Origin: Romboutsia ilealis
GTDB taxonomy: Bacteria; Bacillota; Clostridia; Peptostreptococcales; Peptostreptococcaceae
DNA length: 64,000 bases
Direction: 5' to 3'
NCBI RefSeq assembly: GCF_900015215.1
Contig: NZ_LN555523.1
Span: 440,415 to 504,414, forward strand
The notes below the pieces were generated by a model. That model saw only the letters and a program-made list of their open reading frames with translations. It did no database searches and was not told the DNA's origin. Of this stretch, positions 1 through 64,000 are shown piece after piece (the first letter of the stretch is position 1; each line of letters opens with the position of its first letter). Position numbers and translations under genes: made by a program.

Positions 1-1
1 A

Positions 2-787
2 CGAATTTCTTCAACGGAACCTAATCTACAAAATATACCTGTTAAGCTTGAGATGGGAAGAAATATAAGAAAAGTATTTATATCAGATAAAGGATGTAAA
101 CTTGTAGATGCTGATTATTCTCAAGTGGAACTTAGAGTACTTGCTCATATGAGTCAAGATGAGACTATGATAGATGCATTTAAGCATAATGAAGATATAC
201 ATACTAAAACAGCATCTCAGGTATTTAATGTTAGTATGGATGAGGTAACTAGTAAGCAAAGAAGTGATGCAAAGGCCGTGAACTTTGGAATCGTTTATGG
301 AAAAAGTGATTTTGGATTATCAGAAGACTTACATATACCAGTAAAGCAAGCAAAAGAGTATATAGAAAATTACTTTAATAAATACAATAAGATAAAGGAA
401 TTTATGGATAATATTATAGATAATGCTAGTGATAGTGGATATGTTACAACAATATTGAATAGAAGAAGATATATACCAGAGATAAAATCTAGTAATTTTA
501 TGTTAAGAAATGCAGGAAAAAGAGCGGCGATGAATGCACCTATACAAGGGAGTGCAGCTGATATAATAAAGATAGCTATGATAAATGTATACAAAAAATT
601 AGAGAAAAATAATTTAAAATCGAAGCTTATACTTCAAGTTCATGACGAACTTATAGTAGAAGCTATAGATAGCGAAATAGAAATAGTTAAAAAAATAGTT
701 AAAGATGAAATGGAAAACGCAGTATGTTTAGATGTAAACTTAGATGTAGATTTAAATATAGGCGATTCTTGGTATGATACAAAGTAG
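2..787 (+). CDS. polA: DNA polymerase I, C-terminal polymerase domain (5' end outside window)
   Basis: This is the last 261 codons of DNA polymerase I, which fills gaps in repair and Okazaki-fragment processing. The frame is open from base 2, so the gene continues off the left edge. Family-A motifs are visible: the RISSTEPNLQNIPV segment at the start, motif A (DYSQVELRVL) with its catalytic Asp, the O-helix motif B (RSDAKAVNFGIVYG) and motif C (QVHDELIVEA) with the second catalytic Asp. Whether the N-terminal 5' nuclease and 3' exonuclease parts are active cannot be judged here. coaE starts 7 bases after the stop, so the two are probably co-transcribed. Confidence 0.97.
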   Translation, partial: RISSTEPNLQNIPVKLEMGRNIRKVFISDKGCKLVDADYSQVELRVLAHMSQDETMIDAFKHNEDIHTKTASQVFNVSMDEVTSKQRSDAKAVNFGIVYGKSDFGLSEDLHIPVKQAKEYIENYFNKYNKIKEFMDNIIDNASDSGYVTTILNRRRYIPEIKSSNFMLRNAGKRAAMNAPIQGSAADIIKIAMINVYKKLEKNNLKSKLILQVHDELIVEAIDSEIEIVKKIVKDEMENAVCLDVNLDVDLNIGDSWYDTK

Positions 788-794
788 GTGTTTT

Positions 795-1400
795 ATGATT
801 ATATTAGGATTAACAGGAAGCATAGGATGTGGAAAAAGTAGTCTATCTAATATATTAAAAGATAATAATATAAATATAATAGATGCAGATCTAATATCTA
901 GAAAGATTTTTGAAGATAAAAAACTTTTAGCTTTAGTATTTGAACATTTTGGTGATAGTATAAAAAATAAAGATGGAAGTTTAAATAGAAAAGCTTTAGG
1001 AAATATAGTGTTTAATGATGATGATAATAAGCTTGTAGAGTTAAATAACTTAACACATCCTAAAATTAAGGAAAAAGTGCTAAAAGAAATAGAAAAAGTT
1101 AAATTATATAATAAAGATATAGTAGTAATAGATGCACCTTTATTAATAGAAGGTGGATATTTGGAAATAGTTGATAAAGTAGTAGTTATAACTTGCAATG
1201 AGGATATTCAAATAAAAAGAATTCAACAAAGGGATAATTGTAGTAAAGAAGAAGCTTTAAGTAGGATAAGCTCTCAAATGAGTCAAAAAGATAAAGTAAA
1301 GTATGCAGATTATGTACTAGACAATTCTGGGGACTTAAAAGAACTTAAAGAGAAAACACATGAATTTTTATTATATATGAAGGAGAACTGGTGTGGCTAA
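795..1400 (+). CDS. coaE: Dephospho-CoA kinase
   Basis: CoaE phosphorylates the ribose 3'-hydroxyl of dephospho-CoA, the last step of coenzyme A synthesis in the cytoplasm. The 201-residue length is typical. A P-loop (GLTGSIGCGKSS) sits at residues 5-16, followed by the DADLISRKIF segment and the VVIDAPLLIE segment typical of the family. I chose the ATG at 795 rather than an in-frame codon 21 bases upstream because the family starts immediately before the P-loop and AGGTG lies at a suitable distance. The gene follows polA closely, and its end overlaps the next start by 8 bases. Confidence 0.95.
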   Translation: MIILGLTGSIGCGKSSLSNILKDNNINIIDADLISRKIFEDKKLLALVFEHFGDSIKNKDGSLNRKALGNIVFNDDDNKLVELNNLTHPKIKEKVLKEIEKVKLYNKDIVVIDAPLLIEGGYLEIVDKVVVITCNEDIQIKRIQQRDNCSKEEALSRISSQMSQKDKVKYADYVLDNSGDLKELKEKTHEFLLYMKENWCG

Positions 1401-1944
1401 GAAAAAAATATTTTTTGTTTTAGCTATTATTATAATACTATTTACATCATTACTTATAGAAAAGGATATTATTAATAAAATATTATACCCTAGAAAGTAT
1501 TCTGAATATGTTGAAATATATTCCGAGGAATTTGAATTAGATGAAAATTTAGTATATAGTGTTATTAAGGTTGAAAGCAAGTTTAGAAAAGATGCTGTAT
1601 CTCATAAAGGCGCTAAAGGACTTATGCAAATAAGTGACATAACTAGAGAATGGGCAAAAGAAGAAATGAATTTAGGAAGTATAGATATATTTGACCCTGA
1701 GACCAATATAAAAATAGGTTGTTGGTATTTAAATAAGTTATATAAAGAATTTGGAAGATTAGATTTAGTTGTAGCAGCGTATAATGGAGGTTCAGGGAAT
1801 GTTAATAAATGGCTAAATGATTATAGCTATAGTAAAGACGGAAAATCGTTAGATTCAATACCATTTGAAGAGACTTCAATGTATGTAAAGAAAATAACTA
1901 AGAATTATAAAATGTACAACAAGTTATATAGCAAGGAAGGTTAA
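1393..1944 (+). CDS. Membrane-anchored lytic transglycosylase (SLT domain)
   Basis: A 183-residue lytic transglycosylase that would cleave the glycan backbone of peptidoglycan outside the membrane. Residues 5-22 form one hydrophobic N-terminal segment after a Lys-rich start, which suggests a signal anchor. The Slt catalytic fold follows, with the catalytic Glu at residue 61 (VESKF), the GLMQI motif at 76-80 and the AYNGG motif near residue 128. Start is GTG with AAGGAGAA upstream and an 8-base overlap with coaE, so translational coupling is likely. Family and catalytic residues are clear; the specific physiological role is not. Confidence 0.92.
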   Translation: MAKKKIFFVLAIIIILFTSLLIEKDIINKILYPRKYSEYVEIYSEEFELDENLVYSVIKVESKFRKDAVSHKGAKGLMQISDITREWAKEEMNLGSIDIFDPETNIKIGCWYLNKLYKEFGRLDLVVAAYNGGSGNVNKWLNDYSYSKDGKSLDSIPFEETSMYVKKITKNYKMYNKLYSKEG

Positions 1945-1948
1945 ATCA

Positions 1949-3607
1949 ATGAATAAGATAAAAATTATGACTGTTATTCTAGTTATTGTAACTAGCTTAG
2001 TTGGATGTAGTATGGAAGAACAAAGTGGAGAAGTTTTAGAAAACAAACCTAGTGCAATAACTTCTAAAACTATAAATTTAACTATGATGAAACCTGAAAC
2101 TATAAATCCGATAACTAATAAAAATAAATCAATCGGTTATATAATGAACTTAATATATGATAGTTTATTTACTATAGACGAAAATTATGATACGGTTCCA
2201 CAGCTAGTAGAAGAATACAAAATAGAAAATGATGGTATGGTTATAAATATTAAACTAAAAGATATTAAATGGCATGATGGAACTATATTAACTTCTAGTG
2301 ATGTAAAGTTTACTGTAGATCTAATTAAGCAACATATTGATAGTCCATATAATGCATTAGTTGAAAATATATCATCTATATCAATAATTAATAATAAAGA
2401 GTTTAGTATAAATTTTAAGGATAAATATGCTTTTTCTATAGATACATTAATATTTCCTATAGTATCAGAAAAACAACTAGAGAATAATAATGATATAAAT
2501 AATTATAAAAATAATTTAGTAGGAAATGGGGCATATAAAATAAAAAGTTATGAGGAAAGAAAAAGTCTATCATTAATTATTAATGATAGTTATTATAATC
2601 AACTGCCATCAAATGCAAAAAATATAGAAGTTGAAATTGTACCAGATGAGGAAGCGCAAGTATCTATGGTTATATCGTTAGATAGTGATATAGCTAAAAT
2701 TTCATTAGATGACTTAAGTCAATTCTATGAAAAAGAATTTAAAACAACTACATATGAAAGTAGAGATTATGAGTGTTTACTTTTTAATTATGAGAATGAA
2801 GTTTTTAAAGACCTAAATTTTAGAAAAGCTATAGTAAGTTCGATTAACAAGAAGAAGATACTTGAGGAAGGTTATATAAATAATGCGACTTTAGTAGATT
2901 TCCCGCTTAATTCTAAGTCAAAATATTATGATAAAGATATAAAGAGTTTAGAGTATAGTAAAGAAAATGCTAAAAAATATCTATCACAAGTAACTTTTGA
3001 GACGAATAAAAATATTACTAATGTAAATGAGAATCCAAAGGACACTGATAAAGATGCAGTAGAAGATGTTAATAAATCCAATTTAAAAACAAATAATGAA
3101 ACAGCTACAAAAGATGATAAAGAGAAAGATATAAAGGAACAAATATCAAAATTAAATTTAAAAATAATAGTAAATAAAGATAATTCTGAAAGAAAAAAAT
3201 CAGCTTATATAATAAGTGAGGATTTAAAAGATATAGGTATAAAAAATACAATTGAAGAGTTATCAAGTGAAGATATGAGTAAAGCTTTAAATGAGAAAAA
3301 TTATGACTTAGCATTAGTTGGATGGGAGTTATCTTTAGCACCAGACGCTACTAATATACTTGAGAGTATAGGATATGAAGATGAAAGATTAACTAATTAC
3401 ATTAATTCATTACAAAATGCAACTACAGAATCTCAAATAAGTGATATATATAAATCGATTCAAAAATATGTAAATGAAAATGCATTATTTATGAGTTTAG
3501 TTATTAGAGATGATTATATAGTAAATAATAGGAGAATAGAAGGCAAAATAAGTCCTAATAGTTTTGATATATATGAAGGTATTACTAATTTAGATATAGC
3601 CAAATAA
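1949..3607 (+). CDS. Solute-binding lipoprotein, peptide/nickel ABC transporter family (SBP_bac_5)
   Basis: A 552-residue extracytoplasmic binding protein of the OppA/DppA family. The N-terminus is a lipoprotein signal peptide ending in LVGC (Cys 20), so the mature protein should be lipid-anchored outside the membrane. Family features include the YDSLF segment, the WHDG motif (KWHDGTILTSSDVKFT) and the C-terminal LVGWELSLAPD region. Around residues 350-400 there is a low-complexity stretch rich in Asn, Lys, Asp and Glu that interrupts the second lobe. No ABC permease or ATPase lies nearby, so it is either an orphan receptor or works with a transporter encoded elsewhere. The ligand cannot be told from sequence. 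Confidence 0.9.
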   Translation: MNKIKIMTVILVIVTSLVGCSMEEQSGEVLENKPSAITSKTINLTMMKPETINPITNKNKSIGYIMNLIYDSLFTIDENYDTVPQLVEEYKIENDGMVINIKLKDIKWHDGTILTSSDVKFTVDLIKQHIDSPYNALVENISSISIINNKEFSINFKDKYAFSIDTLIFPIVSEKQLENNNDINNYKNNLVGNGAYKIKSYEERKSLSLIINDSYYNQLPSNAKNIEVEIVPDEEAQVSMVISLDSDIAKISLDDLSQFYEKEFKTTTYESRDYECLLFNYENEVFKDLNFRKAIVSSINKKKILEEGYINNATLVDFPLNSKSKYYDKDIKSLEYSKENAKKYLSQVTFETNKNITNVNENPKDTDKDAVEDVNKSNLKTNNETATKDDKEKDIKEQISKLNLKIIVNKDNSERKKSAYIISEDLKDIGIKNTIEELSSEDMSKALNEKNYDLALVGWELSLAPDATNILESIGYEDERLTNYINSLQNATTESQISDIYKSIQKYVNENALFMSLVIRDDYIVNNRRIEGKISPNSFDIYEGITNLDIAK

Positions 3608-3611
3608 GTAT

Positions 3612-3645
3612 AAAGGTATCTAATAATTTTATTAGATACCTTTAT
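3612..3645 (+). terminator. Intrinsic terminator after the binding-protein gene
   Basis: An A/T-rich stem (AAGGTATCTAATAA with its complement) closes a short T-rich loop and is followed by TTTATAT just after the stop codon. Confidence 0.75.
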
Positions 3646-3713
3646 ATTAATATTATATAAAAATATTGAATAATTATCATAAGTTAACTATTCTTATAGT
3701 ATACTTAAAATCT

Positions 3714-3800
3714 GCGGAAATGGCGGAATAGGTAGACGCACTATCTTGAGGGGGTAGCGAGTATGTACTTGTGCGGGTTCGACTCCCGCTTTCCGCACCA
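3714..3800 (+). tRNA. tRNA-Leu (anticodon GAG)
   Basis: An 87-base class II tRNA with encoded CCA end. The acceptor stem GCGGAAA pairs with TTTCCGC, the anticodon stem CTATC/GGTAG closes the loop TTGAGGG with anticodon GAG at 3748-3750, and the T arm GCGGG-TTCGACT-CCCGC is intact. A long variable arm, as expected for leucine tRNA, lies between them. It would read CUU and CUC codons. It stands alone rather than in a tRNA cluster. Confidence 0.96.
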
Positions 3801-3801
3801 A

Positions 3802-3835
3802 TATGTTGCTTAAGCGAAGCGAATTTTATATTTTA
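3802..3835 (+). repeat. Partial copy of a dispersed intergenic repeat, directly 3' of tRNA-Leu
   Basis: Two bases after the tRNA end lies ATGTTGCTTAAGCGAAGCG followed by AATTTTATATTTT. It resembles the 3' ends of the two longer elements at 37574-37735 and 61877-62075 (shared core TTAAGCGAAGC or AAAGCGAA followed by a T-run). GCTT can pair with AAGC. Only the tail of the element is recognisable here. Confidence 0.5.
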
Positions 3836-3922
3836 TAATAATTAAAAATCTTATTGATAATATTTAAACTAGAAATAATCGTTATATTTTTAATTTTAAC
3901 ATATATTTAATAAATATTATGA

Positions 3923-3945
3923 TATAATATACCTATATAGGGTAT
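3923..3945 (+). promoter_or_regulatory. -10 box with overlapping CsoR-like inverted repeat upstream of the copZ-like gene
   Basis: A perfect TATAAT at 3923-3928 is followed at once by ATACC-n7-GGTAT (3929-3945). The G/C blocks with flanking TA resemble known CsoR-type copper operators (TACCC..GGGTA). The position, over the expected transcription start, would suit repression. No good -35 box at normal spacing was found. Assignment to CsoR is inference. Confidence 0.4.
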
Positions 3946-3960
3946 AGGAGGTATATTAAT

Positions 3961-4179
3961 ATGAAAAAGAAACTATTAATAGATGGAATGAGTTGTAATC
4001 ACTGTGTAAATCACTTAAATACCGCTCTTACAGAAGATATAAAAGGAGTTGAAGTTATCGAAATTAGCTTAGAGAACAAATATGCAATAATTGATATGAA
4101 CGATAATGTAGATACAACTGAATTGAAAGAAGTTATAAACGAATTAGATTTTGAATTAAAAGATATAATAGAATGTTAA
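3961..4179 (+). CDS. CopZ-like heavy-metal-associated (HMA) domain protein
   Basis: A 72-residue single-domain protein of the HMA family, small cytoplasmic carriers that hand Cu(I) to a P-type ATPase. The metal-binding motif GMSCNHC is at residues 9-15, with two Cys as ligands, and the fold length matches CopZ. A TATAGGAGGTAT ribosome site precedes the ATG. No copper ATPase or csoR gene is adjacent, so the transport partner must lie elsewhere. An inverted repeat overlapping the promoter (3929-3945) suggests metal-responsive control. Other HMA proteins carry zinc or mercury, so copper is likely but not proven. Confidence 0.85.
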   Translation: MKKKLLIDGMSCNHCVNHLNTALTEDIKGVEVIEISLENKYAIIDMNDNVDTTELKEVINELDFELKDIIEC

Positions 4180-4180
4180 A

Positions 4181-4218
4181 AATAAAGACATCCAAATTAA
4201 TGGATGTCTTTATTTTTA
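4181..4218 (+). terminator. Terminator after the copZ-like gene
   Basis: AAAGACATCC pairs with GGATGTCTTT across an 8-base loop, followed by ATTTTTA. Confidence 0.8.
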
Positions 4219-4225
4219 TAAAAAA

Positions 4226-4254
4226 AGACTTCTATTGGGGGAAAATAGAAGTCT
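4226..4254 (+). promoter_or_regulatory. Perfect 11-bp hairpin with GGGGGAA loop
   Basis: AGACTTCTATT and AATAGAAGTCT form a perfect 11-bp stem around a purine loop GGGGGAA. It is not followed by a T-run, so it does not look like a terminator. A second G-rich ribosome-site-like stretch (TGGGGGGAG) follows a few bases later. It may be a leader structure for the micro-ORF at 4273 or a processing element. Confidence 0.45.
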
Positions 4255-4272
4255 AATGGGGGGAGATTGAGT

Positions 4273-4326
4273 ATGTTTGATTTTACATTAATATTATCTC
4301 CATGTTTAATTTATATATACATATAA
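4273..4326 (+). CDS. Possible 17-residue hydrophobic peptide (micro-ORF)
   Basis: ATG at 4273 opens a 17-codon frame reading MFDFTLILSPCLIYIYI, preceded by a strong purine-rich site (GGGGGGAG, about 7 bases upstream). The peptide is almost entirely hydrophobic and could insert in a membrane. A perfect 11-bp hairpin lies before it and a perfect 13-bp hairpin overlaps its end. The size is far below normal gene length, so translation is unproven. I do not recognise the peptide. Alternatives are a leader peptide, or a chance frame inside a structured RNA. Confidence 0.3.
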   Translation: MFDFTLILSPCLIYIYI

Positions 4327-4333
4327 ATTAAAC
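4304..4333 (+). promoter_or_regulatory. Perfect 13-bp A/T hairpin overlapping the micro-ORF end
   Basis: GTTTAATTTATAT and ATATAAATTAAAC pair perfectly around an ATAC loop. There is no T-run downstream. It may stabilise or end a short RNA that begins near the 4226 hairpin. Confidence 0.4.
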
Positions 4334-4435
4334 AAATATATAAATTATTTTGATACAGATTTAAAGTTGTTCAAGCATTTAACGCACATTTGAAAATTTA
4401 TTGAATATAATATAAATAATCAGGGGGGGAGTATC

Positions 4436-5041
4436 TTGGAAGAGAGGGTATATAAAGAAAATTTAAAAAAAATGATACTAGAAATGGCTCAAGAAGAAAT
4501 TAGTAATTACTCATCTCAAAAGGGTGTTCAAAAATATTTTGAAGGTAATATAGATAAAATTATAAATGAAAATATAAAAAGCTACTTAGAAGATATAAGT
4601 GTAAATAAGATATATTCAAAAATATTGAAAAGAGGTTCTAGTCAAGAAAATATTCAATCTGTGGCTAAAGTAATAAAATCAGAGGAATTGTTTAAATCAA
4701 AAAACGAATTGCTTAAATTTGCTAAATATTTAGGAATTAATGTTCATGCAAAAAGTTCATATACTCAAACTTTAAAAAGAATATCTAATTATATATATTC
4801 AAATAGAAAAGAATACTCTGAAAAATACGTATCTTATAGAAGAGGTAATGAAGAATATATATTAGAACCAGAAAAGATAAAGCTAGACTTGATAGAAAGT
4901 TATAAATCTAAAACAAGAAATGATATGAAATCTATAGCTAGATTGCTAGATATAAATGTAGAAGATGAGGAAGGTGCTGAGGATATAAGACGAAAAGTTA
5001 TAAATTATATTATGAAAGAAAAACTTACAAAGAAAAAATAA
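4436..5041 (+). CDS. Uncharacterised protein with two SAP-like helical repeats
   Basis: A 201-residue cytoplasmic-looking, strongly charged protein that I do not recognise as a named family. It starts at TTG, chosen because an exceptionally strong AGGGGGGGAG lies 6 bases upstream. Residues about 83-122 and 152-193 look like two copies of one unit: a basic helix, then KFAKYLGINV in the first and SIARLLDINV in the second, a loop, and a helix ending in RISNYI or KVINYI. This helix-turn-helix spacing resembles SAP/HeH nucleic-acid-binding modules, but that is inference. The first 80 residues are predicted helical and may oligomerise. A terminator directly follows, so it is monocistronic. Confidence 0.75.
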   Translation: MEERVYKENLKKMILEMAQEEISNYSSQKGVQKYFEGNIDKIINENIKSYLEDISVNKIYSKILKRGSSQENIQSVAKVIKSEELFKSKNELLKFAKYLGINVHAKSSYTQTLKRISNYIYSNRKEYSEKYVSYRRGNEEYILEPEKIKLDLIESYKSKTRNDMKSIARLLDINVEDEEGAEDIRRKVINYIMKEKLTKKK

Positions 5042-5048
5042 AATCAGA

Positions 5049-5088
5049 AAATTAAAGATACTTATATAAGTGTCTTTAATTTTTTTTA
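5049..5088 (+). terminator. Terminator after the SAP-like gene
   Basis: AATTAAAGATACTT pairs with AAGTGTCTTTAATT (one mismatch) and is followed by a run of T. Confidence 0.8.
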
Positions 5089-5161
5089 TTCGCATATAAT
5101 ATAAATGAGAGGCAGAAGGAGTTGATATGCTATAAAAAGGGAAAAATTTATTATAATAATT

Positions 5162-5887
5162 TTGATAATAATTATAATGTCAATATCTTTAATTATAGAG
5201 ATAAAGTTATTTCCTCCTAGAAGGGAAATTAATATAATAAGTTATAATATACATAGTGGACTTAATAAGAATATGTTTCCTACTCTTTTTGATACGATTG
5301 ATTTTTTAAAACAATCTGATGCAGATATAATCTGCCTACAGGAAGTGAATGAATCTGCTAGAGCTGGGTTTCAAGTAAGTAGTTTTAAAGAAGAGTTAAA
5401 GATGAATTCTCATTTTGGAGCAAATGTTGTAGATTTAGGATTTAATTATGGACTTGTTACGTATTCAAAATATCCAATTAAGGGTGAAGAACATATATAT
5501 TTAAGTAGTTTTCGTGAGCAACGAGGTATGTTACATACTGTATTAAAAGTTGATTATCAAAAATTACATATAATAAATGTACATTTAGGCTTAGATAATG
5601 AAGAACGAGAAATACAAATGAGGGAGTTAGTAGATTTTATAAAAAAATTAGGTGATGAACCTTATATGGTAGTAGGAGATTTTAATCAAGGTGAAGTAAC
5701 TGTAGATGATGATATATTAAGAGACGTTGCAAAAGAATTAGGAAAAGCAAATATTTTAACTTTCCCAACAGGACTAGATAGAATAGATTATATATTTGTA
5801 TCATCGGGTATAGAAGTCATAGATTATGATGTTTTTATAAAAGATATGTCAGATCACTATCCTATATTTGCAAGAATAAAAATATAA
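5162..5887 (+). CDS. Endonuclease/exonuclease/phosphatase-family protein, membrane-anchored, start region apparently damaged
   Basis: A Mg-dependent phosphodiesterase-fold protein of at least 241 residues. Family motifs are SYNIHSG, the catalytic Glu in CLQEVN, VVGDFNQG, RIDYIF and the terminal SDHYPIFA. Nucleic-acid, lipid or phosphate-ester substrates are all possible. Start choice is uncertain. TTG 5162 and ATG 5177 lack a ribosome site, whereas AGAAGGAG followed by ATG at 5127 is well placed but opens only ATG-CTA-TAA. The correct frame is open from 5126 and reads as a basic, then hydrophobic anchor (AIKREKFIIIILIIII). One lost base after that ATG would explain this. The catalytic domain would face outside. 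Confidence 0.75.
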   Translation: MIIIIMSISLIIEIKLFPPRREINIISYNIHSGLNKNMFPTLFDTIDFLKQSDADIICLQEVNESARAGFQVSSFKEELKMNSHFGANVVDLGFNYGLVTYSKYPIKGEEHIYLSSFREQRGMLHTVLKVDYQKLHIINVHLGLDNEEREIQMRELVDFIKKLGDEPYMVVGDFNQGEVTVDDDILRDVAKELGKANILTFPTGLDRIDYIFVSSGIEVIDYDVFIKDMSDHYPIFARIKI

Positions 5888-5966
5888 TGACATTAAATTT
5901 ATATTCATAAATATTAGACAAGTTAAATATACATTAGTAAGAAGATTTTTAGGGGGGAGTTAACTA

Positions 5967-6881
5967 ATGAGTAAAAGAAGAACGATATACAAAGGATTTA
6001 ATAAAAGAAGAAAAAATAGGATAATAAAGATATATATAATTGGTGCAAGTATATGTCTAATATGTGGGTATGGGTTTATGCAATTTAAAAATAGCAAAAT
6101 ATTTAATAGTATAAAAGAAAATGTTGCATCTATTGAGTTGAAATTACCATTTTTTAATTCAAAAAAATCAGATAATAATAGATTAGAAACTTTTGAGTAT
6201 AATGATATATCTAAAGAAATAGATGAGATTAAAAAAGAGAATGATGAAGTCAATGAGGATGTGAAAGTTGCAACAGTAAAAGGTTGGAATGTATATACAA
6301 TACAAGTAGCATCAGTTGAAGATAAAAATGAAATAAGTGAAATAGAAGCGGTATTAAGTAAAGAAAAAGTACCTTTTTCTACTATAGAGATAGATGGAGT
6401 AAATAAAGTTCAGACATATGTATCATTTGATAAAGAAAGCATAAGAAATTATTTAGAAAGTATAAGAACGTTATATCCAGATGCGTTTTTAGCAGAAGTA
6501 AAAATGCCTGTTTTATCTTTAGAATATACTAGTAAATATTCATATTTAGAAACAATATCAGAACAGTTAAGTAGTCTTATAGATAACTTTGAATTAGAAT
6601 CTAAATTGTGGACTAATAGCAAGGATAATTTAAATTTAAAAGAGTATAATACTATATTAACTAATAGAAAAACTATGGTTGAAAATATAGAAAAAGAAGT
6701 TGAACAAATTGATTATGAAGGAGCAGATGTATTTAAATCTAATTTAATTACATATCTAAATAATGTAGATAAAAATATTGAAGAAGCTTCTAAGTCTGCA
6801 AATGAACAAAAGTATAATATAAGTGAGGGTATATTTCTAAATAACTTGCAAGGTTATTTAGCTTTTATAAATTCTATTTAG
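5967..6881 (+). CDS. SPOR-domain membrane protein
   Basis: A 304-residue single-pass protein. A very basic N-terminus (RRTIYKGFNKRRKNR) precedes one transmembrane segment at about residues 21-40, so most of the protein faces outside. Residues about 108-182 (NVYTIQVASVEDKNEI onward) match the SPOR domain, which binds septal peptidoglycan stripped of stem peptides. The C-terminal 120 residues are predicted helical and are not recognised. A strong AGGGGGGAG precedes the ATG. By family knowledge the protein is probably recruited to division sites or the sporulation septum; the partner is unknown. Confidence 0.8.
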   Translation: MSKRRTIYKGFNKRRKNRIIKIYIIGASICLICGYGFMQFKNSKIFNSIKENVASIELKLPFFNSKKSDNNRLETFEYNDISKEIDEIKKENDEVNEDVKVATVKGWNVYTIQVASVEDKNEISEIEAVLSKEKVPFSTIEIDGVNKVQTYVSFDKESIRNYLESIRTLYPDAFLAEVKMPVLSLEYTSKYSYLETISEQLSSLIDNFELESKLWTNSKDNLNLKEYNTILTNRKTMVENIEKEVEQIDYEGADVFKSNLITYLNNVDKNIEEASKSANEQKYNISEGIFLNNLQGYLAFINSI

Positions 6882-6887
6882 TAAATT

Positions 6888-6915
6888 CAAAAGGTTGTTT
6901 ATACAACCTTTTTTG
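6888..6915 (+). terminator. Terminator after the SPOR-domain gene
   Basis: AAAAGGTTGT and ACAACCTTTTTT form an 8-10 bp stem with TTAT loop and a T-run. Confidence 0.85.
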
Positions 6916-7031
6916 CTTTAGAATAAATAACTAAAATTTGATAAAAAGCAAAACATGTTAGATTTTGGTTGATACTATAGTATAATAAAAATAAATAGAA
7001 TAATTATTTATTTTATAGATAGGGGAGAAAA

Positions 7032-8359
7032 ATGAAGTTTTTAACTTTTAAGGGAGGGATACATACTCCATATAATAAAGAGTACTCAGAAAAAAAGCTA
7101 TAGAAAAAGCAGAAAGTCCAAAAGTAGTATATATACCTCTTCAACAGCATATAGGTGTGCCAGCTAAGGCCATTGTTAAAGTTGGGGATGAAGTTAAGTT
7201 AGGCCAAAAAATAGAGGAGCAACAAGGTTTTGTATCTTGTAACATTCATTCATCTGTATCAGGTAAAGCTATAGGAATTAAAGAACATGAATTACCTGGT
7301 GGAAGAGGTATTTGTATATTAATTGAAAATGACTTTAAAGATGAAATTCATGAAAACGTTATACCGATTAAAAACGTAGAAAATTTAACTAAAGAAGAAA
7401 TAGTAAATATAGTTAAAGAAGCTGGAATTGTTGGTATGGGTGGAGCCACATTTTCAACTCATGTTAAGATATCTCCACATCCAGACAAGAATATAGATAC
7501 TGTTATATTAAATGGAGCTGAATGTGAGTCATATTTAACAGCTGACTATAGGCTTATGTTAGAAAATCCTGAAGATGTAGTTTATGGATTATATATACTT
7601 ATGAAGGCGTTAGATGTAAAAAAATGTTACATAGGTATAGAGGTAAATAAGCCAGATGCTATAGAATCTATAGAAAAAGAAGTTAAAAAATATGACAATA
7701 TTGAAGTTGCAAGGCTTGAAATAAAATATCCTCAAGGAGCTGAAAAGCAACTTATATATGCATGTACAAAGAGAGAAGTTCAATCAGGAAGACTTCCTAT
7801 GGATGCAGGTGTTGTTGTAAATAACGTTGCAACAGCAGCACAAATCGCAAAAACTATAAAAACAGGCATGCCTTTAGTTGAAAGGATAACTACAGTAACA
7901 GGTAGCTGTATAACTGAGCCTAAAAACTTAGTAACTAGAGTGGGGACTTTAGTATCTGAAATAATAGAACAATGTGGAGGTTTCAAAGAAGGTAAAACTG
8001 TTGGAAAAATTATAATGGGTGGACCAATGATGGGGATTGCACAGTATACAATAGACATTCCTACGAATAAAGGTGCGTCAGGAATATTATGTTTAGATGA
8101 GCAGGAGGCAAAAACTCCGAAATCACAAAATTGCTTAAGGTGTAGAAAATGTCTAGATGTATGCCCTGCATTTTTACAACCATTATTCATAAGCGCTCAT
8201 TCATTAAGAAATGATTATGAAAGTGCAGAAAGTTATAGAGCTTTAGATTGTATTGAATGTGGATCATGTTCATTTATATGTCCGGCAAGGAGGCCGTTAC
8301 TTCAATCAATAAGAAATGCAAAAAGAGAAATAATAGCAAATACAAAAACAAATTGCTAA
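7032..8359 (+). pseudogene. rnfC: RnfC, interrupted by a -1 frame break at codon 23
   Basis: RnfC is the NADH-binding, two-[4Fe-4S] subunit of the Rnf ferredoxin:NAD+ oxidoreductase, which pumps ions across the membrane. The proper start (ATG 7032 after AGGGGAG) encodes MKFLTFKGGIHTPYNKEYSE and then hits TAG at 7101. The rest of RnfC runs in the -1 frame and continues as KAIEKAESPKVVYIPLQQH. The switch falls in seven A (7090-7096); eight A would restore one frame. Later parts are normal: MGGATFSTHVK, NGAECE, and C-terminal clusters CLRCRKCLDVCP and CIECGSCSFICP. An indel, sequencing error or slippage on A-AAA-AAG are all possible. The downstream part has no obvious ribosome site of its own. 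Confidence 0.85.
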
Positions 8360-8386
8360 TAAATAGGTTAAATTAGGGGGAAAATG

Positions 8387-8839
8387 ATGGAAAATAAACT
8401 GATAGTATCATCGTCTCCTCATGTGAGAAGTAATCAAGATACATCATATATAATGAAACAAGTTGTAATAGCAACTTTTGTTACTATGGTAGGTATGTTA
8501 CTTAAGGCATATATACCAGCATTAGGTGACGCATTAGGTTTATTTATACCTTTAATAGTTGTTAACTGCTTAATACTAGCTCGTGCAGAGAGTTTCGCAT
8601 CTAAAAACACTCCTATAAAATCAGCAGTAGATGGAATTGGAATGGGCTTAGGATTTACATTAGCATTAACAGCTTTAGGGGTAGTAAGAGAAATATTAGG
8701 TAATGGTACTTTATTTGGAATGGGTTTATTTGGTGCATCTTACCAACCGGCGCTATTATTTATACTACCTCCAGGAGCGTTCTTATCATTAGGATTTTTA
8801 CTTGCAGGGTTTAATAAGTTAAAAAATAAAAAGGCATAG
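8387..8839 (+). CDS. RnfD-RnfE deletion fusion (rnfG missing)
   Basis: This 150-residue frame joins two Rnf subunits. Residues 1-29 (ENKLIVSSSPHVRSNQDTSY and on) are the cytoplasmic N-terminus of RnfD. From about residue 26 (VVIA, bases 8462-8473) the sequence becomes the C-terminal two thirds of RnfE, with FIPLIVVNCLILARAE, the helix DGIGMGLGF and the ending LPPGAFLSLGFLLAGFNKLK. The usual order is rnfCDGEAB, so most of rnfD, all of rnfG and the start of rnfE are absent. RnfD normally carries covalent FMN, as does RnfG, so the product cannot replace either. ATG 8387 is preferred to ATG 8384 for spacing from AGGGGG. It may be non-functional. Confidence 0.85.
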   Translation: MENKLIVSSSPHVRSNQDTSYIMKQVVIATFVTMVGMLLKAYIPALGDALGLFIPLIVVNCLILARAESFASKNTPIKSAVDGIGMGLGFTLALTALGVVREILGNGTLFGMGLFGASYQPALLFILPPGAFLSLGFLLAGFNKLKNKKA

Positions 8840-8851
8840 GGGGAAGAAATA

Positions 8852-9427
8852 ATGAATTTAATACTTTTATTTTTAAGTATAGTACTTGTAAATAATGTTA
8901 TAACTTCTCAGTTTATGGGGATATGTCCTTTCTTAGGTGTATCTAAAAAGGTTGATACGGCTATAGGTATGGGGGCTGCCGTTACATTTGTTTTAACTCT
9001 AGCTTCTTTTATAACATACTTTGTTCAAAAATTATTAGAAATAACAAATAATCAATTTTTACAAACAATAGCATTTATATTAGTGATAGCATCTATAGTT
9101 CAATTTGTTGAGATGGTTATACAAAAGACAAGCCCATCGTTATATCAAGCGTTAGGGGTATTTTTACCTCTTATAACTACAAACTGTGCAGTTTTAGGTA
9201 TAGCACTTGTTAACGTTCAAAATAACTATAATTTAGTAGAAACAATGGTAAATGGATTTGGAGCAGGAATAGGATTTACGTTATCTATAGTTTTGTTTGC
9301 TGGAATAAGGGAAAGACTAGAACTAGCGGATATACCAGAAAGTTTTAAGGGATTTCCAGCAACTATGATAGCGGCTAGTTTAATGTCAATAGCTTTTTTA
9401 GGATTTTCGGGTCTTATAAATCTATAA
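8852..9427 (+). CDS. rnfA: Rnf complex membrane subunit RnfA
   Basis: RnfA is an integral membrane subunit of the ferredoxin:NAD+ oxidoreductase and, with RnfE, holds a membrane-embedded iron-sulfur site. The 191-residue length and six hydrophobic helices are typical. The conserved half-repeats are present: NNVITSQFMGICPFLG near the N-terminus and ITTNCAVLGIAL in the middle, each with the expected Cys. The frame is intact, with AGGGGGAAG before the ATG, 12 bases after the RnfD-RnfE fusion. Given damage to rnfC, rnfD, rnfG and rnfE, whether it still assembles into a working complex is doubtful. Confidence 0.93.
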   Translation: MNLILLFLSIVLVNNVITSQFMGICPFLGVSKKVDTAIGMGAAVTFVLTLASFITYFVQKLLEITNNQFLQTIAFILVIASIVQFVEMVIQKTSPSLYQALGVFLPLITTNCAVLGIALVNVQNNYNLVETMVNGFGAGIGFTLSIVLFAGIRERLELADIPESFKGFPATMIAASLMSIAFLGFSGLINL

Positions 9428-9444
9428 ATTAGGGGGTGAATGTA

Positions 9445-10416
9445 GTGTCGATATTAAGTTCTGTTTTAGTTTTAGGGGCATTAGGGCTGATATTTGGTAT
9501 GGTTTTAGCATATGCTTCTAAAAAATTTGCAGTAGAAGTAGATGAAAGAGTAGAAGCTATTCTTGAAATACTTCCTGGAGCTAACTGCGGTGGATGTGGA
9601 TTTCCAGGTTGCACAGGACTTGCAAATGCAATTGTAGAAGGGTATGCTGACTTAAATTCTTGTCCTGTAGGTGGATCGGATTGTGCATCTAAAATAGGAG
9701 AAATAATGGGTATATCCTCTGAAAGTGAAGAAAGGCAAGTAGCTAAAGTATTATGTAAGGGAAATTGTCAAAGTGCTAAAAATAAATATGAATATGAAGG
9801 GATACAAGATTGTAAATCTGCGAGTATGCTAAATTCAGGTCCAAAGGATTGTAGGTTTGGATGTTTAGGACTTGGAACTTGTAAGGAGTACTGTAAGTTT
9901 GATGCTATTTCTATAATAGATGGACTAGCTATAATAGATGAAGAAAAATGTGTAATGTGTGGTAAATGTATAGAAGTTTGCCCTAAATCTATAATAGGTA
10001 GAAAACCAGCTAGTAAAAAGGTAGTAGTTGAATGTAGTAGCAAAGATTTTGGTAAAACTGTTAAAGAAAAATGTAGTGCAGGATGTATAGGTTGTGGATT
10101 ATGTCAAAAATCTTGTCTATTTGGAGCTATTGAATTTGAAAATAAAATAGCTAAGATAAATTATAAAAAATGTGTTGAGTGTATGGAGTGTGTAAGAAAG
10201 TGCCCTGCTAAGGTAATAAAGGGAGATATTAGCAAGAAACAAAAGGTAGCAATAAATAAAGAACTTTGTGTTGGATGTACAATTTGCAAAAAACAATGTA
10301 AATTTGATGCGATACAAGGTGAATTGAAAGAAAATCATATTGTCGATGAATCTAGATGTGTAGGCTGTCATTTATGTATACAAAAATGTCCTAAAAAAGC
10401 TATTAAAACTATATAA
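9445..10416 (+). CDS. rnfB: Rnf complex ferredoxin-like subunit RnfB
   Basis: RnfB accepts electrons from ferredoxin and passes them into the Rnf complex. It is 323 residues long with one N-terminal membrane helix (residues 1-25), then the Fe-S motif CGGCGFPGC and several CxxCxxCxxxCP ferredoxin motifs: CVMCGKCIEVCP, CIGCGLCQKSC, CVECMECVRKCP, CVGCTICKKQC and CVGCHLCIQKCP. Start is the GTG at 9445, 6 bases after AGGGGGTG; a GTG at 9436 overlaps that ribosome site and is unlikely. The frame is intact. With the rest of the operon broken it might persist as a relic or serve another redox partner. Confidence 0.93.
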   Translation: MSILSSVLVLGALGLIFGMVLAYASKKFAVEVDERVEAILEILPGANCGGCGFPGCTGLANAIVEGYADLNSCPVGGSDCASKIGEIMGISSESEERQVAKVLCKGNCQSAKNKYEYEGIQDCKSASMLNSGPKDCRFGCLGLGTCKEYCKFDAISIIDGLAIIDEEKCVMCGKCIEVCPKSIIGRKPASKKVVVECSSKDFGKTVKEKCSAGCIGCGLCQKSCLFGAIEFENKIAKINYKKCVECMECVRKCPAKVIKGDISKKQKVAINKELCVGCTICKKQCKFDAIQGELKENHIVDESRCVGCHLCIQKCPKKAIKTI

Positions 10417-10424
10417 TATGGATA

Positions 10425-10461
10425 AAATAAAGGTATGATTTTTCATATCTTTATTTTTTTG
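10425..10461 (+). terminator. Terminator at the end of the rnf locus
   Basis: AATAAAGGTATGA pairs with TCATATCTTTATT around TTTT and runs into seven T. Confidence 0.8.
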
Positions 10462-10618
10462 TTGTTAACAAATTTTAAATATTACTAAAATGTAACTAAT
10501 TTTTATTGTTAATTAGCTATATACTATATATAAACGTTCGACATTTGTGTTGAAATTTTTACAATATAATGATAGACTTAATAGGTACAAATTATAAGTA
10601 CTATAATGAGGTGAATCA

Positions 10619-11215
10619 ATGAATATAATCTTGGCATCAGCCTCTCCTAGAAGAAAAGAAATTTTAGAAAATGCTAGTGTTAAATTTGAGGTAATGGCAA
10701 GTTCCATAGAAGAATTAACATTAGATGGTGAGTCTCCTTGTCAAATGGTCATGAGGCTTGCGTTTGAAAAAGGAATGGATATAGCGTCGAGACAAAAAAA
10801 CGATTTGATTATAAGTGCAGATACTATTGTTGTAATAGACAACACTGTATTAGGAAAGCCTGAAAATGAGATAGAAGCAAGGAAAATGATAACAAGCTTA
10901 TCTGGTAGAACTCATCAGGTTATAACAGGAATTAGCTTAATAAATTTAGATAACAATAAAAAGATAATAGACTATGTAATTAGTAATGTTAAATTTAAAA
11001 ATCTATCTGAAGAAGATATAAATGATTATATAAGAACTAAGGAATCTTTAGATAAAGCAGGAGCTTATGGAATACAAGGATATGGGGCACTATTAGTAGA
11101 TGAAATTCAAGGTGACTATTTCAATATAGTAGGATTACCTATATCTAGATTAAGTGATTTATTAAAAAAACATTTTAACATAAATCTTTTTATGGAGGGC
11201 GATGTATCTGAATAA
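10619..11215 (+). CDS. maf: Maf-type nucleotide pyrophosphatase
   Basis: A 198-residue Maf/YhdE-family protein that hydrolyses dTTP, UTP or modified nucleoside triphosphates, preventing their incorporation. Family motifs are ASASPRRKEIL at the start, ISADTIVV with the metal-binding Asp, GKPENEIEA and LSGRTHQVITG. The ATG follows AATGAGGTGAATCA. It opens the maf-radC-mreBCD cluster that is conserved in Gram-positive bacteria, and its 3' end overlaps radC by 14 bases. A role in cell division has been suggested for the family but is not shown by this sequence. Confidence 0.93.
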   Translation: MNIILASASPRRKEILENASVKFEVMASSIEELTLDGESPCQMVMRLAFEKGMDIASRQKNDLIISADTIVVIDNTVLGKPENEIEARKMITSLSGRTHQVITGISLINLDNNKKIIDYVISNVKFKNLSEEDINDYIRTKESLDKAGAYGIQGYGALLVDEIQGDYFNIVGLPISRLSDLLKKHFNINLFMEGDVSE

Positions 11216-11906
11216 AACTTTTAATGCAAATATGACAGTTAAAGAGATGGCATTAGAAGAAAGACCTAGAGAAAAAATGCTTGCACAAGGTGAAAAAAGT
11301 TTGTCTAATGCAGAGTTATTAGCAATTATTCTTAGAACAGGAACGAAGCAGAAAAATGTAATTGACTTAGCAAATTACATAATAAATAAAGATTCTCAAG
11401 GAATAAGGTATCTACAAGATATAACTATTGAACAATTATGTGAAATAGATGGCGTAGGATTAACCAAGGCAACTATGATAAAAGCATCATTAGAGCTAGG
11501 CAGAAGAGTCGCAAGTTTTAAACCTAATAAGTATAAGGTTAAAAATCCTTGGGACATATATAAATATTATATGGATAGTTTAAGGTATCTAAAAAAAGAA
11601 GTTTTTAAGGTAGTTCTTTTAAATACAAAAAATGAAATAATAACCGATGTTGATGTATCCGTAGGAACTTTAAATTCATCATTGGTACATCCGAGGGAAG
11701 TTTTTATAGAAGCAATAAAAAGAAGTTCAAATAAAATTATCTTAATACATAATCACCCATCTGGAAGTATAGAACCTTCCCTAGAGGATAAAAATATAAC
11801 TAAAAGACTTATTAGATGTGGAGAAATAATAGGAATAGAAGTTATAGATCATATAATAATTGGAGATGGAATGTATTTTAGCTTTAAAGAAAATATGGTG
11901 ATTTAA
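11202..11906 (+). CDS. radC: RadC/UPF0758 family JAB-domain protein
   Basis: A 234-residue protein with an N-terminal helix-hairpin-helix-like region (RPREKMLAQGEKSLSNAELL, then LCEIDGVGLTKATMIKAS) and a C-terminal JAB/MPN metalloprotease-like domain. The JAMM zinc motif is visible as HNHPSGSIEPSLED. Despite the name, the old link to recombination repair is disputed and the biochemical function is unknown. ATG 11202 lies just after GGAGGG inside the end of maf, so the two are probably translationally coupled. An alternative ATG at 11232 is possible but has no ribosome site. Confidence 0.92.
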   Translation: MYLNKTFNANMTVKEMALEERPREKMLAQGEKSLSNAELLAIILRTGTKQKNVIDLANYIINKDSQGIRYLQDITIEQLCEIDGVGLTKATMIKASLELGRRVASFKPNKYKVKNPWDIYKYYMDSLRYLKKEVFKVVLLNTKNEIITDVDVSVGTLNSSLVHPREVFIEAIKRSSNKIILIHNHPSGSIEPSLEDKNITKRLIRCGEIIGIEVIDHIIIGDGMYFSFKENMVI

Positions 11907-11933
11907 TTTGAAAAAATAGGAAGGATAATAATT

Positions 11934-13010
11934 ATGACTAAAGAAAAGAAAGAAAAAAAAGAGAAAAAAGGATTAATGTCTATGTTTGGATTTAAAAAAA
12001 TGACAAAAGACATGGGGATAGATTTAGGAACAGCTAATACTTTAGTTTATATAAAAGGACAAGGGATAGTAGTAAGAGAACCATCTGTTGTTGCAATAAG
12101 AGATGACAGTAAGGAAGTTTTAGCAGTTGGTGAAGAAGCTAAAAAAATGATAGGTAGAACACCAGGTAATATAGTAGCTATAAGACCTATGAAAGATGGA
12201 GTTATAGCTGATTTTGATGTGACTGAATCTATGCTTAGATACTTCATACAAAAAGCAGCTGCTAAAAAAGGTGTTATAACACCAAGAATAGCTATATGTG
12301 TTCCTTATGGAGTTACGGAAGTAGAAAAAAGAGCGATAGAAGAAGCAGCAAGACAAGCAGGTGCTAGAGATGCTTATCTTATAGAAGAACCAATGGCGGC
12401 GGCTATAGGTGCTGGCCTTAAAGTGGAAGAACCAGAAGGTAATATGGTTGTAGATATCGGTGGAGGTACTACTGAAATAGCTATAATATCTTTAGGTGGT
12501 ATCGTTACAGCTAAATCAATAAGAATCGGTGGGGATGAATTTGATGAATCTATAGTTAGTTATGTTAAAAAAGAATATAATTTAGCTATAGGTGAGAGAA
12601 CAGCTGAAGATGTAAAAATAAGCATAGGATCTACTTTTAAGGATGATCAAGAACAAAATATGCAAATAAGAGGTAGAGATTTAATATCAGGATTACCTAA
12701 AACAATAGAAATAAGTTCAGCAGAAGTAAGAGATGCATTAAAAGAGCCTATAAACTCAATAATAGATGCAATAAAATCAACTTTAGAAAAGACACCACCA
12801 GAATTAGCATCAGATATAATGGAGAACGGAATAATGTTAACAGGAGGGGGAGCATTACTTAGAGGTCTAGATAAACTGGTTAAGCAAGAAACTGGTATGC
12901 CAGTACAAATAGCTGAGAATCCTCTAGATTGTGTTGCTTTAGGAACAGGTAAGTCAGTAGAAGATCAAGAAATATTTGAAAAAGTATTAATGATGAATGC
13001 TAGAAAGTAA
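11934..13010 (+). CDS. mreB: Rod shape-determining actin homologue MreB
   Basis: MreB polymerises on the inner membrane face and organises lateral wall synthesis by the elongation machinery. The 358-residue sequence has the actin-fold phosphate-1 motif [10 protein letters not shown], the phosphate-2 motif [12 protein letters not shown] and the adenosine motif [13 protein letters not shown]. Unlike the textbook form, which begins close to the GIDLGT motif, it carries about 26 extra residues. These are Lys/Glu-rich ([11 protein letters not shown]) followed by LMSMFGFKK, which may strengthen membrane contact. AGGAAGGA precedes the ATG. mreC, mreD and pbp2 follow in order. Confidence 0.97.
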
Positions 13011-13029
13011 TTAAAAGTTGGTGATATCT

Positions 13030-13914
13030 TTGAGATTCGATAAGAACAAAAAAGAAAAAAAGATTAATTTAAAAGTGATAGCAACCGGTGTAGTTGCTAT
13101 CACTTTAATTGGAATTGTAGGAATATCTATAGGTAGATATTCAGGAAATAATCCTATAGGAGATAAGTTTGTTTTAGATATAATAGAACCTATAGGAAAG
13201 AATTTAAACAATGGGTTTACATTTTTAAAAGATAATATTAAAGACATAATAAACTATAAAAATAACTCTAAAAAGGTTGATAGTTTACAAGATGAAAATG
13301 AAAAATTAAAAGAAGAGATAATAGCATTAAATAATCAATTAGATGATGTTCAATCTCTTGATAGTCTAAAAAAAGCTTTAAACTATATAGATGAAAAATA
13401 CCAAGCAAAAAGTATTTCAGCAAGTGTAGTTGGAAAAAATGATGGAAATTGGTATGATTCATTTATTATAGGTGCTGGCAAAAATCAAGGTGTTAAAGAA
13501 GAAAGTATAGTTACAAATGGAAATGGTTTGGTAGGAATTGTATATGAAGTTTCTGATAACTATAGTAAAGCTATATCTTTATTAGATACAAAGTCATCTG
13601 TAAGTTTTAAGTTATTAAAAGACTCTAATTTTAAGGGTGTTATAACTCAAAACTCTACGTTAGATGATAAAGAAAATTATAAAAATAAAGGTTACCTATG
13701 TGGATATATGTTTGATAGTTCATATAATGTATTGCCTGGTGATGTAATAACAACATCTGGTCTAGGGCTTTATCCTGAAGGAATACCTATAGGAGAAGTT
13801 GATAAAGTTATAGATGATAAAAATAAATCTATGAAATATGTAGTAGTTAAGCCGTATGTAAACTTTAAAAATATAGATGATGTTATTATTATTGAACCAA
13901 GGAATATAGGGTAA
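13030..13914 (+). CDS. mreC: Rod shape-determining protein MreC
   Basis: MreC is a bitopic scaffold of the elongasome that binds PBP2 outside the membrane. This 294-residue form has a basic start, a transmembrane helix at about residues 15-33, a coiled coil at about 72-105 (SLQDENEKLKEEIIALNNQL) and two beta-barrel lobes with GLVGIVYEV and GLGLYPEGIPIGEV segments. I prefer TTG at 13030 because GGTGAT, complementary to the 16S rRNA tail, lies about 5 bases upstream. An earlier TTG/GTG pair at 13018-13023 overlaps that site. It follows mreB by 19 bases. Confidence 0.92.
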   Translation: MRFDKNKKEKKINLKVIATGVVAITLIGIVGISIGRYSGNNPIGDKFVLDIIEPIGKNLNNGFTFLKDNIKDIINYKNNSKKVDSLQDENEKLKEEIIALNNQLDDVQSLDSLKKALNYIDEKYQAKSISASVVGKNDGNWYDSFIIGAGKNQGVKEESIVTNGNGLVGIVYEVSDNYSKAISLLDTKSSVSFKLLKDSNFKGVITQNSTLDDKENYKNKGYLCGYMFDSSYNVLPGDVITTSGLGLYPEGIPIGEVDKVIDDKNKSMKYVVVKPYVNFKNIDDVIIIEPRNIG

Positions 13915-13927
13915 AGGTGTTATAATT

Positions 13928-14416
13928 ATGAAGAAGATTTTACTTTGTTTTTTAGGGATTTTGCTAGCAATAGTTGAAATTAGTATCACTAATTACATAG
14001 ACATATTTAATGTGAGTTTTAACTTACTTACAATTTACATAACTATAATATCACTTTACTTGGACGAGACAGATGTGAGTATAATAGGTGCTATAATAGG
14101 TCTTGTAAAAGATATGAACGTAGGTGGAATATTTGGTGTTAATGCGTTAATCTTATTTACAATAGGATATGGAATTAGCTTTTTAAAAAATAAAATATAT
14201 AAAGAAAGCAATATAACTATATTTGCATTAGTATTTATAGCTAGTTTGTTTGATTCTATGGTAAATATAGCCACAGCAATACCAGTTTATAATACTTATG
14301 GAATATTAAATTTAGTTATAAAAGGCATAATCACTATTCCTTTGATTAACTCAATTTTGAGTGTATTACTATATAACCTATTTAAAACATCGATACTTAA
14401 ACTTAAAGAAGATTAG
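13928..14416 (+). CDS. mreD: Rod shape-determining protein MreD
   Basis: A 162-residue polytopic membrane protein with about five hydrophobic helices, matching MreD in size, topology and position between mreC and the PBP2 gene. MreD belongs to the elongasome that couples MreB filaments to peptidoglycan synthesis. Sequence conservation in this family is low, so the assignment rests on context plus the motif-like GLVKDMNVGGIFGVNAL, similar to the LI.DL..G...G region of other MreD proteins. The ATG is preceded by AAAGGTGTTATAATT; a weak ribosome site suggests coupling to mreC, whose stop is 13 bases away. Confidence 0.88.
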   Translation: MKKILLCFLGILLAIVEISITNYIDIFNVSFNLLTIYITIISLYLDETDVSIIGAIIGLVKDMNVGGIFGVNALILFTIGYGISFLKNKIYKESNITIFALVFIASLFDSMVNIATAIPVYNTYGILNLVIKGIITIPLINSILSVLLYNLFKTSILKLKED

Positions 14417-14427
14417 TTGGTGATTGA

Positions 14428-17400
14428 ATGGAAGAAAAGAAAAAAGTAGATAGATTATCTATAATAAAGAATCTTATATTAGTAGCTTTTGTAGTTATAT
14501 TAGTAAAGATATTATATATGACGACTTTTAAATATGAACATTATACTGAGTTAGCTGAGAATAAAACTTATAAGCAACTTTTAATAAAAGCACCTAGAGG
14601 TGAAATAAGAGATAGATATGGAAGGCTACTTGCAGGAAATAAAAACTTATTTACAGTTCAAGTATCAGGAGATGGAATAAAAAGAAAAGACTCAAACGGA
14701 AAGTCTATGGCGAATGATATATGTTTAAAACTTATAAATTTATTAGAAAAAAATAATGAAGAGTACACAGATGAGTTTCCTATATATATAAAAGATGGAA
14801 AGTACTACTATACATTTGATAAAAATATAAGAGAATATAAGAATGATAAGGATAATAATATACCTCAAGAGCTAGATGCTAAAGAAAGTTTTTATTATTT
14901 GGTTGACAAGTTAATATCTGAAGGTGTACTTACTCAAGATGATAGAAATTTAGAGCCTAGTAAGCTTCAAAAAAAATTAAATGAAAATGGATATTATCCG
15001 CCTATTCTAGTTAGTAAATGGCTATTTACAGAAGAAAAGAATAAACAAGATTGGTTAGAAAGTTATGGCATAACAGATGCCAATATAACTGCAAAAAAAG
15101 CGTTTAATAAAATAAGAAATAGCAAGAGTTATCAGATAGATAAAAGCTTAAGTGATTTAGATGCAAGAAAAATATTAGTAGTAAGAGATCTTATAAAGTC
15201 TCAAGGATATTCTCAATATAATCCAGTAACTATAGCAAAAGATATAAGTCAAGAGACAATATCACAACTTGAAGAAAGTGCTATAGAATTACCAGGGGTG
15301 TCAGTGGCAGTAGAACCAGTAAGATATTATCCAAATACAACTTTAGCATCTCATATATTAGGAAATATGGGTAAAATGCCATCTGGACAAGAAGATATGT
15401 ATCTTAACAGAGAAGAAGGGAAAACTTATTCTAAAGGAGACATCGTAGGTATATCTGGAATAGAAAAAAGCTATGAAGAACAACTACGTGGAGTTGATGG
15501 ATACCAAAAAGTACAGGTTGATGCATTAGGAAGGATAACTAAGGAATTAGAAGTATCAGAGCCACAGTCGGGAGATAATGTATATCTTAGTATAGATAAA
15601 GATTTGCAAGAAGATACAGAAAATGCACTAAAAGGAGTATTACAAGCACTTAAAGTTGGAGGAACGTATAAAAGTAAATATGGAGATAAAACCTTAAATG
15701 CAGCACCAAATGCTGAGTCAGGTGCGGTTGTAGCTATAGATGCTAAAACAGGTGATGTTTTATCTATGGCAAGTTATCCAAATTATGATCCAAATAAATT
15801 TGTTAATGGGATATCATATGAAGATTATAACGCATTACAGCCTGAAAATAAAAATGATGTTTTAGCGGCAAATCCACAAGTTAACTTAGCTACACAAGGA
15901 GTATTCCAACCTGGTTCAACATTTAAGATGGTAACAGGAATGGCAGCTATAGATAATGGATTAAGTCCAAATTATGCAATACAAGATACTGGAGTAATAA
16001 GATTAGGTGGACCATCGAGTAGACCATTTGCTGACCTAATATGGCACAAGTCTAGAAGCAATCATGGATACACAGACTTATATAAAGCAATACAAGAATC
16101 TTGTAATGTATACTTCTACACAATAGGATCTGGAAAAAATTACATAGGCGGAAAAGATCCAAGCGTTAAAGTTGGAGCAGAAGGTATAATAGAATATGCT
16201 AAGAAATTTGGACTTGATGATTATACTGGATTAATTGAAGAAATATCTGAAAGAAAAGGTAGTGTTCCTAATATGGAAGCTAAGCTTGAAACTACAAAAA
16301 CTTTATTAAGAGAGTATCTTACAAAAGAAATGGCAAATGATTTTACAGATATAAGTAAATCTAAAGATTCTAAAGAATACGAAAAAAGAATAGAAGAAAT
16401 AGTTTCTTGGGCAGATGAAACAAAAACTGTAGGTAGAGTAGAAGCTATAAAAAGACTTACTGAAATGAAAGTCAAAGAAGATAGAGTTGAAACTTTAGCA
16501 GACGAGATAGTATTTAGTTATTTAAATTTTGCAAAATGGAGTACTGCAGATACATTTAATATATCTATAGGTCAAGGTGAAAACCAATATACACCTGCTC
16601 AGATGGCAAGATATGTCGCAGCTATTGGTAACGGAGGAAATTTAGTAGAGTTATCAGTAGTAGATAGGGTTATATCAAATGATTATAATAATGTAGATAT
16701 AGATGAAAATAAAGTAGAAAAAATAGATTTCAATAATCCTGAAAAATTAAAAGATTTAATAGAAGGTATGAAAAGAGTTTGTACACAAGGTTCAGGAAAA
16801 GGAATATTTGGTCCAAGTTATCCAATAAGTGTGGCAGCTAAAACTGGAACTGCAGAAAAAAGTGGTAAAATACCTACAGAAAATGAAGTTGAGTATTTAA
16901 AGAGTCATATGTCATCTTATGGAGTTTCTACAGATGAAGCGGTTAGCCTTGCTGAAAAAATGAAGAAAGAAAGAGAAAGAGAGCTAACAGAAGAAAGAAT
17001 AAAGGAAATAGAAGAAGAGTTAGAAAGAAAAGATTTAAAAGAAGAAGAAAGAAAGTCTTTAGAAGAAGAATTAGAAGATGGTGTAAATGTTAAATTAGAA
17101 AATAATGATAAAGTAAATGCATCATATTTAAGAAAGGCAATAAAGGAATTAAATCCTAATATGAATGATGAAAAAATAGATATATATAAAAGTAGTTATG
17201 AGCCATTTGCTTGGGCCGTAGCAGTTGCTCCAGCAGATGACCCTGAGATAGCAGTAGTTGCTATGATTCCGCAAGGAGAAAGTAGTAGTAATGCAATGTT
17301 ACTTATTAGAGAAGTATTAGGTTCATATTTTGATTTAGGTAATAATAAAGACGAAAAAGATAATAAAAATGATGAAAATACTGATACAATAGAAAAAGAA

Positions 17401-17433
17401 AACATAAATTTTGTATCACAAATGAAAAAATAA
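14428..17433 (+). CDS. mrdA: Penicillin-binding protein 2 (transpeptidase) with large insertions
   Basis: A 1001-residue class B penicillin-binding protein that cross-links lateral wall peptidoglycan. An N-terminal membrane helix (about residues 14-31) precedes the pedestal region (APRGEIRDRYGRLLAGN) and the transpeptidase domain with SxxK in QPGSTFKM, SxN in ESCNVYFY and KTG in AAKTGTAEKSG. Most PBP2 proteins are 600-720 residues long. The excess lies in an insertion after the SxN motif (about residues 575-690), another straight after KTG (about 818-925) with a long Glu/Lys/Arg helix, and a loop in the pedestal. Position after mreBCD and upstream of minCDE and rodA supports the elongation role. 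The GGTGATTGA site supports the ATG. Confidence 0.95.
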   Translation: MEEKKKVDRLSIIKNLILVAFVVILVKILYMTTFKYEHYTELAENKTYKQLLIKAPRGEIRDRYGRLLAGNKNLFTVQVSGDGIKRKDSNGKSMANDICLKLINLLEKNNEEYTDEFPIYIKDGKYYYTFDKNIREYKNDKDNNIPQELDAKESFYYLVDKLISEGVLTQDDRNLEPSKLQKKLNENGYYPPILVSKWLFTEEKNKQDWLESYGITDANITAKKAFNKIRNSKSYQIDKSLSDLDARKILVVRDLIKSQGYSQYNPVTIAKDISQETISQLEESAIELPGVSVAVEPVRYYPNTTLASHILGNMGKMPSGQEDMYLNREEGKTYSKGDIVGISGIEKSYEEQLRGVDGYQKVQVDALGRITKELEVSEPQSGDNVYLSIDKDLQEDTENALKGVLQALKVGGTYKSKYGDKTLNAAPNAESGAVVAIDAKTGDVLSMASYPNYDPNKFVNGISYEDYNALQPENKNDVLAANPQVNLATQGVFQPGSTFKMVTGMAAIDNGLSPNYAIQDTGVIRLGGPSSRPFADLIWHKSRSNHGYTDLYKAIQESCNVYFYTIGSGKNYIGGKDPSVKVGAEGIIEYAKKFGLDDYTGLIEEISERKGSVPNMEAKLETTKTLLREYLTKEMANDFTDISKSKDSKEYEKRIEEIVSWADETKTVGRVEAIKRLTEMKVKEDRVETLADEIVFSYLNFAKWSTADTFNISIGQGENQYTPAQMARYVAAIGNGGNLVELSVVDRVISNDYNNVDIDENKVEKIDFNNPEKLKDLIEGMKRVCTQGSGKGIFGPSYPISVAAKTGTAEKSGKIPTENEVEYLKSHMSSYGVSTDEAVSLAEKMKKERERELTEERIKEIEEELERKDLKEEERKSLEEELEDGVNVKLENNDKVNASYLRKAIKELNPNMNDEKIDIYKSSYEPFAWAVAVAPADDPEIAVVAMIPQGESSSNAMLLIREVLGSYFDLGNNKDEKDNKNDENTDTIEKENINFVSQMKK

Positions 17434-17493
17434 AAAGGAATTAGGGATTTTTTAAAGAATATATAACAATGATATATCATTCTGGAGGTTGTT

Positions 17494-18174
17494 ATGTCTT
17501 TGAATGAATTTACAACTAGTGAATTAGTAGAATTTAAGGGTAGCAAAAAAGGTATAATTGTAAATATCAAAAGGAAGGCGACTTTTGATGAAATAAAAAG
17601 TAGTATAATAGATAAATTAGAATCATCTATTGGATTTTTTAATGGAGCAAAGATTTGTTCTATAAGATGTGAGTATTTAAGTGATATACAGATTTTAATG
17701 TTAAAAGATAATATATCATCTAAATTTGATGTAGAGTTTATTGAAGATTACAATAAAAAAGAAGTTATAAGTTTTCAAACTAAATATGTAACGAATTTAA
17801 GATCAGGTGAAAATATTGAGTTTGATGGAGATGTAATTGTAATGACTGATATGAAATCTGGATCACAGGTAAGTGCTACAGGCAATGTTGTCGTTATGGG
17901 AGATATAAGTTCTGGTTCTAGAGTAGTAGCAAATGGAAATGTTATCGTTATGGGCTCTGTAGCTGGATTTATACATGCTGGAGCAAATGGAAATAAGAAT
18001 GCATATGTAGTTGCAGGAAATTTAAATCCTAAAGTATTGCAAATATCTAGGAATTTTGCTGAAGCACCAGATGATGAAAGCTATGAAGAGAATAAAAATA
18101 ATATACCAGAAATAGCATTTGTGAGTAATGATATAATTGTTATAGAGAGTTACTTACCGAAAACGATAAAATAA
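17494..18174 (+). CDS. minC: Septum site-determining protein MinC
   Basis: MinC blocks FtsZ ring assembly away from midcell. The 226-residue protein has an N-terminal alpha/beta domain (SELVEFKGSKKGIIVNI start) that contacts FtsZ and a C-terminal right-handed beta-helix at about residues 105-185. The helix shows repeated glycine-rich turns: VVVMGDISSGSRVVANGN and VIVMGSVAGFIHAGANGN. TCTGGAGG precedes the ATG. It stands 30 bases before minD, and minE follows, so this is a complete MinCDE oscillator as in other rod-shaped clostridia. Confidence 0.95.
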   Translation: MSLNEFTTSELVEFKGSKKGIIVNIKRKATFDEIKSSIIDKLESSIGFFNGAKICSIRCEYLSDIQILMLKDNISSKFDVEFIEDYNKKEVISFQTKYVTNLRSGENIEFDGDVIVMTDMKSGSQVSATGNVVVMGDISSGSRVVANGNVIVMGSVAGFIHAGANGNKNAYVVAGNLNPKVLQISRNFAEAPDDESYEENKNNIPEIAFVSNDIIVIESYLPKTIK

Positions 18175-18204
18175 AGAAGTATTAATTATACAGGGGGTAG
18201 TGTT

Positions 18205-19002
18205 ATGAGTGAAGTTATAGTTATAACATCAGGTAAAGGTGGAGTTGGAAAAACTACTACCGCAGCTAACTTAGGAACTGCACTAAGCTTAGAAAATAAA
18301 AAGACAGTTATAGTAGATGCAGATATTGGTCTTAGAAACTTAGATGTAGTTATGGGACTTGAAAATAGAATAGTTTATGATATAGTTGATGTTGTTGAAG
18401 GTACATGCAGATTAAAACAAGCATTAATAAAAGATAAGAGATTTGAAAATTTATACCTATTACCTGCAGCTCAAACTAGAGATAAAAATGCAGTTACAGT
18501 TGAACAAATGAGTGATTTATGTAATAAACTTAGAGAATCATTTGATTATATAATAATAGACTGCCCAGCAGGTATAGAGCAAGGATTTAAAAATGCTATA
18601 GCAGGAGCAGATAGAGCTATAGTTGTTACAAATCCAGAAGTATCAGCAGTTAGAGATGCGGATAGAATAATAGGATTATTAGAAGCTAATGAAATAAATG
18701 ATATAAGATTAGTAATAAATAGAATAAGACACGATATGGTAAGACGTGGCGATATGATGAATAAAGAAGACATTATAGAAATACTAGCTATTAAATTATT
18801 AGGTTTAGTACCTGACGATGAAAGTATAATAGTTTCGACTAATAAAGGAGAGCCTGCTATACTTGATAATAAGTCTCTCGCTGGACAAGCATATAAGAAT
18901 ATAGCAAGAAGGATATTAGGAGATGAAGTACCAATGTTAGAATTACAAGAAGAAGCTAATATCTTTACTAAAATAAAGAAAATATTTGGTATGGCTAAAT
19001 AG
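18205..19002 (+). CDS. minD: Septum site-determining ATPase MinD
   Basis: A 265-residue ParA/MinD-family ATPase that binds the membrane as an ATP dimer and recruits MinC or MinE. The deviant Walker A motif is SGKGGVGKTT (residues 9-18), with the signature Lys 11. The switch region DADIGLRNLD and the motif DCPAGIEQGF follow. The C-terminal amphipathic membrane helix is visible as NIFTKIKKIFG. AGGGGGTAG precedes the ATG. Gene order minC-minD-minE and short gaps indicate one transcript. Confidence 0.97.
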   Translation: MSEVIVITSGKGGVGKTTTAANLGTALSLENKKTVIVDADIGLRNLDVVMGLENRIVYDIVDVVEGTCRLKQALIKDKRFENLYLLPAAQTRDKNAVTVEQMSDLCNKLRESFDYIIIDCPAGIEQGFKNAIAGADRAIVVTNPEVSAVRDADRIIGLLEANEINDIRLVINRIRHDMVRRGDMMNKEDIIEILAIKLLGLVPDDESIIVSTNKGEPAILDNKSLAGQAYKNIARRILGDEVPMLELQEEANIFTKIKKIFGMAK

Positions 19003-19019
19003 TAAAGGAGGATATATCT

Positions 19020-19304
19020 ATGTTAGATTTATTTAAAGTTTTTTCTAATGAATCTAAAACTAGCAAATCTGTAGCGAAAGAAAGATTAAAACTAGTTTTA
19101 GTACATGATAGAGTTGATTGTTCTCCTAAGCTTTTAGATTTGATAAAAACAGATATTCTTAAAGTTATAGCTAATTATGCTGAAATAGAAGAAGACGGCC
19201 TTGAAATAAAAATGTCAAAGTCTAGAGGGGAAAATGGTGATCTGCCGGTATCTGCATTAGTTGCAAATATACCACTAAGAAATATAAAAGAGAGAAAAAT
19301 GTAA
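19020..19304 (+). CDS. minE: Cell division topological specificity factor MinE
   Basis: MinE stimulates MinD ATPase and displaces MinC, producing pole-to-pole oscillation. The 94-residue length is normal. The N-terminal membrane-binding stretch is MLDLFKVF, the MinD-contact segment contains AKERLKLVLVHDR, and the C-terminal dimerisation domain includes LEIKMSKS. AAGGAGGATAT precedes the ATG. MinE is typical of clostridia and Gram-negatives, whereas Bacillus uses DivIVA/MinJ instead, which fits the suggested host group. Confidence 0.94.
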   Translation: MLDLFKVFSNESKTSKSVAKERLKLVLVHDRVDCSPKLLDLIKTDILKVIANYAEIEEDGLEIKMSKSRGENGDLPVSALVANIPLRNIKERKM

Positions 19305-19307
19305 GGG

Positions 19308-19340
19308 TAAAGGGGGATTATTATCCCCCTTTATGTTTTT
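19308..19340 (+). terminator. Terminator between minE and rodA
   Basis: AAAGGGGGATAA pairs with TTATCCCCCTTT and is followed by ATGTTTTTT. It would separate the min genes from rodA or leave only partial readthrough. Confidence 0.8.
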
Positions 19341-19367
19341 TATTGATTTTAGAAAGACGGTGAGAAT

Positions 19368-20486
19368 ATGGCTGAACGTAAATCGATGATTAAATTGATA
19401 AAACAACTAGATTGGAAGCTTATAATTATAGTGCTTTGTATATTTTCTTTTGGATTATTAATACTAAGTAGTGCGACTCATGCAAATGAGACAGGTAACT
19501 ACTTCCAACTTTATAAGCAAGGTTCTGCTTTTGGTTTAGGAGTGTTAATGATAATAGGAATACTAATGTTTGACTATAATTTTTTAGGCAAATATTATAA
19601 AGGTTTATATGTTATTAGTTTAATTTTACTGGGTGTTGTTTTGATACCTGGCATAGGTGCTGAAAGAGGAGGGGCAAGGTCTTGGCTAAATTTAGGACCT
19701 TTAGATTTTCAGACATCTGAATTAGTTAAACTAACTTTTATATTAAGTTATGCTAAAATAGTAGAGTCTAAGAAGGATAAATTAAATACCTTAAAAGAGA
19801 TAATACCTGTTGTTATTTATGCAATACCTTTTATAGGTTTGTTATTTGCACAACCAGATTTAGGTACGGCTATAGTATTTTGTTGTATAATTGCGGGGAT
19901 GTTGTTTACTGCAGGTCTTAATATAAAGCTAATAAAAAGAGTTATCATTATAGCTATAGTGTCGTTGCCAATAATGTATATGATGATGGCATCGCACCAA
20001 AAAGAAAGAATAGAAGCATTCTTACATCCAGATGATCCTACATATAAGGGAAACTATCAAGTTATACAGTCTATGATAGCTATAGGCTCTGGAGGTTTAA
20101 CTGGTAAGGGCTTATATAATGGAACTCAAAACCAAGAAGGTTTTTTACCAGTACAAGAAAGTGATTTTATATTTGCTGTTATAGGAGAAGAATTAGGTGT
20201 AATAGGAATGTTTGTTGTAATATTACTTTATACATTATTCTTGATTAGAATGATAATACTTGCAAGAGAAGCTAAAGATTTTTATGGAACTCTTATAGTG
20301 ATCGGTGTTATGAGTATGTTTGCTTATCAAATTATACAAAATATTGGTATGACTGTAGCTGTAATTCCTGTAACTGGAGTAACACTTCCATTTATAAGTT
20401 ATGGGGGTAGCTCTTTGCTTACATCATTAGCAAATTTAGGATTAGTATTAAATGTTGGTATGAGAAGGAAAAAAATAAACTTTTAA
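19368..20486 (+). CDS. rodA: RodA, SEDS-family peptidoglycan glycosyltransferase
   Basis: A 372-residue SEDS protein that polymerises glycan strands together with a class B PBP, here presumably the PBP2 encoded 2 kb upstream. About ten membrane helices are visible. Conserved SEDS segments include [41 protein letters not shown] with the essential Asp/Glu region, and the end [14 protein letters not shown]. RodA rather than FtsW is favoured by the mre/pbp2 context and by length. ATG 19368 follows GACGGTGAG. A terminator separates it from minE, so it may have its own promoter. Confidence 0.92.
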
Positions 20487-20502
20487 AATCGGAGGAGAGA
20501 AT

Positions 20503-20916
20503 ATGAATATAGCATTAATAGCACATGATGAAATGAAAGATACAATGATAGGTTTCTGTATAGCATATGAAAGAATACTAAAAAAGTATGGTTTATATGG
20601 TACTGGCACAACAGGAAAGAGAATAATGGATGAAACAGATCTTAATGTAAATAGATTGGCATCTGGACCACTAGGTGGTGATCAGCAAATAGGAGCGCTA
20701 ATAGTATCTCAAGATATAGATTTAGTTATATTTTTAAGAGATCCACTTACAGCACAAGCACATGAACCTGATATACAAGCGCTTATAAGATTATGTGATG
20801 TATATCATGTGCCTATAGCTACAAACTTAGCTTCAGCTGAAATATTTATTAATGCATTGAATAGAGGGGAACTTTCTTGGAGGGAAGTTAGAAAAACTAC
20901 TAGCCAAAGAGTTTAA
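20503..20916 (+). CDS. mgsA: Methylglyoxal synthase
   Basis: A 137-residue MgsA, which converts dihydroxyacetone phosphate to methylglyoxal and phosphate and so bypasses lower glycolysis when phosphate is short. Motifs include [10 protein letters not shown] at the start, GTGTTG for phosphate binding, [12 protein letters not shown], the catalytic Asp in FLRDPL and NLASAE. The ATG follows CGGAGGAGAG, 16 bases after rodA, and the pair is probably co-transcribed. The gene ends at a perfect bidirectional palindrome that it shares with the converging flavodiiron gene. Confidence 0.95.
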
Positions 20917-20941
20917 TTTTAATAAAATACCGATTGAAATT

Positions 20942-20983
20942 TATATAAAAAAGCATCTGTAATTACAGATGCTTTTTTATATA
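20942..20983. terminator. Bidirectional terminator: perfect 42-base palindrome
   Basis: Two 21-base arms (core GCATCTGTAA and TTACAGATGC, flanked by A and T runs) pair perfectly with no spacer. It lies between the converging mgsA and flavodiiron genes and gives a T-run on both strands. A terminator with the same stem core recurs at 29605-29634. Confidence 0.88.
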
Positions 20984-22177
20984 TTATTTTATTAACTTAG
21001 CAAATTCTTTACCAAAGTTTACACATTCCTGAAGCGTTTCTTCTGAAGGGAAGAATTTCTTTTTCATAGAAGGTACAGGCATTTTAAAGGCCATAGATTT
21101 TATTAAGGTTTCAGCCATAGTTATACCTTCACCACTCCAACCATAAGAACCGAAAACTCCACCTATTTTACCTACATTAGCCATAGGATCTATGACAGAG
21201 AATAAATCCCACATTGGCTTAACCATAGTTTTATTAATTGTTGGAGAACCTAATAAGATTACTTTAGACATAACTACTGCGTCATGCATTTCTTTTAAAC
21301 TCATATTTTCTAAGTCATATAAAGTAACCTTACATCCTTCTTCAAGTAAGCCTTTTTCTATATTTTTAGCCATAACTAAAGTATTAGTATATGCAGATAA
21401 ATAGAATACAGCAACTTGGTTTTGATTAGTACTATTAACTACTTCTGTAGACCAATCTAAATATCTTTTAACTTGAGCCATAGGATCTTTAGTAAGCATT
21501 GGTCCATGTGATGTTAATATAGTATCAAAGTCTAATTTTAAATCAACAACTTTATTGATAGCATTTAGTACATGTTTAGCAAAAGGCTTAACTATACAAT
21601 CGTAATAGTGTTTAGCTGATTTTAAATAATCTTCACTTTCAACTGCATCAGCATCAACATTTGCAAAATGACAGCCAAAAGCATCACAAGTAAATAATGT
21701 TTTATCTTCTTCAACGTAAGTAAACATAGTATCAGCCCAATGTAAGAAAGGAGCAGTTATAAACTTAAGATTTCTTTTACCTATGTTTAAAACTTCACCA
21801 TCAGTTATAACATGGCATTTGAATGGTTTGTTTATTTGTTCGTCTAAGTACATTTTAGCTGCTTTAGTGCAGAATACTTCTATGTTTGGATTTAAATCTA
21901 ATATATATTTTAAGCTACCAGCATGGTCCGGCTCAGTGTGGTGTATAACTACATAATCTATATCAGCCACATCCGTAACCTTAGATATATTATTTAAAAA
22001 TTCATCTTTAAAGTTTGGCTTAACAGTATCGAATAAAACAGTTTTTTCATCCTTTATTATATAAGCATTATAAGTTGTACCAAACTCAGTTTCCATTATG
22101 ATATCAAAAACTTCTAAATCTTTATCAACAACACCTGTAAAGTAAATATCTTTTTTTACTTCAAATATATCACTCAT
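20984..22177 (-). CDS. fprA: Flavodiiron protein (A-type, oxygen or NO reductase)
   Basis: A 397-residue flavodiiron protein that reduces O2 to water or NO to N2O in anaerobes, protecting against oxygen or nitrosative stress. The N-terminal metallo-beta-lactamase domain has diiron ligands His80, Glu82, Asp84 and His85 (HHTEPDHAGS), His146 (FLHWADT), Asp165 (TCDAFG) and His in TSHGP. The C-terminal flavodoxin domain (about 255-397) has the FMN-binding FYLSAYTNT and later LLGSPT and GSYGWSGEG segments. No rubredoxin domain is fused. AGGAGGA precedes the ATG. The electron donor gene is not adjacent. Confidence 0.95.
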   Translation of the reverse strand: MSDIFEVKKDIYFTGVVDKDLEVFDIIMETEFGTTYNAYIIKDEKTVLFDTVKPNFKDEFLNNISKVTDVADIDYVVIHHTEPDHAGSLKYILDLNPNIEVFCTKAAKMYLDEQINKPFKCHVITDGEVLNIGKRNLKFITAPFLHWADTMFTYVEEDKTLFTCDAFGCHFANVDADAVESEDYLKSAKHYYDCIVKPFAKHVLNAINKVVDLKLDFDTILTSHGPMLTKDPMAQVKRYLDWSTEVVNSTNQNQVAVFYLSAYTNTLVMAKNIEKGLLEEGCKVTLYDLENMSLKEMHDAVVMSKVILLGSPTINKTMVKPMWDLFSVIDPMANVGKIGGVFGSYGWSGEGITMAETLIKSMAFKMPVPSMKKKFFPSEETLQECVNFGKEFAKLIK

Positions 22178-22732
22178 AAAAAATCCTCCTAAAAATTAAC
22201 TATATATATTAATATGTACCCATTTAATATAATTTAAAACAAAATAATACTTAAGTAATGTGTTTTATAGTTAAAATCATATGTATAAGTAAAAAGTTTA
22301 ATTTATATATAAAAGAGATTATTCCTTTATAAATTTTAACAAAATATTAATATTTTTATTCTCTAATTTTGGAGACAATTTTTAATATTACGTTTATTCT
22401 TTATACTCATTAGTATAATTTTGTTATAGACTTCATCAACTACTATAAAAATGGTAGTAAATAATCTTTTTAAATTTTATGATAAATGGATATAATATTT
22501 ATTAAGTTTTGATATCTAGCAAGGATTCATTAGATAAATAGTTATAAATTTAAATTAATAAATTGTTAAATTTTTAATTATAAAAAATTAATTAGGACAA
22601 TTAGTTAGTTGAATATAAAAATAAAATTGAAAAATTATATTGAAATAAATAAAGTTTTGATACATAATATCATATCGTGTATAATAATATTTATGTTTTA
22701 AAATAATACGATTATCGGAGGTTTTAAGATAC
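22178..22732. other. 555-base divergent intergenic region
   Basis: Very A/T-rich spacer between the divergent flavodiiron and radical SAM genes. The only clear signals are the + strand promoter at 22657-22685 and the ribosome sites at both ends. No ORF, RNA gene or repeat was recognised in the middle 400 bases. Confidence 0.6.
22657..22685 (+). promoter_or_regulatory. Sigma-A-type promoter for the radical SAM operon
   Basis: TTGATA (22657-22662) and TATAAT (22680-22685) are separated by 17 bases, about 48 bases before the ATG. Confidence 0.7.
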
Positions 22733-24577
22733 ATGAATAAGGTAGACTTAAAGAAAATTTTAAAGAAGGTTGAAAAGCCTGCTAGGTATCTTGGAAATGA
22801 AATAAATTCTATACATAAGGATACATCAGATGAAAATTTAATAAGATATGCTCAATGTTTTCCAGACTTATATGAAGTTGGTATGAGTCACTTAGGAAGT
22901 CATATACTATATGATGTAATCAATAGAGAGGAAAAAATATTCTGCGAGAGAGTATTTGCACCTGCTATTGATATGGAAAATATGATGAGAGAAAAAAATA
23001 TTCCTTTATTTGCTTTAGAGTCGAGAGAACCTATAACTAATTTTGATGTTATAGCATTCTCGCTTCAATATGAACTTTCATATACAAATATATTAAATAT
23101 GCTAGATTTAGCAAATGTACCTATACTTAGAACGGAAAGAAAATTAGATGATCCATTTATATTGGTTGGAGGGCCATGTGCATATAATGTAGAGCCTATG
23201 GCTGATTTTGTTGATATAGTTGTATTAGGTGAAGGTGAAGAAGTAAATGTAGAAATACTAAATGCTTATAAAAAATGGAAGAAAAATAAAACGACTAGAG
23301 AAGATTTCTTATATCAAATATCTTCAATAGAAGGTGTTTATATACCTAGCTTCTATGATGTTACTTACAATGACGATAATACAGTTAAAGAAGTTGTACC
23401 AAATAGAGAAAATATACCGTCTAAACCTCATAAGAGAATAATAAAAGATGTTGAAAATGTACCGTATCCAGAAAAATTAATAGTTCCATTTATAGATACA
23501 GTTCATAACAGAGTTGTACTTGAGTTATTTAGAGGATGTACAAGAGGATGTAGATTCTGTCAAGCTGGTATGATATATAGACCGATAAGAGAAAAAAGTG
23601 TAGATAGATTAAAAGAGATAGTAGACAAGTTAGTAAAGAGTACAGGTTATGATGAGATATCTTTATCATCATTAAGTACTAGTGATTATTCTAAGTTATC
23701 AGAGTTAACTGATTACTTAGTTGATGAGTATACATCTAATAATATCGGAATATCATTACCATCTCTTAGACTAGATAACTTCTCTATGGAAATCGCAGAA
23801 AAAATACAACAAGTAAGAAAATCAGGATTAACTTTTGCACCTGAAGCTGGAACACAAAGACTTAGAGATGTTATAAATAAAGGTGTAAGTGAACAAGATT
23901 TACAAAATGCAACTAAAAAAGCATTTGAAATGGGATGGAATAGTGTAAAGCTATACTTCATGATTGGTTTACCAACAGAAACTTATGACGATTTAGATGG
24001 AATTGCGAAACTTGCATATGATGTAATTGATACTTACAGAGAAGTTCATAATGGTAAGTTAAAAAAGAGTTTTGGAGTTACAGTAAGTACATCAACATTT
24101 GTACCTAAACCATTTACACCATTCCAATGGCATGGACAAGATACAACTGAAGAAGTTGTTGAAAAACAAAGACATTTAATTAAAAAATTAAAAAATAAAG
24201 ATATAAAATATAACTATCATGATTCTAAAACTAGTTTAATGGAAGCAGTAATAGCTAGAGGAGATAGAAGAATAGGTAAAGTTATATATGACGCATTTAA
24301 AGCAGGAGCTAAATTTGATGGATGGTCAGAGTACTTCAATTTAGATACTTGGAAAGAAGCTATGGAAAAGAATAATCTTTCAATAGATTTTTATGCAAAT
24401 AGAGAAAGAAGTTATGATGAAGTATTCCCATGGGATCATATAGATGTAGGAGTTAGCAAGAAATTCTTAGTAAGAGAAAATGAAAAAGCTAAAAATGACA
24501 CAGTTACTCCAGATTGTAGACATAAATGTAATGCATGTGGTATAAATGCACATGATATAGGAAGGGGGATGTGTTAG
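22733..24577 (+). CDS. Radical SAM protein of the TIGR03960 family
   Basis: A 614-residue radical SAM protein of unknown reaction, typical of the cluster before RNase G and rplU in clostridia. The N-terminal third resembles a B12-binding-type domain (LYEVGMSHLGSHILY, later VGGPCAYNVEP and VVLGEGEE). The [4Fe-4S]/SAM motif is CTRGCRFCQAG near residue 265. The C-terminus has an extra Cys cluster (CRHKCNACG and a final Cys), possibly for another iron-sulfur cluster. CGGAGG precedes the ATG. The next gene (TIGR03936) starts within 3 bases, and in some bacteria the two are fused, so they probably act together. A tRNA or rRNA modification role is inferred only. Confidence 0.88.
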   Translation: MNKVDLKKILKKVEKPARYLGNEINSIHKDTSDENLIRYAQCFPDLYEVGMSHLGSHILYDVINREEKIFCERVFAPAIDMENMMREKNIPLFALESREPITNFDVIAFSLQYELSYTNILNMLDLANVPILRTERKLDDPFILVGGPCAYNVEPMADFVDIVVLGEGEEVNVEILNAYKKWKKNKTTREDFLYQISSIEGVYIPSFYDVTYNDDNTVKEVVPNRENIPSKPHKRIIKDVENVPYPEKLIVPFIDTVHNRVVLELFRGCTRGCRFCQAGMIYRPIREKSVDRLKEIVDKLVKSTGYDEISLSSLSTSDYSKLSELTDYLVDEYTSNNIGISLPSLRLDNFSMEIAEKIQQVRKSGLTFAPEAGTQRLRDVINKGVSEQDLQNATKKAFEMGWNSVKLYFMIGLPTETYDDLDGIAKLAYDVIDTYREVHNGKLKKSFGVTVSTSTFVPKPFTPFQWHGQDTTEEVVEKQRHLIKKLKNKDIKYNYHDSKTSLMEAVIARGDRRIGKVIYDAFKAGAKFDGWSEYFNLDTWKEAMEKNNLSIDFYANRERSYDEVFPWDHIDVGVSKKFLVRENEKAKNDTVTPDCRHKCNACGINAHDIGRGMC

Positions 24578-24579
24578 TT

Positions 24580-25275
24580 ATGAAAATAATAAGAACGAAA
24601 TTTAATAAAGAAGGAGATATGATTTATATATCTCATCTAGATTTACAACAATTACTACAAAGAGCATTTAGAAGAGCTGAAATAGCCTTAGTTCATTCGC
24701 AAGGATTTAACCCGCATCCTAAGATAAGTTACGGAAATGCTTTAGCTCTTGGGACGGAAAGTCAAGGAGAATATGTTGATGTTGAAATAGAAGAAGACTT
24801 AAGTATAGAAGAATATTTAAACAGAATGAATGCACAATTACCAGAAGGTATAAAATTCATAAAAGCTGAAGAAATAGATAAGCAAGAGCCATCTTTAGCT
24901 TCTGTTATAGAGTATGGTGAATATATATTTACAATAGAAACAGAAAAGACTTTAACTAAAGAATTTGTAAAAAGTAAAATATTAGAGTTTATGTCTCAAG
25001 ATGAAATAATAATAACTAAAAAGAATAAAAAAGGAAAAATTGTAGAATCTGATATAAGACCTATGATTAGAAATTTTGACTTATTAGATATACAAGATGA
25101 TGTATTAACGCTAGAGGCAACAATAGCTACTGGTTCTAAGGCTAATTTAAATACTAATATATTTATACCTAAAATATTAGATTTATTAGAGCTAGAGATG
25201 GATCCTTTAGATGTAGATATATTAAGAAGAGATTTATATAAATTACAGGATGGTCAATTAGTATCTCCTATGTAA
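24580..25275 (+). CDS. TIGR03936/DUF2344 family protein
   Basis: A 231-residue protein of the DUF2344 family, always linked to the preceding radical SAM gene. Family segments include RTKFNKEGDMIYISHLDLQ, QRAFRRAEIALVHSQGFNPH and KISYGNALALGTESQGEY. Start is ATG 24580, 9 bases after AAGGGGGATG; the in-frame GTG 24571 sits on that site. No catalytic residues can be named. It may bind nucleic acid or deliver substrate to the radical SAM partner; both ideas are inference. A terminator follows immediately. Confidence 0.87.
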   Translation: MKIIRTKFNKEGDMIYISHLDLQQLLQRAFRRAEIALVHSQGFNPHPKISYGNALALGTESQGEYVDVEIEEDLSIEEYLNRMNAQLPEGIKFIKAEEIDKQEPSLASVIEYGEYIFTIETEKTLTKEFVKSKILEFMSQDEIIITKKNKKGKIVESDIRPMIRNFDLLDIQDDVLTLEATIATGSKANLNTNIFIPKILDLLELEMDPLDVDILRRDLYKLQDGQLVSPM

Positions 25276-25304
25276 AAAAAGGTGGTTTAAGCCACCTTTT
25301 TTTA
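25273..25304 (+). terminator. Terminator after the radical SAM pair
   Basis: AAAAAAAGGTGG and CCACCTTTTTTT pair around TTTAAG. Confidence 0.85.
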
Positions 25305-25347
25305 ATTATAATAAGATATATAAAAGCAGTAATTTAAGGAGAAATAA

Positions 25348-26751
25348 ATGAAAAAGATCATAGTAGAATGTTTAGTTTCATCTCATAAAACAGCAATATT
25401 AGAAGATGATAAATTAATAGAATTATTAATAGAAGATAATAAAAATTCTAAAAAGGTATCAAATATATATAGGGGTATAGTAAAAAAAGTAATTCCAGGT
25501 ATACAGGCATGTTTTGTAGACGTGGGATTTGAAAAGTTAGCGTATTTGCAATTAGATAAAGATAGCAATATAAAAGCTGGCCAAGATATATTAGTGCAAG
25601 TAAATAAAGAGGAAGTAGGAACTAAAGGAGCTAAATTAAATACTGAGATAAGTTTAGCCGGTAGATATTTAGTTTATATTCCTACTAATGATAGAATTAC
25701 AATATCTAATAAGATATCTGATGAAAAAGAAAGGTTTAGATTAAAAAAAATTGCTAAAAGTGCAAGCGAAGGTGCTAAGGGTCTGATAATAAGGACAGAA
25801 GCTGTAGGTTGTACAAAAGAAGACTTAGAAGCAGATATAAATGAGTTAAAGGAAAGATATAAAGAGATACTTAAAGAATATAAATTGGGAATAGGACCAA
25901 AACTTCTATATAAAGAATTAGATTTTTCATCTAAGTATATAAAGGATAATGTAAATGAGGATATTGAGAAGATAGTTACAAATGATAAATGTAAGTATGA
26001 TGAATTAAAAAATATACTAAAATCTATAAAAAGAGAGTATATAGAAAAATTGGAGCTAGAAGAAAATAAAGATATATTTGATTTATATAGAGTAGAAAAT
26101 CAAATTGAAAAAGCTCTAAATAAAAAGGTATGGCTTAAAAGTGGAGGATATTTAATAATAGATAAAACTGAGGCACTTACTGTAATAGATGTTAATACAG
26201 GTAGATTTACTGGAAATTTAAAACTTGAGGAAACAGTGTACCAAACTAATATAGAGGCAGCAATTGAAGTTTGTCGCCAACTTAAATTAAGAGATATAGG
26301 TGGAATAGTAATAGTTGATTTTATAGATATGCACAAAGTAAAGTATAAGCAAGAAATAATAAATATATTAAATGAAGAATTTAAAAAAGATAAAAGAAAA
26401 ACCGAAGTATTAGGAATGACAAGGTTAGGACTAGTGGAGATTACAAGGCGAAGAGAGAGAGATTCTATAGATAAATACTATTTAGAAGAATGTTATATTT
26501 GCGAAGGTAAAGGGGCAATAAAATCTATAAGTTTTACTTTAGATAATATAGAAAAAGAGATAATAAGAATTAGTACCCATACATCATATAAAGATGTAAC
26601 TATAGAATTGAATAGTAGAAATTTAGAACTTATAAAAATGAATTTTATGTATATAATAGAAAATATATCTAAAAAATATGAAATTAAAATAAGATTATGT
26701 GAAAATAATAAAATAAATTATGAAAAAATAAATATAATTTATAATAGTTAG
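25348..26751 (+). CDS. rng: Ribonuclease E/G family endoribonuclease
   Basis: A 467-residue RNase G-type enzyme that cleaves A/U-rich single-stranded RNA in decay and rRNA processing. An S1 RNA-binding domain covers about residues 35-120 (SNIYRGIVKKVIPGIQACF). The catalytic core has the Asp residues in TVIDVNTGRF and IVIVDFIDM, and the zinc-link motif CYICEGKG near residue 390. It lacks the long degradosome scaffold of RNase E. AAGGAG precedes the ATG. Position directly before the L21 leader and rplU is conserved. Its stop abuts the rplU promoter. Confidence 0.93.
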   Translation: MKKIIVECLVSSHKTAILEDDKLIELLIEDNKNSKKVSNIYRGIVKKVIPGIQACFVDVGFEKLAYLQLDKDSNIKAGQDILVQVNKEEVGTKGAKLNTEISLAGRYLVYIPTNDRITISNKISDEKERFRLKKIAKSASEGAKGLIIRTEAVGCTKEDLEADINELKERYKEILKEYKLGIGPKLLYKELDFSSKYIKDNVNEDIEKIVTNDKCKYDELKNILKSIKREYIEKLELEENKDIFDLYRVENQIEKALNKKVWLKSGGYLIIDKTEALTVIDVNTGRFTGNLKLEETVYQTNIEAAIEVCRQLKLRDIGGIVIVDFIDMHKVKYKQEIINILNEEFKKDKRKTEVLGMTRLGLVEITRRRERDSIDKYYLEECYICEGKGAIKSISFTLDNIEKEIIRISTHTSYKDVTIELNSRNLELIKMNFMYIIENISKKYEIKIRLCENNKINYEKINIIYNS

Positions 26752-26780
26752 TTGACATATGACAAATGTTATAGTAATAT
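26752..26780 (+). promoter_or_regulatory. Promoter for the rplU operon
   Basis: A perfect TTGACA at 26752-26757 starts on the base after the rng stop and is followed, after 17 bases, by TAATAT (26775-26780). Confidence 0.6.
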
Positions 26781-26784
26781 TAAT

Positions 26785-26862
26785 AACTGTAATGCCGCAC
26801 AGAAAAGGTTGAAAACTTCTTAAGTGAAGTACCTATATGGCGAGTTTTGAGACCGAGGAGGT
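26785..26862 (+). ncRNA. Ribosomal protein L21 leader (autoregulatory 5' UTR)
   Basis: The 90 bases before rplU contain a G/C-richer structured segment: AATGCCGCACAGAAAAGG, a small hairpin GAAAACTTCTTAAGTGAAGT, then ACCTATATGGCGAG and GAGACCGAGGAGGTG. The GCCGCAC and GGCGAG blocks and the position match the L21 leader family of Gram-positive bacteria, where L21 or its operon products repress translation. A covariance-model search is needed for formal assignment. Confidence 0.7.
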
Positions 26863-26869
26863 GTATTTA

Positions 26870-27181
26870 ATGTACGCTATAGTTAAAACAGGTGGAAAGC
26901 AATATAAAGTTGCTGAAGGTGATGTATTATTCGTTGAAAAGTTAGAAGGTAATGCAGGTGATGTAGTTACTTTAAACGAAGTATTAGCTTGTACTAAAGA
27001 TGGTGAGTTAGTAGTTGGAGCTCCTACAGTAGAAGGTGCTTCTGTTCAAGCGAAAGTTGTTGAACAAGGTAAAGCTAAGAAAGTTATAGTTTTCAAGTAT
27101 AAAGCTAAGAAAGACTACAGAAGAAAGCAAGGACATCGTCAACCATACACTAAGATAGTTATCGAAAAGATAAACGCTTAA
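26870..27181 (+). CDS. rplU: 50S ribosomal protein L21
   Basis: A 103-residue L21 that binds 23S rRNA domain VI in the large subunit. It begins [18 protein letters not shown] and ends with [19 protein letters not shown], both typical. I start at ATG 26870 because GAGGAGGTG is 8 bases upstream; the frame is open further upstream through the leader RNA but those codons are not expected to be translated. It opens the rplU-prp-rpmA operon. Confidence 0.98.
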
Positions 27182-27194
27182 TAATGGTTAAGTA

Positions 27195-27512
27195 ATGATA
27201 AAAGTTAAATATTATTACGATGATGACTTTTCAATAAAAGGCTTTTGTCTAAAAGGTCATGCAGATTTCGCTGAAATAGGATATGACATAGTATGTTCTG
27301 CGGTTACATCTAATGCAATTGCAGTTATAAACTCATTAGACAAGCTTGCAAAAGTTGAATTTGAGACAGTTATAGGTAAAGAAGGCCATATAGAATGTAT
27401 CGTAAAAGATGAATATCTAGAGGATTCTAAATTACTACTAAATCATTTTCAATTAGCTATTGAAGAAATTAAAAGGGAATATCCCAAAAATATAAAAATC
27501 TTAAAAAAGTAG
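27195..27512 (+). CDS. prp: Ribosomal-processing cysteine protease Prp
   Basis: A 105-residue YsxB/Prp protease. The catalytic His22 and Cys34 are in the conserved GHADFAEIGYDIVCSAV block. In Firmicutes this enzyme removes an N-terminal extension from ribosomal protein L27 before ribosome assembly. The substrate gene rpmA follows 13 bases later and does carry such an extension, so the pair is consistent. A weak ribosome site (GGTTAAGTA) precedes the ATG, which suggests translation coupled to rplU. Confidence 0.94.
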   Translation: MIKVKYYYDDDFSIKGFCLKGHADFAEIGYDIVCSAVTSNAIAVINSLDKLAKVEFETVIGKEGHIECIVKDEYLEDSKLLLNHFQLAIEEIKREYPKNIKILKK

Positions 27513-27525
27513 GGGGTGACTCCAT

Positions 27526-27816
27526 ATGTTAAACATGAACTTACAGTTACTTGCATCTAAGAAAGGGGTAGGGTCTTCTAAAAACGGTAGAGATTCTATA
27601 TCTAAGAGATTAGGTGTTAAGAGATTTGACGGACAAGTAGTAACTGCTGGTAGTATAATAGTAAGACAAAGAGGTACTAAGATACATCCAGGAACTAACG
27701 TAGGTAAAGGTGGAGATGATACTTTATTTGCATTAGTTGACGGTGCTGTTAAATTCGAAAGAAAAGATAAGAAAAGAAAAAAAGTTAGTGTATACCCAGT
27801 ATCAATAGCTGAGTAA
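27526..27816 (+). CDS. rpmA: 50S ribosomal protein L27 precursor
   Basis: A 96-residue L27, whose N-terminus reaches the peptidyl transferase centre. The sequence begins with the Firmicute-type extension [10 protein letters not shown], followed by mature [14 protein letters not shown]. Prp, encoded just upstream, is expected to cut after Ala10; the usual site reads LQFFA, here LQLLA. The rest ([15 protein letters not shown] and [10 protein letters not shown]) is typical. AGGGGGTGA precedes the ATG. A strong terminator follows, separating it from obgE. Confidence 0.97.
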
Positions 27817-27824
27817 TACTAAAT

Positions 27825-27854
27825 AAAAGGAGTGTTGATACACTCCTTTTTCTT
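27825..27854 (+). terminator. Terminator after rpmA
   Basis: AAAAGGAGTGT pairs with ACACTCCTTTT around TGAT, followed by TTTCTT. Confidence 0.88.
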
Positions 27855-27933
27855 GTAAATAGATATTTATAGAATGCTATATATCTGTTTTGGAAAAAAT
27901 AAATAAAAAAGTTTAACCAAGTAGGTGATTAAT

Positions 27934-29211
27934 TTGTTTATAGATAAAGCTAGAATTTTTGTAAAGTCAGGAAATGGCGGAAATGGTGCGGTATCATTTA
28001 GAAGAGAGAAATATGTTCCAGCTGGTGGTCCAGATGGAGGAGATGGCGGAAATGGAGCTAGCGTAATATTTGAAGTTGATTTAGGTTTAAGAACATTAAT
28101 GGATTTCAAATATCAAAGAAAATATATAGCAGAACATGGCGAAGATGGTAGCAAAAAAAGAAAAGCAGGAAGAAATGGAGAAGATTTAATTCTTAAAGTT
28201 CCTCCTGGAACAATAATAAGAGATGAGGCTACAGGACTTGTTATAGCAGATTTAAAAGAAGAAGGAGATAGAGCTGTAGTTGCGAGAGGTGGTAGAGGTG
28301 GAAAAGGAAACCAACACTTTGCTAATGCAGTTAGACAAGCTCCTGCTTTTGCTAGATCAGGTAGTGATGGTGTTGAAAAATGGGTAGTGTTAGAACTTAA
28401 AATGATAGCTGATGTTGGTCTTTTAGGATTCCCTAACGTAGGTAAGTCAACATTTTTATCTGTAGTAACTAAAGCTAAACCAAAGATAGCTAACTACCAC
28501 TTTACGACTCTAACTCCGAACTTAGGTGTTGTTCAAACGAAATTTGGAGAGAGTTTTGTTTTAGCTGATATACCAGGTCTTATAGAGGGTGCTGCAGAAG
28601 GTGTAGGTTTAGGACATGACTTCTTAAGACATGTTGAAAGAACTAAAGTTTTAATACATATAGTTGATATATCAGGTTTAGAAGGTAGAGATGCCTTAGA
28701 AGATTTTGATAAAATTAATGATGAATTAAAACTATATAATGAAAAATTATCAACAAGACCACAAGTTGTAGTTGCTAATAAGATGGATATACTAGAAGAT
28801 GAAAGTGTATTTGATGAATTTAAAAATGAATTAGAAAAAAGAGGATACAAAGTATTTAAAATGTCTGCAGCAACACGTCAAGGTGTAGATGATGTAATAG
28901 CTTATGTATCTGAATTATTAAGAGAAGCTGAAGAAATAGAGTTAGTTTCAGAAGAAGAAATGTTTAGACCTGAACTTGATGAACAACAAGATGAAGGTTT
29001 ACAAATAGATATAGAAGATGGAGTATATGTTGTAACTGGTAAATCTTTAAGAAGAATTATGTATTCTGTTAACTTTGATGATATGGAATCTCTTCAATAT
29101 TTCCAAAAAGCCATGGAAAGTCAAGGTGTATTCGATAGATTAAGAGAAATGGGAATAGAAGATGGAGATACAGTTAGAATTTACGAAATAGAATTTGAAT
29201 TCTATAATTAA
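27934..29211 (+). CDS. obgE: GTPase Obg (CgtA)
   Basis: A 425-residue Obg GTPase for late 50S assembly and stress signalling. The glycine-rich N-terminal OBG fold (FIDKARIFVKSGNGGNGAV, GPDGGDGGNGAS) spans about residues 1-158. The G domain has GFPNVGKSTFLS, the switch FTTLTPNLGVV, DIPGLIEGA and NKMD. The C-terminal OCT domain covers about 345-425. Start TTG 27934 is chosen because TAGGTGATTAA provides a well-spaced site that the upstream GTG 27925 overlaps. spo0B is not adjacent here. Confidence 0.93.
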   Translation: MFIDKARIFVKSGNGGNGAVSFRREKYVPAGGPDGGDGGNGASVIFEVDLGLRTLMDFKYQRKYIAEHGEDGSKKRKAGRNGEDLILKVPPGTIIRDEATGLVIADLKEEGDRAVVARGGRGGKGNQHFANAVRQAPAFARSGSDGVEKWVVLELKMIADVGLLGFPNVGKSTFLSVVTKAKPKIANYHFTTLTPNLGVVQTKFGESFVLADIPGLIEGAAEGVGLGHDFLRHVERTKVLIHIVDISGLEGRDALEDFDKINDELKLYNEKLSTRPQVVVANKMDILEDESVFDEFKNELEKRGYKVFKMSAATRQGVDDVIAYVSELLREAEEIELVSEEEMFRPELDEQQDEGLQIDIEDGVYVVTGKSLRRIMYSVNFDDMESLQYFQKAMESQGVFDRLREMGIEDGDTVRIYEIEFEFYN

Positions 29212-29229
29212 TATATATGAGGTGACATA

Positions 29230-29598
29230 ATGTTAAAAGGTAAGCAAAGAGCGTATTTAAGATCAATAGCAAATACTTTAAAGCCTTCAACTCAAATAGG
29301 TAAAGATGGAGTTACTGAAAGCTTTTTAGAACAATTAGATGATATGTTAAGAAAAAGAGAGATAGTTAAAGTAACAATACTTGAAACAGCAGGTCTTGAA
29401 ACTAAAGAAACTGCTAATGCTATATGTGAAGCTTTAAGAGCTGAGTTTGTTCAAGCTATAGGGTCTAAGTTTACTTTATACAAAAGAAATACAGAAAATC
29501 CACAAATAGTATTCCCAGGACATGAACAAGCTAAGGCTAAAGTAAAGGCTGAGAATGTTACTAAAAAAGGAAAAGCTACAAAAAGATCGGTTAGATAA
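29230..29598 (+). CDS. yhbY: YhbY-type CRM-domain RNA-binding protein
   Basis: A 122-residue protein whose first 97 residues form one CRM domain, with KGKQRAYLRSIANTLKP, QIGKDGVTES and the GxxG-like AIGSKFTLYKR loop. YhbY associates with pre-50S particles. About 25 extra Lys-rich residues (AKAKVKAENVTKKGKATKRS) form a basic tail that likely contacts RNA. GAGGTGACATA precedes the ATG, 18 bases after obgE, so both ribosome-assembly factors are probably on one transcript. Confidence 0.9.
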   Translation: MLKGKQRAYLRSIANTLKPSTQIGKDGVTESFLEQLDDMLRKREIVKVTILETAGLETKETANAICEALRAEFVQAIGSKFTLYKRNTENPQIVFPGHEQAKAKVKAENVTKKGKATKRSVR

Positions 29599-29604
29599 TG
29601 TTTT

Positions 29605-29634
29605 AAGCATCTGTAAATATACAGATGCTTTTTT
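29605..29634 (+). terminator. Terminator after yhbY
   Basis: AAGCATCTGTA pairs with TACAGATGCTT around AATA, followed by TTTTAT. The stem core is the same as that at 20942-20983. The 250 bases that follow (to 29890) are A/T-rich with no recognised feature. Confidence 0.85.
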
Positions 29635-29890
29635 ATGTTTAAAGAGATAATATAAAATTAATAATTATAAATTTAAATCATTTATAATATATTAGATAAA
29701 TAAATTATTATTTAATTATTTAAAAAGTGTGTATATTATATAAATAATAACTATTTATTAATTATATAGAATAATGCAAAAATAAACTAATAAGTTATAG
29801 ATTTTATAAAATAAAAGTGTTAATATAATAACGAGTTTATAGATAAAAATACTTTTAGAAATAATGTGTTTTTTAGGGAGGAGAATTATA

Positions 29891-31225
29891 ATGAGAGTAA
29901 TTATAGTAGGTGCAGTTGCAGCAGGAATGAGCGCAGCAGCTAAGTTAAAAAGAATGCAACCTAAATATGATGTTGTAGTATATGAAAAAACAGATGTAGT
30001 ATCATTTGGTGCATGTGGACTTCCATATTTTGTTGGAGGATTCTTTGATGATGCTAGCAATATGATAGCAAGAAGCCCAGAAAAATTTAGAGAGACAGGA
30101 ATAAATTTAAATGTATTTCATGAAGTGGTTAAGGTTGATACAAAGGCTAAAAAGATTACAGTAAGAAATTTAGAAACGAACACTGAGTTTGAAGATTCTT
30201 ATGATAAATTAATGATAGCAACAGGAGCAAGTAGTATAATACCTCCTATAAAAAATGTTAAGTTAGATAATGTTTCAACATTAAAGACTATGGAAGATGG
30301 AATAAAAGTAAAAGAATTATTAAATAAAGAAGAAAATCAAAAAATAGCTATAATAGGTGCAGGATTTATAGGACTTGAAGCTGTTGAAGCTGCTAAGCAT
30401 TTAGGTAAAGAAGTAAGAGTATTCCAATCAGATGGAAGAGTTCTTGCACAAGTATTTGATAAAGAAATAACTGATGTATTAGAAGAAGAAATAAAAAAAC
30501 ATAATGTAGATTTAAGATTAGAAGAACTTGTATCTGAATTAGTTGGAGAAACAAAGGTAGAAAAGATTATAACAAACAAAGGCGAATATGAAGCTGATGT
30601 AGTTATTATAGCAACAGGAGTAAGACCAAATACTGCATTTTTAAAAGATACATCTATAGAAATGTTACCAAATGGAGCTATAATAGTTGATGAATTTGGT
30701 AGAACTTCAGTAGAAGATATATATGCAGCTGGAGATTGTGCTACTATACAAAATATAGTGACAGGTAAAGATTCATATGTACCTCTTGCTACAGGAGCTA
30801 ATAAATTAGGAAGAATAGTTGGTGAAAACTTAGCAGGAGCAAATAACTCATTTCAAGGGTCATTAGGTTCAAGTTGTATAAAAGTTATGGATATGGAAGC
30901 AGCTTCAACTGGTATGACTGAATCACAAGCTCAAAACTTAGGAATAAACTATAAGGCTAAATTTATATCAGATTTTAATCAAACAAACTACTATCCAGGT
31001 AGAGATAAAATATATGTAAAGCTTGTTTACGATGCTGAGACTAAGATTATATTAGGTGGACAAGTTGCTGGATTTAAAGATTCAGTTCAAAGATGTAATG
31101 TAATAGCAGCAGCTATATTTGGTAAATTAACAACGAATCAATTAGGAATGTTAGATTTATGTTATGCGCCACCATTTGCTAGAACATGGGATGTATTGAA
31201 TGTATCTGGAAATGTATGTAAATAG
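29891..31225 (+). CDS. CoA-disulfide reductase / NADH oxidase-like flavoprotein
   Basis: A 444-residue FAD- and NAD(P)H-dependent pyridine nucleotide-disulfide reductase. The N-terminal FAD fold is RVIIVGAVAAGMSAAAKLKR, and the second Rossmann motif IAIIGAGFIGLEAVEAA binds NAD(P)H. The single redox Cys lies in VSFGACGLPYF (about residue 43), the pattern of CoA-disulfide reductases and NADH oxidases. FAD-binding AAGDCA and the C-terminal dimer domain (CYAPPFARTWDVLN) are present. Start ATG 29891 follows AGGGAGGAGAA. Possible substrates are CoA disulfide, polysulfide or O2; sequence alone does not decide. It appears monocistronic and may serve oxygen tolerance. Confidence 0.88.
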   Translation: MRVIIVGAVAAGMSAAAKLKRMQPKYDVVVYEKTDVVSFGACGLPYFVGGFFDDASNMIARSPEKFRETGINLNVFHEVVKVDTKAKKITVRNLETNTEFEDSYDKLMIATGASSIIPPIKNVKLDNVSTLKTMEDGIKVKELLNKEENQKIAIIGAGFIGLEAVEAAKHLGKEVRVFQSDGRVLAQVFDKEITDVLEEEIKKHNVDLRLEELVSELVGETKVEKIITNKGEYEADVVIIATGVRPNTAFLKDTSIEMLPNGAIIVDEFGRTSVEDIYAAGDCATIQNIVTGKDSYVPLATGANKLGRIVGENLAGANNSFQGSLGSSCIKVMDMEAASTGMTESQAQNLGINYKAKFISDFNQTNYYPGRDKIYVKLVYDAETKIILGGQVAGFKDSVQRCNVIAAAIFGKLTTNQLGMLDLCYAPPFARTWDVLNVSGNVCK

Positions 31226-31246
31226 TTAATATTAAATATTAACTAA

Positions 31247-31297
31247 AATAAAAAGGATGTAGCTTACTTTTATAAAAATTAAGCTACATCCTTTTTT
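31247..31297. terminator. Bidirectional terminator between converging genes
   Basis: AAAAAGGATGTAGCTT and AAGCTACATCCTTTTT form a perfect 16-bp stem around a 19-base loop, with A and T runs on both sides. It serves the flavoprotein gene on + and rnz on -. Confidence 0.85.
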
Positions 31298-31303
31298 ATA
31301 TAA

Positions 31304-32221
31304 TTAATTTTCAAAATTTAAATTAACACTATATCTATCTTTTCCAACTATAGTATTTTCAAATACATCAGTAGCGTTTTTTATATATAGATTAGGATCT
31401 TCTAGAGAAGGACTAAAGTGAGTTAAAAGTAATGCTTTAACATTACCAAGTCTTGCCAAATTGGCAGCCTCTCTAAATGTCATATGCTTATTTTTAACAG
31501 CTTTAGATATATCTAAATCATCTCCATACATAGCTTCACATATAAATAGGTCACTATTATTTATAAATTTAGGAATTGAGAAGATTGGTCTTGTATCTGT
31601 AATAAAACTAATTTTTACTCCTTTTCGATTATCACCTAAAACCATATCTGGAGAATACTCAATATTTTCAAAAATTATATTTTTTCCACTTTGAAGTTTT
31701 TGCCATAATAATTTAGGAACATTGTTTTGAATAGCTTTTTCTATATTAAACTTAGGTGTTCTCTTAAAGTATAAGCTATATCCTAGGCATTCACTTGAAT
31801 GATCTAGCTCTAAAGTAGAAATTTCTATATCTTTTAATATATCGTTAACTAAAGAGAATGTGCCCTTAGGATTCTCAACAACGATTATTTTATATGGTAA
31901 GTATTCTATTAAAGTTTTCATCGCATTTATTATTTCACAAATACCCTTAGGCCCAACTATAGTTAAATCATCAACTCTAGAGCTGTTTCCTATAGTAGAT
32001 AAAAGTCCCATAAGACCGTAAAAATGATCACCATGAAGATGAGTTATACATATTAGATCTATGTTTTTAAACCCACAATTTTTCATTCTCATAGAGACTT
32101 GAGTACCTTCACCACAATCAATAAGTATTTTTCTACCCTTATAATTTATAAATAATGAAGATAAGAATCTATTAGGCATTGGCATATTGCCTCCACAACC
32201 TAGCAAAACTAAATCTATCAT
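31304..32221 (-). CDS. rnz: Ribonuclease Z
   Basis: A 305-residue tRNA 3' endonuclease of the metallo-beta-lactamase fold, which trims precursor tRNAs lacking an encoded CCA. The zinc motif is THLHGDHFYG (His61, His63, Asp65, His66), preceded by LIDCGEGTQ and followed by later ligands in ELDHSSE, FITDTRP and LLLTHFSP. The flexible exosite arm is short. AAGGAG precedes the ATG on the - strand. A 27-codon micro-ORF and then recX lie upstream on the same strand and may share a transcript. Confidence 0.94.
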   Translation of the reverse strand: MIDLVLLGCGGNMPMPNRFLSSLFINYKGRKILIDCGEGTQVSMRMKNCGFKNIDLICITHLHGDHFYGLMGLLSTIGNSSRVDDLTIVGPKGICEIINAMKTLIEYLPYKIIVVENPKGTFSLVNDILKDIEISTLELDHSSECLGYSLYFKRTPKFNIEKAIQNNVPKLLWQKLQSGKNIIFENIEYSPDMVLGDNRKGVKISFITDTRPIFSIPKFINNSDLFICEAMYGDDLDISKAVKNKHMTFREAANLARLGNVKALLLTHFSPSLEDPNLYIKNATDVFENTIVGKDRYSVNLNFEN

Positions 32222-32234
32222 AAAAATACTCCTT

Positions 32235-32318
32235 TTATTTAAGACTATCTTGTTTGTAAAGTTTAGTTACATTATATATACCAAGTAAAAAACTTAAGAT
32301 ACCCACAACTAGTTTCAT
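32235..32318 (-). CDS. 27-residue membrane micropeptide between recX and rnz
   Basis: On the - strand a strong TAGGGAGGTAATAA places an ATG at 32318 that opens 27 codons: MKLVVGILSFLLGIYNVTKL, then YKQDSLK and stop. The peptide has one hydrophobic helix of about 15 residues followed by a basic tail, as in small membrane proteins. It starts 16 bases after the recX stop and ends 13 bases before rnz. The ribosome site is as good as those of its neighbours, so I regard it as a likely real small gene. I do not recognise a family and assign no function. Confidence 0.6.
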   Translation of the reverse strand: MKLVVGILSFLLGIYNVTKLYKQDSLK

Positions 32319-32333
32319 TTATTACCTCCCTAC

Positions 32334-32972
32334 TTAATATTCATATTCATCAAAATTTAAAATTTTATTTAAAACAGATTTTATAGTATCATAACTAAAT
32401 CCTTTATAAGCGAGATGTTGAGAAAGTTTTTGATATACTTTTCTTTTGTCTTCGTTTTTTATTCTATCATAACGCTTTTTAGCTAGATACATGGCATTTT
32501 CAAATTCAACATTAGAATCAATATTAGATATAGCATGAGATATATCTTCAGAATCTATTCCTTTATGGTAAAGATTTTGTTTTATTTTATTTTTACCACA
32601 TTTATTTAAGTTAATATTAGTATTTACTATTTTTTGAGCTAATAATTTATCATCAATAAATTTATTATTTCTTAAGAAATCTAATACTTTTTCAATAGTA
32701 CTTTCTTCAAAATCAGAAGAGAGTTTTTCTTTTATTTTTTTCTCTGATTGATCAGCTTTAGATAATATATTTAAGGCTTTATTTTTAGCTTTAATATACA
32801 TATCATCATCGAGTAGAGATTTTAAATTTTCTTTATTTATCTCCATACCTTTTTTTAAATTAAATGTATAAACAAGCTCAGTAAATACAGACATAAAAAA
32901 TTCATCATTAATATAAATATTTACTCTATCCGTATTTTTCTTTTGTGCTTCTATTTTTGTAATTATAGCCAT
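32334..32972 (-). CDS. recX: Regulatory protein RecX
   Basis: RecX binds RecA filaments and limits recombinase activity. The 212-residue protein has the expected tandem three-helix repeats: KADQSEKKIKEKLSSDFEE, then IEKVLDFLRNNKFIDDKLLA and KNKIKQNLYHKGIDSEDI, ending with KRKVYQKLSQHLAYKGFSYD. The N-terminal strand-rich part (ITKIEAQKKNTDRVNIYIND) is typical of Firmicute forms. AAGGAGAAATATA precedes the ATG. recA is not in this window. Confidence 0.88.
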   Translation of the reverse strand: MAIITKIEAQKKNTDRVNIYINDEFFMSVFTELVYTFNLKKGMEINKENLKSLLDDDMYIKAKNKALNILSKADQSEKKIKEKLSSDFEESTIEKVLDFLRNNKFIDDKLLAQKIVNTNINLNKCGKNKIKQNLYHKGIDSEDISHAISNIDSNVEFENAMYLAKKRYDRIKNEDKRKVYQKLSQHLAYKGFSYDTIKSVLNKILNFDEYEY

Positions 32973-33090
32973 TATATTTCTCCTTAATTATACATAATAA
33001 TATGATTATACACTAAAAACCAATTTATTATATTTAATAAATAAAAAATAATGATACAATAATAATATAATTTAACAAAGGAGATAAACT

Positions 33091-33777
33091 ATGGGAATTG
33101 ATAATATAGTTGATGAGTCTTTTATAATTAATCAAAAGAAGTTAAAGAAATTCGGAGATAAATGTAATAATGTAAAGATAGGTATAATGGGTGGAACCTT
33201 TGACCCCATACATTATGCGCATTTGGCTACGGCTGAATTTATAAGAGATAATTATAAATTAGATAAAATATTATTTATACCATCAGGAAATCCACCTCAT
33301 AAAAAAGGAAATATAACTAATAAAAATGATAGGTATAATATGGTGTTATTATCTACTATTAATAATGATGATTTTATAGTTTCTGATATAGAAATAAAAA
33401 GAGAAAAAAGTACTTATACAATAGATACATTAAAAGATTTAAAACAAAAATATAAAAATATAGAGATATATTTTATAACTGGATCAGATGCTATATGCGA
33501 CATAGAAACTTGGAAGGATGTTGAGGGGAATTTTAAACTAGCAAACTTTATAGCAGCAACAAGACCAGGAATAAGTCTATTAAAAGCTAATGAAAAAATA
33601 AAAGACCTAAAAGATAAGTATGATGCAAATATAGAAAGTGTGTATGTGCCATCTTTAGATATATCATCAACATATATAAGAGAACAATTAAATAAACATA
33701 AAACAATTAGATATTTAGTACCTGAATTAGTACAAGAATATATATACAACAAGAAATTATATAGTAGTGGAGAGTAA
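33091..33777 (+). CDS. nadD: Nicotinate-nucleotide adenylyltransferase with N-terminal extension
   Basis: NadD adenylates nicotinate mononucleotide in NAD synthesis. The nucleotidyltransferase motif GGTFDPIHYAHLATAE, the NPPHKK loop and the C-terminal ISSTYIRE signature are present. At 228 residues it is about 28 longer than usual, because the family normally begins near KIGIMGGTFDP. The extra N-terminal residues (MGIDNIVDESFIINQKKLKK and on) follow a good AAAGGAG-ATG, so the extension appears genuine. yqeK begins 3 bases after the stop, and rsfS follows, a conserved Gram-positive trio. Confidence 0.93.
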   Translation: MGIDNIVDESFIINQKKLKKFGDKCNNVKIGIMGGTFDPIHYAHLATAEFIRDNYKLDKILFIPSGNPPHKKGNITNKNDRYNMVLLSTINNDDFIVSDIEIKREKSTYTIDTLKDLKQKYKNIEIYFITGSDAICDIETWKDVEGNFKLANFIAATRPGISLLKANEKIKDLKDKYDANIESVYVPSLDISSTYIREQLNKHKTIRYLVPELVQEYIYNKKLYSSGE

Positions 33778-33780
33778 TAT

Positions 33781-34353
33781 ATGAATTTAGAATTAATTAA
33801 TAATAAGATAAAAGAAATGTTACCAGAAAAAAGATACAGACATTCATTAAATGTGGCAAATTGTGCAGTAAAGTTAAGTGAAATTTATGGATGTGATAAA
33901 GAAAAAGCTTATATAGCGGCAATAGCACATGACTGTGCGAAGTATTTAAACAAAGAAGAGGTAAAGCATTATGTAGATAAATATAAAATAGTTCTAGATG
34001 AATTAGAAAAAGATAATTTAGCTTTATCTCATAGTTTGATAGGGTCATATATAGCAAAATATGAATTTGGAATAAATGATAAAGATATAATAAATGCAAT
34101 AAAGTATCATACTACAGGTAAAGAAGATATGAATTTAATAGAAAAAATAATATATATTGCAGATTTAATAGAGGAAGATAGAGATTTTCCTGGAGTAGAA
34201 GTATTGAGAGATTTAGTTTATAATAAACAATTAGATAAAGCTTTACTTATTTCGTTTAATAATACGATAAAACTTGTAATAGATAACAATCAGTTAATAC
34301 ATAATAGAACAGTAAATGCAAGAAACTACCTTATAAAAAATAAAATTTTATAA
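33781..34353 (+). CDS. yqeK: YqeK-family HD-domain hydrolase
   Basis: A 190-residue HD-domain protein. Metal ligands are His21 (YRHSLNVANCA), His50-Asp51 (AHDCAKYL), and later ALSHSLIG and KYHTTG. Members of this family hydrolyse diadenosine tetraphosphate symmetrically to ADP; that activity is known for related Gram-positive proteins and inferred here. The gene is tightly packed after nadD, with GTGGAGAGTAAT before the ATG. The 118 bases downstream hold a -10-like TATAAT at 34427 before rsfS. Confidence 0.9.
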   Translation: MNLELINNKIKEMLPEKRYRHSLNVANCAVKLSEIYGCDKEKAYIAAIAHDCAKYLNKEEVKHYVDKYKIVLDELEKDNLALSHSLIGSYIAKYEFGINDKDIINAIKYHTTGKEDMNLIEKIIYIADLIEEDRDFPGVEVLRDLVYNKQLDKALLISFNNTIKLVIDNNQLIHNRTVNARNYLIKNKIL

Positions 34354-34471
34354 ATTTATAACATAAAAATAAATTTAATATATTATAACATAAAAATACA
34401 ATGGTTTATTTACATATTATTTATGGTATAATAATTAAATGTGTTTATAATCATGAAAGGAAGGAAATAAT

Positions 34472-34822
34472 ATGACAGTCGAAAATATTACAAAAGTTAT
34501 ATATGATGCAATAGATGATAAACTAGGGAAAGATATAGCAATATTAAACATAGGAGCTGTATCTAGCTTATGTGATTACTTTGTAATAGCTACAGCATCT
34601 TCTCAAAGACAAGTAAAAGCTATAGCTGATAATGTAGAAGATGAATTAACTAAGCTTGGTATAGAAGCCAGAGGTAAAGAAGGATATGATAGCCAAGTTT
34701 GGGTTTTACTTGATTACGGTGATGTTATGGTTCATATATTTAATGAAGAAAATAGAGATTTCTATAACTTAGAAAAACTATGGAAAGATGCTCCATATGT
34801 TGATGTTGACAACTTAGCTTAA
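34472..34822 (+). CDS. rsfS: Ribosomal silencing factor RsfS
   Basis: A 116-residue Iojap/RsfS protein that binds L14 on the 50S subunit and blocks subunit joining when nutrients are low. Conserved blocks are DIAILNIG, DYFVIATASSQRQVKAIADN, the GKEGYDSQVWVLLDYGD segment and VHIFNEENRDFYNLEKLW. AAGGAAGGAAA precedes the ATG. The gene follows nadD and yqeK in the usual order and is followed by the leuS T-box. Confidence 0.95.
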   Translation: MTVENITKVIYDAIDDKLGKDIAILNIGAVSSLCDYFVIATASSQRQVKAIADNVEDELTKLGIEARGKEGYDSQVWVLLDYGDVMVHIFNEENRDFYNLEKLWKDAPYVDVDNLA

Positions 34823-34861
34823 TGATGTTAACATTATAATTAAAATTTTAAATTATTAAAT

Positions 34862-35075
34862 AGACTAGAGTAGTAAAAGAATATATTTTTTCAGAGAGCT
34901 AGTGGTGCTGAGAACTAGTAAAATATATCTTTGAACTTGCTAGGCAAAATCTATTTAGCCGTAGTTGGCATAAAAACTATCTAAGAGAGCCTTATCTTTA
35001 GGCTAATTAGGGTGGTACCGCGAAGATAATCCTCGTCCCTAAACATTGCGTTTAGTGATTGAGGATTTTTTTATA
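34862..35075 (+). ncRNA. T-box riboswitch controlling leuS
   Basis: A complete T-box leader. Stem I includes CAGAGAGCTAG and GTGCTGAGAACTAG, and the specifier region AATATATCTTTGAAC carries CTT (34929-34931), a Leu codon directly before TGAAC. The invariant T-box AGGGTGGTACCGCG is at 35009-35022. The terminator hairpin follows: CCTCGTCCCTAAAC pairs with GTTTAGTGATTGAGG and ends in a T-run (to about 35073). Uncharged tRNA-Leu would stabilise the antiterminator and allow leuS transcription. Specifier assignment is by motif position. Confidence 0.93.
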
Positions 35076-35099
35076 TTATTAACTTAGGAGGAAATTTTG

Positions 35100-37520
35100 A
35101 TGAACGTTTATAAGCCAAATGAAATTGAGTCAAAGTGGCAAAAAACTTGGGAAAAAAATGAACAATATAAAACAGATACTAATGATAATACAAAGCCTAA
35201 GTATTATGCATTAGAAATGTTCCCTTATCCATCAGGAAAATTACATATGGGACATGTTAGAAACTACTCTATAGGTGATGTAGTTGCGAGATTTAAGAAA
35301 ATGCAAGGGTACAATGTTCTACATCCAATGGGATGGGATTCATTTGGACTTCCGGCAGAAAATGCGGCTATAAAGCATGGAATACATCCAGACAAATGGA
35401 CTATGGAAAATATAGCGGACATGAGAGAGCAATTAAAAACTTTAGGTCTTAGTTTTGACTGGGATAGAGAAATAGCTACATCTACACCAGAATACTATAA
35501 GTTCACTCAACAAATATTCTTAAAAATGTTAGAACATGGATTAGCATATAAGAAAAAATCTTTCGTAAACTGGTGTCCATCTTGTGAAACAGTTCTTGCT
35601 AATGAGCAAGTTGTACAAGGTGCATGTGAGAGATGTGACTCTGTAGTAGTAAAGAAAGACTTAGAACAATGGTATTTTAAAACTACTCATTTTGCAGAAG
35701 AATTATTACAAGATATAGATACTTTAGATGGATGGCCAGAAAAAGTTAAAACTATGCAAAGAAACTGGATAGGAAAAAGTACTGGTGCTGAAATAACTTT
35801 CGATATAGATGGAAGTGACAAATCTATAACTGTATTTACAACTAGACCAGATACTGTATATGGAGTTTCTTACATGGTTTTAGCTCCAGAGCATTCATTA
35901 GTTAAAGAACTAGTTGCTGGAACAGAATATGAAGAAGCAGTAGATGCATTTGTTCAAAAGATGCATACTATGACTGAAATAGAAAGAACTTCAAGTGATG
36001 TTGAAAAAGAAGGAATGTTCATAGGTAAATATGTTGTAAATCCATTAACAGGTAAAAAAGTTCCTTTATGGATAGCTAACTACGTACTTGTTGATTATGG
36101 AACAGGTGCAGTTATGGCAGTGCCAGCTCATGATGAAAGAGATGCTGATTTTGCAGCTAAATATAACTTAGAAGTAGTAACTGTAATAGATGAAGATAAT
36201 AAAATGATAAACTCAGCAGAATTTGATGGAATGGACGCTGATAAAGCATTTGATGCTATAATAGAAAAGATAGAAGAAATAGGAAGAGGAAAGAAAACAG
36301 TTAATTACAGATTAAGAGACTGGTTACTTTCTAGACAAAGATACTGGGGATGTCCAATACCTGTAGTATATTGTGATGAATGTGGTATAGTTCCAGAAAA
36401 GAAAGAAAACTTACCAATATTATTACCAACAGATGTAGAGTTTACAGGAAAGGGTGAATCACCACTTACAACATCAAAAACATTTATGAATACAACTTGT
36501 CCATGTTGTGGAAAACCAGCTAGAAGAGAAGCTGATACGATGGATACATTCGTAGATTCTTCTTGGTACTTCTTAAGATATATAGATCCTAAAAATACTG
36601 AAGAACCATTTAGCAAAGATGCAGTTAATAATTGGATGCCAGTTGACCAATATATAGGTGGAGTAGAGCATGCCATATTACATCTTCTTTATTCAAGATT
36701 CTTTGTAAAGGCATTTAATTCTATGGGAATGTTAGATTTTAAAGAGCCTTTTAAAAACTTATTAACTCAAGGTATGGTTTTAAAAGATGGTGCTAAGATG
36801 AGTAAGTCTAAAGGAAATGTCGTAGCTCCATCAGAAATAATAGCAGAATATGGAGTTGATACTGCTAGATTATTCGTATTATTTGCAGCACCACCAGAAA
36901 GAGACTTAGAATGGTCAGATCAAGGTGTTGAAGGATGTTTTAGATTCTTAAATAGAGTATATAGATTAGTAGATGAATTATCAGATATAGCTAAATCTAA
37001 TGTTGAGTCAAAAGAATTAACTAAAGAAGATAAAGCCATGAGATATACTATACATGCAACTTTAAAGAAAGTTACTGAAGATCTAAACGAAAAGTTCGGA
37101 TTTAATACTGCTATATCTGCGCTAATGGAACTAATAAATGAAATGTATAAATATAAAGAATTAGATTCTAGAAATGAAGCAGTTATAAAAGAAGGTATAG
37201 AAACTATAGTAACTATACTTGCTCCATTTGCACCTCATATAGGTGAAGAGTTATGGGCTATGATAGGTAAAGAAGGAAGTATATTTGATATATCTTGGCC
37301 AAAATATGATGAAACAGCTTTAGTTAAAGATGAAGTTGAAATAGTTGTTCAAATAAATGGAAAAGTAAGAGGAAAATTAAGTGTTGCTGCTAATATATCT
37401 AGAGAAGAAATGGAAAAGGTAGCAATGGAAGATGAAAAAATAAAAGCATTAGTTGAAGGAAAATCTATAGTTAAAGTAGTTGCAGTACCTAAGAAATTAG
37501 TTAATATAGTTGTTAAATAA
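35100..37520 (+). CDS. leuS: Leucyl-tRNA synthetase
   Basis: An 806-residue class I synthetase that charges tRNA-Leu. The HIGH motif appears as HMGH (residues 49-52, in [13 protein letters not shown]), and KMSKSKGNV lies near residue 578. Zinc-binding pairs CPSC/CERC and CDEC/CPCC are present, as is the editing domain ([19 protein letters not shown] with the conserved AVPAHDERD). ATG 35100 follows TTAGGAGG and matches the family start; a TTG one codon earlier is less likely. Expression is controlled by the upstream T-box. Confidence 0.98.
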
Positions 37521-37531
37521 TAAATTAAGTG

Positions 37532-37570
37532 AAAGCTCTTTACATGTTTATATATGTAAAGGGCTTTTTT
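37532..37570 (+). terminator. Terminator after leuS
   Basis: AAAGCTCTTTACAT pairs with ATGTAAAGGGCTTT (one mismatch), followed by six T. The repeat element at 37574 starts right after the T-run. Confidence 0.88.
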
Positions 37571-37573
37571 ACG

Positions 37574-37735
37574 CTTAAGGATATTATAATACTTAAAAAA
37601 TGTGGATAAATTCTGAATGTAAGTAATATCAACAAATTGGTTTTGAGCGTAAAAAAGATTTTGAGCAACGGACGAAGTCGTTGGCGACATGAGCAAAGCG
37701 AATTTTTTATTTTGAAAGTAAAATTAAAGTAAGTT
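37574..37735 (+). repeat. Dispersed intergenic repeat with conserved hairpin, copy A
   Basis: The first ~85 bases (CTTAAG..ATTATAATACTTAAAAAAT and on to TTTTGAGCGTAAAA) align without gaps to 61877-61960, with roughly one change in five bases. A hairpin follows at 37666-37683: CAAC pairs with GTTG, one bulged G, GAC pairs with GTC, and a GAA loop. The element ends with CGACATGAGCAAAGCGAA and a T-run. It lies between the leuS terminator and the dehydratase gene. No ORF is present. The remaining bases to 37840 are A-rich with nothing recognised. Confidence 0.65.
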
Positions 37736-37841
37736 GATAGAAAATTATAATTTTTCGAAAGAAAAAATATTTAAAAAATAAAAAATTAATGTTGATTTTT
37801 GTAAAAAAAAGTTATAAAATTAAATTGTTAATAAAGAAACA

Positions 37842-37855
37842 AAAAAACGTTTACG
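37842..37855. promoter_or_regulatory. Possible catabolite-responsive (cre-like) site before the threonine dehydratase gene
   Basis: AAAAAACGTTTACG, read on the - strand as CGTAAACGTTTTTT, matches the CcpA cre consensus core GNAANCGNT but not its first T. It sits just upstream of the ribosome site, where a bound repressor would block elongation. It is a single weak match only. Confidence 0.25.
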
Positions 37856-37868
37856 GGGAGTGTATAAA

Positions 37869-39086
37869 ATGATGAAGGTTACTTTACAAGACATAAAAGA
37901 TGCAAAAGAAACTATAAAGGATATAGTAAAGAAAACTGATATATTAGAAAGTGCAAAGCTTAGTGCTATGACTGGGGCAAATGTTTTCTATAAGTGTGAA
38001 AATCTTCAAAAAACAGGTTCTTTCAAAGTAAGAGGAGCTTGTAATAAAATAGCAAACTTAACTGATGAAGAGAAGGCAAACGGTGTTATAGCTTCAAGTG
38101 CTGGAAATCATGCACAAGGTGTTGCATTAGGTGCTCAAATGACAGGAATAAAGGCTACAATAGTAATGCCAGCTACTGCACCTTTAGCAAAGGTTACGGC
38201 AACTAAAGGATATGGAGCTGAAGTTGTATTAAATGGCTTAGTTTATGATGATGCTTACGCAAAAGCAGTTGAGTTACAAAAAGAAACTGGAGCAACTTTC
38301 TTACATCCATTTAATGATAAATATGTAATATCAGGACAAGGAACAATAGGTCTTGAAATACTTGAACAATTAGATGGAAAAGTTGATACTATACTTTGTC
38401 CAATAGGTGGAGGGGGAATAATAGCTGGTATAGCAGTAGCAGCTAAAGGGATAAATCCTAATATAAAAATAGTAGGTGTTCAAACTGCAAATATACCTTC
38501 AATGCATGAGTCTATGAAAAATGGTGAAGTTACAACAGCATTCAAATCTACTACAATAGCTGATGGTATAGCTGTTAAAACACCTGGTGATGTAACTTTT
38601 GAGATAATAAATGAATTAGTTGATGAAGTAATAGTAGTTGAGGAAGATGAAATAGCACAAGGTATGTTATTCTTAATGGAAAATCAAAAAGTTGTAGCTG
38701 AAGGAGCTGGTGCTGTAAGTACTGCTGCATTATTAAGTGGAAAATATGTACCTCAAAAAGGTGAGAATGTAGTTTGTGTAATATCTGGAGGAAATGTTGA
38801 TGTTAATACATTATACAGAGTTATAGGAACTGCTTTAACTAAAGAAGCTAGAAGATATGCATTTAACACAGTAATACAAGATAAGCCAGGTGGACTTGCT
38901 GAATTAACTAAAATAATAAGTGAACATGATGCTAACATATTAAACGCTAATTTAACAAGATCATCTATGGGTGGAGCAACAGGTACTCTTACGGCAGAAA
39001 TGGTACTTGAAACTTTAAACCAAGATCATATAGATAGATTAAAAGCTGACATATTGAAAGCTGAATTTGATATTGTAGAAGTGTAA
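37869..39086 (+). CDS. ilvA: Threonine ammonia-lyase (medium form, with ACT domain)
   Basis: A 405-residue PLP enzyme that deaminates threonine (and serine) to 2-oxobutyrate or pyruvate and ammonia via enamine intermediates. The PLP Lys is in KTGSFKVRGA (about residue 53), with the phosphate-binding loop CPIGGGGIIAG and the substrate segment SSAGNHAQG. A C-terminal ACT-type domain (about 330-405, from KPGGLAELTKIISEHDANIL) marks the medium form, possibly under allosteric control. I choose ATG 37869 (8 bases after GGGGAG) over GTG 37860. ridA and the serine dehydratase genes follow, suggesting catabolic amino-acid use rather than isoleucine synthesis. Confidence 0.92.
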   Translation: MMKVTLQDIKDAKETIKDIVKKTDILESAKLSAMTGANVFYKCENLQKTGSFKVRGACNKIANLTDEEKANGVIASSAGNHAQGVALGAQMTGIKATIVMPATAPLAKVTATKGYGAEVVLNGLVYDDAYAKAVELQKETGATFLHPFNDKYVISGQGTIGLEILEQLDGKVDTILCPIGGGGIIAGIAVAAKGINPNIKIVGVQTANIPSMHESMKNGEVTTAFKSTTIADGIAVKTPGDVTFEIINELVDEVIVVEEDEIAQGMLFLMENQKVVAEGAGAVSTAALLSGKYVPQKGENVVCVISGGNVDVNTLYRVIGTALTKEARRYAFNTVIQDKPGGLAELTKIISEHDANILNANLTRSSMGGATGTLTAEMVLETLNQDHIDRLKADILKAEFDIVEV

Positions 39087-39100
39087 TTTAAATAAAATAT

Positions 39101-39143
39101 AAATAAAAGTTAGCTTTAAATTATAAAGTTAACTTTTATTTAT
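39101..39143 (+). terminator. Terminator after threonine ammonia-lyase
   Basis: AAATAAAAGTTAGCTTT pairs with AAAGTTAACTTTTATTT around a 7-base loop. Confidence 0.7.
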
Positions 39144-39244
39144 GAGTAATAAAAAAATATATATACAATAAAACTTATATAATAGTATAATATAAAAGAA
39201 AATGTGTAATATACATATATATATATTCTAGGAGGAATTTTAAT

Positions 39245-39625
39245 ATGAAACATCAAGTAATACATACAGATAATGCACCTAAAGCTATAGGACCATATTC
39301 TCAAGCTGTTAAAGCTGGAAATATGTTATTTGTATCAGGACAAGTTCCATTTGTACCTGAAACTATGGAAATAGTAGAAGGAGATGTAAAAGCACAAACT
39401 GCTCAATCTTTAAAAAACGTTCAAGCTATATTAGCTGAAGCTGGGCTTGATTTTTCTCATGTAGTAAAATCTACAGTATTCATAAAAGATATGAATGAAT
39501 TTGCTCAAATAAATGAAGTATATGCTGAGTTCTTTGGTGAAAACAAACCAGCTAGAGCTTGTGTAGAAGTTGCAAGACTTCCAAAAGACGTTAAAGTTGA
39601 AATAGAAGTAATTGCTGTAATATAA
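39245..39625 (+). CDS. ridA: RidA-family enamine/imine deaminase
   Basis: A 126-residue RidA/YjgF protein that hydrolyses reactive 2-aminoacrylate and 2-aminocrotonate before they damage PLP enzymes. The family signature is intact: [20 protein letters not shown] near the N-terminus and the essential Arg in [16 protein letters not shown] near the C-terminus. The reactive enamines come from threonine and serine dehydratases, and both lie immediately beside ridA, so the context fits. CTAGGAGGAA precedes the ATG. The gene has its own terminator. Confidence 0.96.
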
Positions 39626-39635
39626 TTTATTTTAT

Positions 39636-39667
39636 AAAAATGACCAGTATACTACTGGTCATTTTTA
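39636..39667 (+). terminator. Terminator after ridA
   Basis: AAAATGACCAGTA and TACTGGTCATTTTT form a near-perfect stem with a T-run. Confidence 0.88.
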
Positions 39668-39964
39668 GTAAGATTTCAATATTTTCTTATTACAAATATA
39701 TAATAGTATTAAAGGAATACATTTCTACAAAAAATATTTAGATTTTAAGAAAATAAGATTCCATAAAGTCGAATTTTAGTATATAATAATAATACAAGAT
39801 AACTATATAAAAAAATTAAAATAAACTTTAATTAAACAATTTAAAATAGTTTTATCGACATATATTTATGTGTATATATTGTAATAATAAATAATACTTA
39901 AATAAATGTAATATTTAATTTTAAGTTCAATTCAATATACAACTAGATGAGGAGAGGTAATATA
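39668..39964. other. Intergenic region before the serine dehydratase operon
   Basis: Nearly 300 A/T-rich bases with no ORF and no recognised RNA or repeat. A TCGACA at 39854 could be a -35 box, but no -10 at correct spacing was found. Only the ribosome site GATGAGGAGAGG at the right end is clear. Confidence 0.5.
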
Positions 39965-40639
39965 ATGGCTAAAGATTATAGTGTATTTGATATAGTAGGT
40001 CCTAATATGATAGGTCCATCAAGTTCCCATACTGCAGGAGCTGCAAGACTTGGAAAGAGTGCTTCTAAAATAGCAGGAAAACCAGTAAAGGAAGTAAACT
40101 TCTTACTTCATGGATCATTTGCAGAAACTTATAAAGGTCATGGTACTGATAAAGCATTAGTCGGTGGTATATTAGGATTTAATCCAGATGATGCTAGAAT
40201 AAAGGATTCTTTTGAATTAGCAAAAGAACAAGGAGTTAAGTTTGAATTCATAAAAACTGACTTAGGAGAAAACGTTCATCCTAATACTGTTAAAATGGAA
40301 ATGATACTAGAAGATGGTTCAAAATCAAGCGTAATGGGTGCTTCTATAGGTGGAGGTAACATAAAGCTTACTGAAATGGATGGATTGGCACTTGACTTTA
40401 ATGGAGCGAGAAGTGCTATAGTAATAGAGATAAAAGATATACCAGGTGCAATAGCATTTATAACGGGATTACTTGGACATAATAATAAAAACATAGCAAC
40501 TATATCTACTAATAAACCAGAGAAGTCAGAATATACGTTCTTAACAATAGAAACAGATGATGAATTAGAGCCAAGTTTAATAGAACAATTAAAGAAATTT
40601 GAAGTAGTAGCTAAAGTAGTAGTTTTAGATAAATTCTAA
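39965..40639 (+). CDS. sdaAB: L-serine dehydratase, beta subunit
   Basis: The 224-residue beta chain of the iron-sulfur L-serine dehydratase, which converts serine to pyruvate and ammonia in Stickland-type anaerobes. It has the domain start VFDIVGPNMIGPSSSHTAGA, in which SSSHTAGA is the conserved substrate-side motif, the LLHGSFAETYKGHGTD segment and a C-terminal ACT domain (DIPGAIAFITGLLGHNNKNI). ATG 39965 lies 7 bases after GAGGAGAGG. The alpha subunit follows after 19 bases. Confidence 0.97.
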   Translation: MAKDYSVFDIVGPNMIGPSSSHTAGAARLGKSASKIAGKPVKEVNFLLHGSFAETYKGHGTDKALVGGILGFNPDDARIKDSFELAKEQGVKFEFIKTDLGENVHPNTVKMEMILEDGSKSSVMGASIGGGNIKLTEMDGLALDFNGARSAIVIEIKDIPGAIAFITGLLGHNNKNIATISTNKPEKSEYTFLTIETDDELEPSLIEQLKKFEVVAKVVVLDKF

Positions 40640-40658
40640 TAAGTGAGGAGAGACAAAA

Positions 40659-41540
40659 ATGAAATATAATTTCACAAGTGGAGCAGAGTTATTAGAAAAA
40701 TGTAAAGAATTAAATATGACTATACACGAGTTATGTGTAGAAAGAGAAGCAGAGCTTACTGGAATGTCGAAAGAAGAAGTAAGAGACAAAATGAGAGTAA
40801 GTTTAAATATAATGAAAAATGCTGTTGAAAAAGCAGTTCAAGAAGATATAAAATCTATGGGTGGTCTTATAGGTGGAGAAGCTAAGAAGTTAACTAACTT
40901 CAGAAATTCATCTGCAAAGACTGTTTGTGGAGAATTAATGAATAAAGCTATGGCGGCTGCAATGGGTACTATGGAAGTAAATGCTTCTATGGGACTTATA
41001 GTTGCTGCACCAACAGCTGGTTCTTGTGGTATACTTCCAGGAGCAATAGTTACAATAGGTAAAGAATATGATATAGATGATGAAACTATGATAGATGCAT
41101 TATTTACAGCATCAGCTATAGGAGTTATAATAACTAGAAATGCAACTGTTTCGGGTGCTGAAGGTGGATGTCAAGCTGAAACTGGAGCTGCTGCTGCAAT
41201 GGCATCAGCTGGGATAGTTGAAATGATGGGAGGAAGCCAAGAGCAAGCTGTACATGCTGCATCTCATTGTTTACAAAATGTTATGGGATTAGTATGTGAC
41301 CCAATAGCAGGTCTTGTTGAAGTACCTTGCCAAGGAAGAAATGCTATAGGTGTTGCAAATGCTTTAATATCAGCAGAATTATGTTTAGCTGGTATATTAA
41401 ACATAATACCATTTGATGAAACTGTAGCTGCTATGTATAAAGTAGGTAAGACTCTTCCAATGGAATTAAGAGAAACTGCATTAGGTGTAGTTGCTGCAAC
41501 TTGTACAGGATGTTCTTTAACTAATAAAATATTTGGATAA
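40659..41540 (+). CDS. sdaAA: L-serine dehydratase, alpha subunit ([4Fe-4S])
   Basis: The 293-residue catalytic alpha chain. Like aconitase, the enzyme uses a [4Fe-4S] cluster to activate serine, without PLP. Conserved Cys-containing blocks are APTAGSCGILPGA, SHCLQNVMGLVCDPIAGLVE with VPCQGRNA, and the final TCTGCSLTNKIFG. Cluster chemistry is oxygen-sensitive, which suits an anaerobe. GTGAGGAGAGA precedes the ATG. It forms a two-gene operon with sdaAB, and a strong terminator follows. Confidence 0.97.
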   Translation: MKYNFTSGAELLEKCKELNMTIHELCVEREAELTGMSKEEVRDKMRVSLNIMKNAVEKAVQEDIKSMGGLIGGEAKKLTNFRNSSAKTVCGELMNKAMAAAMGTMEVNASMGLIVAAPTAGSCGILPGAIVTIGKEYDIDDETMIDALFTASAIGVIITRNATVSGAEGGCQAETGAAAAMASAGIVEMMGGSQEQAVHAASHCLQNVMGLVCDPIAGLVEVPCQGRNAIGVANALISAELCLAGILNIIPFDETVAAMYKVGKTLPMELRETALGVVAATCTGCSLTNKIFG

Positions 41541-41548
41541 TGTTATAT

Positions 41549-41580
41549 AGCTGGTAATGATTCCATTACCAGCTTTTTTA
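41549..41580 (+). terminator. Terminator after sdaAA
   Basis: AGCTGGTAATG pairs perfectly with CATTACCAGCT around ATTC, then six T. Confidence 0.92.
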
Positions 41581-41967
41581 ATTATAAGTAAATTGTATTG
41601 ATTAAAAATCTATAGTAAATTTGTGAATTAAAGTAATATTAATATATTTATAAAAATGAAAAGAGTATTAGTGATAAGGTGATATCTTTGATGTTATTTT
41701 TTTATCAAAATTTATTATGATTCTTATAGATGAAAATATTTTTCTTGGATCAGTGATGATAATAGTAGCATTAATATTAATACCTATAGAGATAATTTTT
41801 TAATATAATAGACTTTGATAACTCTAAGGATGAATATTATAATAAGGAATAGGTTTAATGATTACATGAGTGATTGGAATATAGATTTAAATAAAAATTT
41901 CATGCTTGTATGTAGATATATTAAATCCGATAAATTACAATATTAAATATGAAAAGATTAGGGATTT
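41581..41967. other. Gene-poor region, possibly holding gene remnants
   Basis: This 390-base stretch has no long ORF. Short pieces look protein-like: a hydrophobic 28-codon frame at 41717-41803 (MILIDENIFLGSVMIIVALI and on) and a 26-codon frame near 41868 (MSDWNIDLNKNFMLVCRYIK and on). Neither has a convincing ribosome site. They may be debris of a decayed gene, but no family was recognised and chance frames are possible. Confidence 0.35.
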
Positions 41968-42013
41968 GAAAATATTAAAAGCTATTGATTAATCAATAGC
42001 TTTTAATATTTTC
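41968..42013. terminator. Terminator of dacF: perfect 46-base palindrome
   Basis: Two 23-base arms (core AAAAGCTATTGATT and its complement) pair perfectly with no spacer. The palindrome overlaps the dacF stop codon on the - strand. Confidence 0.85.
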
Positions 42014-43304
42014 TACGTCTTCTATTTTTAGAGTACGTACTATTCTTTTTTTCCTTTTTCTTTCTATTAACTTTACGTATAATAAATACTATAAAAACTA
42101 ATATAATAATAAGTAAAATTATTTTTAATACATTATATAAAAGTTTATTTTCTTTAAAAAAAGCAAATATACTAGTGACATCATTTTTAGCAACTAAATC
42201 AATACTCTTTTCTAGTTTCTTATTTTTATAGACTTCTAAAGTACCTACTTTATCACCTTCTTTTATAGGTAGCTTAATATTATCTAATTTAGTTTTTATT
42301 GAATAGTCACCAGCATTGCTATTATTAGATAATGCAACACTATAATTAGTTTCTGGTTGATAAATTAATTTTTTTTCTTTACTTAAAAATACTTTTTTAT
42401 TTTTAATAAAGTCATCTTTGTCAACAATCTCCTTAACATAGAAATTGTCAAAACCATAGTCTAGTAATGTTCTAGAATCAAGATATAAATCATCAACAGT
42501 AGACTTAAAAACGGCAGAAATAACTCTTATATTATTTTTAACACCAGTAGATAAAAGACATTTTCCTGCTGCATCAGTATACCCTGTTTTTATACCATCA
42601 ACAACATCATACTTAATATCTATTTCTTGACCTTTATAGTTCATTTTAGATCTTGACGTTAGAAACTGATTAGTATTTTCAAAGTATCTTTCGTAAGGAT
42701 AAGCTTCTGTAGCGGGATATTTAACAGATTTAGTGTTAACTATATCTCTAAATATTTTGTTATCCATAGCCTTTCTAGCCATAAGAGCCATATCGTAAGC
42801 TGTAGTATAATGATTTTCATCTGGTAATCCATGAGGGTTGTTAAAATGAGTATTTTCAGCTCCTATAGATTTAGCTTCATCATTCATCATATTTACAAAG
42901 TTCTCTACAGATCCACCTACATATTTAGCTAAAACCATAGCTACATCATTAGATGAATGTATCAGTAATGCATCTAATAATTCTTTTACTGTAAATGCTT
43001 CACCTTCTTTTAGGTACATGCTTGACCCATCAACAATAGGTAAATCTTTTATCTCAACTACTTGATTTAAATCGTTAACATGTTTTAAAACCACATAAGC
43101 TGTCCATGCTTTAGTAGTTGAAGCTGGATAGAGCTTGCTATGCCCATTTTTATTATACAAAACTTGCCCTGTTTCGTAGTCCATTAATACTGCATATTCA
43201 GCAGTTAAGTTTGGTTCACTATCCGCAAATGATAAATTATTTGTATTAAAAACGGGCAAGAAGGTTATAAGAAGTGTAAGTAGAAATGAAAAAATTTTTT
43301 TCAT
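42003..43304 (-). CDS. dacF: D-alanyl-D-alanine carboxypeptidase (DacF-type, penicillin-binding)
   Basis: A 433-residue low-molecular-weight PBP that removes the terminal D-Ala from stem peptides outside the cell. A signal peptide (about residues 1-27) is followed by the peptidase S11 domain with SxxK at Ser62-Lys65 (PASTTKAW), SxN in HSSNDVA and KTG in DGIKTGYTDAAG. A PBP5-type C-terminal domain and a membrane helix at about 395-415 ending in a basic tail (NRKKKEKKNS) anchor it. GGAGGT precedes the ATG. It may act in vegetative wall trimming or cortex synthesis; sequence does not decide. Confidence 0.94.
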   Translation of the reverse strand: MKKIFSFLLTLLITFLPVFNTNNLSFADSEPNLTAEYAVLMDYETGQVLYNKNGHSKLYPASTTKAWTAYVVLKHVNDLNQVVEIKDLPIVDGSSMYLKEGEAFTVKELLDALLIHSSNDVAMVLAKYVGGSVENFVNMMNDEAKSIGAENTHFNNPHGLPDENHYTTAYDMALMARKAMDNKIFRDIVNTKSVKYPATEAYPYERYFENTNQFLTSRSKMNYKGQEIDIKYDVVDGIKTGYTDAAGKCLLSTGVKNNIRVISAVFKSTVDDLYLDSRTLLDYGFDNFYVKEIVDKDDFIKNKKVFLSKEKKLIYQPETNYSVALSNNSNAGDYSIKTKLDNIKLPIKEGDKVGTLEVYKNKKLEKSIDLVAKNDVTSIFAFFKENKLLYNVLKIILLIIILVFIVFIIRKVNRKKKEKKNSTYSKNRRRRKY

Positions 43305-43383
43305 GAAATAACCTCCAAAATAAAATATTATATTTTAGTATAACATATTTTGGTCAATAATCAAAATATAGAGAGGTGATAAA

Positions 43384-44040
43384 ATGAAAAAATGTAAAAT
43401 AATAATATTTATAATGATATTACTATTTAGTATATATAAAATAATAGATAACAAAAATTTAGATATAAAAGATAATGTTTATATAGTTAGTCAAAGTGAA
43501 GTTCGCGAAGAAGAATCTATATCTAATAATATATCTGATGAAAAAGATAACCAAGGAAAAGAACAGATAAAAATAGAAAACACAAACAAAAAAACTATAA
43601 CTGTATTTATTAGCGGGGAGGTAAAAAATCCTGGAGTTGTTGCTATAGATGCTGAAAAGAGATTATCAGATGCAGTTAATGAATTAGGTGGAACCACAGA
43701 AAATGCAGATTTGAATAAAGTGAATTTAGCAATGAAACTTAAAGATGAATCTCATTATATAATACCTAAAATAGGTGATAATTCAGAAAGTCATAACAAA
43801 GAAACATTTGAAAATAATATAGAAAATGATTTAAATAATAAAAATAATTTAATAAATATAAATGCGGCAAGTATACAAGAGTTAGATGCACTTCCTGGAG
43901 TTGGAGAGGCTACTGCTAATAAAATAGTAAACTATAGAGAAGAGAAAGGAAAGTTTAATTCAATAGAAGAAATAAAAAATGTAAATGGTATAGGCGATAA
44001 AAAGTATGAAGAATTGAAAACTCTAATAAGTATAGAGTAA
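43384..44040 (+). CDS. comEA: ComEA-like DNA-binding membrane protein (SLBB and HhH)
   Basis: A 218-residue single-pass protein. A hydrophobic N-terminal helix (about residues 5-20) exposes the rest outside. An SLBB-type domain at about 68-130 (ITVFISGEVKNPGVVAID) is followed by an Asn-rich linker and two helix-hairpin-helix units at about 155-216 (ININAASIQELDALPGVGEA, NVNGIGDKKYEELKTL). This is the ComEA layout, in which the protein binds double-stranded DNA at the surface for uptake. A ComEC-like channel lies at 54.7 kb. GAGAGGTGATAAA precedes the ATG. Competence in the host is not implied by these genes alone. Confidence 0.9.
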   Translation: MKKCKIIIFIMILLFSIYKIIDNKNLDIKDNVYIVSQSEVREEESISNNISDEKDNQGKEQIKIENTNKKTITVFISGEVKNPGVVAIDAEKRLSDAVNELGGTTENADLNKVNLAMKLKDESHYIIPKIGDNSESHNKETFENNIENDLNNKNNLININAASIQELDALPGVGEATANKIVNYREEKGKFNSIEEIKNVNGIGDKKYEELKTLISIE

Positions 44041-44129
44041 TAGAGCATAATTATGATAAATATTGCTAATAAAGTATAAAAAATATGTTATTATAAGTAA
44101 TATATAAATTAGGTAGAGGAGAGATAATA

Positions 44130-45170
44130 GTGGAAAATTTAAAAAGACTAACAGAAATGACGACATCAGGTGGTTGAGCGGCCAAAATTGGGCCAGAGGT
44201 TCTGGCTTCAGTATTATCACAACTTCCTAAAAATAAAAATAACAATAATTTGCTAGTAGGTTTAGATACTGCAGATGATGCAGCGGTTTATAAACTAAAT
44301 GATGAAACAGCATTAATTCAAACTTTAGACTTTTTTACTCCAATGATAGATGACCCTTATATATTTGGACAGATAGCAGCTGCTAATTCATTGTCAGATG
44401 TATATGCTATGGGAGGAAAGCCTATAGTTGCAATGAATATAGTGTGCTTTCCATCATGTCATGATATGAATATATTAGCAGAAATTTTAAAAGGCGGATT
44501 TGATAAAGTCAAAGAAAGTGGCGCTCTTTTAGTAGGTGGTCACACTGTAGATGATAAAGAGCCTAAATACGGTCTTTCGGTATCAGGAATTGTTCATCCT
44601 GAAAAGGTATTATCAAATGCAACATCTAGAGTTGGTGATAAATTAATTTTAACGAAACCTATAGGTGTAGGTATATTAAACACAGCGATGAAAGAAAATC
44701 TTGTTTCAAAAGAAATTTCTGATAAAGTTATAGAAGTTATGGTACACTTAAATAAATATGCAGCTAAGAGTTTTGACTATATAAAAGTGAATTCTGTAAC
44801 GGATATAACAGGATTTGGTTTACTTGGTCATGCTTTAGAAATGGCTAAAGCATCAAATGTTAGTATTGAAATAAACTCAAAAGATGTGCCTATACTAGAT
44901 GGAGCTATTGATATGGCGAATATGGGAATTATTCCAGTGGGAATGTATAGAAATAAAGAATATGTTTCGAAAGATGTAAATATCATAGATGTAGATACAG
45001 CAATAGAAGATATTTTATATGACCCTCAAACATCAGGTGGGCTTTTAATATCAGTAGAAGAAGAATTAGCAGATAAGTTAATTGAAGATATGAAATTAAA
45101 TGGATCTATAGAAGCCAAAATAATAGGAAGTGTAAAAAAGAAAGAAGATAAATATATTACGGTTATATAA
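44130..45170 (+). CDS. selD: Selenophosphate synthase SelD, itself a selenoprotein (UGA at codon 16)
   Basis: SelD makes selenophosphate from selenide and ATP for Sec-tRNA. The frame begins at GTG 44130 after GGTAGAGGAGAG and reads [25 protein letters not shown], with in-frame TGA at 44175-44177 where other SelD proteins have catalytic Cys or Sec. A hairpin at 44192-44206 follows at SECIS distance. The rest, 346 residues in all, is typical: [35 protein letters not shown]-like [22 protein letters not shown] and DPQTSGGLL. Conventional gene calling would start near 44250 and miss the active site. selA and selB follow. Confidence 0.95.
44178..44208 (+). promoter_or_regulatory. Bacterial SECIS element in selD
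   Basis: Starting 14 bases after the Sec UGA, GCCAGA (44192-44197) pairs perfectly with TCTGGC (44201-44206) around a GGT loop, with G-T pairs extending the stem. A short G-containing apical loop at this distance fits SelB recognition of bacterial SECIS hairpins. Confidence 0.8.
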
Positions 45171-45186
45171 TAACCGTATTTTTATA
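45159..45186 (+). terminator. Terminator at the selD end
   Basis: ACGGTTAT pairs with ATAACCGT around ATA, overlapping the selD stop codon, followed by ATTTTTAT. Confidence 0.75.
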
Positions 45187-45215
45187 TGTAAAGGCAATAT
45201 ATTTTATAAATAGCA

Positions 45216-45261
45216 AATAAGTTAAACTAAATTTTATATTTTAAATTTAGTTTAACTTATT
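45216..45261. promoter_or_regulatory. Perfect 19-bp hairpin between selD and selA
   Basis: AATAAGTTAAACTAAATTT and its exact complement enclose an 8-base loop. It ends only about 60 bases before the chosen selA start. With no G/C clamp and no clean T-run it could be a weak terminator, a cruciform or an mRNA stability element between the two sel genes. Confidence 0.5.
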
Positions 45262-45320
45262 AATATTAGGTAAATTATAAAATACGGATGATAAATACAA
45301 ATATAGAAAGAGTGATCATA

Positions 45321-46721
45321 TTGGATAAAAGGCAATTATTTTCTAAACTACCTTCAGTAGATGAGATTTTAGGAAATAGTAAAATAGTAAATATTATTTC
45401 TGAATACCCGAGAGATTTAGTAATAGAAGGTATTAGAGAAGCTATAGATATTAATAGAAAAAGTATAGTGAACTTAAAAGAAAATATAAATGCTTTTGAT
45501 GTTTCTATTGATAATATAGTAAATGATGTAATAAATAGAGTTCGGATAAAATATGAATTATCGTTAAAAAAAGTTATAAATGCTACTGGTGTAGTTATAC
45601 ATACCAATTTAGGTAGATCTTTACTTAGTCAAAGCATAAAAAATGAAGTGCTAAATACAGCATTTAGATATTCTAACTTAGAATATGATATAGATAAGGG
45701 AAAGAGAGGCTCTAGATACTCTCATTTAACAGAAACTATAAAAAGAATTACAAATGCAGAAGATGTTTTAGTAGTTAATAATAATGCAGCAGCAGTTCTT
45801 CTTGTTTTGAGTACTTTAGCTAAAGATAAAGAAGCAATAGTTTCAAGAGGAGAACTTGTTGAAGTTGGAGGTTCTTTTAGAATACCAAGTATAATGGAAC
45901 TTAGTGGAGCTAAACTAGTAGAAGTAGGTGCTACGAATAAAACTCATCTAAATGATTATGAGGAAGCTATAAATGAAGAAACGGCTATTTTAATGAAGGT
46001 TCACACTAGCAACTATAAAATATTAGGATTTACAGAAAGTGTTGAAATAAAGGAATTAAAAAAGCTAGGTGAAAAATACAATTTACCTGTTATAGAAGAT
46101 TTAGGTAGCGGGACATTTATAGATTTATCTAAATACGGATTATCTTATGAACCAACAGTATTAGACTCTTTAAAAAATGGAGCAGATATAGTTACATTTA
46201 GTGGAGATAAAATGCTTGGAGGACCTCAGGCTGGTATAATAGTTGGAAAAAAAGAGTACATCGATAAAATGAAAAAAAATCAGCTTACAAGGGCCTTAAG
46301 AGTAGATAAGCTTACTATTTGTGCACTTGAGGCAACATTTAGAATGTATTTAGATGAAGAAAAAGCAATAAATGAAATACCAACTCTTAAAATGTTAACT
46401 TATAAGATATCGGAGTTAGATCAAAAAGCTAAGAGTTTATATGACAAAATTATTGATAAAAATATAGATGCTAATGTCTTTATAGAAGATGGATTATCCC
46501 AAGTAGGTGGAGGATCTATGCCATTAGAAACAATACAAACAAAAGTAATAGCTATAGCTCCTAAAAATATGAGTGTGTCATCTTTAGAGGAGAAATTGAG
46601 ATTAAGTGATTCACATATAATAGCAAGAATATATGATAATAAATATATATTAGATGTAAGAACTATATTTGAAGAAGAATTTGAAATCATAGCTAATGAA
46701 TTAAAAAAGGCTTTAAATTAA
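45321..46721 (+). CDS. selA: L-seryl-tRNA(Sec) selenium transferase
   Basis: SelA is the PLP enzyme that converts Ser-tRNA(Sec) to Sec-tRNA(Sec) using selenophosphate from SelD. The 466-residue sequence has [15 protein letters not shown] near the N-terminus and [12 protein letters not shown]. The PLP-binding Lys is in [13 protein letters not shown], and [17 protein letters not shown]-like RALRVDKLT follows. I choose TTG 45321 because AGAGTGATC, complementary to the 16S rRNA tail, lies 5 bases upstream and the next residues ([16 protein letters not shown]) match the family start. ATG 45288 has no ribosome site. Confidence 0.95.
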
Positions 46722-46743
46722 TAACCTTACTAGGGGGCAGTAT

Positions 46744-48630
46744 ATGAAAAATGTAATAATAGGAACAGCGGGTCATATAGACCATGGAAAGACAACTTTA
46801 ATAAAGGCACTTACTGGAAGAGAGACAGATACCCTAGAAGAAGAAAAAAGAAGGGGCATATCTATAAATCTTGGATTTACATATTTTGATTTACCAAGCA
46901 ATAAAAGAGCAGGTATAGTTGATGTACCAGGTCATGAAAAATTTATAAAAAATATGTTAGCAGGAGCAGCTGGAATAGATATTGTACTATTTGTAGTAGC
47001 TAGCGATGAAGGTGTTATGCCACAGACTATTGAACACTTGGATATATTATCTTTTTTAAATATAAAAAAAGGAATTATAGTACTTACAAAATGTGATGTA
47101 GTTGATAATGAGTTTATAGAGCTTGTTAAGGAAGATATCAGAGAAAAAACTAAAGGTACTTTCTTAGAAAATTCAGAAATTGTAGAAGTAGATTCTATAT
47201 CAAAAAATGGAGTAAGTGAGCTTATAAAAAAAATAGATGATATAAGCAATGAAATAGATGATAAAAATGAAAATTCACCAGCTAGGCTTAATATAGATAG
47301 AGTATTTTCTATAAAAGGATTTGGTACAGTTGTTACAGGAACATTACTAGAAGGAAAAATAAGTATAGATGATGATTTAATTATTTATCCTAATAAATTA
47401 AAAACAAAGATAAGAAGTATACAAGTTCATGGACAAGATGTTAAAACTGCATATGCAGGTCAAAGGACAGCTATAAATATAGCTAATATAAAAGTTGAAG
47501 AATTAAAAAGAGGAGATGTTTTAGCATCACCAAACTCTTTAGAAGAATCTATGATGCTAGATGTTAAACTATCTTTAGTTAAACACACTAATAAAAATTT
47601 AAAACATTGGGATAGATTGAGGCTTTATCATGGGGCTAGAGAAATATTGTGCAGGGTTGTACCATTAGATAAAGATATTACTAAGTCGGGAGAAAGCTGT
47701 TATGCTCAACTTAGATTAGAAGAAAGTATAGTAGCTAAAAAATTAGACAGTTTCGTACTTAGAAATTATTCACCGCTTGAAACCATAGGTGGTGGGGTTA
47801 TTATAGATACGAAGCCTAAGAAACATAAAAAGTTTGATGAAAATGTTATAAGCTCTCTTAAAATGAAAGAAAAGGGAGAACTTGAAGTTATATTAGAAGA
47901 GTATCTTAAAAATAATTTAAAATCATATAAAACACTAAAGGATATAATGAGTTATACTGGAGAAAATGAAGAGCTTATTATAAATGCAATAAATAAGTTA
48001 ATAAAAGAAAATAAAGTTGCAAACATCAATAATATATATATACATATAAATCAATATGAAAATTTAAAAAAATTAATAGTAGAACTTTTAACTATATATC
48101 ATAAAAAGCATAGGCTTAGGAATGGTGTATTGAAGGAAGAAGTAAGGTCTAAGATTGAAAGTAAATTTAATACAAAAGAAATGGACATACTACTTAATAA
48201 ATTACAAAATGAAAAAATTATAAAGATAGATGAAAATTTAATATCAATTTATGATTTTGAAGTAACATTAAATGATAAGCAAAAAGAAATAAAAGATAAC
48301 ATACAGAAAAAATTAAAATTGCCTGAAACATTAACTGTATTAAACATAAAGGATATATGTGAAAATAAATACTATGAAGAAGTTTTAGAGTATATGATAG
48401 GAAAAGATGTAGAAAAATTAGATGATACATATATAATGGATAAAGAAATTTATGAAGAAATAAAGATAAACTTAATAAAGTATTTAGAAGAATTTGGAGA
48501 GATAACACTAGGTCAATATAGAGATATGTTAAATTCAAGTAGAAAGAATTGCATGATTATATTAGAAAATTTTGATAGAAATAAAATAACCAAAAGAGAT
48601 GATAATAAAAGAACTTTATACAATAAATAA
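46744..48630 (+). CDS. selB: Selenocysteine-specific elongation factor SelB
   Basis: SelB is a GTPase that delivers Sec-tRNA to ribosomes stalled at UGA next to a SECIS hairpin. The 628-residue length is normal. The G domain has GTAGHIDHGKTTL, DVPGHEKFIKNMLAGAAGID and LTKCD. EF-Tu-like domains 2 and 3 follow (VFSIKGFGTVVTGTL). The C-terminal 270 residues contain the winged-helix repeats that bind SECIS RNA. AGGGGGCAGTAT precedes the ATG, 22 bases after selA. With tRNA-Sec at 50.5 kb the decoding set is complete. Confidence 0.96.
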   Translation: MKNVIIGTAGHIDHGKTTLIKALTGRETDTLEEEKRRGISINLGFTYFDLPSNKRAGIVDVPGHEKFIKNMLAGAAGIDIVLFVVASDEGVMPQTIEHLDILSFLNIKKGIIVLTKCDVVDNEFIELVKEDIREKTKGTFLENSEIVEVDSISKNGVSELIKKIDDISNEIDDKNENSPARLNIDRVFSIKGFGTVVTGTLLEGKISIDDDLIIYPNKLKTKIRSIQVHGQDVKTAYAGQRTAINIANIKVEELKRGDVLASPNSLEESMMLDVKLSLVKHTNKNLKHWDRLRLYHGAREILCRVVPLDKDITKSGESCYAQLRLEESIVAKKLDSFVLRNYSPLETIGGGVIIDTKPKKHKKFDENVISSLKMKEKGELEVILEEYLKNNLKSYKTLKDIMSYTGENEELIINAINKLIKENKVANINNIYIHINQYENLKKLIVELLTIYHKKHRLRNGVLKEEVRSKIESKFNTKEMDILLNKLQNEKIIKIDENLISIYDFEVTLNDKQKEIKDNIQKKLKLPETLTVLNIKDICENKYYEEVLEYMIGKDVEKLDDTYIMDKEIYEEIKINLIKYLEEFGEITLGQYRDMLNSSRKNCMIILENFDRNKITKRDDNKRTLYNK

Positions 48631-48645
48631 GAGAAAGGTGATATT

Positions 48646-49320
48646 ATGGTCAAGCTAGGTAATGATTGGGATGAGATTTTATCTGATGAATTTAAAAAAA
48701 CATACTACTTAGAATTAAGAGAATTTCTAAAAGAAGAGTATAGGAATAAAACAATATATCCAAATATGAATAATATATTTGAAGCTTTAAAGCATACGTC
48801 TTATAAAGATACAAAAGTATTGATATTAGGGCAAGATCCATATCATGGTGAAAATCAAGCTCATGGATTGGCATTTTCAGTACGACTTAATGTAGCGATA
48901 CCTCCATCACTATTAAATATATATAAAGAATTAAAAAGTGATATAGGATGCTTTATACCTAATAATGGATATCTGATACCTTGGGCTGATCAAGGAGTAC
49001 TACTTCTTAATACTGCATTAACAGTAAGGGCACATGAGGCTAATTCTCATAAGGGAAGAGGATGGGAAATTTTTACTGATAGAATTATAGAATTATTAAG
49101 TGAAAGAAAAGACCCTGTAATATTTGTTTTATGGGGGTCAAATGCGAGGAAGAAAGCAGAACTTATAGATACCAATAGACACTATATTTTAGAAGCTCCT
49201 CATCCAAGTCCATTATCTGCGAGAAGAGGATTTTTTGGGTGTAAACATTTTTCTAAAATAAATGAAATATTAATTGAATTAGGGAAAAAGCCTATTGATT
49301 GGCAAATTAATAATATATAA
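48646..49320 (+). CDS. ung: Uracil-DNA glycosylase, family 1
   Basis: A 224-residue uracil-DNA glycosylase that removes uracil from DNA at the first step of base excision repair. The water-activating motif [18 protein letters not shown], the [17 protein letters not shown] segment and the DNA-intercalating loop [14 protein letters not shown] are all present. AGAAAGGTGATATT precedes the ATG, 15 bases after selB, so it probably shares that transcript although unrelated in function. A long perfect palindrome begins on the base after the stop. Confidence 0.97.
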
Positions 49321-49376
49321 ATAAAATAAATATAAAAAAGCATAGCTTAAGCTATGCTTTTTTATATTTATTTTAT
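49321..49376. terminator. Terminator after ung: perfect 56-base palindrome
   Basis: Two 28-base arms pair perfectly with no spacer (core AAGCATAGCTT then AAGCTATGCTT, flanked by A and T runs). It starts immediately after the ung stop codon. A shortened relative of the core (AAGCATAGTTATGCTTTTTT) occurs at 49438-49457. Confidence 0.85.
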
Positions 49377-49452
49377 AATTAAATTCATTAATTTTACACA
49401 CTATAATAAGTTAATGAAAATGGGTTAAACGCTAAACAAGCATAGTTATGCT

Positions 49453-49492
49453 TTTTTGTCAAGTTGACAAAAAGTATCAAAAAAGTTACAAT
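49453..49492 (+). promoter_or_regulatory. Strong sigma-A promoter with overlapping 10-bp inverted repeat
   Basis: TTGACA (49464-49469) and TACAAT (49487-49492) are 17 bases apart, 63 bases before the next ATG. The -35 box is the right half of TTTTTGTCAA-G-TTGACAAAAA (49453-49473), a perfect 10-bp inverted repeat with one central base. A dimeric repressor could use it as an operator. A hairpin AAGCATA/TATGCTT with a T-run directly precedes it. Confidence 0.65.
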
Positions 49493-49554
49493 CCATACAT
49501 GACATAAAATACAACGAATTTATATATATAAATAAATTAGAGAAGGAGAGTATT

Positions 49555-50418
49555 ATGATTATAAAAAATAATAAGATATTAAAAGTCTCGGCCATGGCAG
49601 CCGTATTGTCTATAGGATTATTATCAGGAGGTTACACCTTGGCGAATAAAAAGATAACATTAGTAGTTAAAGGAATGGAAACGGAAATATCAACTTTAAA
49701 ATCTAATGTTGAAGAGGTATTAGCAGAACAAAATATTAAATATGATAAAGATGACATAATCAGTTTACCTTTAGATAAAAAGATTTCAGATGGTGACAAA
49801 ATAGAGGTTATAGAGGTTACAGAAAAGACTATAAAGGAAAATAAAGAAATTCCTTTTGAAGTTAATATTGTAGAAGATAAGAATATATTAAAGGGTGAAA
49901 CTAAAGTTGAAGTAGAAGGTCAGCCAGGAAACAATGAACTATTATATAAGATTACTTATCATAATGGTAAACAAGTGGAAAAGAAATTTATTGAAGAAGT
50001 TGTTTTAACAGAGCCTGTAGATAAGGTTATAAAAAAAGGGACTAAAGTAGAACTTCAAGTTGCGTCATCAAGAGGTGAGAGTATAAGAGCTAACTCTACA
50101 TCTTATAGTAATAACTCATCAAAGGGTAATTCATCAAGTTCTAATTCAAATAGAAAGCATATTTCTGTTGTTGCAACAGCATATACTGGGAATTCTATAA
50201 CATCGACAGGAATAAATCCTAAGTGGGGAACTATAGCTGTAGACCCTAGTGTTATACCTTACGGAACAAAGGTTTATATACCTCAATTTGATAAAATATT
50301 TATAGCAGAAGATTGCGGTAGTGCAATAAAAGGTAATAAAATAGATATATATATGAATGATGAAGAAGCGGTTAAAAACTGGGGAAGAAAAAGAATAGAT
50401 ATTTATATAGTTGGGTAG
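49555..50418 (+). CDS. Secreted G5/3D-domain cell-wall protein (YabE/Rpf-like)
   Basis: A 287-residue exported protein. Signal-like helix at about residues 9-30, then a DUF348 unit (TLVVKGMETEISTLKSNVEE), a G5 domain (about 95-170, with IPFEVNIVEDKNILKGETKV) and a Ser/Asn-rich linker (SYSNNSSKGNSSSSNSNR). At the C-terminus a 3D domain carries the Asp residues in AVDPSVIPYGTKVYI, AEDCGSAIKGNKIDIYM. This layout is found in YabE-type enzymes, where the 3D domain acts as a lytic transglycosylase and G5 binds the wall. GAAGGAGAG precedes the ATG. The promoter overlaps an operator-like palindrome. Confidence 0.9.
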   Translation: MIIKNNKILKVSAMAAVLSIGLLSGGYTLANKKITLVVKGMETEISTLKSNVEEVLAEQNIKYDKDDIISLPLDKKISDGDKIEVIEVTEKTIKENKEIPFEVNIVEDKNILKGETKVEVEGQPGNNELLYKITYHNGKQVEKKFIEEVVLTEPVDKVIKKGTKVELQVASSRGESIRANSTSYSNNSSKGNSSSSNSNRKHISVVATAYTGNSITSTGINPKWGTIAVDPSVIPYGTKVYIPQFDKIFIAEDCGSAIKGNKIDIYMNDEEAVKNWGRKRIDIYIVG

Positions 50419-50423
50419 AGTAA

Positions 50424-50457
50424 TGGGCTTTCTCTAAAAGAGATAAGCCTTTTTAAT
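50424..50457 (+). terminator. Terminator after the G5/3D gene
   Basis: GGGCTTTCTCT and AGAGATAAGCCT form an interrupted stem followed by TTTTTAATTTT. Confidence 0.7.
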
Positions 50458-50520
50458 TTTATAAAATAGTTGAAATTGGAAAATATATATGATATTATAT
50501 ACAAACATAAGATTATATAT

Positions 50521-50617
50521 GGGAGTGGATGGGTGCTGGTGTGTCCTCTAGTCTTCAAAACTAGTATGAGGAGTTAATAGCTTCTTAGGTGGGTTCGATT
50601 CCCACGCATTCCCGCCA
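50521..50617 (+). tRNA. selC: tRNA-Sec (anticodon TCA)
   Basis: A 97-base tRNA with encoded CCA. The anticodon stem CTAGT/ACTAG closes CTTCAAA with TCA at 50555-50557, which reads UGA. A long variable arm (TGAGGAGTTAATAGCTTCTTA) and the T arm GTGGG-TTCGATT-CCCAC are clear. The acceptor strands GGGAGTG and GCATTCCC pair at seven positions including one G-T; the eighth pair expected for tRNA-Sec would be G opposite G. Its presence completes the selenocysteine system. Confidence 0.95.
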
Positions 50618-50620
50618 GTG

Positions 50621-50648
50621 AAAAGAACTCAATTGAGTTCTTTTTTAT
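50621..50648 (+). terminator. Terminator after tRNA-Sec
   Basis: AAAAGAACTCAA and TTGAGTTCTTTT form a perfect 12-bp palindrome followed by further T. Confidence 0.88.
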
Positions 50649-50775
50649 ATATAATAATATAATATTTATATAAGTAAGTATTTAGATAAATTTTGAATTT
50701 TATATACGAAAATATAAAATAGACTTAAATAGGAAAATATAAGTTAAGATAAATATGATTTTAGGAGAGATAATA

Positions 50776-51486
50776 ATGGAAAAAAACTTCACGACAAGAA
50801 CTAGCCTAATAATAGGTGATGAAGGTATAAACAAACTTAAGGACTCTCATGTAATAGTATTTGGAGTTGGAGGAGTAGGTAGCTTTGCAGCAGAAGCTAT
50901 AGCAAGAGCTGGGGTAGGTAACTTAACTATAGTTGACTTTGATGATGTGGATATAACTAATATCAATAGACAATTACCGGCATTACACTCAACTGTTGGC
51001 CAGTATAAAGTTGATGTTATGAAAGATAGAATACTAGATATTAATCCAGATATAAATATAAAAGCGATAAGAGAAGTATACAATAAAGAGACAAGTGAAA
51101 GTATATTATGTGAAAATTACGATTATGTAGTTGATGCTATAGATATGGTAACATCTAAGATACACTTAATAGAGACTTGTAAAAATAAAGGTCTAGATAT
51201 AATAAGTTCTATGGGTATGGGTAATAAATTAGATCCTACTAAAATAGAGGTTACAGATATACATAAAACTACGATATGTCCATTAGCAAGAGTTATGAGA
51301 AAAGAATTAAAAGATAGAAAAATAAAAAAATTAAAAGTAGTTTATTCTACAGAGCAGCCTAAAGAGTTAAAAAAGAAAATATTAAATGGCAAAAAAGTTA
51401 CACCTGGTAGTGTATCTTTCGTTCCTTCTGTTGGAGGGCTTATAATAGCATCTGTTGTCATAAATGATTTATTAAATAAGAAGTAG
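50776..51486 (+). CDS. tcdA: tRNA threonylcarbamoyladenosine dehydratase
   Basis: A 236-residue E1-like enzyme that cyclises t6A at position 37 of ANN-decoding tRNAs to ct6A using ATP. The nucleotide-binding motif VFGVGGVGSFAAEAIARAG, the Arg-containing DVDITNINRQLPAL segment and VVDAIDMVTSK are typical. Start ATG 50776 lies 7 bases after TTAGGAGAG and fits the family start (MEKNFTTRTSLIIG). The stop codon falls inside a palindromic terminator shared with the converging MBL-fold gene. Confidence 0.92.
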   Translation: MEKNFTTRTSLIIGDEGINKLKDSHVIVFGVGGVGSFAAEAIARAGVGNLTIVDFDDVDITNINRQLPALHSTVGQYKVDVMKDRILDINPDINIKAIREVYNKETSESILCENYDYVVDAIDMVTSKIHLIETCKNKGLDIISSMGMGNKLDPTKIEVTDIHKTTICPLARVMRKELKDRKIKKLKVVYSTEQPKELKKKILNGKKVTPGSVSFVPSVGGLIIASVVINDLLNKK

Positions 51487-51508
51487 ATTAAAACTACTTC
51501 TTATTTAA
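51472..51508. terminator. Bidirectional terminator embedded in two coding ends
   Basis: TTAAATAAGAAGTAG pairs perfectly with CTACTTCTTATTTAA around a 7-base loop. The left arm holds the last codons and stop of tcdA (LNKK-stop); the right arm, read on the - strand, holds the last codons and stop of the MBL gene, also LNKK-stop. Confidence 0.85.
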
Positions 51509-52339
51509 TTTATAGTCTTTAGTTGTAAAAATAGTGTCACCATCGCTATAAAATACAATATTACCTAAAATATCTGTTCTATAAGTTAAGACATTATTTT
51601 TTTCTAGAGTATCTAAAGTGCTTTTATGAGGATGGCCATATTGATTTTTATAACCGCAGGATATGACTGCTACATCTGGACTTACTTCTTCTACAAATTC
51701 AGAAGTGGTAGAAGAGCTACTTCCATGATGTCCTACTTTAAGAAAATCTATATCATTAAGTTCATAAGAATTTATAATATTTAATTCATTGTTAGCTTCA
51801 GCATCTCCTGTAAATAGAAAGGATTTATTTTTATAATCTAATCTAAATACTATAGAGTTAAGATTATTTTCTTCTTGAATATAAGAAGGTGCAAGTACTT
51901 CTAAATTTATATTATCCTCTATATTAATAAAATCTCCGCTGCTTAGACCTTGTAAATTTAAGTTTTTATTTAAACATGAATTGATTAAATTTTGATAGGA
52001 TACTGTATCAGATTCATAATTAGGCGCATATATATTTGATACATTAAATTTATCTATTATATTATCTAGACCACCAATATGATCAGAGTCAAAGTGTGTA
52101 GCTATTATATAATCTATATTTTCTACATTCTGTTTTTTTAAATAGCTAGATATTATATGATGGCTATTATCATCACCACCATCAATTAAAATATTTTTAG
52201 AGCTAGGGGTTTGTATCAATATACTATCTCCTTGTCCAACATCTATAGTATGTATAGATAAATAGTTATTTTTGCCAGATGGAATTAAAAGTGATATTAT
52301 AATAATTATTAGAATATAAGTTAAAAATAAATTTTTCAA
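51494..52339 (-). CDS. Secreted ComEC-type metallo-beta-lactamase-fold protein
   Basis: A 281-residue MBL-fold protein of the type fused to ComEC. A hydrophobic N-terminal segment (YILIIIIISLLI) serves as signal or anchor. The family start SIHTIDVGQGDSILIQT is followed by LIDGGDD, the metal motif ATHFDSDHIGGLDN, FTGDAE, KVGHHGSSSST and a late YGHPHKST. Start is TTG 52339 (- strand) preceded by GGAGGTAATTTA; the frame upstream lacks a ribosome site. In ComEC the domain is thought to degrade the non-transported strand. A separate ComEC-like channel lacking this domain lies at 54.7 kb. Confidence 0.9.
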   Translation of the reverse strand: MKNLFLTYILIIIIISLLIPSGKNNYLSIHTIDVGQGDSILIQTPSSKNILIDGGDDNSHHIISSYLKKQNVENIDYIIATHFDSDHIGGLDNIIDKFNVSNIYAPNYESDTVSYQNLINSCLNKNLNLQGLSSGDFINIEDNINLEVLAPSYIQEENNLNSIVFRLDYKNKSFLFTGDAEANNELNIINSYELNDIDFLKVGHHGSSSSTTSEFVEEVSPDVAVISCGYKNQYGHPHKSTLDTLEKNNVLTYRTDILGNIVFYSDGDTIFTTKDYKLNKK

Positions 52340-52547
52340 TAAATTACCTCCATTTATTATATGTTTATAAGTAAATAATATGGGTAACATAAATTAGTAA
52401 TGTAAACTATCTTATATTCTAAACAATAAAGTATAAGATAATTCAAAGGATAATGATAAAATATTAACTTTTAAGATTATAGTATAATTTTTATATATTA
52501 ATTATTAGTAAGTATATATAAATGTAAGAAAGGATTAGAGATTATAT

Positions 52548-53453
52548 ATGAAATTTAAAGAAATAACTATAGATTCAATAAAAGAACTACAGCCATATTT
52601 TGATTTAGTTGATTATGAGGCTTGTGAATATTGTTTTACTACATTATATATGTGGCAACATGTATATAAAACAGGATATGTTATATGTGATGATTTCGCA
52701 GTTATAATGGCAGAATACGAGGGGAATAGTTTTTCTATATTACCTTTAGCTAAAAAAGAAAAGTTGCCAAAAGCTATAGATTTTACTATAAAATACTTCA
52801 AAGAAAGTAACAAAAAAATATGTTTCAGAGGTATAACTAAAGAAGTGGTAGGGATTTTACAAGATAATTATCCAGGTGAATTTGAATATATAGAGGAAAG
52901 AGATTTATTTGATTATGTATATGATGGTGAAAGCTTAAGAACTTTAGGGGGAAGAAAAAACCAAAAAAAGAGAAATCATATAAATGCATTTTTAAAAGAC
53001 TATGAAGGTAGATATGAGTATAGACTTCTTGATGAAGGAGACTTTACATATTGTTTAAATCTACTAAAAGAGTGGACTGTAAATAAAGAAGAAAATAATG
53101 AATTTGATGAAGGTATGGATGATGAGTCTGTAGGAATTAAGAAGATATTTAATAATTATGAGTACTTAAAAGATAGATTAAAGATAGCAGGTATATATGT
53201 AGATGGTAAATTAGAGGCATTTACTATGGGTGAACTTATAAATTCTAACATGGCATTAATTCATATAGAAAAAGCTAATCCAAATATAAGGGGATTATAT
53301 CCATACATAAATCAGCAATTTATATTAAATGAATTTGAGAATGTAGAGTTTGTAAATAGAGAAGAAGACTTAGGAATACCTGGGCTTAGAAAAGCGAAAC
53401 TTTCTTATCATCCTGTTAAATTTGTTGAGAAATACACTGTTAGGGAGAACTAA
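52548..53453 (+). CDS. DUF2156-family protein (acyl/aminoacyltransferase-like)
   Basis: A 301-residue cytoplasmic protein of the DUF2156 family, which is related to the C-terminal domain of phosphatidylglycerol lysyltransferase and has two GNAT-like folds. Visible family segments are ACEYCFTTLYMWQHVY near the N-terminus, GGRKNQKKRNHINAFLKD in the middle and YPYINQQF, with NREEDLGIPGLRKAKLSYHP, near the end. The last region is the most conserved. Substrate is unknown. The next gene, another GNAT-type protein, starts 1 base after this stop, so the two are co-expressed and may act on a shared substrate. Confidence 0.88.
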   Translation: MKFKEITIDSIKELQPYFDLVDYEACEYCFTTLYMWQHVYKTGYVICDDFAVIMAEYEGNSFSILPLAKKEKLPKAIDFTIKYFKESNKKICFRGITKEVVGILQDNYPGEFEYIEERDLFDYVYDGESLRTLGGRKNQKKRNHINAFLKDYEGRYEYRLLDEGDFTYCLNLLKEWTVNKEENNEFDEGMDDESVGIKKIFNNYEYLKDRLKIAGIYVDGKLEAFTMGELINSNMALIHIEKANPNIRGLYPYINQQFILNEFENVEFVNREEDLGIPGLRKAKLSYHPVKFVEKYTVREN

Positions 53454-53454
53454 T

Positions 53455-54621
53455 ATGAATATGAGATATGCTAAAGAAGAAGAAATAGATGATATTAAAG
53501 AAATATGGAATTATTGTTTTAATGATGAAGATAGCTTTGTTAATTACTATTTCAATAATAAATACAATAATAATAATACAATCGTAGCATGTGAAGATGA
53601 AGATATTGTATCTTCTCTTCAATTAAACCAATATAAAATAAAGTTAGATGATAAAGAATATGAAACATCATACGTTGTGGGGGTGTCTACATTTCCACAA
53701 GTAAGGGGAAGAGGGTATATGAAAAGAATTATGGAATACTCTCTTAATGAACTTTATAAAAAAAATCAAATAGTATCAATACTTATGCCTATTGATTATA
53801 GATTATATAGAAAGTATGGATATGAACATTGCTATGATCAATTAGAATACTATATAAATATAGAAGATTTAAAGAATTTTAATTTATTAGGTAGAATGTA
53901 TAAAGCCAATGAGGAGCATATCGACGATTTAATTGATATAAATAATTTATTTTTAGAAGATGTAAATGGTAATGTAGTTAGAAATAAGGAATATTATGTA
54001 AATTTATTCAAAGAAGTTGAAAGCGAAAATGGTCATATATATGTTTATAAAGATGGATCATATAAAGGGTATATAATATATTTCTTAAATGGAGATAATA
54101 TGTTTGTTAGGGAATTGTTTTATAAAGATTTAGATTCATTAAAATCTATTTTAAAATTTATTTATAACCATAATACTCAATGCAAGAAAGTGACTATATC
54201 AGCGCCTATAAATGATAAAATAAGGTTTGTTTTAGAAAATCCTAAAACTATAGATATTAAAGTAAAACCATTTATGATGGGTAGAGTTATAAATGTAGAA
54301 GATTATCTTAATGGATTAAAAATTAATAGTGATATAGAGTTAAGTGCAAACGTATTTATAGAAGATAAATTTATAAAAGAGAATAATGGAACTTTTAATA
54401 TAAAGATAAAAGATAAAAAAGTTAAAGCTCAAAAGATAAAAGGTGAATGTAATTTATATATGAGTATTAATACTTTTACTCAATTAGCATTTTCCTATAT
54501 AGATATAAAAGAAGCTATGATTTTAAATAATATAAATAAAAATGCAAAAAATAAAGAAGCAATACATTTATTTGAATTATTGTTTAAGAAAAAAGAAAAC
54601 TATATAAATGAGTATGTTTAA
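53455..54621 (+). CDS. GNAT-family N-acetyltransferase (Eis-like)
   Basis: A 388-residue acetyltransferase of the Eis/multi-domain GNAT type. The N-terminal GNAT fold contains the acetyl-CoA motif VSTFPQVRGRGYMKRIMEYS, followed by SILMPIDYRLYRKYGYEHC. The middle and C-terminal parts (from about residue 160) match the second GNAT and SCP2-like domains of Eis proteins. Substrates for relatives include aminoglycosides and protein lysines, but nothing here fixes the substrate. ATG 53455 follows TTAGGGAGAA, immediately after the DUF2156 gene. A terminator follows. Confidence 0.88.
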   Translation: MNMRYAKEEEIDDIKEIWNYCFNDEDSFVNYYFNNKYNNNNTIVACEDEDIVSSLQLNQYKIKLDDKEYETSYVVGVSTFPQVRGRGYMKRIMEYSLNELYKKNQIVSILMPIDYRLYRKYGYEHCYDQLEYYINIEDLKNFNLLGRMYKANEEHIDDLIDINNLFLEDVNGNVVRNKEYYVNLFKEVESENGHIYVYKDGSYKGYIIYFLNGDNMFVRELFYKDLDSLKSILKFIYNHNTQCKKVTISAPINDKIRFVLENPKTIDIKVKPFMMGRVINVEDYLNGLKINSDIELSANVFIEDKFIKENNGTFNIKIKDKKVKAQKIKGECNLYMSINTFTQLAFSYIDIKEAMILNNINKNAKNKEAIHLFELLFKKKENYINEYV

Positions 54622-54650
54622 AGGATATCAAATTTGATATCCTTTATTTT
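54619..54650 (+). terminator. Terminator after the GNAT gene
   Basis: A spacer-free palindrome with core AAAGGATATCAAA and complement overlaps the stop codon and is followed by TTTATTTTG. Confidence 0.85.
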
Positions 54651-54705
54651 GTTTAAAAATTGATTGTTTTGAAGATACTTAAAGTAAATTGCTTTTGGAG
54701 GAATT

Positions 54706-55965
54706 ATGAGAAGACCGTTTTTAATAATTTTTATTATATTATTAATAGTATCATTTATATACACTAATATTAATACAATTAATACAGGTTGTGATAATGA
54801 AGATATAGAAGTTATAGGGATAGTAAAGCATAAAAAAGAAAAAGAAAGATATAATGAATACACAGTTGGAAAATTTGTTGTTAGAGATTATACTAAACAT
54901 AAAACAATTAAAGTGGGTAGTGAAATAAAACTAACAGGAGAATTTAAGGATTTAAATAAAATGTCATATGAAAGCTTTGACTATGGAAGATATCTAAGGA
55001 GTGCTGGTTATAAAGGGTTAATTTACTTAAAAGACTATAGTACATTAGGGAGTAACCTCATGTATGAGTATATTTATAAAGTAAAATCTTATATAAGTAA
55101 TACAATAAGATATTTATATAAAACAAATTCAGACTTTATAAATTCTATAATGTTAGGACAAAAAGACGATTTATCACAAAATGAGAAATTAATATTTACT
55201 AGAACTGGTACTAGCCATATTATAGCAATTTCAGGGCTTCATACGGGCATACTTTCAGGATTGATAATATTTATGATGGGAAGAATAAATAAGATTTATA
55301 AATTAGTAATTCTATCTATTATGATGTTTCTTTACTCAATTATGGTTGGGAATTCACCTTCAATAATAAGGTCTATAATGTTTATGATATCACTGTATTT
55401 GAGTTTTTTCTTAGATAGGAAGATAGATAAAATATCAACATTATCCTTTGTAGGTATATTATTTGTAATAAATAATCCATACATAATATATAATGTAAGT
55501 TTTCAATTGTCTTTTCTTGCAACATTGTCTATAATATATTTCTATGATTATATAAATAATAAATTAAATATAAAAATAATTTCATTAACTTTATCTGCAA
55601 ATATATTAACAATACCAATAATATACTATAATTTCAAAGGTATACCTTTAGCTTCTATATTTAGTAATATAATTATAGTTCCATTTGTAGGTATTATTAT
55701 ATATTTGGCTATGTTGAGTTTAATATTGTTTAAAATAAATATATATATATCAAATATAGTGGTGTATATCAATAGATTTATCTTAGAAACTATATATGTA
55801 TTATTAGAAAAAATAAGTAATTTAGATTTTGCTTATATTATTGTAGAAGAGCCTAAATTATACTATGTAATTATTTATTATACGGTAGTATTTTTATATA
55901 TGATTTATAAAGAAGCAAAAACTATAAAGGAGCAATCACATGAACTACAAGGATATTATAAATGA
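54706..55965 (+). CDS. comEC: ComEC/Rec2-type DNA-uptake channel protein lacking its MBL domain
   Basis: A 419-residue polytopic membrane protein. The N-terminal helix and soluble domain (DUF4131-like, about residues 20-110, EVIGIVKHKKEKERYNEY) are followed by the Competence domain. There LISGLHTGIL appears as HIIAISGLHTGILSGLI, then PSIIRSIMFM and the helices NVSFQLSFLATLSI. Full-length ComEC is about 700-800 residues and ends in an MBL domain, absent here but found as a separate protein at 51494-52339. TTGGAGGAA precedes the ATG. holA overlaps its end by 26 bases, as in the conserved comEC-holA-rpsT order. Confidence 0.9.
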   Translation: MRRPFLIIFIILLIVSFIYTNINTINTGCDNEDIEVIGIVKHKKEKERYNEYTVGKFVVRDYTKHKTIKVGSEIKLTGEFKDLNKMSYESFDYGRYLRSAGYKGLIYLKDYSTLGSNLMYEYIYKVKSYISNTIRYLYKTNSDFINSIMLGQKDDLSQNEKLIFTRTGTSHIIAISGLHTGILSGLIIFMMGRINKIYKLVILSIMMFLYSIMVGNSPSIIRSIMFMISLYLSFFLDRKIDKISTLSFVGILFVINNPYIIYNVSFQLSFLATLSIIYFYDYINNKLNIKIISLTLSANILTIPIIYYNFKGIPLASIFSNIIIVPFVGIIIYLAMLSLILFKINIYISNIVVYINRFILETIYVLLEKISNLDFAYIIVEEPKLYYVIIYYTVVFLYMIYKEAKTIKEQSHELQGYYK

Positions 55966-56980
55966 TATAAAAAATAGAAACATAAAAAATACTTACCTTT
56001 TTTATGGGAAAGAATATTATTTAATAGAAAATGCTATAAAAGAGATTAAATTAACTTTAAATGATGGAATGATAGATTTTAACTTAGATATTATAGATGG
56101 GAGAGAAATTACGTTAGATCAACTTATAAGTTCTATAGAGACGCTTCCATTTATGGATGATAGAAAGATAGTTATATTAAAAGATTTTGAATTATTAAAA
56201 GGGAAAAAGAAAAATTTTAGTGATGAAGATGAAAAATATTTTGCAGAATATATAGATAATATACCTCAAACTACTACATTAGTATTTGTAGTATATGGAG
56301 ATATAGATAAACGAAAATCATTAGTTAAAAAGATAAGTGAAAATGGAATAGTATTTAACTGTGACAAATTATCAGATATGGATTTATTTAAATGGGTAAA
56401 GAAAAGATTTGATAAGAATAATGTAATAATAGACAATGCTCAAATTATGTACTTTATAAATAGTGAAGGGTATTTAGACAAAAGTAGTGAAAAAACTTTA
56501 TCTGATTTAGAAAATGAAATAAATAAAATTAGTTCATTTGTTGGTAAGGAAAATAAAGTAACAAATGATATAATAGATCAACTTTCTCAAAAAAAAGTAG
56601 AAAATGATATATTTAAACTTATTGATTATATAGGACAGAAAAATTCATCTGATGCCATGAAAATTTTAAATGATATGATTTATGAAGGAGAGTCTGTATT
56701 TGGTATATTTTCTATGATAGCAAGACAGTTTAAAGTTATTATGCAAGTTAGACAATTACAAATACAAGGTCATACTTCTAAAAGTATAGCAGAAAGACTT
56801 AAATTACATCCATTCGTTGTAGGTAAAGCATTAAAACAAACTAAAAATTTTTCTGATGAAGTTATAGTAGATATATTAAATTCTATACTAGAAAGTGATT
56901 TTAAAATAAAAAATGGATTAGTAAGAGATACATTGTCTATAGAAATGCTAATAAGTAAATATTGTAAAAAAGGAAGTTAA
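55940..56980 (+). CDS. holA: DNA polymerase III, delta subunit
   Basis: A 346-residue clamp-loader delta subunit that opens the sliding clamp. It begins NTYLFYGKEYYLIENAIKEI and has the AAA+-like but degenerate core with IETLPFMDDRKIVILKDFEL and TTLVFVVYGDIDKRKSLVKK. The C-terminal helical domain includes QFKVIMQVRQLQ and HPFVVGKALKQTKNF. AAAGGAGCAA precedes the ATG, which lies inside the comEC end. Position before rpsT is conserved in Gram-positive bacteria. Confidence 0.93.
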   Translation: MNYKDIINDIKNRNIKNTYLFYGKEYYLIENAIKEIKLTLNDGMIDFNLDIIDGREITLDQLISSIETLPFMDDRKIVILKDFELLKGKKKNFSDEDEKYFAEYIDNIPQTTTLVFVVYGDIDKRKSLVKKISENGIVFNCDKLSDMDLFKWVKKRFDKNNVIIDNAQIMYFINSEGYLDKSSEKTLSDLENEINKISSFVGKENKVTNDIIDQLSQKKVENDIFKLIDYIGQKNSSDAMKILNDMIYEGESVFGIFSMIARQFKVIMQVRQLQIQGHTSKSIAERLKLHPFVVGKALKQTKNFSDEVIVDILNSILESDFKIKNGLVRDTLSIEMLISKYCKKGS

Positions 56981-57013
56981 AAAATCTTAGTAAATAAATA
57001 CTAAGATTTTTTT
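56979..57013. terminator. Terminator after holA
   Basis: AAAAAATCTTAGTA pairs with TACTAAGATTTTTT around AATAAA, overlapping the holA stop. Confidence 0.88.
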
Positions 57014-57039
57014 GATTTAACCGATATATATAAAATAAA

Positions 57040-57064
57040 AACCCTTGATATTATCAAGGGTTAG
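57040..57064 (-). terminator. Terminator of rpsT (- strand)
   Basis: AACCCTTGATA and TATCAAGGGTT pair with one central base; on the - strand the stem is followed by TTTTATTTTATA. Confidence 0.85.
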
Positions 57065-57088
57065 TATCTATTCATAAGAAACGGATAA

Positions 57089-57355
57089 TTAAGCGTTCAT
57101 TCCGTTTAATTTTTGAGCTAACTTAGCAACTTTTCTAGATGCTGCATTTTTGTGTATAGTTCCTTTAGAAGCTACTTGATATATTTTCTTTTGAGCAAAT
57201 TGGAACTTAGCAACAGCCTCTTCTCTGTTTCCAGCTGCAACAGCTTCTTCGAATCTTCTTATTGCAGTTTTTAATTGAGATTTTCTAGCTCTATTTAAAG
57301 CAGTTTTCTTTTCGATAACTCTTATTCTTTTCTTAGCAGATTTTATGTTTGCCAC
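57089..57355 (-). CDS. rpsT: 30S ribosomal protein S20
   Basis: An 88-residue S20, a helical protein binding 16S rRNA. It begins MANIKSAKKRIRV and is rich in Lys, Arg and Ala, with the typical ASRKVAKLAQKLN near the end. On the - strand GAGGGGGTG is followed by two in-frame GTG codons; the second, at 57355, has proper spacing and gives the family start. It is transcribed opposite to its neighbours, as is usual for rpsT in this cluster. Confidence 0.96.
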   Translation of the reverse strand: MANIKSAKKRIRVIEKKTALNRARKSQLKTAIRRFEEAVAAGNREEAVAKFQFAQKKIYQVASKGTIHKNAASRKVAKLAQKLNGMNA

Positions 57356-57617
57356 GTGGTTCACCCCCTCGTTTATTTTATTATATTCATCGTCAACATA
57401 TTAGATTTTAACAGAAATAAAATCAAAAATCAAGGATAAATATTTATAAGTTTTATTATTATTTCTTTTTTTATTTTAAGTTATATATTACATAAAGATA
57501 GTATACAACGTGAGAGTTAAATATTCAATAAATTACAAATTTACATGTTATTGTTATAAAATACTAAAATTTGTTAAGAATTATAATTAGTATTTAACTA
57601 ATACATGGAGGGTAAAT

Positions 57618-58574
57618 ATGTTTAATATAAGAACAGACTTAGCACTAGAAGCAAAAGAAATATATGAAAATGATCAAAAATCAACAGAAATACCTGGAGT
57701 AAAGATAGAAAATAAAGATTTAGAAAACTGTAAAGTAACGATAGTTGAGGTTATAGATGAACAAGGATCTAAAATAATGAATAAGGGTATAGGAAAATAT
57801 GTTACATTAGAAAGTAATCTTATGAAATTTGATGATGATGAATCTCGAGAAGAAATGATTACATATTTGAAAGATGAATTAGTAGAAATACTAGGAGAGG
57901 ATAAGACTAAAAAAACTTTAGTAATAGGACTTGGTAACTGGAATATAACATCAGATGCATTAGGGCCGAAGAGTGTATCTAAAACATTAGTTACAAGACA
58001 TATATTTAAAAATTACAATAAAGACTACGATGATGATTTTACAGAAGTATCTGCTTTAAGCCCAGGTGTTATGGGGATAACTGGTTTAGAAACTAGTGAG
58101 ACTGTAAAATCAATAGTAGATATGATAAAACCTGACAGGGTAATTGCTATAGATGCATTAGCATCGAGAAAAATGGAAAGAGTAAACTCAACTATACAAA
58201 TATCTACAGCTGGGATATCTCCAGGTGGAGGGGTTGGAAATAAAAGAAAAGCATTAAATAAAGATTATTTAGGTGTTGATGTAATAGCTATAGGAGTACC
58301 GACTGTGGTAGATGCTGCTACATTAACTAGTGATGTATTAGATTTAGCGATAGATAATTTAATGAGCCAATCAAATGAAGGCGAAAATTTCTATAATATG
58401 CTAAAACAACTTAAAGAAGATGAGAAGTATCATCTTATAAAAGAGTCTTTAGATCCATATGATAAAAATTTAATAGTAACACCTAAAGACATAGATGAAA
58501 CTATAGAGAATTTATCGATAATAATAAGCGAAGGATTAAATAGATCTCTCCATCCAGGTAGAATAACCAATTAA
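57618..58574 (+). CDS. gpr: Germination protease Gpr
   Basis: Gpr degrades small acid-soluble spore proteins during germination. The 318-residue protein has the N-terminal propeptide region (MFNIRTDLALEAKEIY), which is normally removed by self-processing, and the family blocks VIGLGNWNITSDALGPKSV, LSPGVMGITGLET and DALASRKMERVNSTIQIS with GISPGGGVGNKRK. ATGGAGGGTAA precedes the ATG. Gpr is made in the forespore under sigma-G in relatives; a matching promoter was not convincingly found. spoIIP follows 11 bases later. Confidence 0.96.
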   Translation: MFNIRTDLALEAKEIYENDQKSTEIPGVKIENKDLENCKVTIVEVIDEQGSKIMNKGIGKYVTLESNLMKFDDDESREEMITYLKDELVEILGEDKTKKTLVIGLGNWNITSDALGPKSVSKTLVTRHIFKNYNKDYDDDFTEVSALSPGVMGITGLETSETVKSIVDMIKPDRVIAIDALASRKMERVNSTIQISTAGISPGGGVGNKRKALNKDYLGVDVIAIGVPTVVDAATLTSDVLDLAIDNLMSQSNEGENFYNMLKQLKEDEKYHLIKESLDPYDKNLIVTPKDIDETIENLSIIISEGLNRSLHPGRITN

Positions 58575-58585
58575 GGAGGAAAAAT

Positions 58586-59533
58586 ATGTTAAGAAAAGCT
58601 AAGAAGATTATAAGTATAGCCTGTATTTTGACTTTTGTTTTACCAATCATATCTTATAGTATAGATAAAGAAGAATTTCTTAAGTTTTTAATAGAGTCAT
58701 CTTATCCAGAGGCAAGTACAAACAATGATAATTCTAAAGAAGAAAAAGATAAAGAAGATAAAACTGCGAATAATAAAGAAAAAGATTATATAAAAGTTCA
58801 TATAGGAGAAGAAAATGTTCCTACATTAAACAATAAATCTGATAATAAAGAAAATATATCTGTGGCATCTAGTGAATATAAAAATGACATAAGATTAACT
58901 AAAGAAGATCCTACTATGTTAATATATCACTCTCATGCAGGGGAAACTTATTCAGATTCTCCAGAAGGAAATTATCATTCACAAAATAATAGAGATAAAT
59001 CAGTGCTTGAAGTTGGAACACTGTTAACAGAGCAATTAAGTCAAAAAGGTTGGGGAGTTGCACATAGTACAAAATATCATGATTATCCAGATTTTACAAA
59101 ATCTTATGCAAGTAGTTTAGAAACTGTAAAATCAATGTTAAATAATCATAAAAATATAAATATAGCTATAGATTTACACAGAGATGGAAGGGATCTTAAC
59201 ACTGATGCTGATATGCAAAAAGAGAATGAAAGAATGACTACAACTTATAACGGTGAAAAAGTAGCTAAATTTTTCTTTGTTGTAGGTATGAAAAATACTA
59301 ATGTAGATGAAGTACAAGAATTAGCTGAGGATATAACTAAATTTGCTCAAAGTAAATACCCTGAATTGGTTTTACCTATAGTAAAGAAGCAATATGGTAA
59401 GTTCAATCAATATATGGCTAAAAATCATATGCTTATAGAAATAGGAAGTAATGGAACTAGTTCAGATGAAGCAAAAGCATCTGTAAAATACGTAGCAGAA
59501 ATTTTAGATGAATACTTTAAGCAAAATAGATAA
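58586..59533 (+). CDS. spoIIP: Stage II sporulation protein P
   Basis: SpoIIP is an amidase and endopeptidase that, with SpoIID and SpoIIM, digests septal peptidoglycan during engulfment. The 315-residue protein has an N-terminal membrane anchor (about residues 8-26) and a charged low-complexity linker (about 45-100, Asn/Lys/Glu/Asp-rich). The catalytic domain holds zinc-site residues in LIYHSHAGETY (His115, His117), AIDLHRDGRD and the late HMLIEIGSNGTSSDEA. AAGGAGGAAAA precedes the ATG. The gpr-spoIIP order is conserved with Bacillus. Confidence 0.94.
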   Translation: MLRKAKKIISIACILTFVLPIISYSIDKEEFLKFLIESSYPEASTNNDNSKEEKDKEDKTANNKEKDYIKVHIGEENVPTLNNKSDNKENISVASSEYKNDIRLTKEDPTMLIYHSHAGETYSDSPEGNYHSQNNRDKSVLEVGTLLTEQLSQKGWGVAHSTKYHDYPDFTKSYASSLETVKSMLNNHKNINIAIDLHRDGRDLNTDADMQKENERMTTTYNGEKVAKFFFVVGMKNTNVDEVQELAEDITKFAQSKYPELVLPIVKKQYGKFNQYMAKNHMLIEIGSNGTSSDEAKASVKYVAEILDEYFKQNR

Positions 59534-59551
59534 TAGTCTAGGAGATTAAGT

Positions 59552-59842
59552 ATGAGTAGGCTAGAAAAGAAGATTTACAAGAAATCAAGAAAAAGAAAAA
59601 TTAAGATTGTATTTAGAGCTTTATTTATTCTAGCTATGACTACAAATTTATTAATATGCATATTTATAATAGATAAAAGTGCAAGAGATATGTTAGGTCC
59701 AGATGCTTATCTTTTGAATTCTTTTATATATGATATAAATATGGATGATATTAAAATTAATATTGGCGAAAAAATAAATGAAGTATATAAAGTAAAGGAT
59801 AAAATAATAAAATTATATAACGATAGTAAAAATAAGACTTAA
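59552..59842 (+). CDS. Small membrane protein in the gpr-spoIIP-lepA interval
   Basis: A 96-residue protein of unknown function. A very basic N-terminus (KKIYKKSRKRKIKIVFR) is followed by one hydrophobic helix at about residues 24-42 and a soluble C-terminal half (MDDIKINIGEKINEVYKVKD), probably outside the membrane. It occupies the place of yqxA between spoIIP and lepA in Bacillus, but I cannot show homology from sequence. TAGGAGATTAAGT precedes the ATG, 18 bases after spoIIP, suggesting co-expression during sporulation. Its stop lies inside a 42-base perfect palindrome. Confidence 0.8.
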   Translation: MSRLEKKIYKKSRKRKIKIVFRALFILAMTTNLLICIFIIDKSARDMLGPDAYLLNSFIYDINMDDIKINIGEKINEVYKVKDKIIKLYNDSKNKT

Positions 59843-59865
59843 ATATTTAAGTCTTATTTTTACTA
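59824..59865. terminator. Perfect 42-base palindromic terminator
   Basis: Two 21-base arms (core AAAAATAAGACTTAAAT and complement) pair with no spacer and include the stop codon of the small membrane protein. Confidence 0.83.
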
Positions 59866-60028
59866 TGTAAGAACTTTTAAATATTTAATGAATAAATGAA
59901 CATTATACAAATTAAGGAAGAATTATATAAGAAAAATAAGTTTTTGTTTTTATAACATAACGGTTATTTACATAAAAGGGGATATATTATAAAATAAAAG
60001 TTATGATAATAAAAAAGGAGGAACAAAG

Positions 60029-61834
60029 GTGGACAATAAACAAAGTAGAACTAGAAATTTTAGTATAATAGCACATATAGATCACGGTAAGTCTACCTTA
60101 GCTGATAGATTAATACAAAAAACTGGGCTTGTTAGTGAAAGAGAAATGAAAGATCAGTTATTAGATAATATGGATCTTGAAAGAGAAAGAGGAATCACTA
60201 TAAAGCTTCAAAATATAAGATTAGTATATAAAGCTAAGGATGGAAATGAGTATTTCTTAAATCTTATAGATACTCCAGGCCATGTAGACTTTAACTATGA
60301 AGTATCAAGAAGTTTAGCAGCTTGTGAGGGAGCATTACTAGTAGTAGATGCTGCTCAAGGAGTTGAAGCGCAAACGTTAGCTAATGTTTATTTAGCACTA
60401 GATCAAGATTTAGAAATTTTACCTGTTATAAATAAAATAGATCTTCCAAGTGCAAGACCTGATGAAATAAAAGCAGAAATAGAAGATATAATAGGACTTG
60501 ATGCAAGTGAAGCCCCGCTTATATCTGCTAAGAGTGGATTAAATATAGAGGATGTACTAGAGGCTATAGTAGAAAAAGTACCTGCACCAACAGGGGATAA
60601 AGAAGCTCCTTTAAAAGCACTAATATTTGACTCTTATTATGATGCATATAAAGGTGTTGTAGCTTACGTTAGAATATTTGAAGGTAGCGTAAAAAAAGGT
60701 ATGACTATAAAAATGATGAACACTAACAAAAAGTTTGAAGTAACAGAAGTTGGTGTAATGGCTCCAGGACAAAGAGAACTTGATGAATTATCAGCAGGGG
60801 ATGTTGGGTACATAGCAGCGAGTATAAAAGATATAAGAAGTTGTCAAGTTGGTGATACTATAACAGATGCTAATAATCCAACAGCAGAGCCTATGGCAGG
60901 ATATAAGAAAGCAACTCCAATGGTTTATTGCGGTATATATCCAGGTGAAGGTGAAAAATATGAAAATGTAAGAGATGCACTTGAGAAAATGCAAATAAAT
61001 GATGCTGCACTTGAATTTGAAGCTGAAACTTCAGCAGCTTTAGGATTTGGATTTAGATGTGGATTCTTAGGTCTTTTACACATGGAAATAATACAGGAAA
61101 GATTAGAAAGAGAATATGATCTTAACTTAGTTACTACAGCTCCATCTGTTATATACAGAGTAACTAAAAATGATGGTGAAGTAGTAATGATACAAAATCC
61201 AACTAACTTACCTGAACCAAGTGAAATAAGAATGATAGAAGAGCCTATAGTTAAAGGTGATATCATAGTTCCAAAAGATTATGTAGGTACTGTTATGGAA
61301 TTATGTCAAGAAAGACGTGGAACTATGATAAATATGGAGTATATAGATGAAAAGAGAGTTATGCTTCATTATGATTTACCTTTAAATGAGGTTGTATATG
61401 ATTTCTTTGATGCATTAAAATCAAGAACTAGAGGATACGGATCTTTAGATTATGAAGTTAAAGGATATGTTCCTTCAACGCTTGTTAAACTTGATATATT
61501 AATAAATAAAGAACAAGTAGATGCGCTTAGCTTTATAGTTCACGAATCTCGTGCTTATTCAAGAGGTAAAGCTATGTGTGAAAAACTTAAAAATGAAATA
61601 CCAAGACATCAGTTTGCAGTACCTATACAAGCAGCCGTTGGTAATAAGGTAATAGCTAGAGAAACTATAAGTGCACTTAGAAAAGATGTTCTTGCTAAGT
61701 GTTACGGGGGAGATATATCTCGTAAGAAGAAACTTCTTGAAAAACAAAAAGAAGGTAAGAAGCGTATGAGACAAATAGGATCTGTTGAAGTTCCACAAAA
61801 GGCATTTATGTCAGTATTAAAATTAGATGAATAA
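60029..61834 (+). CDS. lepA: Elongation factor 4 (LepA)
   Basis: A 601-residue translational GTPase that back-translocates ribosomes or aids initiation and biogenesis. The G domain has [38 protein letters not shown] and NKIDLP. EF-G-like domains follow, and the LepA-specific C-terminal domain contains [20 protein letters not shown]. Start is GTG 60029, 5 bases after AAAGGAGGAAC. The gene is followed by a terminator and by a copy of the dispersed repeat; hemW, the usual next gene, comes only after an inserted permease gene. Confidence 0.97.
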
Positions 61835-61838
61835 AAGA

Positions 61839-61873
61839 TAAAAAGACTTAAGTTTAAAACTTAGGTCTTTTTT
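61839..61873 (+). terminator. Terminator after lepA
   Basis: AAAAAGACTTAAGT pairs with ACTTAGGTCTTTTT (one mismatch) followed by TTTATT. Confidence 0.85.
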
Positions 61874-61876
61874 ATT

Positions 61877-62075
61877 CTTAAGTAAATTATAATACTTAAA
61901 AAATATGAATATATTCTGAATTTAATTAACACCAATAAACTAGTTTTGAGTGTAAAATAGATTTTAAAATACTTTGCCAACACTGCGGCTTAAGCAACGA
62001 ACGAAGTTGTTGACGATATGAAGTATTTTTGCCGACATGCCGATTAAGCGAAGCTCATTTTTTAGTAAAAATATG
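61877..62075 (+). repeat. Dispersed intergenic repeat with conserved hairpin, copy B
   Basis: The first ~85 bases align to copy A at 37574-37658. The hairpin at 61995-62012 keeps CAAC/GTTG, the bulged G and the GAA loop, but the inner stem is AAC/GTT where copy A has GAC/GTC, a compensatory change. Copy B carries about 40 extra bases, including a second hairpin-like piece (GCCGACATGCCGATTAAGCG), and ends with GAAGCTCATTTTTT. It starts directly after the lepA terminator. The rest to 62187 holds only the permease ribosome site. Confidence 0.65.
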
Positions 62076-62187
62076 ATATTAATTATATAAGTAAATTAAA
62101 TTTTAATTTTTTATCAGAAAGTGGGAATAATAATATCGTAAAACCAGTTAAGTCCTAAATAATATAAATATCATAAGGAGGAGCTTA

Positions 62188-63507
62188 ATGAATAATGAAC
62201 TTAAAAAAACGTTAGGTTTATCAGCAGCACTTTCAACAGTAATAGGAGTAGTTATAGGTTCAGGAGTGTTTTTTAAACCTCAAGCTATATATACAGCGAC
62301 TAATGGTGGACCAGGGCTTGGAATGATAGCATGGGTAATAGGAGGTATCATAACAATAACAGCAGGATTAACAGCAGCAGAAGTTTCAGCTGCAATACCA
62401 AAGACAGGCGGTATGATGGTATATATTGAAGAAATTTATGGTAAGAAATTAGGTTTCTTAACTGGTTGGATGCAAACTGTACTATTTTTTCCAGGAACTA
62501 TAGCAGCCTTAGCAGTAATATTTGCAAAACAAATACTTGAATTACTAGGATATAATCCAGATGCAAATATGATTATGGTTTTAGTTATAGCCATAGTAAC
62601 AATATTATTTATAGCATTTTTAAATACAGTTGGTTCATCTTTAGGAGGTGTAATACAAACTGTGGCTACAGTAGGTAAACTTGTACCATTAATAGTTATA
62701 ATAATATTTGGGTTTATAAAAGGTAATGGAAATCCTATACTTCAACCTTTAGTTGGACCTGGTGCGACTGTAGGAGGAGCATTAGGACAAGTATTAATAG
62801 CAACTTTATTTGCATATGATGGTTGGATAAATGTTGGAGCATTAGCTGGAGAAATGAAAGACCCAGGTAAGGATTTACCAAAAGCAATAGTGGGAGGTAT
62901 CTCTATAGTAATGGCTGTATATATAGTTATAAACTTAGCTTATCTATGGGTAGCTCCGGCTTCAGAATTAGCAGCAGCTACAGCACCAGCTGCACTTGTT
63001 GCAGAAAGAATTTTTGGTAATATAGGAGGTAAAATTGTAACAGTAGGTATATTAATATCAGTGTTTGGAGCGCTTAATGGATATTTATTAACAGGACCAA
63101 GGGTAGCTTATACATTAGCAGTTAAAAAAACATTGCCATTTAGTAATGGTTTAGCTAAATTAAATAAAGGTGGAGTACCTTCGAATTCTATTTGGCTAAT
63201 AGCTATTCTAGCATCGTTATATGCATTAACTGGACAATTTAACCTTTTAACTGACTTAACTGTTTTTACAATATGGATATTCTATGTACTAACATTTATA
63301 GGTGTTATTAAACTTCGTAAGGAAAAACCTGATTTAGAAAGACCTTATAAAGTACCTTTATATCCAATTATACCAGCTATAGCAATAATAGGAGGTTTAT
63401 TTGTTATAATAAATCAATTACTAACAGCTACATTAATTGCTTTAGGAGGTATAATACTAACATTAATAGGTATACCTGTATATTCAATAACAAGTAAAAA
63501 TAAATAA
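62188..63507 (+). CDS. APC-family amino-acid permease (SteT/LAT-like exchanger)
   Basis: A 439-residue transporter with about twelve membrane helices. The APC signature in helix 1 is VIGVVIGSGVFFKP, with the unwound GSG segment for substrate amino group binding. FAYDGWINVGALAGEMKDP (helix 6 region) and GPRVAYTLA are also typical of the L-amino-acid transporter branch that includes the serine/threonine exchanger SteT. AAGGAGGAGCTTA precedes the ATG. The substrate is not fixed; serine or threonine would suit the dehydratases elsewhere in the window. It lies between lepA and hemW, an unusual position. Confidence 0.88.
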   Translation: MNNELKKTLGLSAALSTVIGVVIGSGVFFKPQAIYTATNGGPGLGMIAWVIGGIITITAGLTAAEVSAAIPKTGGMMVYIEEIYGKKLGFLTGWMQTVLFFPGTIAALAVIFAKQILELLGYNPDANMIMVLVIAIVTILFIAFLNTVGSSLGGVIQTVATVGKLVPLIVIIIFGFIKGNGNPILQPLVGPGATVGGALGQVLIATLFAYDGWINVGALAGEMKDPGKDLPKAIVGGISIVMAVYIVINLAYLWVAPASELAAATAPAALVAERIFGNIGGKIVTVGILISVFGALNGYLLTGPRVAYTLAVKKTLPFSNGLAKLNKGGVPSNSIWLIAILASLYALTGQFNLLTDLTVFTIWIFYVLTFIGVIKLRKEKPDLERPYKVPLYPIIPAIAIIGGLFVIINQLLTATLIALGGIILTLIGIPVYSITSKNK

Positions 63508-63549
63508 AATATAAAAGAGGAATTTATATAAATTCCTCTTTTATATTTT
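63506..63549. terminator. Terminator after the permease: perfect 44-base palindrome
   Basis: Two 22-base arms (core AAAAGAGGAATTTAT and complement) pair with no spacer, starting within the stop codon of the permease gene. Confidence 0.85.
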
Positions 63550-63550
63550 T

Positions 63551-63928
63551 CGTATAATAAAATCATGATGATATTAAATTTATAAATTAAAATATTATAA
63601 TTTGTTATAATATATGTTTTTGATATAACATTAATATTAGGTATAAGTAAAGTTAAAAAATTAATTTATACATAGTATATAATACATTTTCAAAATATGA
63701 TTAATTTATAAAGTCGTATAAATATAAAATTTTATGTAAGAATATATAAATATAGTTAATAAAATTGCTGAGAATACAAGAAAATTATACTATATAAAAT
63801 GTTATAATAATTCTAATAATAAATGAAAATGCTATTGTAAAATTTATTTTATAATAGCTTTAAAATAGATGATAGTATTATGAAAATATTGGTATAATAT
63901 AAGAGAATAAATGGATAAGGAGAAATAA
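63551..63928. other. Intergenic region before hemW
   Basis: About 380 A/T-rich bases without an ORF. A hairpin at about 63831-63858 (GCTATT..AATAGC, 13 pairs with one G-T) has no T-run. A likely promoter for hemW has an extended -10 TGGTATAAT (63890-63898) with a weak ATGATA as -35 (63869-63874). Nothing else was recognised. Confidence 0.5.
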
Positions 63929-64000
63929 ATGTTAGGATTATATATACATGTTCCGTTTTGTGCACAAAAATGTAACTATTGTGATTTTAACTCTTATAAA
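63929..64000 (+). CDS. hemW: HemW-type radical SAM protein (3' end outside window)
   Basis: The first 24 codons of a radical SAM gene: MLGLYIHVPFCAQKCNYCDF and SYK. The CxxxCxxC cluster motif (CAQKCNYC) with the preceding YIHVPFC is characteristic of HemW and the related HemN. HemW is a heme chaperone, not a coproporphyrinogen oxidase. ATAAGGAGAAATA precedes the ATG. In Bacillus hemW follows lepA directly; here a permease gene intervenes. HemW is favoured over HemN by this context. Confidence 0.88.
   Translation, partial: MLGLYIHVPFCAQKCNYCDFNSYK

Follow-up and report, generated by a model that had tools for sequence, protein, structure and literature searches.

The frame break in rnfC of Romboutsia ilealis CRIB very probably belongs to a recent, stepwise decay of its only rnf operon

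The window, i.e., the whole 64-kb stretch of DNA that was analysed (440,415-504,414 of the chromosome), carries the rnf operon of R. ilealis CRIB, and the features of this operon are collected in Table 1. Translation from the ATG at 7032 gives MKFLTFKGGIHTPYNKEYSEKKL followed by the TAG at 7101-7103, and rnfC continues in the -1 frame. The long open frame at 7094-8359 (421 amino acids) is recognised as RnfC (TIGR01945, E = 3e-153) from profile position 21 to 432, and contains the domain RnfC_N, the Nuo51 FMN-binding domain, SLBB and two 4Fe-4S motifs. The run of A at 7090-7096 comprises seven A and is followed by a single G at 7097. The 0 frame across this site reads GAA AAA AAG CTA TAG, from which follows that the heptamer A-AAA-AAG is in codon phase. 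The break itself, the phase of the heptamer and the expectation that most ribosomes stop after 23 codons had been put forward in an initial annotation of this DNA, and all three agree with the reading frames as given here. A slip by -1 at the heptamer is predicted to yield ...S-E-K-K-A-I-E-K, which are exactly the residues of intact relatives. Among the approximately 53 conserved genes that were compared across the window, rnfC is the only one with a broken frame.

Table 1. Positions of the features of the rnf operon in the window.
Feature	Position	Strand	Remark
rnfC 5' fragment	7032..7103	+	23 codons and TAG; T replaces the invariant proline of GGxHP
A-AAA-AAG heptamer	7091..7097	+	0 frame; A run 7090-7096; missing base at 3' edge
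rnfC remainder	7094..8359	+	open -1 frame; substitutions at invariant positions
rnfD'::'rnfE in-frame fusion	8384..8839	+	about 30 rnfD codons, then rnfE beginning at profile position 69
AGTTGTAATAGCA at fusion point	8461..8473	+	in the rnfD and rnfE copies of the intact sister G002
rnfA, intact	8852..9427	+	domain recognised
rnfB, intact	9436..10416	+	GTG start; domain recognised

To identify the missing base, consider the congeners G001 and G002, which are the nearest relatives whose rnfC is intact. In both, the site reads A7-GG-CT, where the window has A7-G-CT, and in the more distant relative G015 it reads GAG-AAA-AAA-GCT. Loss of a G accounts for the window sequence in one event, while loss of an A needs an extra change from G to A, and the lost base was therefore most simply a G. 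The deletion from A8 to A7 that had been proposed is thus retained as a simple loss of one base, but not with respect to which base was lost. The same comparison bears on the age of the heptamer. Since A-AAA-AAG is in phase also in the intact rnfC of G001 and in that of G002, where the DNA is the same, the heptamer is older than the break. On this comparative evidence it is an ancestral pair of Lys codons, which did not arise to serve a frameshift, and the weight that had been placed on its slippery character is not supported. Elsewhere, A-AAA-AAG occurs in phase 5 times in the 16,857 codons of 53 conserved window genes, in no case with a frame break. The rnfC case illustrates how slippery heptamers found where a frame breaks may be left over from ancestral codons.

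Downstream of rnfC, the operon lacks the remaining part of rnfD, the whole of rnfG and the first third of rnfE, and the fusion frame at 8384-8839 retains the last two thirds of rnfE. A frame of this kind is easily annotated as merely a short RnfE-like protein. A genome-wide search found neither rnfD nor rnfG elsewhere in R. ilealis CRIB. The sister genome G002 has, at the same chromosomal place, full rnfC, rnfD, rnfG, rnfE, rnfA and rnfB, in the order C-D-G-E-A-B that it shares with the Rnf complex (RnfCDGEAB) of Clostridium tetanomorphum, and the RnfC, RnfA and RnfB domains of these systems are recognised also in the window. In contrast to both, the window has rnfC out of frame, rnfD reduced to about 30 codons that are fused to a truncated rnfE, and no rnfG. 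With rnfCDGEAB intact in G002, the disabling lesions are absent from a close relative, as is the case for pseudogenes.

At the point of fusion lies AGTTGTAATAGCA, which in G002 is matched at 12 of 13 positions in rnfD and at 13 of 13 in rnfE. The two G002 copies are 2135 bases apart and both encode V-V-I-A in the same codon phase, so that a deletion of about 2.1 kb between these short direct repeats gives an in-frame rnfD'::'rnfE fusion. The fusion likely arose in this way, by deletion between 13-bp near-identical direct repeats, although the region also holds longer repeats than AGTTGTAATAGCA. Whatever its origin, a deletion of about 2.1 kb has brought the 5' end of rnfD against the last two thirds of rnfE, with rnfG lost between them. 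The one-base loss in rnfC, in turn, would have come about by common mutation, either replication slippage or an indel, at the edge of a homopolymer. An indel at a homopolymer edge (A7) and a fusion within a 13-bp repeat common to rnfD and rnfE are lesions that the window shares with ordinary pseudogenes, and there is no essential difference between the rnf lesions and those of pseudogenes formed by indel or short-repeat deletion.

RnfD and RnfG bear covalent FMN, and the iron between RnfA and RnfE is bound by four invariant cysteines (PMC9588780). One of these four, the N-terminal RnfE cysteine (GMCPTLGV), falls in the deleted part, so that R. ilealis CRIB does not have all the iron-binding cysteines of RnfA and RnfE. 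Nor does it have the complete set of RnfA, B, C, D, E and G, since rnfD and rnfG are absent, rnfE is truncated and rnfC is out of frame. As judged from its gene content, the operon cannot build a normal Rnf complex, whatever occurs at the heptamer, and full-length RnfC could not restore it. A run of eight A, which had been named as the finding that would make rnfC normal, would accordingly repair no more than the reading frame, as it would bring back neither rnfD nor rnfG nor the lost part of rnfE.

The remainder of rnfC has changed, in addition, at sites where the family is invariant. When the 161 post-break RnfC columns that are invariant in 28 family rows are considered (a few of the genomes may be duplicated), there are 9 differences in the window, against 3 in G002 and 2 in G001. 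Of these changes, V80A, P142S, P150H, P167S, G199C, P251Q and G372R are seen in the window alone, and one is seen in G002 alone. Most of the seven are non-conservative (P142S, P150H, P167S, G199C, P251Q and G372R), and G372R sits in the first 4Fe-4S motif. In the 5' fragment, the proline of GGxHP, which is kept in 44 of 44 relatives, is replaced by Thr (P12T). The counts behind the excess at invariant sites (7 vs 1, or 8 vs 1) are small, and the overall dN/dS of rnfC against G002 is not high (0.17). In rnfA, rnfB and the rnfE part, the changes at invariant sites are hardly above those of the sister G002. From this small degree of change, together with the low dN/dS of rnfC, it follows that the loss is probably recent. 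For rnfA, rnfB and the rnfE part taken by themselves, the little decay would mean either that the lesions are recent or that something still uses these genes.

If the one-base loss were an error of sequencing or assembly at the homopolymer, then rnfC would be intact in the cell. The missing base lies at the edge of the A7 run, which speaks for an error of this kind. Illumina reads do not favour homopolymer errors. Also, the only frame break among the approximately 53 conserved genes is located in the very operon that carries an independent 2.1-kb deletion, and both P12T and the decay of RnfC at invariant sites are independent of the indel. The assembly of R. ilealis CRIB combined 454, Illumina paired-end and mate-pair, and PacBio RS reads (PMC5598433); the 454 and PacBio RS data add to the probability of an error and the Illumina data reduce it. 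Taken together, these observations make an error improbable.

The distribution of rnf genes in the family gives the background against which these lesions are to be seen. In Peptostreptococcaceae, rnfC is found above cut-off in 68 of 71 genomes. In 67 of these 68, the first matched profile position is 1-3 and no stop interrupts the frame; in the window alone, this first position is 18. When the count of rnfD is limited to genomes with a completeness of 90% or more and a contamination of 5% or less, the gene is present in 58 of 60, and the two exceptions are R. ilealis CRIB and G001.

G001 has the rnfD'-rnfE' fusion at the same place, but beside an intact rnfC. Such a pair of genomes, together with the good preservation of rnfA and rnfB, could suggest a conserved and working minimal Rnf of the genus, made up of a reduced C-(D'E')-A-B module. 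The evidence that G001 contributes is, however, of a particular kind. The DNA of its aligned blocks is mostly 82-90% identical to that of the window genome, yet over 64 kb there is no indel larger than 12 bases, and across 2.5 Mb its coordinates do not depart by more than about 750 bases from those of the window genome. In ten sampled 20-kb pieces of G001, N makes up about 33 kb. Among these are kilobase runs of N that stand where the window genome has sequence, with the reference spacing kept. G002, by comparison, has several kilobase differences from the window genome in the same 64-kb stretch, and its dS to the window is about 0.2-0.4, versus 0.35-0.95 for G001, which makes G002 the closer genome in nearly every gene compared. 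On this pattern, G001 is most likely a consensus for which the R. ilealis chromosome served as reference. A reference-guided consensus cannot display sequence that its reference lacks. When the consensus is built on the window genome, gene absences in G001 therefore become untrustworthy, and its missing rnfDGE is not evidence. The nearer relative G002, furthermore, keeps rnfDGE intact, and a minimal Rnf would have to work with neither RnfG nor nearly all of RnfD, and with one iron-binding Cys of RnfE missing. A conserved minimal Rnf was rejected, since G001 follows the layout of the window genome with N in its gaps, and we give it a very slight chance.

Two further candidates were discarded in connection with the fusion. 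Its transfer by recombination between the window genome and G001 would leave a tract in which these two genomes share sites, and the site patterns around the junction contain no such tract. G003 was considered as a third genome with the fusion and is uninformative, as it has a contig end on either side of the rnf operon.

A mechanism to consider for a frame break on a slippery heptamer is programmed -1 ribosomal frameshifting of the dnaX type, which here would yield full-length RnfC. The rnfC site has the same heptamer as E. coli dnaX, in the same phase, and a -1 slip there restores the ancestral residues exactly. In E. coli, moreover, A_AA.A_AA.G ranks with the heptamers that shift most readily, given stimulators (PMC4066793). 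Stimulators of this kind are what the rnfC site lacks. RNA 3' of the heptamer does not fold better than its dinucleotide shuffles (z = 1.54 over 60 nt and 0.17 over 100 nt), so that there is neither a stem-loop or pseudoknot signal downstream nor a stimulatory structure 5-8 nt past the heptamer, in accordance with the earlier remark that no clear stem-loop follows. A Shine-Dalgarno-like stimulator is likewise missing at about 10 nt upstream of the heptamer; the nearest purine-rich sequence, AGGGAGGG, ends more than 30 bases upstream, as had been noted, which is not the usual distance for a stimulator. An Rfam scan of 6850-8400 gave no match, and a promoter scan nothing in excess of shuffles. 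Nor is the layout in two frames conserved, since rnfC is a single open frame in each of the other 67 family genomes that have it above cut-off. The rnfC site differs from dnaX also in that its heptamer predates the frame break: it is present already in the intact relatives, in which slippage at this site would do harm. Finally, the partner subunits with which a full-length RnfC would assemble are missing from the genome, with no rnfD or rnfG and a truncated rnfE. Programmed frameshifting was rejected for want of a stimulator and of conservation and because the heptamer is ancestral, and it must be regarded as exceedingly improbable. The caution that the initial annotation expressed on this point, based on the missing stimulator and on a simple loss of one base, was well founded.

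Transcriptional slippage on the A7 run, by which some transcripts would gain an A and thereby regain the frame, is an extremely unlikely alternative on similar grounds. A run of seven A in a genome rich in A+T is in its favour, but the intact relatives carry the same A run and no function remains to restore. Seven A is also short for efficient transcriptional slippage. For another locus of the same strain, that of beta-fructofuranosidase, ribosomal slippage on a homopolymer was suggested in the genome paper (PMC5598433).

The heptamer of rnfC has, from all this, no regulatory role and is incidental to the break. A small fraction of ribosomes may pass through at it. That a leaky shift on the ancestral A-AAA-AAG keeps a little RnfC, which together with RnfB and RnfA would carry out a residual, non-pumping electron transfer after the loss of RnfD and RnfG, is conceivable but most unlikely.

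We are thus left with an ordinary mechanism, which is loss of a sodium or proton pump and not a regulated frameshift. The fusion, the loss of rnfG and the substitutions at invariant sites of RnfC together imply that the Rnf complex has been lost, and that the frame break belongs to this loss. The only rnf operon of R. ilealis CRIB is, with high probability, undergoing a recent and stepwise decay. The initial annotation was right in that the break is real and has no stimulator, but it missed the rnfD'-rnfE' fusion, the absence of rnfG and the invariant-site changes in RnfC. As to the order of the lesions, our guess is that rnfC was hit first and that the large deletion came later. Both would have become tolerable in a fermentative gut lineage that had ceased to depend on Rnf. 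The lesions are known from one strain with a trustworthy assembly, R. ilealis CRIB, a bacterium of the rat small intestine with a chromosome of 2,581,778 bp, and the published picture of the species is that of a carbohydrate-dependent small-intestinal fermenter (PMC5598433). The main text of that genome paper does not mention Rnf, and a literature search, judged from match lists, found no earlier report of Rnf loss or of an rnfC frameshift.

The type strain of this common small-intestinal genus is, then, most probably without the Rnf pump that is found in nearly all other members of the family. This corrects the metabolic annotation of R. ilealis and matters for metabolic models of Romboutsia. 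One [FeFe] hydrogenase is found over cut-off in the CRIB genome, and this remaining enzyme could serve as an alternative outlet for reduced ferredoxin. In G002, a second Nuo51-type protein adjoins a second [FeFe] hydrogenase, and R. ilealis CRIB has neither of the two. The RnfG protein is about 338-341 amino acids long in G002 (L113), L034 and L035, apparently with a second FMN-binding-like domain, and about 190-200 amino acids long in the other relatives examined.
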